Below are positions 1 through 35,068 of a stretch of DNA of 35,068 nucleotides, piece after piece (position 1 is the stretch's first letter; the number at the start of each line of letters is the position of its first letter). The notes under the pieces are model-generated. The model was not told where the DNA came from, did not search any database, and saw only the letters and a list, made by a program, of their open reading frames with translations. Origin of the DNA: an uncultured Clostridia bacterium. Lineage in GTDB: Bacteria; Bacillota; Clostridia; Oscillospirales; Ruminococcaceae. Where the stretch lies: contig CAMELR010000028.1 in NCBI GenBank assembly GCA_945923775.1, positions 1 through 35,068 of the forward strand. The letters are read 5' to 3'. The translations under genes and the position numbers were made by a program.

Positions 1-112
1 TCGTGATGGAAGCTATGTCCTTGCTTTCCATTAGTTTAAAAAGCGCGGTGCGTATCGCCTTTTTGGTGCGTATTACTCTTTTGTCGGAATTGTTGCGTGT
101 CATTACTGCCAT
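1..112 (-). CDS. TetR/AcrR-type transcriptional regulator, N-terminal part
   Basis: This is the first 37 codons of a gene that runs off the left edge on the minus strand. The translation starts MAVMTRNNSDKR and continues with RVIRTKKAIRTALFKLMESK and DIASIT, which has the look of helix 1 and the start of the helix-turn-helix in TetR-family DNA-binding domains (family resemblance judged by eye). The start at 112 is preceded by AGAAAGGGG about 8 bases upstream; a second in-frame ATG lies at 103. A consensus sigma-A promoter (188-160) sits upstream, with a palindrome over its -10 end. Regulators of this kind usually repress themselves and a neighbouring transporter or enzyme. The ligand-binding domain is outside the window, so the ligand and targets cannot be judged. 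Confidence 0.75.
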   Translation of the reverse strand, partial: MAVMTRNNSDKRVIRTKKAIRTALFKLMESKDIASIT

Positions 113-144
113 ATAATGACCCCTTTCTACACAAAATGTTGATT

Positions 145-160
145 TATTCACATGTGTATA
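145..160. promoter_or_regulatory. Palindromic candidate TetR operator
   Basis: The sequence has the form TAT-t-CACATGTG-t-ATA: a perfect 8-bp core with 3 more matched pairs on each flank. It touches the -10 box and covers the predicted transcription start of the divergent tetR-like gene, which is the usual place for an autoregulatory operator. That TetR binds it is inference. Confidence 0.45.
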
Positions 161-188
161 TTATATCCCAATTTACTATGTTTGTCAA
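160..188 (-). promoter_or_regulatory. Sigma-A promoter of the tetR-like gene
   Basis: On the minus strand there is TTGACA at 188-183, a 17-base spacer, and TATAAT at 165-160. Both hexamers are perfect consensus. The predicted transcript starts near 153 and leads to the ATG at 112. Confidence 0.8.
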
Positions 189-280
189 CATCATTAGTCA
201 TTTTGTGCAATTTAAGCTTATGTTTATATTTTATAACGGTTACTATGTTTTTGATATAAATGTACTGGGTTTTCGTGACA

Positions 281-309
281 TTGACAACAAAGAAATATGG
301 TGATATAAT
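281..309 (+). promoter_or_regulatory. Sigma-A promoter of the response-regulator gene
   Basis: TTGACA at 281-286, a 17-base spacer and TATAAT at 304-309, with TGA directly before the -10 (extended -10). It leads to the ATG at 343. Confidence 0.8.
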
Positions 310-342
310 ATAATAAAAGTACAAGTCAAGAAAGGACAGCTC

Positions 343-702
343 ATGGCAAAGATAATCATAACCGACGATGAACCTATGAACCGCAGAATGACTGAGTTCA
401 TGCTTACAAAGAACGGGTACGAAACAGTAAAGGCTGCTTCTGGAGAGGAGTGCCTCAGCCAACTTTCAGATGGAGCTGATCTTGTGCTTCTTGACGTAAT
501 GATGCCGGGGCTAAACGGATTTGAGACCCTGGAGCGCATACGCGGCGGAGGGATAACGATTCCGGTAATATTCCTTACAGCGGCGGAGGATAACGAAACT
601 CTGCATAAAGCGGAGGTACTTGGCGTTCCATGCGTCAGGAAGCCGTTCAGACCGGACGAGCTTCTGAGTGCAGTCCGCAATGCGATCGGCGCAGTTAAAT
701 AG
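343..702 (+). CDS. Stand-alone receiver-domain response regulator
   Basis: The 119-residue protein is a single CheY-like receiver domain with no output domain. The acidic pocket is D8-D9, the phosphoacceptor is D51 in LVLLDVMMPG, the switch Thr is T79 in FLTAAED, and the conserved Lys is K100 followed by P101. All residues needed for phosphorylation are present. The start follows AAAGGA with 7-8 bases spacing. It has its own promoter and a strong terminator, so it is a single-gene unit. No histidine kinase is nearby, so the partner is unknown. Single-domain regulators act by protein-protein contact (CheY, Spo0F type) or as phosphate sinks; which applies here cannot be told from the sequence. 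Confidence 0.88.
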   Translation: MAKIIITDDEPMNRRMTEFMLTKNGYETVKAASGEECLSQLSDGADLVLLDVMMPGLNGFETLERIRGGGITIPVIFLTAAEDNETLHKAEVLGVPCVRKPFRPDELLSAVRNAIGAVK

Positions 703-703
703 T

Positions 704-740
704 AAAATCGGGGCGTATTGAAATATCGCCCCGATTTTTT
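704..740 (+). terminator. Intrinsic terminator after the response regulator
   Basis: A 12-bp stem pairs AAAATCGGGGCG (704-715) with CGCCCCGATTTT (727-738) and runs into a T tract to 740. It follows the stop codon directly. Confidence 0.9.
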
Positions 741-771
741 GTAATTTCACACCAAAAAACTTCAAAACCTC

Positions 772-800
772 TTGACAAATTGGGCAATTTATATTAAAAT
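772..800 (+). promoter_or_regulatory. Sigma-A promoter of xylB
   Basis: TTGACA at 772-777, a 17-base spacer and TAAAAT at 795-800. The transcript would start near 807 and carry an 80-base leader. Confidence 0.75.
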
Positions 801-810
801 TGAAAAAGAA

Positions 811-820
811 TAAACGTTTA
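811..820. promoter_or_regulatory. LacI-family-like operator in the xylB leader
   Basis: A perfect palindrome, TAAACGTTTA, with a central CG lies 10 bases after the -10 box. LacI-family operators are typically even palindromes with a central CG, often with an AAACGTTT core. Its position at about +4 to +14 would block transcription initiation or early elongation. No LacI-type gene is in the window; XylR of the ROK family uses a different type of site. Confidence 0.5.
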
Positions 821-886
821 CATTGACGTTTTGAACTACGGTAAATGCTATACCGCAGATGATGTATTAATAAGGAGAACATAATC

Positions 887-2410
887 ATGGCTTACATTTT
901 AGGCGTTGACATCGGCACTTCAGGAACAAAAACGGTGCTTTTCTCGGAGGACGGTACCCCGGTAGCTTCCGCTACATATGAGTACCCGCTCTACACTCCG
1001 CAGAACGGCTACGCCGAGCAGGAGCCGCTCGACTGGTGGAACGCTTCCGTGAACGGAATCAAGGACGTTATTTCCCAGAGCAACGTCAGCGCTGACGATA
1101 TCAAAGGCGTTGGACTTTCCGGTCAGATGCACGGCCTGGTAATGCTCGACGCTGAAAACCAGCCTATCCGTAAGTCAATCATCTGGTGCGACCAGCGTAC
1201 CGCGAAGGAAGTCGTTGAGATCACCGATAAGGTCGGCGCAGACAGAATGATAGAGATCACAGCAAACCCGGCTATTACCGGATTCACCGCTGCAAAGATC
1301 ATGTGGGTCAAGAACAACGAGCCTCAGAATTACGAGAAGTGCAGGCATATCCTCCTTCCGAAGGATTACATACGCTTTATGCTTACCGGCGAGTTTGCAA
1401 CCGAGGTTTCCGACGCGAGCGGAATGCAGCTCCTTGACATTCCGAACCGCTGCTGGTCAGACGAGGTTCTGAACAAGCTTGGCATCGACAAGGCCCTGCT
1501 TGCTAAGGTATACGAATCTCCCGAGATCACCGGAACAATCACGGCAAAGGCTGCGGAGCTGACAGGTCTTAAGGTCGGAACTCCCGTAGTCGGCGGCGCC
1601 GGCGACAATGCGGCCGCTGCGGTCGGCACCGGCGTAGTCGAGGACGGCAAGGCGTTTACTACTATCGGTTCTTCCGGCGTTGTATTTGCTCATACCTCTG
1701 ATATTTCCATTGATAAGAAGGGCAGAGTACACACTTTCTGCTGTGCAGTTCCTGGCTGCTGGCATGTAATGGGCGTTACACAGTCCGCTGGACTGTCCCT
1801 CAAGTGGTTCAGAGACAATTTTGCATGGTCTGAAATGGAGACCGCGCTTTCTATGGGCGTTGATCCCTACTACCTCATGGATAAGGAAGCGGGAAGCGTT
1901 CCAATCGGAGCAAACCGCCTGCTGTACATGCCTTACCTCAACGGTGAGAGAACTCCTCACCTCGACCCTAATGCCCGCGGCGTATTCTTCGGACTTTCCA
2001 CCATGCACAAGAAGAAGGAAATGCTCCGTGCTGTAATGGAGGGCGTATCCTACTCCCTGCGCGACTGCGTTGAAGTTATGCGCGAGATGAACATTAACGT
2101 AAGCGATATGATGGCTTGCGGCGGCGGCGGAACTTCTCCGCTGTGGCGTCAGATGCTGGCTGACCTTTACGGCTGCCAGGTCAAGACCACTCAGAACAAG
2201 GAAGGTCCCGCGCTTGGCGTAGCGCTTCTTGCGGCGGTCGGCGCAGGTATTTATAAGAGTGTTCCCGAGGCGTGCCGCGCAGTCATTAAGCCTGAGAAGA
2301 TACAGGAGCCTATCGCGGAAAACACCGCTGAATACGAAAAGGTATATGCAATGTACCGCAAGCTCTACCCGGCAATGAAGCAGTCCTTTGCTGAACTTGC
2401 ACAGATGTAA
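887..2410 (+). CDS. xylB: Xylulokinase
   Basis: This FGGY-family sugar kinase phosphorylates D-xylulose with ATP to D-xylulose 5-phosphate, which enters the pentose phosphate pathway. The 507 residues match the family (E. coli XylB has 484). The N-terminal phosphate-binding motif is GVDIGTSGTK (about 6-15), the xylulose-binding GQMHG is at 79-83, WCDQRT is near 101-106, the catalytic Asp is D240 in GAGDNAAAA, and the C-terminal FGGY half carries GGGGTSPLWRQ. The ATG follows AAGGAG with 9 bases spacing. It is flanked by its own promoter/operator and a terminator, so it seems to be monocistronic; xylose isomerase (xylA) is not in the window. The MH pair in GQMHG favours xylulokinase over ribulokinase or glycerol kinase. 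Confidence 0.93.
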   Translation: MAYILGVDIGTSGTKTVLFSEDGTPVASATYEYPLYTPQNGYAEQEPLDWWNASVNGIKDVISQSNVSADDIKGVGLSGQMHGLVMLDAENQPIRKSIIWCDQRTAKEVVEITDKVGADRMIEITANPAITGFTAAKIMWVKNNEPQNYEKCRHILLPKDYIRFMLTGEFATEVSDASGMQLLDIPNRCWSDEVLNKLGIDKALLAKVYESPEITGTITAKAAELTGLKVGTPVVGGAGDNAAAAVGTGVVEDGKAFTTIGSSGVVFAHTSDISIDKKGRVHTFCCAVPGCWHVMGVTQSAGLSLKWFRDNFAWSEMETALSMGVDPYYLMDKEAGSVPIGANRLLYMPYLNGERTPHLDPNARGVFFGLSTMHKKKEMLRAVMEGVSYSLRDCVEVMREMNINVSDMMACGGGGTSPLWRQMLADLYGCQVKTTQNKEGPALGVALLAAVGAGIYKSVPEACRAVIKPEKIQEPIAENTAEYEKVYAMYRKLYPAMKQSFAELAQM

Positions 2411-2420
2411 TAGTGACATT

Positions 2421-2459
2421 AAAATGCCTCCTGAGTGCTGGTCATTTGGGAGGCATTTT
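2421..2459 (+). terminator. Intrinsic terminator after xylB
   Basis: AAAATGCCTCC (2421-2431) pairs with GGAGGCATTTT (2449-2459), an 11-bp stem ending in T residues, 10 bases after the stop. Confidence 0.85.
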
Positions 2460-2465
2460 CAGAAT

Positions 2466-2494
2466 AAAATCCAGGAACACGCGGATTTTGTTTT
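2466..2494 (+). terminator. Second, weaker terminator-like hairpin
   Basis: AAAATCC (2466-2472) pairs with GGATTTT (2483-2489) and is followed by GTTTTG. It may back up the xylB terminator. I see no convincing promoter between here and 2549. Confidence 0.4.
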
Positions 2495-2548
2495 GTTCTG
2501 CGTTTCCCCAGATATAAGCAGCACGAATAATTAATGCGGAGGTACCAA

Positions 2549-3853
2549 ATGTTTTGTGAAGAATGCGGTAAAAAACTCATCAGACCCCAGGCATTGTACT
2601 GCCCCTACTGCGGCCATAAAGTGAATCACGAACCTGCTGTAAATGCAGCTCAGCCGGTACAGAGCACTGCTCCGGCTCCTCAGACAGTATCTCCTGAATC
2701 AGAAGCGCAGGCAATACCCACCGCTGTTTTAATGCCAGTTTCTGAATCTCCAATTGAATCCATGCCTGAGTTACAGCCTGCAATTCCTGAGCCAGTCGAG
2801 GAAGCCCCAGCGGAGGAAGTTCCGTCAGCGCCCGAAATTCCGGAGCCGGAAGCTCCTGCCGAGCCAATGCCGGAGTTAGATCCGGTAGTTCCCGAGCCAG
2901 TCGAGGAAGCCCCAGTGGAGGAAGCTCCGTCAGTGCTTGAAATCCCAGAGCCGGAAGCTCACGCCGAGCCAATGCAGGAGTTAGATCCGGTAGTTCCCGA
3001 GCCAGTCGAAGAAGCGCCAGCGGAGGAAGCTCCGTCAGCACTCGATACTCCGGAGCCGGAAGCTCACGCCGAGCACATGCTGGAGTTAGAGCCTGCAGTT
3101 CCCGAGCCAGTTGAAGAAGCGGCAGCGGAAGAAGTGCCGTCAACGCTCGAAATTCCGGAGCCGGAAGTTCCCGCCGAGCCAATGCCGGAGTTAGAGCCTG
3201 TAGTTTCTCAGCCAATCGAAGAAGCACCAGCGGAAGACGTTCCGTCAGCACCCGAAATTCCGGAGCCGGAAGCTCCTGCCGAGCACATGCCGGAGTTAGA
3301 GCCGGTAGTTCCCGAGCCAGTTGAAGAAGCGGCAGCGGAGGAAGTTCCTTCAGCGCCTGAAATTCCGGAGCCGGAAGCTCCTGCTGACCCCTTTGCGGTT
3401 CAGTCGGAGGAACCGGAAGATTCCATGCAGGAAATGCAGCCGTTTGAGCCTGAGTTCACAGTACTTCCTGCCCCTGATGCTGAGACCACTGAGGAACCGA
3501 ACATTCCCAAGCCTGTAGTGACAGACGAACCGTCACACCAGCAGGTACATACAGAGTCCGAAAAGTCTCCGGAGCCTGCAAAAGAGGAGCCAGAAGAGGA
3601 AGAGTATATTTCGACTGCAAGCGCCTTTACCTCCTTCGAGTTGGAGGAGATACAGCGCAATCTGAAGAAGAAAATAACTCCCGAGCCGCTGTTCGACAAG
3701 GAGAAACTCGCGGCTGAGCTTTACAATAATCTGTATGAAAACCTGTACGAAAATCTCCGCGAAAACATAAAACGCGAGATTCTCAAGGAACTAGAGGAAG
3801 AGAGGAAGAATTCAGCTTCCGAAAAGAAGCCGGGATTTTTCAAGAGACATTGA
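2549..3853 (+). CDS. Zinc-ribbon protein with Pro/Glu-rich tandem repeats
   Basis: The 434-residue protein begins with a zinc ribbon, with Cys pairs CEEC (3-6) and CPYC (18-21), of the kind found at the N-terminus of many uncharacterised Firmicutes proteins. A Pro/Glu/Ala-rich region follows with six tandem 35-residue repeats (about 72-281; typical core PEPVEEAPAEEVPS and EIPEPEAPAE). The C-terminal part (about 355-425) is charged and rich in Leu/Glu/Lys, probably a coiled coil (LYENLYENLRENIKREILKE), ending KKPGFFKRH. There is no signal peptide or membrane segment. I chose the ATG at 2549 because CGGAGG (2537-2542) lies 6 bases upstream; an in-frame ATG at 2534 lies before that site. The stop is 12 bases from the aldo/keto reductase start. 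Function unknown; the repeats look like an extended, acidic spacer between two binding modules. Confidence 0.82.
   Translation: MFCEECGKKLIRPQALYCPYCGHKVNHEPAVNAAQPVQSTAPAPQTVSPESEAQAIPTAVLMPVSESPIESMPELQPAIPEPVEEAPAEEVPSAPEIPEPEAPAEPMPELDPVVPEPVEEAPVEEAPSVLEIPEPEAHAEPMQELDPVVPEPVEEAPAEEAPSALDTPEPEAHAEHMLELEPAVPEPVEEAAAEEVPSTLEIPEPEVPAEPMPELEPVVSQPIEEAPAEDVPSAPEIPEPEAPAEHMPELEPVVPEPVEEAAAEEVPSAPEIPEPEAPADPFAVQSEEPEDSMQEMQPFEPEFTVLPAPDAETTEEPNIPKPVVTDEPSHQQVHTESEKSPEPAKEEPEEEEYISTASAFTSFELEEIQRNLKKKITPEPLFDKEKLAAELYNNLYENLYENLRENIKREILKELEEERKNSASEKKPGFFKRH
2761..3390 (+). repeat. Six in-frame tandem repeats of 105 bp
   Basis: The anchor GCCAG or GCCAA recurs at 2791, 2896, 3001, 3106, 3211 and 3316, exactly 105 bases apart. 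Each unit encodes 35 residues. Copies differ mainly by single-base changes and the reading frame is kept; copy 1 is the most diverged at its start. Confidence 0.9.
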
Positions 3854-3865
3854 CACGGAGGAAAA

Positions 3866-4861
3866 ATGTATACACCAAACGAACATCGCTACGAAAAAAT
3901 GGTATATAACCGCTGCGGAAAGAGCGGTCTGAAGCTCCCGGCGGTATCGCTGGGAATCTGGCAGAATTTTGGCTATAAGGACAGCTTCGATAATATGGAG
4001 GAGATGGTGCATACTGCATTCGATCTCGGAATAACCCACATCGACGCTGCCAATAATTACGGAAATCCATACAATGGCTCCGCCGAGGAGAATCTCGGAA
4101 AAATACTTGACCGTGGAATGCGGCAGTTCCGTGATGAGCTTGTAATCTCCACCAAGGCGGGCTACGAAATGTGGGACGGTCCATACGGCGACCGCAACGG
4201 TTCGAGAAAGTACCTTACGGCGTCGCTGGATCAGTCACTGAAACGTATGAAACTCGACTATGTCGACATATACTATCATCATATCTTCGACCCCAGCACT
4301 CCGCTTGAGGAAACAGCACTCGCGCTCGACAATGCGGTAAGGCAGGGAAAGGCTCTGTATGTCGGGATCTCAAACTACAACAAGGCTCAGACAGCCGAAA
4401 TAATGGCGATTTTCAAGGAGCTTCATACGCCTTTCATCGTGAATCAGCCGAGCTATTCAATGCTCAACCGCTGGATTGAATCAGACGGCCTGCGTGATTT
4501 CGCGGCGGAGCAGGGAATAGGACTGTGCGTGTTTTCCCCGCTTTATCAGGGACTGCTTACAGACCGCTATCTGAACGGAATTCCTGCGGATTCCCGAATC
4601 GGAAAGGGCAGGACCTGGATCAAAAACGAACTCACCGACCAGAGGCTCTCTCAGCTTCGCAAACTCAATGATATCGCCGCCTCACGCGGGCAGAAGCTCT
4701 CGCAGATGGCGCTTTCATGGGTGCTCCGGGAGGGGAAGGTCACTACAGTGCTGATCGGTGCTTCACGTCCCGAACAGATAAAGGAAAATGTGGAAGCCGT
4801 ATACAAGCTGGACTTCACACAGACGGAACTTTCCGCGATAGAAGCAATTCTTTCAGAATAA
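3866..4861 (+). CDS. Aldo/keto reductase of the YghZ / glyceraldehyde 3-phosphate reductase type
   Basis: The 331-residue TIM-barrel oxidoreductase uses NADPH to reduce aldehydes or ketones. The N-terminus (YEKMVYNRCGKSGLKLPAVS, then LGIWQNFG) resembles E. coli YghZ (L-glyceraldehyde 3-phosphate and methylglyoxal reductase; related to Kv-beta subunits). The catalytic tetrad is visible: D60 (HIDAANNYG), Y65, K97 (STKAGYE) and H139 (DIYYHHIFD). The C-terminal cofactor segment has IGASRPEQIKENV. The start follows CGGAGG and lies 12 bases after the zinc-ribbon gene, so they are probably co-transcribed. The substrate is inferred from similarity; detoxifying a sugar-derived aldehyde would fit. No clear terminator separates it from the hom promoter. 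Confidence 0.87.
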   Translation: MYTPNEHRYEKMVYNRCGKSGLKLPAVSLGIWQNFGYKDSFDNMEEMVHTAFDLGITHIDAANNYGNPYNGSAEENLGKILDRGMRQFRDELVISTKAGYEMWDGPYGDRNGSRKYLTASLDQSLKRMKLDYVDIYYHHIFDPSTPLEETALALDNAVRQGKALYVGISNYNKAQTAEIMAIFKELHTPFIVNQPSYSMLNRWIESDGLRDFAAEQGIGLCVFSPLYQGLLTDRYLNGIPADSRIGKGRTWIKNELTDQRLSQLRKLNDIAASRGQKLSQMALSWVLREGKVTTVLIGASRPEQIKENVEAVYKLDFTQTELSAIEAILSE

Positions 4862-4896
4862 CTACACAGAAAAATTACAAGCCTTTAAAAAACTAC

Positions 4897-4925
4897 TTGC
4901 AAATATCATTGAATTGTGATATAAT
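4897..4925 (+). promoter_or_regulatory. Sigma-A promoter of hom
   Basis: TTGCAA at 4897-4902, a 17-base spacer and TATAAT at 4920-4925, with TGA before the -10 (extended). It predicts a transcript start near 4932 and a leader of about 190 bases. Confidence 0.8.
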
Positions 4926-4931
4926 ATACAG

Positions 4932-5125
4932 GATAATAAGCGGAGCCATGCTTAAAAGCTGAAAGATGTCACACCCCACGGTCACGCGGGACTGACGCAT
5001 ATCCCCACGGCTGAGCCAATCTCCGCAGAAAAACACCTGAACACGCCCGGTCATAGGCGGCGAATGCTCACTCCGCCGGTGCAGATGTTCATACGGCGGC
5101 GCCGTATAATGAAAGGAAGTAGATT
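4932..5125 (+). promoter_or_regulatory. Long structured leader of hom, unidentified
   Basis: The leader can form several helices. GCGGAG (4940-4945) pairs with CTCCGC (5021-5026) or, alternatively, with CTCCGC at 5071-5076. TGAACA (5038-5043) pairs with TGTTCA (5086-5091). GGCGG (5056-5060) pairs with CCGCC (5073-5077). ATACGGC-GGC-GCCGTAT (5091-5107) ends 3-4 bases before the Shine-Dalgarno AAAGGAAG. The octamer CCCCACGG occurs twice (4974-4981 and 5003-5010). There is no T-rich terminator, so control would be on translation or by RNA stability. I do not recognise SAM, lysine, T-box or other common classes. An unassigned cis-regulatory RNA is the best description. Confidence 0.5.
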
Positions 5126-6367
5126 ATGGCTAAGATCGCGGTTCTGGGCTACGGTGTAGTAGGCTCAGGTACAGTAGAGGTTTTCTATAAGAACAAGGAA
5201 AGCCTTGAGAAGAAGGCTGGGCAGGAAATGGACATCAAGTATATTCTCGATGTCCGTGATTTTAATGACAGCCCCTACAAGGACAAATTCGTCAAGGATT
5301 TCAATGTTATACTCAATGACCCTGAGGTCACAGTTGTAGCCGAGGTCATCGGCGGTCTCAAGCCGTCCTACGACTTCGTTAAGTCCTCGCTTGAAGCAGG
5401 CAAGAGCGTAGTAACCTCCAACAAGGAGCTTGTTGCGGCTAAGGGCGCGGAGCTTCTCGCCATTGCAAAGGAAAAGAATGTAAACTTCTTCTTTGAAGCG
5501 AGCGTAGGCGGCGGAATCCCCATTATCAAGCCCCTTCACGCGTGCCTTTCCGCAAACGAGATCGACGAGATCGCTGGTATCCTGAATGGTACGACCAACT
5601 TTATCCTCACAAAGATGATCCGCGACGGCATGGACTTTGAGAAGGCTCTCAAGATCGCGCAGGAGCTGGGTTACGCAGAGCGTAATCCGTCCGCTGACGT
5701 TGACGGCCACGACGCATGCCGCAAGATATGCATTCTGGCTTCCCTCGCATTTGGCAAGCATGTTTACCCCGAGAGCGTACACACCGAGGGTATCACAAAG
5801 ATAACTCTCGAGGACGTTGAGTACTGCGACAGCGCTGACTGCAAGATCAAGCTCATCGGCTGTGCTAAGCGCGAAGAGGGCGGCAAGATCTCGATCGGCG
5901 TTTTCCCGGCGGTTATCAAGGACGAGAGCCAGCTCGCAGGCGTTAACGACGTATTCAACGCTATCCTGGTTCGCGGCGACGCTACCGGCGATGTTGTATT
6001 CTATGGCAAGGGCGCTGGTAAGCTCCCGACCGCAAGCGCAGTTGTTGCGGATATCGTTTCCGCAGTAAAGCACTCCGGTACAAGTAAGTCCCTCACATGG
6101 GCTGACAGCGCTCAGGACTTCATAAAGGATTTCAGCGACTTCACAAGCGCAAGCTATATCAGACTGGCTTCCAAGAACGTGGAAGTTACCAAGGCAGTTG
6201 TCAAGGCGCTCTTCGGCGATGTTACATACCTTTCCAGAAAGAACCAGCCCGAGAACGAGCTTGCGTTCGTTACCGGCGTTATGACTGAAAAGGCTACTAC
6301 TGACGCAATCGCGAAGCTTTCCGACAGCGCAGAGCTTCTCGGAAGGATCCGCGTTCTGGATTACTGA
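5126..6367 (+). CDS. hom: Homoserine dehydrogenase
   Basis: It reduces L-aspartate 4-semialdehyde to L-homoserine with NAD(P)H, the branch point to threonine and methionine. The 413-residue protein has the Rossmann motif GYGVVGSG (8-15), the substrate loop [28 protein letters not shown], and the catalytic D196 and K200 in the DGHDACRKI segment. The C-terminal 70 residues have the length and pattern of an ACT domain, so feedback control (usually by threonine) is likely. The start follows GAAAGGAAG with 6 bases spacing. It sits alone behind its own promoter and a long leader, with no thrB, thrC or lysC nearby. A possible weak continuation into pyrH (46-base gap, no terminator seen) remains open. 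Confidence 0.95.
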
Positions 6368-6413
6368 TATTTCAGCTAATAACGCATTAATACAAATTTT
6401 GGAGGCAACATAT

Positions 6414-7142
6414 ATGGAATCAGGAACTCCTAAGTATAAGCGAGTACTGCTGAAGCTCAGCGGCGAAGCGCTTTCCGGAGATAAGGGCAGCGGGCTTGAT
6501 ATCCCGACCATTGAAAACATATGCAAGAGCATAAAGAAGTGCGCTGACGCTGGCGCTCAGATCGGCATAGTTGTCGGCGGCGGCAATTTCTGGCGCGGAA
6601 GAAGCTCCGAGGGCATGGACAGAGCGCGTGCAGACCATATCGGCATGCTCGCCACTGCAATGAACGCCCTCGCTGTAGCCGATGTGCTCGAAAAGCTCGG
6701 CTGCGAGGTCAGAGTTCAGACTGCCATTACAATGCAGCAGGTCGCTGAGCCGTTTATTCTCGGCAAGGCTATCCGCCACCTTGAAAAGGGCAGGGTAGTT
6801 ATATTCGGCTGCGGAACCGGCAACCCGTTCTTCTCGACTGACAGCGCGGCTTCGCTCCGTGCGGCGGAACTCAACGCTGATATCCTTCTGAAGGCGACTA
6901 TGGTAGACGGTATCTACGACAAGGATCCCAAGAAGTTCCCCGATGCAGTTAAGTATGACGTGATCACACATCACGATATACTTGTGAAGAAGCTCCAGGT
7001 AATGGACAGCGCAGCGGCTGCAATCTGCACCGAAAATAACATTCCGATAATCGTATTTGATCTTAACCGTCCCGACAACATCTATGACGCGGTAATGGGC
7101 GAGACTGTCGGAACGCTCGTTACAAAACATAAGCCCCAGTAA
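6414..7142 (+). CDS. pyrH: Uridylate (UMP) kinase
   Basis: It phosphorylates UMP to UDP with ATP, the committed step from pyrimidine synthesis to UTP and CTP; the bacterial enzyme is a hexamer of the amino-acid-kinase fold. The N-terminus [12 protein letters not shown], then [32 protein letters not shown] and [10 protein letters not shown] are family hallmarks. I start at the ATG at 6414, 8 bases after GGAGG (6401-6405), giving 242 residues; the in-frame TTG at 6399 would lie before the ribosome-binding site. It is the first gene of the run to polC. No sigma-A promoter is obvious in the 46 bases after hom. Confidence 0.95.
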
Positions 7143-7163
7143 TATCACGAAAGAGGTGCCATA

Positions 7164-7718
7164 ATGAAAGAGATACTCGACATTACAAAGGAAAAGATGG
7201 GCAAGTGCGTAAACGCGCTTGAAAGCGAGCTTGCAACTATCCGCGCAGGCAGAGCGAACCCCAGCGTACTTGACAGAATCACCGTAGATTATTACGGCTG
7301 CCCGACTCCTGTTAACCAGATGGCGTCTATTTCTGTATCCGAGGCTAGAATACTTGTTGTTCAGCCGTTCGACGCTTCTACTCTGAAGTCCATCGAGAAG
7401 GCTATCCAGGCAAGCGACCTGGGTATCAACCCCACCAACGACGGCAGAGTTCTTCGTATCGCATTCCCGCAGCTTACCGAGGACCGCAGAAAGGAACTCT
7501 GCAAGCAGGTAAGCAAGATCTGCGAGGAGAGCAAGGTCGCAGTCCGCAACGTACGCCGCGATGCTCTCGATAAGCTCAAGGCAAAGAAGAAGAACAGCGA
7601 GATCACCGAGGACGACCTCAAGGAAGCTGAGAAGAACGTTCAGAAGATCACCGACAAGTATATCGAGACAATCGACGCTGTCGGCGCTGACAAGGACAAG
7701 GAGATCATGTCTATCTGA
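7164..7718 (+). CDS. frr: Ribosome recycling factor
   Basis: Together with EF-G it splits the post-termination ribosome complex. The 184 residues equal the usual 185-residue length. The three-helix-bundle signatures ATIRAGRANPSVLDRI, VDYYGCPTPVNQMAS and EDRRKELCKQV are clear, with the helical C-terminus EAEKNVQKITDKYIETID. The start follows AAAGAGGTG. Its TGA overlaps the uppS ATG by one base (TGATG), so uppS is translationally coupled. Confidence 0.96.
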   Translation: MKEILDITKEKMGKCVNALESELATIRAGRANPSVLDRITVDYYGCPTPVNQMASISVSEARILVVQPFDASTLKSIEKAIQASDLGINPTNDGRVLRIAFPQLTEDRRKELCKQVSKICEESKVAVRNVRRDALDKLKAKKKNSEITEDDLKEAEKNVQKITDKYIETIDAVGADKDKEIMSI

Positions 7719-8422
7719 TGGCTGAGGTTAATGTTCCGCAGCATGTCGGCATAATAATGGACGGCAACGGCAGGTGGGCGAAAAAACGCGGCCTCCCGAG
7801 GAGCTTTGGACACAAGCAGGGCGCAGCTGTCTTTAAAAAGACCATCAACTGGGCGCGGGAGCTTGGAATTAAATGCGTGACATTCTATGCATTTTCGACT
7901 GAGAACTGGAAGCGTCCGGCTGACGAGGTTGAAGGAATAATGAACCTCCTCCGACAGTATATTAAGGATATCCGAGCCGCCGCGCGGGAAGATATACGCT
8001 TTATTTTCCTGGGTGATATAACGCGGCTCCCGGAGGATATCACCGCAGAGCTTCTGGATATTCAGCAGTCCACTGTGAATAACACTGGTTTTATCGCCGG
8101 CGTGGCGTTGAACTACGGCGGCAGAGATGAAATTACAAGAGCCGCCAGGGAGCTTGCCCGCAAAGCTGCTTCCGGGGAAATTTCTCCGGATGGCATAAGC
8201 GAGGATTCCATCGAGGAACTGCTTTATACTTCGGAAATGCCGCCGCTGGATATGATAATCCGACCCAGCGGAGAGCAGAGACTGTCAAATTTTCTGATTT
8301 GGCAGGCGGCTTATGCGGAGTTCGTTTTTATGGACGTGCTCTGGCCGGATTTCACAAAAAAACATCTGGAATACGCAATTAAAATCTACAACGACAGGGA
8401 CAGGCGCTTTGGCGGAGTGTAG
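7718..8422 (+). CDS. uppS: Undecaprenyl-diphosphate synthase (cis-prenyltransferase)
   Basis: It adds isopentenyl diphosphate units in cis to farnesyl diphosphate to make the C55 lipid carrier for peptidoglycan and other wall polymers. The 234-residue protein has the substrate loop HVGIIMDGNGRWAKKRG with catalytic D15, FYAFSTENWKRP, and the C-terminal IIRPSGEQRLSNFLIWQ and FVFMDVLWPDF. There is no membrane segment, as expected for this cytosolic, membrane-associated enzyme. It overlaps frr by one base and has no Shine-Dalgarno of its own. The run also encodes dxr and ispG, which make its precursors. Confidence 0.96.
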   Translation: MAEVNVPQHVGIIMDGNGRWAKKRGLPRSFGHKQGAAVFKKTINWARELGIKCVTFYAFSTENWKRPADEVEGIMNLLRQYIKDIRAAAREDIRFIFLGDITRLPEDITAELLDIQQSTVNNTGFIAGVALNYGGRDEITRAARELARKAASGEISPDGISEDSIEELLYTSEMPPLDMIIRPSGEQRLSNFLIWQAAYAEFVFMDVLWPDFTKKHLEYAIKIYNDRDRRFGGV

Positions 8423-8443
8423 TTTCAGAGGAAGGGTTTGCTT

Positions 8444-9280
8444 ATGGGTGTGAGACTGATCTCCGCTGCTGTTGGAATAGTACTGGGAGTCGCAATTCTG
8501 ATTCTCGATAATCTATTCGTTTATTGCGCGGCCATTTCGTTTTTGTCTGCTGTTGCGGTATGGGAGCTTACCCGCGCAATAAAGTGCGATAAGTTCACTG
8601 TGCTGAGGTGGACGTCAATTGTCTTTGGCGCTGTTTTTCCGATTATTATTTCCATAAGCCAAATCAAGTTCCTGGCTGTGCCTGCCGCAATGCTGTATGT
8701 AATTGTGATGGCGCTCATTATGCTGAAGTGCCATAAGGAAGTCAGCTTTGAACAGGTGCTCGCATGCGGCGCCGCGGGAGGGCTTCTTCCGGTTGCGCTG
8801 TGCAGTATAACCCTGCTGAGGTATTCCGCGCATGGCGAGGGGCTTGGTATCTTTATGGTGCTGTACGTCCTGTTCTGCGCGTGGTTCGGGGATTCCGGCG
8901 CGTATTTTGTCGGAACTTTCTTCGGAAAGCACAAGCTTTGTCCGCTCATAAGCCCGAAAAAGACCGTTGAGGGTCTTGTCGGCGGCGTTGTTACCGTAGG
9001 CGTTGTTACTGTAATTACTGTATTTATTTACAACACGTTCGTCCTGAAAGATGTACAGCTTAATTATTTCGTCCTGGCGCCGCTTTCAATGGTTGCTTCA
9101 CTTGTCGGGGTGATCGGAGATCTATCCGCGTCCGTTATCAAGCGCGAGTATGATGTCAAGGATTTCGGCAACATTATGCCGGGTCACGGCGGCGTACTGG
9201 ACAGATTCGACAGCGTGATTTTTGTTGCGCCGTTCCTGTATATTGCATTTTCCTATCTGGGACGTTTCATTTTTGTCTAA
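8444..9280 (+). CDS. cdsA: Phosphatidate cytidylyltransferase
   Basis: This integral membrane enzyme converts phosphatidic acid and CTP to CDP-diacylglycerol, the precursor of bacterial phospholipids. The C-terminal family signature is complete: SVIKREYDVKDFGNIMPGHG followed by GVLDRFD. Several hydrophobic stretches span the 278 residues, and FCAWFGDSGAYFVG is also typical. I start at the ATG at 8444, about 7 bases after AGAGGAAGGG; an in-frame TTG at 8438 overlaps the ribosome-binding region. The gap to uppS is 21 bases. Confidence 0.94.
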   Translation: MGVRLISAAVGIVLGVAILILDNLFVYCAAISFLSAVAVWELTRAIKCDKFTVLRWTSIVFGAVFPIIISISQIKFLAVPAAMLYVIVMALIMLKCHKEVSFEQVLACGAAGGLLPVALCSITLLRYSAHGEGLGIFMVLYVLFCAWFGDSGAYFVGTFFGKHKLCPLISPKKTVEGLVGGVVTVGVVTVITVFIYNTFVLKDVQLNYFVLAPLSMVASLVGVIGDLSASVIKREYDVKDFGNIMPGHGGVLDRFDSVIFVAPFLYIAFSYLGRFIFV

Positions 9281-9306
9281 CTGAGCGGTCGCTCTTATGA
9301 TTTCTG

Positions 9307-9336
9307 CCCATTCACCCGCGTGAATGGGTGGTTTTG
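9307..9336 (+). terminator. Hairpin between cdsA and dxr
   Basis: CCCATTCAC (9307-9315) pairs with GTGAATGGG (9320-9328), a 9-bp stem with a 4-base loop, followed by TGGTTTTGTT. The T tract is interrupted, so it may be a leaky terminator or an RNA-processing site inside the operon. Confidence 0.5.
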
Positions 9337-9376
9337 TTCAAAGGGAATATTACTTGAATGCGGGGTATATTAATAA

Positions 9377-10522
9377 ATGAAAAGCATTGTCATACTTGGT
9401 TCGACGGGTTCGATCGGCACTCAGACGCTTGACGTCTGCCGCATGCACAGGTTCGGAGTCAAGGCGCTGTCCGCTTCGACAAATACGGAGCTGCTCGAGA
9501 AACAGGCCAGGGAGTTTAAGCCGGAGTACGTCTGCGTTTACTCCGAAAGCGCCTATCCTGACATGAAACAGCGGCTCGCCGATACAGAAATAAAGGTGCT
9601 CTGCGGAATGGAAGGTCTGTGCGAGCTGGCGCGTCTTGACTGCGATATCGTTGTAAATTCCGTTGTCGGCATGGTCGGACTTTTACCCACGCTGGAAGCG
9701 GCGAAAGCAGGCAACGACATCGCGCTTGCAAACAAGGAAACGCTGGTAGCCGGCGGAAAGCTCGTCACCGACTGCGTAAAGGAGCACGGCGTGAAGCTGC
9801 TGCCAATTGACAGCGAGCATTCGGCGATATTCCAGTGTCTGATGGGAGCCGGGGAAAACCGTCCCGAGAAAATACTCCTCACCGCTTCGGGCGGGCCGTT
9901 CTACGGAAAAACCACGGAGGAACTCCGTGAAGTGACCGTTGAGCAGGCTCTGAAGCACCCTAACTGGAGCATGGGCGCAAAAATCACCATTGACAGCGCA
10001 ACTCTCATGAATAAAGGTCTGGAGTTGATCGAAGCGGTACGGCTTTTCGACGTGCGGCCCGAGCAGGTGGAGATAGTTGTTCACAGGCAGAGCATAATTC
10101 ACTCCGCGGTGGAGTTCGAGGACGGCGCTGTTATTGCTCAGTTGGGTACGGCGGATATGCGTATCCCAATTCAGTTGGCGCTGACTTACCCGATGCGCCT
10201 TCCGTCTCCGGCTAAGAAGCTCTCGCTTTTCGACGTGGGGCAGCTTACTTTTTCGAAGCCGGATCCGGAAACGTTCACCTGCCTTGGAGCGGCAAAACGT
10301 GCGATTTCAATGGAGGGAAACGCTCCCTGCGCGGTGAATTCCGCAAACGAAGCCGCAGTTGCGCTTTTCCTTGCAAGGAAGATCGGATTCCTCGACATCG
10401 GCGAGGCGGTCAACGGCGCTCTGGAGGCTGTAAAATTCATTCCCGAGCCGACGCTCCAGGAAATACTAGACACAAAGGCTGCCGCCGAGGAATATGTAGC
10501 GGCAAAGTTCGGAACTCTCTGA
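9377..10522 (+). CDS. dxr: 1-deoxy-D-xylulose 5-phosphate reductoisomerase
   Basis: It converts DXP to 2-C-methyl-D-erythritol 4-phosphate with NADPH, the first committed step of the MEP isoprenoid pathway. The 381-residue protein has the NADPH loop GSTGSIG (8-14), ALANKETLVAGG, the metal ligands D145 and E147 in DSEHSAIFQC, and TMNKGLELIEA. The start is fixed by the need to begin just before the Rossmann strand, although the ribosome-binding site is poor (CGGGG about 12 bases upstream). Translation may therefore be modest. It follows an intergenic hairpin and precedes rseP by 11 bases. Confidence 0.95.
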   Translation: MKSIVILGSTGSIGTQTLDVCRMHRFGVKALSASTNTELLEKQAREFKPEYVCVYSESAYPDMKQRLADTEIKVLCGMEGLCELARLDCDIVVNSVVGMVGLLPTLEAAKAGNDIALANKETLVAGGKLVTDCVKEHGVKLLPIDSEHSAIFQCLMGAGENRPEKILLTASGGPFYGKTTEELREVTVEQALKHPNWSMGAKITIDSATLMNKGLELIEAVRLFDVRPEQVEIVVHRQSIIHSAVEFEDGAVIAQLGTADMRIPIQLALTYPMRLPSPAKKLSLFDVGQLTFSKPDPETFTCLGAAKRAISMEGNAPCAVNSANEAAVALFLARKIGFLDIGEAVNGALEAVKFIPEPTLQEILDTKAAAEEYVAAKFGTL

Positions 10523-10533
10523 CAGGAGGTCAT

Positions 10534-11583
10534 ATGCAGATAGTCATTGCAATACTCGCATTCTGCGTTATTATCATCATTCATGAGCTGGGACATTTCA
10601 CAGCGGCAAAGCTCTGCGGGATTCAGGTAAACGAATTCGCGATCGGAATGGGTCCGGTGATCCTGAGAAAAAAGGGCAAGGAGACTAACTATGTGATACG
10701 TCTGCTTCCCATCGGCGGTTCGGTATCAATGGAAGGCGAGCAGGATTCAAGCGACAACCCGCGCGCATTCAACCGGAAGCCGGTCTGGCAGAGAATGATA
10801 GTTATACTTGCAGGCCCGATAATGAACCTGATTCTCGGATTTTTCGTTGCAATGATATATGTCTGCACAATTTCGAACATCGGAACGACCACGGTCAGCG
10901 TTGTCAACGACATACCCGGGATAACAAGTCAGCTAATGGTCGGCGACGAGATCGTATCCGTGGAAAATACCACGGTCTGGACAACGTTCGACATTCAGTA
11001 CAAAATGCAGAACAACGGCGGCCGCACTGACGAGAACGGAAATCTCCTGCTTGATTTCAAGGTGAAGCGCGGCGGAGAGGTCATCACGCTGAAAGACGTT
11101 CAGTTCAAGGTCGAAACAGACGACAACGGAAACAGCGATGTGATCTACAGTTTCTACGTTCAGCCGCTCGAGAGGAACTTCCTGACGGTTATTGAGTACA
11201 GCGGACGTGAGACCGCCTCGATAAGCCGCATGATCATGTTCACCTTGGCTGATCTGTTCAAGGGAAAATACGGTCTGAAAGACCTTTCAGGCCCGGTCGG
11301 AACCGTCACGGTGGTTTCGCAGAGCGTAAGCTATGGACTCCCGTCGTTCTGCTACCTTTTCGCGTTTATTACGATCAACGTCGGAGTTTTCAACCTGCTT
11401 CCCATTCCCGCGCTGGACGGCTGCCGGTTCCTGTTCCTTCTTATTGAAGCGATACGCCGCAAGCCCCTCAAGCCGGAAATCGAGGGCGTTGTACATCTGG
11501 TAGGCTTCGGTCTGCTTATGGTTCTTATGCTTGTGGTAACATTCGGAGATATTTCTAAGCTGATTAGTGGAGGTTTCAATTGA
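10534..11583 (+). CDS. rseP: Site-2 intramembrane zinc metalloprotease RseP/RasP
   Basis: M50-family membrane protease that cuts anti-sigma factors or leftover signal peptides within the membrane. HELGH (17-21) lies in the first hydrophobic segment and provides two zinc ligands; the third is in NLLPIPALDG near the C-terminus. A PDZ domain (about 110-190) sits between, starting near VSVVNDIPGITSQLMVGDEI. The length of 349 residues is normal for Clostridia. The start follows AGGAGG. The end overlaps the ispG start by four bases. Confidence 0.94.
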   Translation: MQIVIAILAFCVIIIIHELGHFTAAKLCGIQVNEFAIGMGPVILRKKGKETNYVIRLLPIGGSVSMEGEQDSSDNPRAFNRKPVWQRMIVILAGPIMNLILGFFVAMIYVCTISNIGTTTVSVVNDIPGITSQLMVGDEIVSVENTTVWTTFDIQYKMQNNGGRTDENGNLLLDFKVKRGGEVITLKDVQFKVETDDNGNSDVIYSFYVQPLERNFLTVIEYSGRETASISRMIMFTLADLFKGKYGLKDLSGPVGTVTVVSQSVSYGLPSFCYLFAFITINVGVFNLLPIPALDGCRFLFLLIEAIRRKPLKPEIEGVVHLVGFGLLMVLMLVVTFGDISKLISGGFN

Positions 11584-12614
11584 GCAATAAAAAGGTAAAA
11601 GTAGGCAGTCTGCTGCTCGGAGATGGTAAAATCTACATTCAGTCGATGCTGAACATTCCCGCCGGGGACGTAGAAGGCACAGTAAGACAGGCAAAGGAGC
11701 TTGAAGCGGCAGGCTGCGAGATAATCCGCGCAGCAATACCGACCATTGAGGACGTCCGGCTCATTCCCGCGCTAAAAAACGCGGTTGATATCCCGGTAGT
11801 CGCAGATATTCATTTTGACTACAGAATAGCGCTTGCCGCAGTGGAAGCCGGGGTCGACAAGGTGCGCATAAATCCAGGCAACATTGGAGGAGTAGACCGT
11901 GTGAAAGCGGTCGCGGACGCTTGTCGGCTCCACAATGTTCCTATCCGCATTGGAGTGAACTCCGGCTCGCTTGAGCGCAGGCTGCTTGAAAAGTACGGAA
12001 GTCCCACTCCGGAAGCGTTGGTAGAGAGCGCCCTCGGGCATGTAAAGCTGCTGAACGACTGCGATTTCGACGATATCGTGATCAGTATAAAATCCTCGGA
12101 CGTGAAGCTCATGATAGCGGCGTACAGGCTGCTTGCAAAGCAGGTTGACTATCCGCTGCACCTCGGAGTGACCGAAGCCGGGACTGAGCGCATGGGCGTT
12201 ATCAAGTCGGCGGTAGGGATAGGCTCGCTCCTCTGCGACGGAATAGGCGATACGATACGCGTTTCCCTGACCGCAGACCCGGTCAAGGAGATATACGCCG
12301 CAAAGGATATCCTGCGTGCATGCGATATCGGAAGCGGAGTGCAGATCGTGGCGTGCCCGACCTGCGGAAGAACCAAGATCGCGCTGATCCCGCTTGCAGA
12401 GCAGGTCGAGAAGCTCTGTGCCGGGATAAACAAGCCGATAAAGGTTGCAGTAATGGGCTGCGTTGTCAACGGACCTGGAGAAGCCCGGGAAGCGGATATC
12501 GGTATAGCTGGAGGAAACGGAGAGGGTATACTTTTCAAGAAGGGGCAGATACTCAGAAAAGTGCCCGAAGATAGGCTCCTTGAGGAACTGAAAAAAGAAA
12601 TAGACCTGTTATAA
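11580..12614 (+). CDS. ispG: 4-hydroxy-3-methylbut-2-en-1-yl diphosphate synthase
   Basis: This [4Fe-4S] enzyme converts MEcPP to HMBPP, the second-to-last step of the MEP pathway. Cluster ligands are visible as C259 and C262 (VACPTCGRTK), C294 (VMGCVVNGPGE) and E301. The N-terminal TIM-barrel shows VADIHFDYRIAL and KVRINPGNIGG. The start is a UUG at 11580, 6-7 bases after GTGGAGG, with no ATG in frame nearby; it overlaps the rseP stop by four bases. The 344-residue length fits the family. In this order ispG stands where proS is found in Bacillus. Confidence 0.95.
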   Translation: MSNKKVKVGSLLLGDGKIYIQSMLNIPAGDVEGTVRQAKELEAAGCEIIRAAIPTIEDVRLIPALKNAVDIPVVADIHFDYRIALAAVEAGVDKVRINPGNIGGVDRVKAVADACRLHNVPIRIGVNSGSLERRLLEKYGSPTPEALVESALGHVKLLNDCDFDDIVISIKSSDVKLMIAAYRLLAKQVDYPLHLGVTEAGTERMGVIKSAVGIGSLLCDGIGDTIRVSLTADPVKEIYAAKDILRACDIGSGVQIVACPTCGRTKIALIPLAEQVEKLCAGINKPIKVAVMGCVVNGPGEAREADIGIAGGNGEGILFKKGQILRKVPEDRLLEELKKEIDLL

Positions 12615-12633
12615 ACCTGAAAGGAAGGATCAG

Positions 12634-15600
12634 ATGTCGGCAAAGTTAAGCGAGCTTTTCGATGGGCTCACGCTTCAGCAGACTTGTGCGGAGGGCAGGA
12701 TACTTAAAATAATACACGATCAGCAGAACAAGGAGCTGCTCATTAACCTTGAAATGGACGAGCTGTGTCCCGCTGCTGAGATCCTGACTGCTGAAAAGCA
12801 GCTTTCATCAGCGACAGGCGGCGCCAAAATACAGATTTTCCCGAGCTTCCACGAATCGCTCTACACACCAGATTACATTTACGAGATAATCGCAATACTA
12901 AAGGATAGAAACGGATCGGTCAACGGCTACCTTGACGGCGCGGAAATAAGCGACGACGGCGAGACTTGCGAGATATCGCTGCACTCCGGCGGCAGGGATA
13001 TCCTGATGAAAATGGGTATCGACACCGCTATACAGCGCATGATCGCAGGATTCTTCAAGAAGCGCCTCCATGTGGTATTTACAGGTAATTCCGAGATAAA
13101 CATTGACGAGTACCTTGAAAAGGAGCAGAGCGCTCCGCTTCCTAAAATCACGATAACACAGGCTCCGCCGCCTGCTCCCTCGGGCGAAAAGCGTTTCCAG
13201 GGAGGCAGCGGAAAGGGCGGCGGCAGACGCGGAGCGGCAGTACTCAAAGAACCCAAGGAAATAAAACTTCCGTTTGAATCCGACAAGCTTGACAGCACTG
13301 CTTCCCTGTTTTACGGAAAGGGAATCAGCGAGGCTCCGTTACAGATGGCGGAGCACTTTGGCGAGGGCGATGAAGTAACGCTCTGGGGCGAGGTTTTCAA
13401 GACCGAGGACAAGACCTCCAGAGACGGCAACACATTCATTTTCACCGCATATTTCTCAGATAAGACCTCCTCCGAGATACTTAAGATAATCACCGCGATA
13501 GAGAATGCGGACGTTATCAAGAGCAACATCAAGCCGGGCAAGGCGATCATAGTAACCGGCAAGTTCGAGTTCGATACGTTTGCTAAATGTCTGAATATCC
13601 GCCCCTACTCTATCGCCTCGATAAAGACCAAGAAGCGCAAGGACAATGCTGAGGAAAAGCGCGTTGAGCTGCACCTACATACAACCATGTCGGATATGGA
13701 CGCCATAACTCCCGCCGGCGAGCTGGTCAAGCAGGCATTTGCGTGGGGGCATAAGGCTATAGCAATTACGGATCACGGTAACGTTCAGGCGTTCCCGGAG
13801 GCAATGAACACCGTAGAGAAAATACGCAAGGACGGCGGCGAATTCAAGATAATCTACGGCATGGAAGCGTATTTCGTCAACGATTCGGACGCCCTGGTTT
13901 CCGGCTGCAACGAATGCCCGATAAACGGCGATGTTATAGTATTCGATATTGAGACCACCGGACTCAGCCGCGACCTCGACAGAATAACCGAAATCGGCGC
14001 GGTCAAGCTCAATAACATGGAGGTAGTCGACCGCTTCCAGACATTTGTAAATCCGGAACGCCCGATCCCCGCCAACATCACGGAGCTTACAGGAATAACC
14101 GATGAAATGGTAGAGGACGCACCCTCGGAAAAGGAAGCGCTCGAAAAGTTCATCGCGTTTGCAGGCAAGGGAGTTCTTGTCGCGCATAATGCGGATTTCG
14201 ATACGTCGTTTATCAAGATCGCGTGTGCGCGTCAGAGTCTGACATACGATATCCGCTACGCCGACACGCTCAAGCTTGCAAGAGCGGCTCTCCCGCACCT
14301 CAAGAACTTCAAGCTGGACACAGTTGCAAAGGAATTCAAGCTCGGTGACTTCAACCACCATCGCGCGATCGACGATGCGGAAATGTTGTCTAAGATCTTC
14401 ATTTCCCTCGTAAATGTCTCCTGCAAGGGACACCCGCTCGAGAAATTCGGCGACTTCAATTCCATACTTGGCAACGTTGATGTCAAGAAGCTCAACACCT
14501 ATCACATGATAATCCTGGCGAAGAACCAGGTGGGTCTGAAAAATCTCTACAAGCTGGTTTCCTACTCCAACCTTAATTACTTCTACAGGAAGCCCCGCGT
14601 GCCCCTGTCCGAACTGCAGAAGCACCGCGAGGGTCTGATAGTCGGCAGCGCCTGCGAAGCCGGCGAGCTTTTCCGCGCTATTCTCGACGGAAAGAGCCAG
14701 GAGGACATTGAAAAAATCGCCTCCATCTACGACTATCTTGAAATACAGCCGATCGCCAACAACGAATTCCTGGTACGCGAGGGAAGGGTCGCCGACGACG
14801 AGGGTCTGCGCCAGCTCAACATGCGTATCGTGAAGCTCGGCGAGAAGCTCGGCAAGCCAGTCGTAGCCACCTGCGACGTCCACTTTATGAACAAGGAGGA
14901 CGGAATTTTCCGTAAGATCCTCCAGGCGGGTCAGGGCTTCAAGGACGCCGACAATCAGGCTCCGCTGTACCTTCGCACCACCGATGAAATGCTTGAGGAA
15001 TTCAGTTACCTCGGCGAAGAAAAGGCGAAGGAGGTCGTAATCACCAACCCGAACGCCATTGCTGACATGGTCGACGATATCCGCCCGATACCCAAGGGAA
15101 CCTACACGCCGTCCATCGAGGGCGCGGAGCAGGAGCTTCAGGACCTCTGCTGGACAAGGGCGATGAACTGGTACGGCTACGAGGGCAAGATACCCGAAAT
15201 AGTTACAAAGCGCCTTCAGAAGGAGCTTGACGCGATCATCAAATACGGATTCTCCGTGCTTTACATGATCGCCCAGAAGCTGGTTAAATACTCCGAGGAC
15301 AACGGATATCTGGTAGGCTCCAGAGGTTCGGTAGGTTCCTCGTTCGTTGCGATAATGTCGGGTATTTCCGAGGTTAACCCCCTCGCGCCGCATTACCGCT
15401 GCCCCAAATGCCGATACAACGAGTTCGTAACCGATGGCTCGGTAGGCTCGGGATTCGACCTTCCCCAGAAGAACTGCCCGCACTGCGGCATTGATATGAT
15501 CCGCGACGGCCACGATATCCCGTTTGAAACGTTCCTCGGCTTCAAGGGAGATAAGGCGCCTGATATCGACCTTAACTTCTCGGGCGAGGTTCAGGGTAAG

Positions 15601-16992
15601 GTACACCGCTACACCGAAGAACTGTTCGGTAAGGATCACGTGTTCAAGGCGGGTACCATTTCCGCGGTTCAGGACAAGACCGCGTACGGTTTCGTCAAGA
15701 AGTACTGCGAGGAGCGCGGCATTGAATTCAACAACGCCGAGATGGAGCGCCTTTCCATAGGCTGCACCGGAGTAAAGCGCACCACATCGCAGCACCCTGG
15801 CGGAATGGTCGTTGTGCCGAACGATTACGAGGTCTACGACTTCACGCCGGTTCAGCACCCCGCCGACAAGACCGACAGCGACATGATAACCACACACTTC
15901 GACTTCCATGCGCTGCACGATACAATATTGAAGCTCGACGAGCTGGGACACGATGTTCCGACGCTTTACAAGCACCTCGAGGATATGACCGGAATGAAGA
16001 TCGCGGATGTATCCACCACCGACCGCGCGATTTACGACCTGTTCGTATCCACCGAACCGCTCGGCGTTACTCCGGAGGACATATTTGCACCCTGCGGGAC
16101 CTACGGCATACCGGAGTTCGGTACTCCGTTCGCAATGCAGATGCTTCAGGACGCGCGGCCTAAGAACTTCTCCGACCTGCTTCAGATCTCGGGTCTGTCG
16201 CATGGTACGGACGTATGGCTCGGCAACGCGCAGGATCTCATCAAAAACGGAACCTGTACGATTTCCGAGGTTATCGGAACGCGTGACAACATCATGGTAT
16301 ACCTGCTCCACAAGGGCGTAGAGCCGAGTCTCGCGTTCAAGATCATGGAGATAACCCGAAAGGGTAACGCTACCAAGCTGTTCGACGACACGATCTACCA
16401 GGCTTTCAAGGACAACAACGTGCCCGACTGGTATGTCGAGAGCTGTAAGAAGATAAAGTACATGTTCCCGAAGGCGCATGCCGCCGCGTATGTTACTTCC
16501 GCGGTAAAGCTCTGCTGGTTCAAAATAAACAGACCCTGCGAGTTCTACGCCGCGACCCTGACAAAGCACACCGAAAATATCGAGCTTGATGTAGTGCTCC
16601 GCGGCAAGGAAGCCGTAAAGAACCGTATCCGCGAGCTGCAGGCGATGCCGAATATCGGCGTAAAGGAAAAGGGCACGCTTGACGCGCTGCTCCTTATCAA
16701 TGAGATGATGTGCCGTGGCATCGGCGTTCTGCCGGTGGACGCAAAGCTATCCGGAGCGGCTACCTATCACATCGAGGACGGGAAGCTGCGTATGCCGTAC
16801 CTGTCTATTGCGGGCTGCGGCTCTAACGCGGCATTCAAGCTCAAGGAGGTCGTCGACGCCGGAAATTACATGTGTATCGACGATATCCAGCAGCAGAGCG
16901 GACTTAACAGCACCGTTATCGACAAGATGAAAGAAATGGGCGTGTTCGGTGATATCCCGAATTCCGCGCAGATGTCCTTGTTTGATATGTGA
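12634..16992 (+). CDS. polC: DNA polymerase III alpha subunit, Gram-positive PolC type
   Basis: The replicative polymerase with built-in 3'-5' proofreading. In the 1452 residues one sees an N-terminal region with an OB fold (about 230-330, VTLWGEVFKTEDK), a PHP domain split by the exonuclease (H347 and H349 in LHLHTTMSDMDA), the DEDD exonuclease starting VFDIETTGL (D438, E440), the polymerase core with RGSVGSSF and the catalytic D977 and D979 in PDIDLNFSGE, and a zinc ribbon (C923, C926, C948, C951). The C-terminus SAQMSLFDM contains a QxSLF beta-clamp-binding motif. The start follows GAAAGGAAGG. It is the last gene of the pyrH run. Confidence 0.97.
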   Translation: MSAKLSELFDGLTLQQTCAEGRILKIIHDQQNKELLINLEMDELCPAAEILTAEKQLSSATGGAKIQIFPSFHESLYTPDYIYEIIAILKDRNGSVNGYLDGAEISDDGETCEISLHSGGRDILMKMGIDTAIQRMIAGFFKKRLHVVFTGNSEINIDEYLEKEQSAPLPKITITQAPPPAPSGEKRFQGGSGKGGGRRGAAVLKEPKEIKLPFESDKLDSTASLFYGKGISEAPLQMAEHFGEGDEVTLWGEVFKTEDKTSRDGNTFIFTAYFSDKTSSEILKIITAIENADVIKSNIKPGKAIIVTGKFEFDTFAKCLNIRPYSIASIKTKKRKDNAEEKRVELHLHTTMSDMDAITPAGELVKQAFAWGHKAIAITDHGNVQAFPEAMNTVEKIRKDGGEFKIIYGMEAYFVNDSDALVSGCNECPINGDVIVFDIETTGLSRDLDRITEIGAVKLNNMEVVDRFQTFVNPERPIPANITELTGITDEMVEDAPSEKEALEKFIAFAGKGVLVAHNADFDTSFIKIACARQSLTYDIRYADTLKLARAALPHLKNFKLDTVAKEFKLGDFNHHRAIDDAEMLSKIFISLVNVSCKGHPLEKFGDFNSILGNVDVKKLNTYHMIILAKNQVGLKNLYKLVSYSNLNYFYRKPRVPLSELQKHREGLIVGSACEAGELFRAILDGKSQEDIEKIASIYDYLEIQPIANNEFLVREGRVADDEGLRQLNMRIVKLGEKLGKPVVATCDVHFMNKEDGIFRKILQAGQGFKDADNQAPLYLRTTDEMLEEFSYLGEEKAKEVVITNPNAIADMVDDIRPIPKGTYTPSIEGAEQELQDLCWTRAMNWYGYEGKIPEIVTKRLQKELDAIIKYGFSVLYMIAQKLVKYSEDNGYLVGSRGSVGSSFVAIMSGISEVNPLAPHYRCPKCRYNEFVTDGSVGSGFDLPQKNCPHCGIDMIRDGHDIPFETFLGFKGDKAPDIDLNFSGEVQGKVHRYTEELFGKDHVFKAGTISAVQDKTAYGFVKKYCEERGIEFNNAEMERLSIGCTGVKRTTSQHPGGMVVVPNDYEVYDFTPVQHPADKTDSDMITTHFDFHALHDTILKLDELGHDVPTLYKHLEDMTGMKIADVSTTDRAIYDLFVSTEPLGVTPEDIFAPCGTYGIPEFGTPFAMQMLQDARPKNFSDLLQISGLSHGTDVWLGNAQDLIKNGTCTISEVIGTRDNIMVYLLHKGVEPSLAFKIMEITRKGNATKLFDDTIYQAFKDNNVPDWYVESCKKIKYMFPKAHAAAYVTSAVKLCWFKINRPCEFYAATLTKHTENIELDVVLRGKEAVKNRIRELQAMPNIGVKEKGTLDALLLINEMMCRGIGVLPVDAKLSGAATYHIEDGKLRMPYLSIAGCGSNAAFKLKEVVDAGNYMCIDDIQQQSGLNSTVIDKMKEMGVFGDIPNSAQMSLFDM

Positions 16993-16999
16993 TATTACG

Positions 17000-17062
17000 G
17001 CGGAGTTGTTGACTCAATTTATGCAAATTGACAAAAAATCTGCATGTTCTTGACAACTCCGC
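17000..17062 (+). terminator. Long hairpin between polC and hisZ
   Basis: GCGGAGTTGT (17000-17009) pairs with ACAACTCCGC (17053-17062); inside, ATGCA (17021-17025) can pair with TGCAT (17041-17045). TTTAAT follows. It could end polC transcription, though the T tract is short. Its right arm contains most of the -35 box of the his promoter. Confidence 0.5.
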
Positions 17063-17078
17063 TTTAATGCGTTATAAT
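17050..17078 (+). promoter_or_regulatory. Sigma-A promoter of the histidine operon
   Basis: TTGACA at 17050-17055, a 17-base spacer and TATAAT at 17073-17078: a full consensus promoter. The predicted start is near 17085, so the leader is only about 50 bases, too short for a T-box. Confidence 0.85.
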
Positions 17079-17080
17079 GT

Positions 17081-17116
17081 TAGAGTAATATGATAGCGTG
17101 ATAGCACATTACTATA
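17081..17116. promoter_or_regulatory. 36-bp imperfect palindrome over the his transcription start
   Basis: Centred between 17098 and 17099, 13 of 18 half-site positions are symmetric, including AGTAAT (17084-17089) with ATTACT (17108-17113). It begins 3 bases after the -10 box, a classic repressor position. It could also act as an RNA hairpin. The binding protein is not in the window; a TrpR-like HisR/YerC repressor is one possibility. Confidence 0.45.
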
Positions 17117-17137
17117 CTAAAGCGGAGGAAATTCAAA

Positions 17138-18334
17138 GTGAAAAGATACGACCTTCTCACCCCGGAGGGAACCCGGGACCAGCTTTTTGATGAGTGCATA
17201 GCCAAGCGCACGATCCAGGAAAAGCTCAGGAAAATATTTACTGCATACGGATATTCCGAGGTAATAACCCCGGGTCTGGAGTTCTACGAGGTATTCAACG
17301 GAAAGGTGCATTATTTCCCGTCCGAGACGATGTACAAGCTGGTCGACGGAAAGAACCGCCTGATGGTTCTCCGCCCGGATAATACCATGCCTATAGCGAG
17401 ACTTGCGGCTACCAGACTCCGTGCTGAAAAGCTTCCGCTGAAGCTCTACTGCAACCAGAGCATTTTCATGGTTAATCCCAAGAACAGCGGCAGGGACGAC
17501 GAATTCACCCAGGTGGATATAGAGATACTCGGCGGCGAGAGCAAGGCGGCGGATTACGAGGCGCTTTCACTTGCGGCGCAGTCGCTGTTTGCAGTCGACG
17601 AGGATTTCCGGCTTGAGATAGGCGAGAGCGGAATTTTCCGCACCGTGGTCGACGACCTGAACCTCCCCGAGGAGAAGGCTGAGCTGATACATACTCTTAT
17701 TGAAAACAAGAATTATCCCGCGCTCAACGAGGCGCTCGAGGGAATCTCCTGCAGTGCCGCAGAGGCAGTGAAGGCACTCCCATCGCTTTTCGGAGAGAGC
17801 GAGGTATTCGAAGCCGCTGAAAAGTACATGTACAGCAAGGAGCTTCGCACAAAACTGAATACCCTCCGCGAGACCTACGACGCGCTCTGCTCGATGGGAT
17901 ATTCCGGCAAGATAAAGGTCGACCTCGGACTTGCGCACAAGAAGGATTACTATACTGGTATCCTGTTCCGCGGTTATGTCGAGGGCTACGGGCTTCCGGT
18001 TCTTTCCGGCGGACGTTACGACACCCTGCTCGGGGATTTCGGCAGGAACTCCACGGCAGTCGGATTTGCGGTGAATGTTGAAGCGGCTGCAAAGGTGCTG
18101 CTCAAGAGCGTACACGAGCCGCTCACCAAGCCGGTGGACGTACTGGTGTTCAGCATGAGCGGCTGCGAGACTCTGGGTCTTGCCCACTGCGCAGAGCTCA
18201 TAGGCGAGGGGCTGACGGTGTTCAATTCACTGAGCGCCACTGAGGAAGAAGCAGCTGAGTACGCAAAACAGCACGGCATACGCCGCATGGACGTTGTCGG
18301 AGCAAATTCGGCAGTTACCGTAAAGGAGGTCTGA
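17138..18334 (+). CDS. hisZ: ATP phosphoribosyltransferase regulatory subunit
   Basis: HisZ is a paralogue of histidyl-tRNA synthetase without aminoacylation activity; it forms a complex with short-form HisG and carries histidine feedback control. The 398-residue protein opens with the class II synthetase-like DLLTPEGTRDQLFDECIAKR, then GYSEVITPGLEFYEVF and LRPDNTMPIARLAATR, ending with GLPVLSGGRYDTLLGDFG. The start is a GTG at 17138 after GCGGAGG (9 bases spacing). The hisG ribosome-binding site lies within the last codons of hisZ. It is the first gene of the his operon. Confidence 0.9.
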   Translation: MKRYDLLTPEGTRDQLFDECIAKRTIQEKLRKIFTAYGYSEVITPGLEFYEVFNGKVHYFPSETMYKLVDGKNRLMVLRPDNTMPIARLAATRLRAEKLPLKLYCNQSIFMVNPKNSGRDDEFTQVDIEILGGESKAADYEALSLAAQSLFAVDEDFRLEIGESGIFRTVVDDLNLPEEKAELIHTLIENKNYPALNEALEGISCSAAEAVKALPSLFGESEVFEAAEKYMYSKELRTKLNTLRETYDALCSMGYSGKIKVDLGLAHKKDYYTGILFRGYVEGYGLPVLSGGRYDTLLGDFGRNSTAVGFAVNVEAAAKVLLKSVHEPLTKPVDVLVFSMSGCETLGLAHCAELIGEGLTVFNSLSATEEEAAEYAKQHGIRRMDVVGANSAVTVKEV

Positions 18335-18336
18335 TC

Positions 18337-18969
18337 ATGAAGAACAAGACCATCAGAATTGCTCTTACAAAGGGCAGACTTGAAAACAAGACCGTCGACC
18401 TGCTCGACAAGATAGGCTACGACGTATCGGAGCTCCGCGACAAGGGCAGGCGCCTGATACTGAACATTCCCGGCGAGGATATCGAAGTAGTTCTTGCGAA
18501 GGCGGCGGACGTAATTACATATGTCGAGCACGGCGTGTGCGATATCGGCGTAGTCGGTAAGGACACCATCATGGAGCACGGCGGAAAGTTCTTTGAGATC
18601 AGCGACCTCGGATTCGGCAGATGCAAGTTCGCGCTTGCCGGAAAGAAGGGGAACAACTTCTACGAGGGCTACGGTATCAAGACCATAGCCACAAAATACC
18701 CGGAAGTCACCCGAGCATTCTTCGAGAACAAGGGCATGGACATTGATATCGTGAAGATTGAGGGTTCGGTGGAGCTGGCTCCGTTGGTAGGTCTGGCTGA
18801 CGCTATCGTTGATATCGTAGAGACCGGGACCACGCTCAAGGAAAACGGGCTTGAGGTCTGGGAGGACGTTGCACCGATTTCGGCGCGTCTTATAGTCAAC
18901 ACCGTAAGCATGAAACTGAAGCAGCAGCGTATCGCTGAGATAGTCAAGCAGATAGAGGAGAATTTATAA
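18337..18969 (+). CDS. hisG: ATP phosphoribosyltransferase, short form, catalytic subunit
   Basis: It joins ATP and PRPP to phosphoribosyl-ATP, the first step of histidine synthesis. At 210 residues it lacks the C-terminal regulatory domain of the long form and so needs HisZ, which is encoded directly upstream. The PRPP loop is E162-TGTTL in DIVETGTTLKENGL. GVVGKDTIMEHG and LALTKGRLE-like RIALTKGRLEN are family motifs. The start follows GGAGG. The stop overlaps the hisD start by one base (TAATG). Confidence 0.95.
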   Translation: MKNKTIRIALTKGRLENKTVDLLDKIGYDVSELRDKGRRLILNIPGEDIEVVLAKAADVITYVEHGVCDIGVVGKDTIMEHGGKFFEISDLGFGRCKFALAGKKGNNFYEGYGIKTIATKYPEVTRAFFENKGMDIDIVKIEGSVELAPLVGLADAIVDIVETGTTLKENGLEVWEDVAPISARLIVNTVSMKLKQQRIAEIVKQIEENL

Positions 18970-20264
18970 TGATAAGGATAATCAAGGCAGACGGCGAGGA
19001 GAAGCAGTTCCTCGCAGAGGTCGAGAAGCGTGCAGGTCAGGTAAATGCGGACGTTGAAAAGACAGTCCGCGCTATACTCGCAGACGTAAAGGAGAACGGC
19101 GACGCGGCGGTAAAGAGCTACACCGCAAAGTTCGACTGCCCTAACGCGCAGTACTACAGAGTTCCCGACGAGGCTATACAGGACGCGCTCACCGAGGCGA
19201 ACGAGAACAGCCCGGAGTTCGTCAACGCAATGCTGAACGCTGTTGAGAACATCACCGCATTTCACAACAGGCAGAAGCGCGAGGGCTTCTGCGTAACCGA
19301 GGAAAACGGCGTTATCATGGGTCAGCGCGTAAGAGGCCTCGACCGCGTTGGACTGTACGTACCCGGCGGCACGGCTGCGTATCCTTCCTCCGTGCTGATG
19401 AACGCTATCCCGGCTAAAATTGCAGGCGTTAAGGAGATCATCATGGTAACTCCTCCGCTCAAGGACGGCACTGCAAACAAGGATATCCTTGTTGCTGCAG
19501 CGCTCTGCGGAGTTGACAAGATCTACCTTGCAGGCGGCGCGCAGGCTGTAGCGGCGCTCGCATACGGCACCGAGGAGATACCGCGCGTTTCCAAGATCGT
19601 AGGCCCCGGCAACATCTTCGTTGCAACAGCTAAGAAGCTGCTTTACGGAACTGTAGACATCGACATGTTCGCAGGTCCCAGCGAGATTCTAGTATTTGCA
19701 GATGAGACTGCGAACCCGGTTTACCTCGCGGCTGACCTTATGTCCCAGGCTGAGCACGACAAGCTCGCCAGCGCGATCATGATAACCACCAGCATGGATA
19801 TTGCAGTACGCACGCAGGCAGAGATAGAGCGCCAGTCCGCGTACCTCTCAAGAAAGGACATCATCGACTACTCCATGACAAACTACGGCGCGATCATCGT
19901 CAGCGAGGACAAGGATTACGCCATCGAGCTTGCAAACAAGCTTGCTCCGGAGCACATGGAGGTCGTAGCTGAGAACCCCACCGAATACATCGGAAAGATC
20001 GACAACGTAGGTTCGCTGTTCCTCGGTCAGTATTCCCCGGAGCCTCTCGGCGATTACTATGCAGGTCCGAACCACGTTCTTCCCACCAGCGGAACCGCGC
20101 GTTTCTTCTCACCGCTCGGCGTAGACAGCTTCGTAAAGCGTTCCAGTTACATCTGCTACACCAAGGACGCTCTGCTTGACGCGGCAGACGACATTATCCT
20201 CATCGCCGAGCGCGAGAAGCTCACCGCGCATGCAAATTCCATCAAGGTGCGCAAGGAAGGCTGA
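18969..20264 (+). CDS. hisD: Histidinol dehydrogenase
   Basis: A zinc enzyme that oxidises L-histidinol to L-histidine in two NAD-dependent steps, the last of the pathway. The 431-residue protein has GLYVPGGTAAYPSSVLMNAI, GPGNIFVATAKK, the segment DMFAGPSEILVFAD, SQAEHD, and the catalytic E328-H329 in LAPEHMEVV, plus GPNHVLPTSGTARFFSPLGV. It overlaps hisG by one base and is 2 bases from hisB. Confidence 0.97.
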   Translation: MIRIIKADGEEKQFLAEVEKRAGQVNADVEKTVRAILADVKENGDAAVKSYTAKFDCPNAQYYRVPDEAIQDALTEANENSPEFVNAMLNAVENITAFHNRQKREGFCVTEENGVIMGQRVRGLDRVGLYVPGGTAAYPSSVLMNAIPAKIAGVKEIIMVTPPLKDGTANKDILVAAALCGVDKIYLAGGAQAVAALAYGTEEIPRVSKIVGPGNIFVATAKKLLYGTVDIDMFAGPSEILVFADETANPVYLAADLMSQAEHDKLASAIMITTSMDIAVRTQAEIERQSAYLSRKDIIDYSMTNYGAIIVSEDKDYAIELANKLAPEHMEVVAENPTEYIGKIDNVGSLFLGQYSPEPLGDYYAGPNHVLPTSGTARFFSPLGVDSFVKRSSYICYTKDALLDAADDIILIAEREKLTAHANSIKVRKEG

Positions 20265-20266
20265 CG

Positions 20267-20860
20267 GTGAACGCTATGAACAGAACCGCAGAAATCACCA
20301 GAAAAACCAAGGAAACCGACATTAAGATAAAGCTTGATCTTGACAAAAGCGGCGAAGTCAGCATTGATACGGGCATAGGATTCCTCGACCACATGCTGAC
20401 TGCCCTTGCAGTCCATGGTGGATTTTCGCTTTCCGTAAAGTGCGTCGGCGACCTGAACGTTGACGGCCACCACACAACCGAGGATATCGGTATCGTGCTC
20501 GGCATGGCTTTCAGGGAAGCACTCGGCGATAAATCCGGCATTATGCGCTATGGAAGCGCGTTCATTCCGATGGACGAGTCCCTTGCATTCTGCTCGCTTG
20601 ACATCAGCGCGAGACCGTTCCTCGTGTTCAATGCGCAGTTCACAAACGAGCGCGTCGGTGAGTTCGACACCTGCCTTACCGAGGAGTTTATGCGCTCCTT
20701 TGCGTTCAATGCGGGGATAACCCTGCACCTTCGCGTGGAGTACGGCAGCAACGACCACCATAAGATAGAAGCGCTGTTCAAGGCTCTTGCATACGCACTC
20801 AAGGCGGCTGTAAAGCGCAATACGGACGGCTCCGTTGTGTCCACAAAGGGAGTTCTGTAA
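20267..20860 (+). CDS. hisB: Imidazoleglycerol-phosphate dehydratase
   Basis: It dehydrates imidazole-glycerol phosphate to imidazole-acetol phosphate with Mn ions. The 197-residue single-domain form shows both metal-binding repeats: GIGFLDHMLTALAVHGGF with DGHHTTEDIGI, and YGSNDHHKIEALFKALA. The histidinol-phosphatase domain found fused in enterobacteria is absent. I use the GTG at 20267, 6 bases after GGAAGG; an ATG at 20276 is the alternative and would cut three residues. The stop overlaps the next gene by one base. Confidence 0.94.
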   Translation: MNAMNRTAEITRKTKETDIKIKLDLDKSGEVSIDTGIGFLDHMLTALAVHGGFSLSVKCVGDLNVDGHHTTEDIGIVLGMAFREALGDKSGIMRYGSAFIPMDESLAFCSLDISARPFLVFNAQFTNERVGEFDTCLTEEFMRSFAFNAGITLHLRVEYGSNDHHKIEALFKALAYALKAAVKRNTDGSVVSTKGVL

Positions 20861-21294
20861 TGCAGGGGTACAACCTCATCGTGGTTTTTTCGCCGGACAG
20901 AGAGAAAATGCTCATGTGCCGCCGGATAAAGGAGCCTTACAAGGGGCTTATAAACTTTGTCGGCGGAAAGATAGAGCCGGGCGAGAGCGGCGGTCACGCC
21001 GCCTACCGCGAACTATTCGAGGAAACGGGAATATCAGACCGGGATATAAAACTAATTCACCTGATGGATTTCAGCTACCCGCTGGATCCCTGTTACGTGG
21101 AGGTCTACGTGGGGCAGCTCATACATGATGTCGCAGTAAAAGGCGACGAAAATACGTTGTTCTGGAGCGGGCTTGACTGTGACTTTTTCGATATGAAGCA
21201 GTACGCCGGTGAAGGCAACATCGGGCACATCATGGAGCATGTGAAGCTGAATTCCGATAAGATATTCCTGAATACGAAAGGAACGACACTATGA
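20860..21294 (+). CDS. NUDIX hydrolase inside the his operon
   Basis: A 144-residue MutT-like protein that should cleave a nucleoside diphosphate linked to another group. The NUDIX box is complete from G36 to I58: G36, E42, R50-E51-L52, E54-E55, G57. YNLIVVFSPDREKMLMCRR at the start is typical for MutT/8-oxo-dGTPase-like members. It overlaps hisB by one base and hisH by four, so it is firmly part of the operon. It is not a known histidine-pathway enzyme; HisE and HisI do the pyrophosphohydrolase and cyclohydrolase steps here. The substrate is unknown. Confidence 0.9.
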   Translation: MQGYNLIVVFSPDREKMLMCRRIKEPYKGLINFVGGKIEPGESGGHAAYRELFEETGISDRDIKLIHLMDFSYPLDPCYVEVYVGQLIHDVAVKGDENTLFWSGLDCDFFDMKQYAGEGNIGHIMEHVKLNSDKIFLNTKGTTL

Positions 21295-21890
21295 TCGCGA
21301 TAATTGACTACGGCGCAGGAAACCTGTTCAGCGTGAAAAACGCTCTTGACTTCCTCGGGCTGGAGAACAAGATAACCAACAGCGCCGCCGACCTCAGATC
21401 CGCCGACCGCCTGATACTTCCCGGCGTTGGAGCCTTCCCGGACGCAATGAGAATGCTCGGCGAGACCGGTCTGATCGGCGTTATCAAGGAGGAGGTACAG
21501 AAAAAGCCGCTCCTCGGGATATGCCTCGGAATGCAGATGCTGTTCGAAAAGGGCTACGAATTCGGCGAAACTGACGGCCTCGGACTTATTCCCGGGAGCG
21601 TTAAGCTTATGCACCCGGCAGGGGAGCTGCCTGTTCCGCATATCGGCTGGAACTCACTCGAGAAAAATGTTCCGTGCAGACTGCTAGACAGATGCGCCGA
21701 TGGTGAGTACGTGTATTTCGTACACAGCTACGCCGCCGAGTGCGACAGAAAGTACATTGCGGCATGGTGCGACTATGGAATGAAGGTCCCGGCGCTGGTG
21801 TTCAGCGGAAACGTATACGGGGCGCAGTTCCACCCGGAAAAGAGCGGCGAAACGGGGCTGAATATTCTCAGGTGTTTTGCTGAATTATAA
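21291..21890 (+). CDS. hisH: Imidazole glycerol phosphate synthase, glutaminase subunit
   Basis: Class I glutamine amidotransferase that delivers ammonia to HisF. The triad is C78 in [10 protein letters not shown], and H181 with E183 in QFHPEKSG. The N-terminus [18 protein letters not shown] is diagnostic. At 199 residues it is full length. It overlaps the NUDIX gene by four bases (ATGA). Confidence 0.97.
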
Positions 21891-21899
21891 AGAGCTATT

Positions 21900-21921
21900 G
21901 CGTATAAGTTTTGCTTTATGC
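21900..21921 (+). other. Small hairpin between hisH and hisA
   Basis: GCGTATAAG can pair with CTTTATGC across a 5-base loop, with one bulge and one wobble pair. No T tract follows. A role in mRNA processing or stability is only a guess. Confidence 0.3.
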
Positions 21922-21949
21922 AGTATATCCTACAAAAAGGAGAAAATGA

Positions 21950-22672
21950 ATGGTTATACTTCCGGCTATTGATATAAAGGACGGGAACTGCGTCCGCCTT
22001 TTCAAGGGGGACTACGGAACAGTTCAGAAGGTCGCTGACAGCTACATGGATACCGCGCGCGGTTTCGAAGCTTCCGGCGCGGAGTGGGTCCACATGGTCG
22101 ACCTCGACGGCGCAAAGGACGCGACCCAGCAGAACAAGGATATTTTCATCGACGTTGCGAAGAACACGAAGCTCAAGGTAGAGGTCGGCGGAGGTATCCG
22201 CAGCCTTGACACCGTGGAAATGTACCTCAACGCGGGTATTTCCAGGGTAATAATCGGCTCGGCGGCGGTCAAGGATCCCGAGTTCGTAAAGCGCGCCGCG
22301 AAGGAATTCAAGGGGCGCATAGCGGTAGGTATCGACGCCAAGAACGGATTCGTTGCAACAGAGGGCTGGCTTGAGACCAGCGGAGTGAACTACATAGACC
22401 TCGGCGTTGAAATGTGTCGCGCGGGAGTTCAGTACTTCATCTTCACAGACATAGACAAGGACGGCACACTCAGCCGCCCGAACCACTTCAAGACAAAGAA
22501 GCTCCAGGAAACGCTTGCCCCCCTCGGTGGAAACGTCATTGCAAGCGGCGGGATAAAGACCATCAACAACATAAAGACGCTGAAAAAGAATGGAATTTAC
22601 GGAGCCATCTGCGGCAAGTCTATCTATTCCGGCAGCCTTGACCTTGCTCAGGCTGTGCGTCTTGCGAAGTAA
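21950..22672 (+). CDS. hisA: Phosphoribosylformimino-AICAR phosphate isomerase
   Basis: TIM-barrel isomerase that converts ProFAR to PRFAR. The 240-residue protein has the catalytic D8 in [20 protein letters not shown] and D167 in FTDIDKDGT, with [10 protein letters not shown] and [10 protein letters not shown] as phosphate-binding loops. An ATG at 21946 is in another frame; the correct one at 21950 lies 6 bases after AAGGAG. It is followed by hisF after 10 bases. Confidence 0.96.
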
Positions 22673-22682
22673 AGGAGCAGCC

Positions 22683-23453
22683 ATGTTAGCTAAAAGGATA
22701 ATCCCGTGCCTTGACGTCCGCAACGGCAAGGTAGTAAAGGGCGTGAATTTCGAGGGCATAAAAGACGTAGGCGACCCGGTGGAGCTTGCAATCGAATACA
22801 ACCGCCAGGGCGCGGACGAGCTTGTATTCTACGATATAACGGCTTCCTACGAGGGAAGGGGTGTTATGCTCGACGTAGTAAAGCGTACTGCACAGCAGGT
22901 ATTCGTGCCTCTGTGCGTCGGAGGCGGCATCGGTTCGGTGCAGGATTTCCGCGATACGCTCCGCGCAGGAGCCGACAAGGTTTCGGTCAATTCACAGGCG
23001 GTCAAGAATCCGAAGCTCATCAGCGACGCCGCTGAGATATTCGGCAGCCAGTGCGTTGTTGTCGGCATAGACGCCAAGCGCAACGGCAAGGGCGGCTACA
23101 ATGTATTCATAAACGGCGGCAGAGTCGACATGAACCTCGACCTCGGCGACTGGGTAAAGGAGATCGAGGAGCGCGGAGCCGGCGAAATATGCCTGAATTC
23201 CATCGACACCGACGGAGTACGCGGCGGTTTTGACCTTGACATGCTGAATTTCGTATGCAGCCGTGTGAAGATACCGGTAATTGCGAGCGGCGGGTGCGGT
23301 TCTATTGATCACTTCTCGGAGGTATTTGAAAAGACCGCAAGCTCTGCGGCGCTGGCGGCTTCGCTGTTCCATTTCGGGGAGCTCACCGTTGACGAGGTGA
23401 AGGAGCACCTTCGCCAGCACAAAATTCCGGTAAGAACATCTGCGAGGGCTTGA
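22683..23453 (+). CDS. hisF: Imidazole glycerol phosphate synthase, cyclase subunit
   Basis: It uses ammonia from HisH to turn PRFAR into imidazole-glycerol phosphate and AICAR. The 256-residue TIM barrel begins [20 protein letters not shown] with D11, and D130 lies in [20 protein letters not shown] and [12 protein letters not shown] are the phosphate loops. I start at the ATG at 22683, which follows AAAGGAG; an open frame reaches back to 22590 but has no family match. DUF4253 follows with a 1-base gap. Confidence 0.97.
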
Positions 23454-23454
23454 T

Positions 23455-24204
23455 ATGGGACTTTTTTCTGCAAAACCCAGCGCAAACGCTCAGAAGATCA
23501 TCGACTGGCTCGGCTGTGAGTGTGAGTATTTCCCGGCGGGAAAGCCCGCGCAGTTTATTAGTTCCACTTATGAGGACGCGTTCGCCAAAAAGGAAATGGG
23601 CGGATACACTCCGGTCATAATAGTGGTAAACGACGTGCTTTCCGAATGGTTCGACATGCTCCGTGAGGACTCCAGAACCTCTCCGGAGGAGCGCCGCAGG
23701 GAACTTCTCAGCGCTGAGCTTCCGGACGCGCAGGAATGGTTCACCGAAAGGCTTTCGGAAATGAAGGCGATGTACGGCGAGTACTGGAACGAGATCACCG
23801 CTGATTCCGGAAACTGCGGCAGTAAAATTGACAAGCTGCCCGGATTTGTTGACTTCGGGACAAAGAAAGCCGCTGAGGTCGTAATAGCTAAGATCCCTAC
23901 GGAAAATTCCTGGGAGGTTTTCGCGTGGCTGCCATTCGGCGGCTGGAACGAGTGCCCTGAGCCTGAAATCATGATGGCGGTAGGGAAGTACTGGTTCCAG
24001 AAGTTCGGAGCGGTTCCCGCGGTTATTTCGCACGATATACTCGAGTTTGTTGCACAGCCGGTAAGAGACAGAAGCGCTGCCGTAGGTCTTGCGCTGGAGC
24101 AGTACGCATTCTGCAATGATATCATTGATCAGGGCTGCCAGGAGGTCTGCATTCTTGCGGACATGCTTGCAAAATCGTCGGTCTGGATTTTCTGGTGGGA
24201 TTGA
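23455..24204 (+). CDS. DUF4253-domain protein
   Basis: The 249-residue protein matches my memory of the DUF4253 family in its C-terminal 100 residues: [19 protein letters not shown] (W158-N165 core), [33 protein letters not shown] and the ending VWIFWWD. The N-terminal half has no motif I know. There is no membrane segment. It lies 1 base after hisF, with a poor ribosome-binding site (GAGGG), so translation is probably coupled. DUF4253 has no known function and is best known from actinobacteria; a link with histidine synthesis is not established. It is the last gene before an internal promoter. Confidence 0.8.
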
Positions 24205-24207
24205 TAC

Positions 24208-24236
24208 TTGCATTCTGCTGGAAAATGTGATATACT
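24208..24236 (+). promoter_or_regulatory. Candidate internal promoter before hisI
   Basis: TTGCAT at 24208-24213, a 17-base spacer and TATACT at 24231-24236 with TGA before it. It starts right at the stop of the DUF4253 gene and would give a leader of about 95 bases. Confidence 0.6.
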
Positions 24237-24251
24237 ATTGTTGGCATTTTT

Positions 24252-24321
24252 ACTGCACCGGGATATTTATAGTGCAGTTTTGCATTCCGGGCGTACAGAC
24301 AAGCTGCTGTTCGGGGCAGCA
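24252..24321 (+). other. Two hairpins in the hisI leader
   Basis: ACTGCAC (24252-24258) pairs with GTGCAGT (24272-24278) and is followed by TTTTGC; GCTGC pairs with GCAGC around 24303-24320. Such a leader could attenuate hisI-hisE; the T tract is short. Confidence 0.4.
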
Positions 24322-24337
24322 AGAAAGTAAGGTACAT

Positions 24338-24652
24338 ATGGACGTTAAGAAGTATTTCAAGAAATCCGGGCTTATCCCGGCGATAGTTACCGACGCTGAA
24401 AACGGCGAGGTACTCATGCTTGCCTATATGAACGAGGAGAGCCTCCAGAAAACGCTGGAGACCGGCTACACCTGGTTCTGGAGCCGCTCACGTCAGGAGC
24501 TCTGGAACAAGGGCGCGACCTCCGGTCATTTCCAGAAGGTGGTTGAGATGTACAGCGACTGCGACGACGATACGCTGCTGATAAAGGTCATTCAGACCGG
24601 GGCGGCCTGTCACACCGGACACAGAAGCTGCTTTTTCACGCGCATAAAGTAA
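24338..24652 (+). CDS. hisI: Phosphoribosyl-AMP cyclohydrolase
   Basis: A small zinc enzyme that opens the purine ring of phosphoribosyl-AMP. The 104 residues form the stand-alone cyclohydrolase. [19 protein letters not shown], the metal-binding [11 protein letters not shown] and the zinc-binding [11 protein letters not shown] are all present. I start at the ATG at 24338; the frame is open further upstream but the family begins here. The ribosome-binding site (GTAAGG) is weak. HisE is encoded separately downstream rather than fused. Confidence 0.95.
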
Positions 24653-24660
24653 GAAAATCC

Positions 24661-24687
24661 GCTGCTGTATTTGATCAGTACAGCAGC
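24661..24687 (+). other. Stem-loop between hisI and hisE
   Basis: GCTGCTGTA (24661-24669) pairs perfectly with TACAGCAGC (24679-24687). The T-rich stretch after it (TTATTCAGTTT) is interrupted, so it may be a weak terminator or a stabilising or processing structure that sets the hisI:hisE ratio. Confidence 0.5.
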
Positions 24688-24725
24688 TTATTCAGTTTAA
24701 ACATGAATTCAAAGGAGAAATTAAC

Positions 24726-25052
24726 ATGATGGACGCATTCAAGGATATGTACGACGTAGTTGTAGACCGCAGGGCAAACCCGCAGGAGGGTTCCTATACC
24801 TGCTACCTGTTCGATAAGGGAATCGACAAGATACTCAAGAAGTGCGGCGAGGAGTGCACCGAGATGGTAATTGCCGCAAAGAACAACGACAAGGACGAGC
24901 TTGCAAACGAGATAAACGACCTGCTGTATCATATGATCGTAATGATGGTCGACCGCGGCGTGACAGTTGAGGACATCGAGAAGATCATGGTAGAGCGCAG
25001 CAAGAAGATCGGCAATCTCAAGCAGTTCCACGTGAGCGACCATAACACCTGA
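24726..25052 (+). CDS. hisE: Phosphoribosyl-ATP pyrophosphatase
   Basis: It hydrolyses phosphoribosyl-ATP to phosphoribosyl-AMP and pyrophosphate, the second histidine step. The 108-residue all-helical MazG-like protein has GSYTCYLFDKGIDKILKKCG, the metal-binding EECTEMVIAAKN, and NEINDLLYHMIVMM. The start follows AAAGGAG; there are two adjacent ATGs, and the first has the better spacing. It is the last his gene in the window; the next gene begins one base after its stop. Confidence 0.95.
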   Translation: MMDAFKDMYDVVVDRRANPQEGSYTCYLFDKGIDKILKKCGEECTEMVIAAKNNDKDELANEINDLLYHMIVMMVDRGVTVEDIEKIMVERSKKIGNLKQFHVSDHNT

Positions 25053-25053
25053 T

Positions 25054-25815
25054 ATGGAGCTTACAAGATTTATAGACGACTACGCCGACGACATTTACGC
25101 GCTGGCGCTGATCACAACAAAGAATTTCGATTCCGCCAAGGAGATCTTCGTGCGGAATTGCTTTGCATGTCCGGAGATAGCTGATAGCACCGAGCTTCCG
25201 GAGATGCTGAAAAAGGCGTACCCTATGTGCCGCGAGGCCGAGGCAAACGATTCGGCAGTCACTCTTACAGGCATTGAGCTTGACGGAAAGAAGCAGCAGC
25301 TTCTGGAATCCGTGCTGAGGCAGCCGTTTATTGTTCGCGCGATCATACACATGCGCTGGGAAAACGACCTGGAGCCTGAGCAGATCGCGAAGCTGACCGG
25401 GGAAAGCCTCCGTTACGTGAACAATACCATGGAGGAACTTCCCGAGGAACTCACCCGGGAACTTGACAAGAGCTACAAGGACATCTGTTTCAGGATAAAA
25501 GCGGACGACAAGCTGAAATCTTACGTTATCCGAAGCATGAATTCCGGTAAGAAGCGCCAGTTTGAAGTAAAGGGCGAGGCTGTTCCTACCCATAAATGGA
25601 CGAAGCAGCAGAAAACGGTGATTATCATTATAGCCGCGGTCATTACCGTGGTGATATGCATTGTTGTGCCGCTCATCGAAAGCTACTACCAGATGAGGAA
25701 GGACGAGAATTTCGAGTCTTTTGAAAATGTTGCTACCGAGGAGATGTTCCGTTATACTTCCGAATCGCCCTCTGTTCCCGGCGATCAGTTAAACCTGACA
25801 GGTTCCGATAGTTAA
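25054..25815 (+). CDS. Sigma-factor-like protein with a C-terminal membrane anchor
   Basis: The 253-residue protein looks like a diverged ECF sigma factor. Residues 5-37 (FIDDYADDIYALALITTKNF) have the spacing of a region 2 start, and 80-130 resemble region 4, with a helix-turn-helix at about 106-129 (LEPEQIAKLTGESLRYVNNT). A basic segment follows (KKRQF, 166-170), then a single membrane helix at about 188-207 (VIIIIAAVITVVICIVV) and 45 polar residues outside the cell. Region 2 seems short for promoter melting, so it may be a DNA- or RNA-polymerase-binding regulator and not a working sigma factor. It starts one base after hisE, without a Shine-Dalgarno. Family assignment is by pattern only. 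Confidence 0.6.
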   Translation: MELTRFIDDYADDIYALALITTKNFDSAKEIFVRNCFACPEIADSTELPEMLKKAYPMCREAEANDSAVTLTGIELDGKKQQLLESVLRQPFIVRAIIHMRWENDLEPEQIAKLTGESLRYVNNTMEELPEELTRELDKSYKDICFRIKADDKLKSYVIRSMNSGKKRQFEVKGEAVPTHKWTKQQKTVIIIIAAVITVVICIVVPLIESYYQMRKDENFESFENVATEEMFRYTSESPSVPGDQLNLTGSDS

Positions 25816-25822
25816 AATTTCT

Positions 25823-25850
25823 TAAAAAATCGAAAAAGTACTTGATTTTT
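25823..25850 (+). terminator. AT-rich terminator-like hairpin
   Basis: AAAAAATC pairs with GATTTTTTT over a 12-base loop and ends in T residues. The stem has almost no G-C pairs, so termination may be weak. Confidence 0.35.
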
Positions 25851-25871
25851 TTGTTAAAATATGCGAAAATA

Positions 25872-25877
25872 TATAAT
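25872..25877 (+). promoter_or_regulatory. -10-like box before the P-type ATPase gene
   Basis: TATAAT at 25872-25877 with only a T-rich, weak -35 region upstream. It predicts a start near 25884 and a 50-base leader to the ATG at 25937. Confidence 0.4.
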
Positions 25878-25936
25878 GTATAGGTATGGGAGAAATATCC
25901 CGCGCCTTAACAAAAAAATTAAAGGGACGTGTGCAG

Positions 25937-28393
25937 ATGGCGCAGTTTTTCAATTTCAAAGAAGATTATTTCGGGCTGACAGAACGTGACGTTCAGAAGA
26001 ACATCGACCTGTACGGCTATAATATATACACCAAAAAAGAACAGCCGCGGGAAAGATTCAACCCGGGCAAGGTGATTTTGTCGCCGTCGGTGCTGCTGAT
26101 GTTCATTGCCGGAGTGCTCAGCTTTTTCAGCAGTGGAATACTCACCGGTATAGTCATCATACTTATCGACATCGCATGGTGTGTGGCAAATATCCGTATC
26201 GGTCAGCGTTCGGACGAGCGGCTTGACGAGTTCCACGAATCAACGGTGATGAAGTACCGTGTGATACGCCAGGGAAAACTGGAGCTTGTCGAAAAGGAAT
26301 TCATCGTTCCGGAGGATCTGATTTTAGTTCAGGCGGGCGAGAGCGTTCCGGCGGACGCATTGATACAGGAATGCCGCGACCTGACCGTTGACGAAAGCGT
26401 GTTCACCGGTTCCAACAAGCCTGCGGCAAAGTACGCAGGCGGCATTTCGAAATCAGAACTCAAGCCTACTTTTGTCTACAGCGGAACAAAAATCTTGACG
26501 GGCGTTGCAGTCTGCAAGGTAAGCGCGACCGGCGTAGACACCAAGTATTACCATAAGGTAGGTGAACCGGTTCCGAAACATTGCTATTACACCACGATGG
26601 AGCGTATAATTCAGAAGCTGCTTCCGCTTTGTTCGGCAACAGCGGCTGTTCTGGCGCTCATCTCAATGGTCGCGTGGATACTTTACGGCAACGAGGTGTT
26701 CGAATCTGCAATGCGCGGTATCACACTGGGACTTTGCTTCCTTCCGGCGGGTATCGACACGATCATAAGGATCTACTACACAAAATGCGCTTCCGAAATG
26801 TCTGGGAAAAGCGCGATCGTAAAATCGCTGTCCGATATTGAAAAGCTGAATTCCATGTCGGTGCTCTGCGTTGAAAAGGAAGGCGCGATATCAAAGAGCC
26901 GTCTTGAGGTGCAGACCATCTACACTCCGAGCGAGGAGCTTCTGTACAAGGTAGCCGCTCTTGCATGCGATCCCGACACCACCGACGACGCAGAACGCGC
27001 TCTTATGGTTAAGGCGGCGTTCTATGACGAGCGAATTACCGACGTTTACAGTAAAAACAAGTTTATTGAGCGCATTCCTGACACCAACGAGTTCATGAGC
27101 GGCGCTCTGTGGGAAGTCGGCGGCTCCAGACTCTACTGTATTAAGGGCACTCCCGAGCAGATACTCCCGCTGTGCAAATTCCGCGGCGAGGAGCTGTTCG
27201 CAGCCCAAAAGATGAAGAAGGAGTACTATTCCCACGGCTGGCAGGTAATGGCGATTGCCTGCGCTGACGCGGAGGAACGCGACTGCGATGAAACGGCCGG
27301 ATTTGCATACACGTTTGTTGGATTTATTGCGTTCTCGTCACCGATAAGGGATTCCGTTCCGAATGCGGTCAAGACCTGCCAGCGCGCCGGAGTACGCGTT
27401 GTGATGTTCACCGAGGATAATGCGGAATCCGCAGCGGCTACCGGAAAGATGATCGGACTTTCAGGGAAGGTAGTCACTGGAAAGAGCATTTCTGAATCCG
27501 TAAAATACGGCACGGAGCTTCCGCTTGACGCTGACATCTATGCAAGGGTAACTCCCGAGCAGAAGCTGTATGTTATCGAGCAGATGAAAAAGAGCGGTCA
27601 GACCGTGGCAATGACCGGAACCAGACCAGAGGACGCCGAAGCAATGGAGCGTTCCGATATCGGCATAACGATTTTGGAAAACACCACCGGAAGCGCATAC
27701 GAAGCCGCCGATGTCATTATGCACGATGATAATTTCTCGGCGATTGCCGGTATGATCGCGTCGGCGCGGCAGGTACACCGTAATATAAAGCGGGCAAGCG
27801 CTGTCATGATTTCAGGGTACCTTGCACTGGTGCTGCTGAATATGCTCAATCTTTTCGGCGACGCTCAGCTAATGCTTAATCCCGCTATAATCGCGGTACT
27901 TACGATGTTCGTGCTCCCGGCGGCCGCGCTTGCCGACCTGAACAATCATGCGGATATGAAGGGCTTCATGCCGCCGTCTGAGTTCATCACGACCCGCAGG
28001 ATAAACTATCGGTTCATTCTGCTTGCAGTCATTGTGGGAGCGCTCTGCGGAGCGGTTTCGATTGCTTCGTACATGTTTATGTACAATGGCACGAATGTCG
28101 AGTTCGCCAGAAGCTGCGCTTTGCTTTCGTTCGGGTTCTGCACGTCCTTGTTTACTTTCATCAACCTGGCTCCGGGAAATCCCTTCGTTGGATTTGCCTC
28201 TGCCGGAAAACCGGCGGTTATCGGAGTTCTTGCGCCCGCTGTTACAGCGGTCCTGCTTGTGTTCATTCCGGGGGTAAATACGATTTTCGGTATGACCGGA
28301 ATCGACATTCTGGCAACGTTTATCTCAATTATGACGGGCGTTATTCCTGCGCTGGCCTACGTGGTCGTGCGTTCGATAGTCAAGTTTGATTAA
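25937..28393 (+). CDS. Catalytically degenerate P-type ATPase homologue (pseudo-pump)
   Basis: The 818-residue protein has the layout of a P2-type cation ATPase: N-terminal part, M1-M2, actuator, M3-M4, P and N domains, M5-M10. The key residues are changed. The phosphorylation motif DKTGTLT is EKEGAIS (E313 for Asp). The actuator TGES is TGSN (157-160). The M4 PEGL is PAGI (270-273). The hinge TGDGxNDAPAL is TGTRPEDAEAM (560-570; only D566 kept). DPPR is SSPIR, and MITGD is MFTED. Ion-site N, T and D residues of M6 are hydrophobic. KGTPE (403-407) of the N domain remains. I start at ATG 25937 after AAAGGGA; an ATG at 25886 would be nearly leaderless. The frame is intact, so it is not a decaying gene. 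Ion pumping is unlikely; a sensor or regulatory role is possible. Confidence 0.85.
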   Translation: MAQFFNFKEDYFGLTERDVQKNIDLYGYNIYTKKEQPRERFNPGKVILSPSVLLMFIAGVLSFFSSGILTGIVIILIDIAWCVANIRIGQRSDERLDEFHESTVMKYRVIRQGKLELVEKEFIVPEDLILVQAGESVPADALIQECRDLTVDESVFTGSNKPAAKYAGGISKSELKPTFVYSGTKILTGVAVCKVSATGVDTKYYHKVGEPVPKHCYYTTMERIIQKLLPLCSATAAVLALISMVAWILYGNEVFESAMRGITLGLCFLPAGIDTIIRIYYTKCASEMSGKSAIVKSLSDIEKLNSMSVLCVEKEGAISKSRLEVQTIYTPSEELLYKVAALACDPDTTDDAERALMVKAAFYDERITDVYSKNKFIERIPDTNEFMSGALWEVGGSRLYCIKGTPEQILPLCKFRGEELFAAQKMKKEYYSHGWQVMAIACADAEERDCDETAGFAYTFVGFIAFSSPIRDSVPNAVKTCQRAGVRVVMFTEDNAESAAATGKMIGLSGKVVTGKSISESVKYGTELPLDADIYARVTPEQKLYVIEQMKKSGQTVAMTGTRPEDAEAMERSDIGITILENTTGSAYEAADVIMHDDNFSAIAGMIASARQVHRNIKRASAVMISGYLALVLLNMLNLFGDAQLMLNPAIIAVLTMFVLPAAALADLNNHADMKGFMPPSEFITTRRINYRFILLAVIVGALCGAVSIASYMFMYNGTNVEFARSCALLSFGFCTSLFTFINLAPGNPFVGFASAGKPAVIGVLAPAVTAVLLVFIPGVNTIFGMTGIDILATFISIMTGVIPALAYVVVRSIVKFD

Positions 28394-28402
28394 GGAGTTT
28401 AT

Positions 28403-29275
28403 ATGAAAAAGGTTCTGGGATACCTGAAACTGATCCTTTGCGGAATGGTTTTCGGAGTTGCAAACGTTATCCCCGGCGTATCCGGCGGAACAATGCTGGT
28501 AGTCTTTGGTATCTACGACCAGCTTACAGAGGCTATTTCAGGCGTGAAAGCGATCATCAAAAATATTGTTTTCCTGATATTCTTCGGAGCAGGCGCTGGA
28601 GTCGGCATACTTGGATTTGCTTCGCTTATTAAGTATCTGTTCGACAACTTCGGCGTTCAGACCAACATGTATTTCATCGGTCTGATACTCGGCAGTGTTC
28701 CGATGATTTATCATATGGGAACCGCCGAAAAAAAGGTGAAGCCGCTTTGTATTCTTCCGCTTGTTCTGGCGATGGCCGTCGTTATCGGACTTACAATGCT
28801 CAACGGCTACATGGAAGCGAACGAACTTATTCCGGCCGCCGAGGCGGTCGAGGGATTCAGCGCGTTCATGACAGTTAAACTGCTGGTTTGCGCGTTCATC
28901 GCTGCGGTCGCGATGATAATTCCGGGACTGAGCGGCTCTTTTGTAATGATGCTTCTCGGAGTATACAATACGGTCATCAATGCGATACAGATAAAGGCGC
29001 TCAATTTTTACGTGATCATTCCGGTGGGAGTGGGCGTTCTGCTCGGAGTTATCCTGGGTGCGAAGCTCATCTCCACGCTTATAAAGAAGTACAAACTAAT
29101 GGTTTACAGCGTGATAATGGGTCTTGTTATCGGCTCCGTTTATGCGATTCTTCCTTCGGGATTCGGATTTAATCTCCAGACCGGATACGGATTTGTATGC
29201 CTGCTGTTTGGCGTACTTACTTCGATTCTCGTTGAGAAGCTCGGAAAGGCTTCCGAGACATCGCAGGCTGACTGA
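28403..29275 (+). CDS. popT: DUF368 family undecaprenyl-phosphate translocase (PopT)
   Basis: The 290-residue membrane protein belongs to DUF368: MKKVLGYLKLILCGMVFGVA leads into NVIPGVSGGTML, and the second half repeats the motif as IIPGLSGSFVMMLLGVYN. About eight hydrophobic segments are visible. DUF368 proteins (PopT) have been shown in other bacteria to return undecaprenyl phosphate across the membrane for reuse in wall synthesis; that it does so here is inferred. The start follows AAGGAG, 9 bases after the pseudo-ATPase gene, so the two are co-transcribed. uppS, which makes the precursor of the lipid it moves, is about 20 kb upstream. Confidence 0.87.
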   Translation: MKKVLGYLKLILCGMVFGVANVIPGVSGGTMLVVFGIYDQLTEAISGVKAIIKNIVFLIFFGAGAGVGILGFASLIKYLFDNFGVQTNMYFIGLILGSVPMIYHMGTAEKKVKPLCILPLVLAMAVVIGLTMLNGYMEANELIPAAEAVEGFSAFMTVKLLVCAFIAAVAMIIPGLSGSFVMMLLGVYNTVINAIQIKALNFYVIIPVGVGVLLGVILGAKLISTLIKKYKLMVYSVIMGLVIGSVYAILPSGFGFNLQTGYGFVCLLFGVLTSILVEKLGKASETSQAD

Positions 29276-29285
29276 ACATAATTAA

Positions 29286-29317
29286 GGCTGGGAACGCATA
29301 ATTCCCAGCCGTTTATT
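29286..29317. terminator. Bidirectional terminator between popT and sigG
   Basis: GGCTGGGAA (29286-29294) pairs with TTCCCAGCC (29302-29310), a 9-bp stem. GTTTATT follows on the plus strand and TTAATT on the minus strand, so it can end transcripts of the two converging genes. Confidence 0.85.
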
Positions 29318-30086
29318 ATATCCGGTTCTTGATTTTTTGCAGCGCGCCTTTTTCCAGCCGGCTGACCTGAGCCTGACTTATTCCTATCTCCTTAGCGACT
29401 TCCACCTGAGTTTTCCCGCGGAAGAATCGCAGGTCGAGAATGTGCTTCTCACGGTCGCCCAGTGCATGTATAGCTTCCTTGAGCGAAATTTCGTCGAGCC
29501 AGTTATCGTCATCGTTGTGGTCGCCGAGCTGATCGAGGACGTAGATAGTATCGCCGGATTCTGAGAACACAGGCTCGTAAAGCGAGATTGGCTCGCTGAC
29601 TGCTTCGAGAGCGATAACCACGTCGGAGCGTTCCGCGCCTATTTCCTTTGCGATCGCTTCGATTGTAGGCTCCCTGCCGTTTGCCGATGTGAGGCGTTCC
29701 CGCGCCTGCATAGCCCGGTAAGCGAGGTCCCTCATTGAGCGGCTGACGCGCACCGGCGAGTTGTCGCGAAGGTAGCGCCGGAGTTCGCCCTGTATCATCG
29801 GAACGGCATAGGTTGAGAACCTGACCGGCTGAGTGATGTCGAAGTTGTCTATTGCCTTGATAAGACCGATACACCCGACCTGAAACAGGTCGTCTGGACC
29901 TTCGCCGCGCCCGGCGAACCGCTGAATCACGCTCAGAACCAGCCTGAGATTTCCGTTGATAAGCTCCTCCCGGGCCTGCATGTCGCCCTGCTTTACTTTT
30001 TTAAGCAGCTCCATCTTCTCGCTTTCGCGGAGCACCTTGAGCTGCGAGGTATTTACGCCGCTGATTTCGACCTTGTTGTAATACAA
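29316..30086 (-). CDS. sigG: Sporulation sigma factor SigG (late forespore)
   Basis: SigG drives the late gene set in the forespore after engulfment. The 256-residue protein aligns with Bacillus SigG throughout: NKVEISGVNTSQL, ARE-LINGNLRLVLSVIQRF, DDLFQVGCIGLIKAIDNFD, RRYLRDNSPVRVSRSMRD, and the region 4 helix-turn-helix TQVEVAKEIGISQAQVSRLE. I choose the UUG at 30086, because GGGAG (30099-30095) lies 8 bases upstream and the N-terminus then matches Bacillus (MxxNKVEI-GV). The GTG at 30095 would abut the Shine-Dalgarno. An inverted repeat covers this ribosome-binding site. It is the third gene after spoIIGA and sigE; no good sigma-F promoter was seen. Confidence 0.95.
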   Translation of the reverse strand: MYYNKVEISGVNTSQLKVLRESEKMELLKKVKQGDMQAREELINGNLRLVLSVIQRFAGRGEGPDDLFQVGCIGLIKAIDNFDITQPVRFSTYAVPMIQGELRRYLRDNSPVRVSRSMRDLAYRAMQARERLTSANGREPTIEAIAKEIGAERSDVVIALEAVSEPISLYEPVFSESGDTIYVLDQLGDHNDDDNWLDEISLKEAIHALGDREKHILDLRFFRGKTQVEVAKEIGISQAQVSRLEKGALQKIKNRI

Positions 30087-30088
30087 AT

Positions 30089-30142
30089 AAACCACTCCCG
30101 ACCTGCTTGATTTTGTACAAGTAGTATTGTCAGGAAGTGGTT
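30089..30142 (-). promoter_or_regulatory. Inverted repeat over the sigG ribosome-binding site
   Basis: In the minus-strand mRNA, AAACCACT (30142-30135) pairs with AGTGGTTT (30096-30089), which overlaps the last bases of the Shine-Dalgarno and lies just before the UUG start. In a spoIIG read-through transcript it should reduce sigG translation. Confidence 0.55.
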
Positions 30143-30168
30143 TTTCTATTCTGTGAAATTTTCCCTGT

Positions 30169-30894
30169 TTAGTTGCAGACTCGTTCGAGTTCCTCGCGAA
30201 GCTGCTTTATAATGCGCTTTTCCAGCCTTGAAATATAGCTCTGGGAAATCCCGATTTCGTCGGCGACCTCCTTTTGCGTTTTCTCTCTGCCCCCATTCAG
30301 CCCGAACCGCATTTCCATGATTTGGCGCTCCCGGGGAGTCAGATGGTTTACAGCGTCGTGGAGCAGCTTCTTTTCGGTTTCGTCCTCGATTCGGGCGTTT
30401 ACGCAGTCGCTGTCCGTGCCGAGAACGTCAGAAAGCAGCAGCTCGTTGCCGTCCCAGTCAACGTTCAGCGGCTCGTCTATTGAGATCTCGCAGCGGCGCT
30501 GGCTGGTCTTTCTGAGGTACATCAATATCTCATTTTCAATGCAGCGCGAAGCATAGGTCGCTAGCTTTATATTCCGGTTCACGCTGAATGTGTTTACCGC
30601 TTTAATAAGTCCGATGGTTCCGATCGAAACAAGGTCGTCCAGACCTACGCCGGTGTTCTCGAACTTCTTCGCGATGTAGACCACCAGCCGCAGGTTGTGA
30701 ACGATTAGAGTTTCCCGGGCAGCCGCGAAGTCTGTCTCAAGCAGCTTGAACGCCTGTTCTTCCTCCTCCCGGGTGAGGGGCGGGGGAAGCGACTCGGAGC
30801 CGTTTATGTAATACACGCCGGTATCGCCGCCGGAAGCGTACTTTATAAACGCTTCAAGTCCTTCGTCCAGCAGTTTCTTCAAAAAATCAAGCAT
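30169..30894 (-). CDS. sigE: Sporulation sigma factor pro-SigE (early mother cell)
   Basis: SigE directs early mother-cell transcription. The 241-residue protein starts with a short hydrophobic/amphipathic pro-sequence ([20 protein letters not shown]) that holds it inactive at the membrane until SpoIIGA cuts near [14 protein letters not shown]. After that it matches Bacillus Sig[65 protein letters not shown] and [20 protein letters not shown]. The start follows AGGAGG. An open frame reaches back to 30963, but the ribosome-binding site and family length fix the ATG at 30894. spoIIGA ends 16 bases upstream. Confidence 0.97.
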
Positions 30895-30910
30895 GATAAT
30901 TCCTCCTGTT

Positions 30911-31732
30911 TTATATAATGATGTTGGGATCAAATATGCAGTCTGCTCCGGAGAGGGGCTCACGAGTTACCCCCACGAGGGCGTCAGCAGGTTTTTCGTT
31001 GATAAGCACTTCGGCAGAAAACACCGGTATCACGCCTTCTGAAGTTATCGTGCGGCAGGGAGCCAGCCGAAGCCCCTCCAGCCCCTCTGAACAGCCGTTA
31101 AGGTAGTTCGTGACCTGCGGGGGAGATATTTCAGCCACTTTGCCTATTGACGTTATCACGACAGGTTTTCCGGTGAAGCTGTCTCGCATTGAATTTCCAG
31201 TGTCCGCAAGTCCGTCCAGAGTGATTTCTGTAATGCCGCTTCGGATTTTAACGACAGCGTGGCTCTGCGGTTTTCTTCTGTCGATGATAATTCTGAATAC
31301 GCGGAATCCGCCATACAGTGCGGCTGTAAACAGTGCTGCGGCAATGATCGGGATATCAAAGTACGTGGTACAATTGCGCATGAACATGCCCGCCGGAGCT
31401 GCAATGTTCCACAGAGCTATCATTGCTCCGCCGAAGATGAAGCTCACGACCAGGAATGACAGCGTGCTGATAAGAAAGTCGATTTTGTTCTGTCTGCCAA
31501 ACGCTGCGAAAGTTATGCCGACCCCGAGCGCTATTTTGATCAGCACGCATAGAGCCGGGTTCAAATCCGGAACCAGAATCAGCAGCGAACCGACCGCTCC
31601 CACGGCCGAAGCAATGATAACCCGCCGCGGAGAAACATTGCGTCGCAGCATGAGCGAGGTACCGCGAACCAGAAAGTAGTTTATGTAGAGATTCACTACT
31701 AAAAGGACGTCAATATATATAACCAAAGCCAT
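30911..31732 (-). CDS. spoIIGA: Pro-SigE processing aspartic protease SpoIIGA
   Basis: A membrane-embedded aspartic protease, activated by the forespore signal SpoIIR, that removes the pro-sequence of SigE. The N-terminal half has about five membrane helices ([20 protein letters not shown] first) and the C-terminal half is a soluble protease domain with the active-site D177 in [11 protein letters not shown] prefer the ATG at 31732: its MALVIYIDV matches MKIYLDV of Bacillus, and the predicted transcript start (near 31752) leaves a GTG at 31747 almost without leader. The ribosome-binding site is weak with either choice. Sequence conservation outside the motif is low, which is normal for this family. 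Confidence 0.93.
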
Positions 31733-31758
31733 CACCAACTTGTACACTTTCTTTTACT

Positions 31759-31791
31759 ATTATATATTCATTCGGCTGAGAAATATGTCAT
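31759..31791 (-). promoter_or_regulatory. Long-spacer spoIIG promoter with Spo0A-box-like sites
   Basis: On the minus strand, ATGACA (31791-31786) and TATAAT (31764-31759) are 21 bases apart. The spoIIG promoter of B. subtilis is known for a similarly long spacer, activated by phosphorylated Spo0A. Sequences close to the Spo0A box (TGNCGAA) lie here: AGCCGAA in the spacer and TGCCGCA at 31800-31794, each with one mismatch. Confidence 0.6.
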
Positions 31792-31824
31792 AATGCGGCA
31801 GTATTTTCTGAGCAGAATTGCCGC

Positions 31825-31866
31825 GTAAAATAAAAAAAGGGCGTGCAGCAATGAAAGCTGCACGCC
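31825..31866 (-). terminator. Intrinsic terminator after prfC
   Basis: On the minus strand, GGCGTGCAGC (31866-31857) pairs with GCTGCACGCC (31849-31840), a 10-bp stem followed by CTTTTTTTATTTT. Confidence 0.92.
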
Positions 31867-31881
31867 GCGTGTATTGAAATG

Positions 31882-33486
31882 TCAGTCTCTGTTGAATTCC
31901 GCAAGCTCAAGGCCGGGATTCTTGTCGAGCGCCCACTTGATGTTCCACTCGCTTGTGAATATCAGCAGGTAATTGCCCTTGACGTCCTGAATAAGCTTGG
32001 TATCGGAGGTGAGCACCAGCTTCTGAAGCTCGTCAAGACCGCCTTCAAGGTGCTTCTGGCTGGTTATCCAGCGGATATGCTCGTACGGAAGACCCTCGCG
32101 GATTATGTCAACGTTGTACTCGTTCTTGAGACGGTACTCAAGAACTTCAAATTGCAGGACGCCGACAACGCCTACGATTACTTCCTCAAAGCCGCTCTGC
32201 GGTTCGGAGAATATCTGGATAGCGCCTTCCTGGGCTATCTGTGTGGTGCCCTTTATGAACTGCTTGCGCTTGAGTGTGTCCTTCTGGCGGATACGCGCAA
32301 AGTGTTCCGGAGCGAATGTCGGGATACCTTCGAATTTAACCTTTTTCTTAGGCGAGCACACGGTGTCTCCGATTGAGAAAACTCCCGGGTCAAACACGCC
32401 CATGATATCTCCGGCGTATGCTTCGGAAATTACCTCGCGTTCGCTTGCCATCATCTGCTGAGGCTGAGAGAGCCGCATTGTTCTGCCGTTCTGAACGTGC
32501 AGTACTTCCATATCCTTGTCGAACTTGCCGCTGCATATACGCATGAACGCGATACGGTCGCGGTGAGCCTTGTTCATGTTAGCCTGGATTTTGAATATGA
32601 ACGCGGAGAACTCCGGGTCGAACGGGTCAACTATTCCATCGGGGGTGCTGCGGGGCAGCGGGGAAGTAGTCATTTTGAGGAAGTGCTCAAGGAACGGCTC
32701 AACGCCGAAATTTGTCAGCGCAGAACCGAAGAACACCGGTGAAAGCTTGCCCTTGCTGACAAGATCCATGTTGAACTCCTCGCTTGCGCCGTCAAGCAGT
32801 TCGACGTCCTCGGACAGCTTTTCGTAGTTGTGCTCGCCGATGAGGTCGGCAAGTGAAGCGTCCGAAAGGTCGGCTTCTGTTGCGGCTACCTCGCGAGTAC
32901 CGTTGTTTGCCTCGAACGAGATTATGCGGCGCTTTTCGCGCTCGTAAACGCCCTTGAACTCCTTGCCGGAACCGATGGGCCAGTTTACCGGATAGGTCTT
33001 TATGCCGAGTTCAGTCTCGATCTCATCGAGCAGGTCGAAGGGATCCCGGGCTTCGCGGTCCATTTTGTTGATGAAGGTGAAGATCGGAATATTGCGCATT
33101 ACGCAGACCTTGAACAGCTTACGGGTCTGGTTCTCAACGCCCTTTGCCGCGTCGATTACCATTACTGCGCTGTCCGCCGCCATCAGGGTACGGTAGGTAT
33201 CCTCGGAGAAGTCCTGGTGTCCGGGGGTGTCGAGGATATTTATGCAGTAACCGTCGTAGTTGAACTGCATTACAGATGAGGTTACTGAGATACCTCTCTG
33301 CTTTTCAATTTCCATCCAGTCGGAAACCGCGTGCCGGGTGTTCTTTTTGCCCTTAACTGCGCCTGCGAGGGAGATCGCGCCTCCGTAAAGCAGGAACTTT
33401 TCAGTGAGCGTCGTTTTACCCGCGTCCGGGTGAGAGATAATCGCAAATGTGCGGCGTCTTTCAATCTCGTGTCTTAAATCAGCCAT
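31882..33486 (-). CDS. prfC: Peptide chain release factor 3
   Basis: A GTPase that removes RF1 and RF2 from the ribosome after peptide release. The 534-residue protein has the G1 loop ISHPDAGKTTLTEK (about 17-30), the switch I region with RGISVTSS, G3 DTPGHQDFSEDTY, and G4 NKMDREARDP; KLATYA-like elements are absent and the RF3-specific WMEIEKQRGISV is present, separating it from EF-G. The C-terminal domain continues to LELAEFNRD. The start follows AGGAAG. It lies 23 bases after the flippase-like gene and probably shares its promoter. Confidence 0.96.
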   Translation of the reverse strand: MADLRHEIERRRTFAIISHPDAGKTTLTEKFLLYGGAISLAGAVKGKKNTRHAVSDWMEIEKQRGISVTSSVMQFNYDGYCINILDTPGHQDFSEDTYRTLMAADSAVMVIDAAKGVENQTRKLFKVCVMRNIPIFTFINKMDREARDPFDLLDEIETELGIKTYPVNWPIGSGKEFKGVYEREKRRIISFEANNGTREVAATEADLSDASLADLIGEHNYEKLSEDVELLDGASEEFNMDLVSKGKLSPVFFGSALTNFGVEPFLEHFLKMTTSPLPRSTPDGIVDPFDPEFSAFIFKIQANMNKAHRDRIAFMRICSGKFDKDMEVLHVQNGRTMRLSQPQQMMASEREVISEAYAGDIMGVFDPGVFSIGDTVCSPKKKVKFEGIPTFAPEHFARIRQKDTLKRKQFIKGTTQIAQEGAIQIFSEPQSGFEEVIVGVVGVLQFEVLEYRLKNEYNVDIIREGLPYEHIRWITSQKHLEGGLDELQKLVLTSDTKLIQDVKGNYLLIFTSEWNIKWALDKNPGLELAEFNRD

Positions 33487-33509
33487 GTGTCTACTTCCTT
33501 TATTCTTAA

Positions 33510-34610
33510 TTATTTTGTTTCAGGGTCGTTTGCCGTTTGCTGCTCCATATCGTAGAGCATTTTTTCTGTTTCGCCGTCTTTGGGTTCCTCAATACCCTTG
33601 CTTTTCATTGTGAGAGTGAAGAAAAGTCCGACGATGATCGGTAGGTAGAACGTCATGATACGCCAGAGCATCATGGCGGTGTTGACGTACTGCTCGCCGA
33701 ATATGTCCTTAAAGAATCCGTGGTAGCCCAGCTCAGCGCCTCCCATAGCTCCGGGCAGCGGAATGAAGGAGGATATCATCAGAACATACGCCTGGTAGCT
33801 GATGATTTGAAGAAGGCTGGTTCCCTCGAGACCGAATCCACGGTAAAGTACATAGGAAATACTTAAAAAGAGTGTGAGCTGAATAAACGTGAAAAATACG
33901 GATTTAAGCAGCAGTGGAATGTTCTTTTTCAGGTATTTGAAATTGTTGTAGAACTTATTGACCTCACGGGTGAAATACACGCGCCACTTGATCGGGTGCT
34001 TAACAATATGCATTTTGGTGAGTATGGATATGAGCCAGTTTGCGAATTTAAGCGTACCTTTGCGGAATAATGCAATTGATATCAGCGCAATGATTACCGC
34101 CGTGTTGATTACAAATCCGATAAGCACGAAAGGCATAAGACCTTTTTGCTGGAGATCATCGCCAAAATGGTTGTATCCGACAGCGAGGGTAAAAATCGAA
34201 TACCCGGTAAGTACGAACTGATAGACGATAAACCTGCTGAGCAGAGCGGTAATTCCACAACCGAGCGGCACTCCGAATTTCACAAGGTAATACGCCTGCA
34301 TTGGCTGTCCTCCGGTAGAGGAGGGAGTAATACAGTTGAAATACTGCCCGATGATAGTAGTCAGCCAGCTGTTCCAGAATTTCATTTTAGGGTGCATTGA
34401 CTTTAGCATAACGTGAATCGTTGATGCTTCACTGAGCCAGTATCCAACCATGAAAACAACGCAGAGAACGAGCGCTCCCTTGTTTATTCTTGACAGTGCA
34501 GCCACGACATTATCAATGCTGTCTACGAATACAAGATAAACTATCATTATAATGAAAGCGACAGCACATATAATCAAATTCGCTTTCTTGCCCATCTTCT
34601 TTTTCTTCAT
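33510..34610 (-). CDS. Flippase-like membrane protein (LPG synthase TM domain, YbhN type)
   Basis: The 366-residue protein has about eight membrane helices and the conserved motif NCITPSSTGGQPMQAYYLVK, seen in the PF03706 family (the membrane part of MprF and YbhN/UPF0104 proteins), plus SSFIPLPGAMGGAELG in the second half. It lacks the cytosolic lysyl-transferase domain of MprF, so it should not make lysyl-phosphatidylglycerol; moving a lipid or lipid-linked sugar across the membrane is the usual inference. The C-terminal 35 residues are polar and acidic. The start follows GAGG with 9 bases spacing. The gene is first in an operon with prfC. Confidence 0.87.
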   Translation of the reverse strand: MKKKKMGKKANLIICAVAFIIMIVYLVFVDSIDNVVAALSRINKGALVLCVVFMVGYWLSEASTIHVMLKSMHPKMKFWNSWLTTIIGQYFNCITPSSTGGQPMQAYYLVKFGVPLGCGITALLSRFIVYQFVLTGYSIFTLAVGYNHFGDDLQQKGLMPFVLIGFVINTAVIIALISIALFRKGTLKFANWLISILTKMHIVKHPIKWRVYFTREVNKFYNNFKYLKKNIPLLLKSVFFTFIQLTLFLSISYVLYRGFGLEGTSLLQIISYQAYVLMISSFIPLPGAMGGAELGYHGFFKDIFGEQYVNTAMMLWRIMTFYLPIIVGLFFTLTMKSKGIEEPKDGETEKMLYDMEQQTANDPETK

Positions 34611-34656
34611 TTATTAATACCTCAAATTTGGTTCCTCTGAAAAGTCCACAAAGATT

Positions 34657-34685
34657 ATTATAGTATATTTTTACGCCTTTGTCAA
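34657..34685 (-). promoter_or_regulatory. Sigma-A promoter of the flippase-prfC operon
   Basis: On the minus strand, TTGACA (34685-34680), a 17-base spacer and TATAAT (34662-34657): full consensus. Confidence 0.85.
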
Positions 34686-34757
34686 TAGTTTTTACATTAT
34701 CTGGCTCTACAAATACTGTAGTGCTACAATAGATATTGGACAAAATAAGAAAAAGGA

Positions 34758-34786
34758 TTGAGAGATAGACCAAAATCTGCTAGAAT
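34758..34786 (+). promoter_or_regulatory. Candidate transposase promoter
   Basis: TTGAGA (34758-34763), a 17-base spacer and TAGAAT (34781-34786). The -35 lies within the left arm of the inverted repeat, so a transcript from here would not contain that arm. Confidence 0.5.
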
Positions 34787-34831
34787 AAAGTTACCACACC
34801 GAATTCAAGTGAAATAAGGTCTATCTCTCAA
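34758..34831. repeat. 14-bp inverted repeat around the transposase start codon
   Basis: TTGAGAGATAGACC (34758-34771) is the exact reverse complement of GGTCTATCTCTCAA (34818-34831). The right arm overlaps the first base of the transposase ATG. The loop is 46 bases. Confidence 0.9.
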
Positions 34832-35068
34832 TGAACAGTATAACACAAGAAATGCAGTTTCGTCAATCCCTAATGAAATATTCAGAGAAATACGGAGTAA
34901 AAAGAGCTTCAAGGAAATACAACAAGTGTCGTTCATATATTTATTTCTGGAAAGCTCGCTGGGACGGAACAGTTGAATCCCTTGCGGAACAATCAAAGCG
35001 CCCGCATCACCACCCGAACGAGCACACGCCTGATGAGCTGAAGCTCATCAGAGATATGCGGCGGCGCA
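34831..35068 (+). CDS. Transposase, N-terminal part
   Basis: Seventy-nine codons are visible, open at the right edge. The product starts MNSITQEMQFRQSLMKYSEK and has a helix-turn-helix (YGVKRASRKYNKCRSYIYFW), then SLAEQSKRPHHHPNEHTPDE and LKLIRDMRRR. A helix-turn-helix followed by an RPH-HPN linker is typical for transposases of the IS481/IS3 type, whose DDE integrase core would follow outside the window. The ribosome-binding site is weak (AAGG, 11 bases upstream). Family call by pattern only. Confidence 0.75.
   Translation, partial: MNSITQEMQFRQSLMKYSEKYGVKRASRKYNKCRSYIYFWKARWDGTVESLAEQSKRPHHHPNEHTPDELKLIRDMRRR

Follow-up and report, generated by a model that had tools for sequence, protein, structure and literature searches.

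In three related genera, a cation-pump-type P-type ATPase has lost the residues of its phosphorylation cycle and of ion binding, and two of these genera have retained it in genetic partnership with one DUF368/PopT-type translocase. These sequences suggest a second use for a dead pump, as the partner of a likely transporter of the cell-wall lipid carrier. Among kinases and proteases, pseudoenzymes are well known; our literature search found no paper joining 'P-type ATPase' with 'pseudoenzyme', and among the matches listed, judged by title and the start of the abstract, neither such a bacterial family nor such a gene pair. The pair is a new combination of two known protein families. Regulation and recycling of the lipid-carrier pool is raised as an open question in the available part of PMC10902140, and a catalytically dead pump encoded with a translocase of the undecaprenyl phosphate (C55-P) type would give a concrete entry to the control of that pool and a testable handle on it. 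If the proposal is true, the P-type ATPase fold can serve as a regulator, and recycling of the cell-wall lipid carrier is under cytosolic control.

A P-type ATPase without its catalytic motifs

The window, meaning the whole 35,068-nucleotide stretch of DNA analysed, encodes the pseudo-P-type ATPase at 25937..28393 (+ strand). Its translation gives 818 residues and a stop, with no internal stop, in agreement with the intact frame described in the initial annotation; the start at 25937 was preferred over the longer ORF start at 25886 because it yields the N-terminus common to relatives. The Pfam domains E1-E2_ATPase, Hydrolase and Cation_ATPase_C all score above gathering, and the general P-type model TIGR01494 is passed (136.1 bits vs a cut-off of 62.3). 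No NCBIfam pump equivalog cut-off is reached, the best being TIGR01647 (241.2 vs 615.5 bits), and the kdpB model gives 68.5 bits against a cut-off of 527.9. Among solved structures, the closest in sequence is the Listeria Ca2+-ATPase lmo0841 (LMCA1; E 1.8e-50). In the predicted structure the P-type ATPase fold is kept in full, the 12-sequence model (mean pLDDT 62.2, pTM 0.61) being sufficient for the fold and not for side-chain contacts. By descent and fold, the window protein is a member of the P-type ATPase superfamily.

The motifs of the catalytic cycle are replaced one after another along the + strand. TGSN stands for the actuator TGES, with S159 at the phosphatase Glu (26405..26416); PAGI in M4 for PEGL or PEEF, with A271 at the ion-ligand Glu (26744..26755); EKEGAIS for DKTGT, with E313 (GAA at 26873) at the phosphorylated Asp (26873..26893); SSPIR for DPPR (27335..27349); FTEDN for TGDN, with Gly changed to Glu (27407..27421); and TGTRPED for TGDGxND, of which the last Asp alone is kept (27614..27634). 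The ion-ligand site of M6 is a hydrophobic stretch (27905-27919). All of these apart from FTEDN had been pointed out before, and all are present in the window translation. LMCA1 has DKTGT, TGES, PEAL, DPPR, TGD and TGDGVND, unlike the window protein, which lacks every one of them. The window protein lacks the M4 Glu and the M6 acidic ligands expected of a Ca2+-ATPase or other cation pump, and the DKTGT Asp, the TGES Glu and the intact GDGxND Mg2+ site expected of a P-type ATPase that works as an enzyme. The initial annotation had concluded that every step of the cycle is lost, which is a little overstated, since K403 (KGxPE), K543 (TPExK) and D566 (the last Asp of GDGxND) remain; with these retained, the pseudo-ATPase may still bind nucleotide or phosphate. 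The recurrence of the motif changes throughout the window's genus (g1) shows that they are not due to chance.

Motif residues were counted in 95 family proteins: 33 from g1, 61 from a sister genus of the same family (g16) and one from a third genus (g99). The count omits 8 of the 41 matched g1 genomes, of which 6 were read by pattern and 2 (G217, G233) lack coverage of the Asp site. In what we take to be SERCA numbering, the full catalytic set of Asp351, Asp703, Asn706, Asp707 and Glu183 occurs together in 0 of the 95 proteins. Singly, Asp351 is kept in 45, Asp703 in 7, Asn706 in 1, Asp707 in 88, Glu183 in 1 and the M4 Glu in none; each of these residues is present in 18/18 canonical relatives. 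The M6 Asp (17/18 in the nearest canonical group) is hydrophobic in 92/95 family proteins, Thr in 2 and a gap in 1. The Lys of DKTGT is retained in 95/95, K543 as Lys or Arg in 95/95 and K403 as Lys in 88/95. In the N domain, the Phe and Lys of the PFxxxxK/AFxxxxK motif of 6 canonical pumps, presumably matching SERCA F487/K492, are gone from the 12 g1 proteins compared.

The initial annotation had raised the question of whether E313, TGSN and TGTRPED are conserved among homologues. Within g1, Glu replaces the phosphorylated Asp in all 39 genomes that cover the site (33 aligned and 6 by pattern), the Glu of FTEDN is found in 33/33 proteins, and across the family the TGES Glu and the GDGxND Asn persist in a single protein each. 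The same Asp position in g16 holds Asp in 45, Glu in 13 and Gly in 3 of 61 proteins, and in the g99 member (genome G099) it holds Asn; on a quick tree, at least 4 changes between the Asp and non-Asp states are required. The g16 proteins lack the M4 Glu in 61/61, the phosphatase Glu in 60/61 and Asn706 in 60/61. Since 45 of the 61 retain the Asp in the absence of these other residues, its loss does not define the family: the other three were probably lost first, and the Asp afterwards, more than once.

Selection, gained residues and descent

The full-length frame is under strong selection, as had been proposed. In 15 close g1 pairs, dN/dS (Nei-Gojobori) lies between 0.029 and 0.121, well below 1, with the ratios rough in 11 of the 15 because dS exceeds 1 there. 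In the 11 pairs that return a value for it, the segment around the dead phosphorylation site gives 0–0.07 and ranks lowest, alone or tied, in 8. Of 32 E313 codons, 27 are GAA and 5 GAG, so that the tree requires 4 or more synonymous changes while Glu stays constant. Mean pairwise identity (g1/canonical), indicative in that domain borders were set by hand and the two samples differ in breadth, is 0.59/0.64 for the whole protein. The g1 proteins are more alike than the canonical sample in the actuator (0.70/0.61) and N domain (0.62/0.55) and less alike in the membrane parts (N-terminus with M1-2, 0.55/0.62; M3-4, 0.49/0.72; M5-10, 0.46/0.59); the first and second P segments give 0.78/0.78 and 0.68/0.73, respectively.

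The family has also gained invariant or nearly invariant residues. E222, near the start of M3 (26600..26602, + strand), is Glu in 95/95 family proteins and Gln in 17/18 canonical ones; R278 in M4 (26768..26770, + strand) is Arg in 95/95 and Thr in 17/18 canonical proteins; and S681 is found in 94/95, where 18/18 canonical proteins have Pro. An N-terminal motif of F7, Y11 and G13 is present in most members. E222/R278 and the N-terminal motif are candidate contacts.

The pseudo-ATPase is carried by 41 of 43 g1 genomes, and by 27/27 of those with ≥90% completeness and ≤5% contamination. Eleven contigs, labelled as uncultured Clostridia or Oscillospiraceae and in part from deer gut, carry it at 52–83% identity. 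At the cut-off used, 61 of 71 g16 genomes have the gene and 10 have no family match; one member was found in g99. The g1 and g16 proteins and the single g99 protein form one clade (SH-aLRT 100), on quick trees that carry SH-aLRT support alone and long-branch warnings, worst for L013, whose placement is unsure. An order-wide profile search of 394 genomes scored 4 g1 and 14 g16 members at 804–1247 bits, and the 17 others listed at no more than 517; the lowest family score over all g16 was 642 bits. Twelve of these 17 lower-scoring proteins were read (L102–L113) and have canonical motifs, L102 being the same gene as L015. On contig C53 of genome G218 the pseudo-ATPase is split over two abutting frames, possibly an assembly error.

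The DUF368/PopT-type partner gene and its surroundings

Nine nucleotides downstream of the pseudo-ATPase lies a DUF368/PopT-type gene of 290 residues (28403..29275, + strand), with AAGGAG ahead of its start. Its product contains the PF04018 domain (140.4 bits) and both PGxSG motifs (PGVSGG and PGLSGS). Its score on the NCBIfam PopT equivalog is 151.1 bits against a cut-off of 400, and we therefore treat it as a DUF368 homologue and not as a certified PopT. A terminator-like hairpin follows (29286..29310, + strand), identified by a consensus match only, with 7 such sites in the stretch and 4.7 expected. DUF368/PopT proteins are described in the available portions of PMC9876793 and PMC12826051 as returning C55-P to the inner leaflet; that the window protein moves C55-P is assumed here from its family.

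The link between the two genes, noted before in the window, proved to be an adjacency conserved in two genera. Wherever the contig continues, a DUF368 gene lies downstream of the pseudo-ATPase on the same strand (94/94 g1 and g16 loci), with a gap of at most 165 nt in 87 and of 388–1060 nt in 7. It follows in 38 of 41 g1 genomes and 56 of 61 g16 genomes; the other 3 g1 ATPase matches run into a contig end, and the other 5 g16 contigs stop 1–192 nt past the ATPase frame. Between stop-delimited frames, the gap is at most 165 nt at 49 of the 56 g16 loci, and all 7 long ones fall here. Four of these long gaps were read (L190, L197, L219, L221), and three (L190, L219, L221) contain an ORF. At the g16 loci L219–L222 the pair stands 844–1060 nt apart, and the intervals of L219 and L221 hold a metallophosphoesterase-like ORF of 275–284 codons, as read from its sequence, which may be a third member of the module.

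In a tree with 41 other DUF368 proteins, the 25 partner proteins group in a single clade (SH-aLRT 97), and the 14 compared all keep the first PGVSxG and the second PGxSGx motif. Very roughly 80–110 residues are inserted between the two halves of the partner proteins of g16 (e.g., L065) and some of g1 (L037, L038); one piece of this insertion gave only a sub-threshold Pfam match, Flocculin, at E 1.1.

The association was not found with other copies of either gene. DUF368 copies off the pair's contig occur at 16 places in 15 g1 genomes, and in G211, G213 and G215 one of these may be the partner itself; for 11 of the 16, no P-type ATPase lies within ~1 kb (0/11). Nor was one found within ~1.5 kb at 30 DUF368 loci sampled from the family's other genera (0/30), and no DUF368 gene lies in the flanks of 21 canonical P-type ATPase genes (0/21). 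Among 29 other DUF368 loci across the phylum, one (L243, genome G894) has a P-type ATPase fragment in its flank; this is unrelated, being a canonical heavy-metal-like pump (PCAL, DKTGT, GDGIND) with another ORF in between. DUF368 does not generally depend on the pseudo-ATPase, given that 10 of the 71 g16 genomes have no family match and that DUF368 occurs without it in g16 and elsewhere. In genome G099 the pseudo-ATPase has a PGA_cap gene next to it, and pieces of DUF368 are on other contigs. No DUF368 match was obtained in genome G212, which is rated 100% complete and has its pseudo-ATPase at a contig end.

The rest of the neighbourhood is less constant. Upstream, at 25054-25815 (+ strand), the window encodes a protein of 253 residues that the initial annotation had called a membrane-tethered sigma-like protein; it contains one strong hydrophobic segment and matches no sigma-70 family in Pfam. 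A membrane protein is indeed there, but it is not a conserved neighbour: of its matches in 13 other g1 genomes, 11 are on a different contig than the pseudo-ATPase, that in G216 lies ~143 kb away, and that in G198 is in a genome without a pseudo-ATPase match; the match in G094 is weak, at 62 residues. We therefore rejected it as part of the system. Downstream, at 29316-31747 (- strand) and convergent to the pair, are sigG, sigE and a third gene that we take to be SpoIIGA-like. Of the neighbourhoods compared, 12 of 13 in g1 have sigG near the pair, against 0 of 6 in g16, so part of the linkage within g1 may be general synteny. In the six g16 neighbourhoods, no window gene besides the pair matches, indicating that the pair outlived its surroundings.

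Possible roles of the pair

Two known systems resemble this arrangement in part. KdpFABC likewise combines a P-type ATPase-fold subunit with a transporter of another family (PMC10654040, available text), but KdpB has ATPase activity, and what the complex transports is K+, not lipid. In the apicomplexan proteins TgATPaseP-GC, PfGCalpha and PfGCbeta, a P4-ATPase-fold module is joined to another activity; the excerpts at hand describe the ATPase domain of PfGCbeta as degenerated (PMC6592433) and the catalytic Asp of PfGCalpha as required (PMC7858053). These cyclases are eukaryotic fusions, whereas the bacterial pseudo-ATPase is a protein on its own, with a lipid translocase gene next to it. The partner gene belongs to PF04018 with both motifs kept, as in DUF368/PopT translocases elsewhere; for those, no partner protein is named in the available parts of PMC9876793 and PMC12826051, and no such ATPase adjoins the loci examined.

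Loss of the cycle residues, strong selection and the tie to one DUF368 clade together are best read as pointing to a domesticated pseudo-P-type ATPase that serves the translocase as a partner, regulator or scaffold and does not hydrolyse ATP, and the conserved cytosolic domains fit a regulator or scaffold. This supports and extends the main inference of the initial annotation, selection for a non-transport role, for which the sensor, scaffold or lipid-linked regulator named there are candidates. We propose that the pseudo-ATPase and the PopT-type protein form a membrane complex in which the former would hydrolyse no ATP. Its actuator, P and N domains would sense some state of the cytosol or bring in cytosolic proteins of wall synthesis, and its membrane domain, marked by E222/R278, would touch PopT or the lipid head group, thereby setting when or where C55-P is returned. 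Taken as a non-hydrolysing protein in complex with PopT that sets the return of C55-P, this proposal seems to us more likely than not. Its fully specified form, a two-component C55-P translocase with a P-type ATPase as non-hydrolysing regulatory subunit, a new E222/R278 charge pair and cytosolic control, is more tentative, and we would put its chances at somewhat short of even. Counting against the proposal are the sigG synteny in g1, the different neighbour in G099, the missing DUF368 match in G212, the long gaps at 7 g16 loci, the occurrence of DUF368 without the pseudo-ATPase, the retained K403, K543 and D566, and the score of the partner below the PopT cut-off.

Several other explanations share part of this evidence. 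The pseudo-ATPase may be a scaffold for the stability, assembly or localisation of PopT, with no sensing; pair adjacency, selection and a fold kept in full would all suit such a factor, but the greater likeness of the A and N domains than in canonical pumps, with a membrane part that is less alike, would be odd for a pure membrane chaperone, and DUF368 genes elsewhere do without such a partner, leaving this account unlikely. Adjacency can also reflect co-regulation without contact and proves shared transcription at most, so the protein could have an envelope role independent of PopT. The PGA_cap neighbour in G099 and the frequent presence of sigG in g1 would agree with merely co-regulated genes; against this, six g16 neighbourhoods keep the pair alone and the partner DUF368 proteins are a distinct clade, and we regard an independent role as improbable. 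An enzyme of altered chemistry is a further candidate, namely an ATP-driven or nucleotide-gated lipid pump that has PopT as a subunit and works through the remaining P-domain residues. Such a pump could draw on K543, K403 and the last GDGxND Asp, on the Asp kept in 45/61 g16 proteins and on the first GDGxND Asp kept in 7/95, and KdpFABC is a precedent for pairing with a foreign transporter. It would have to work with Glu for Asp in every g1 protein covering the site and without the phosphatase Glu (lost in 94/95), Asn706 (94/95) and the M4 Glu (95/95), each of which is present in 18/18 canonical proteins; we consider it quite improbable.

A gene decaying under relaxed selection and beside PopT by chance would explain the many motif changes and a protein that passes TIGR01494 and no equivalog cut-off, but not a gene present in 41/43 g1 genomes (27/27 of the more complete), with dN/dS no higher than 0.121 and the pair found in two genera; its probability is very small. 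Relaxed selection or a single odd strain, which the initial annotation had named as grounds for refutation, is rejected by the genus-wide presence and low dN/dS, as catalytic loss goes together with a retained fold and strong selection across the genus.
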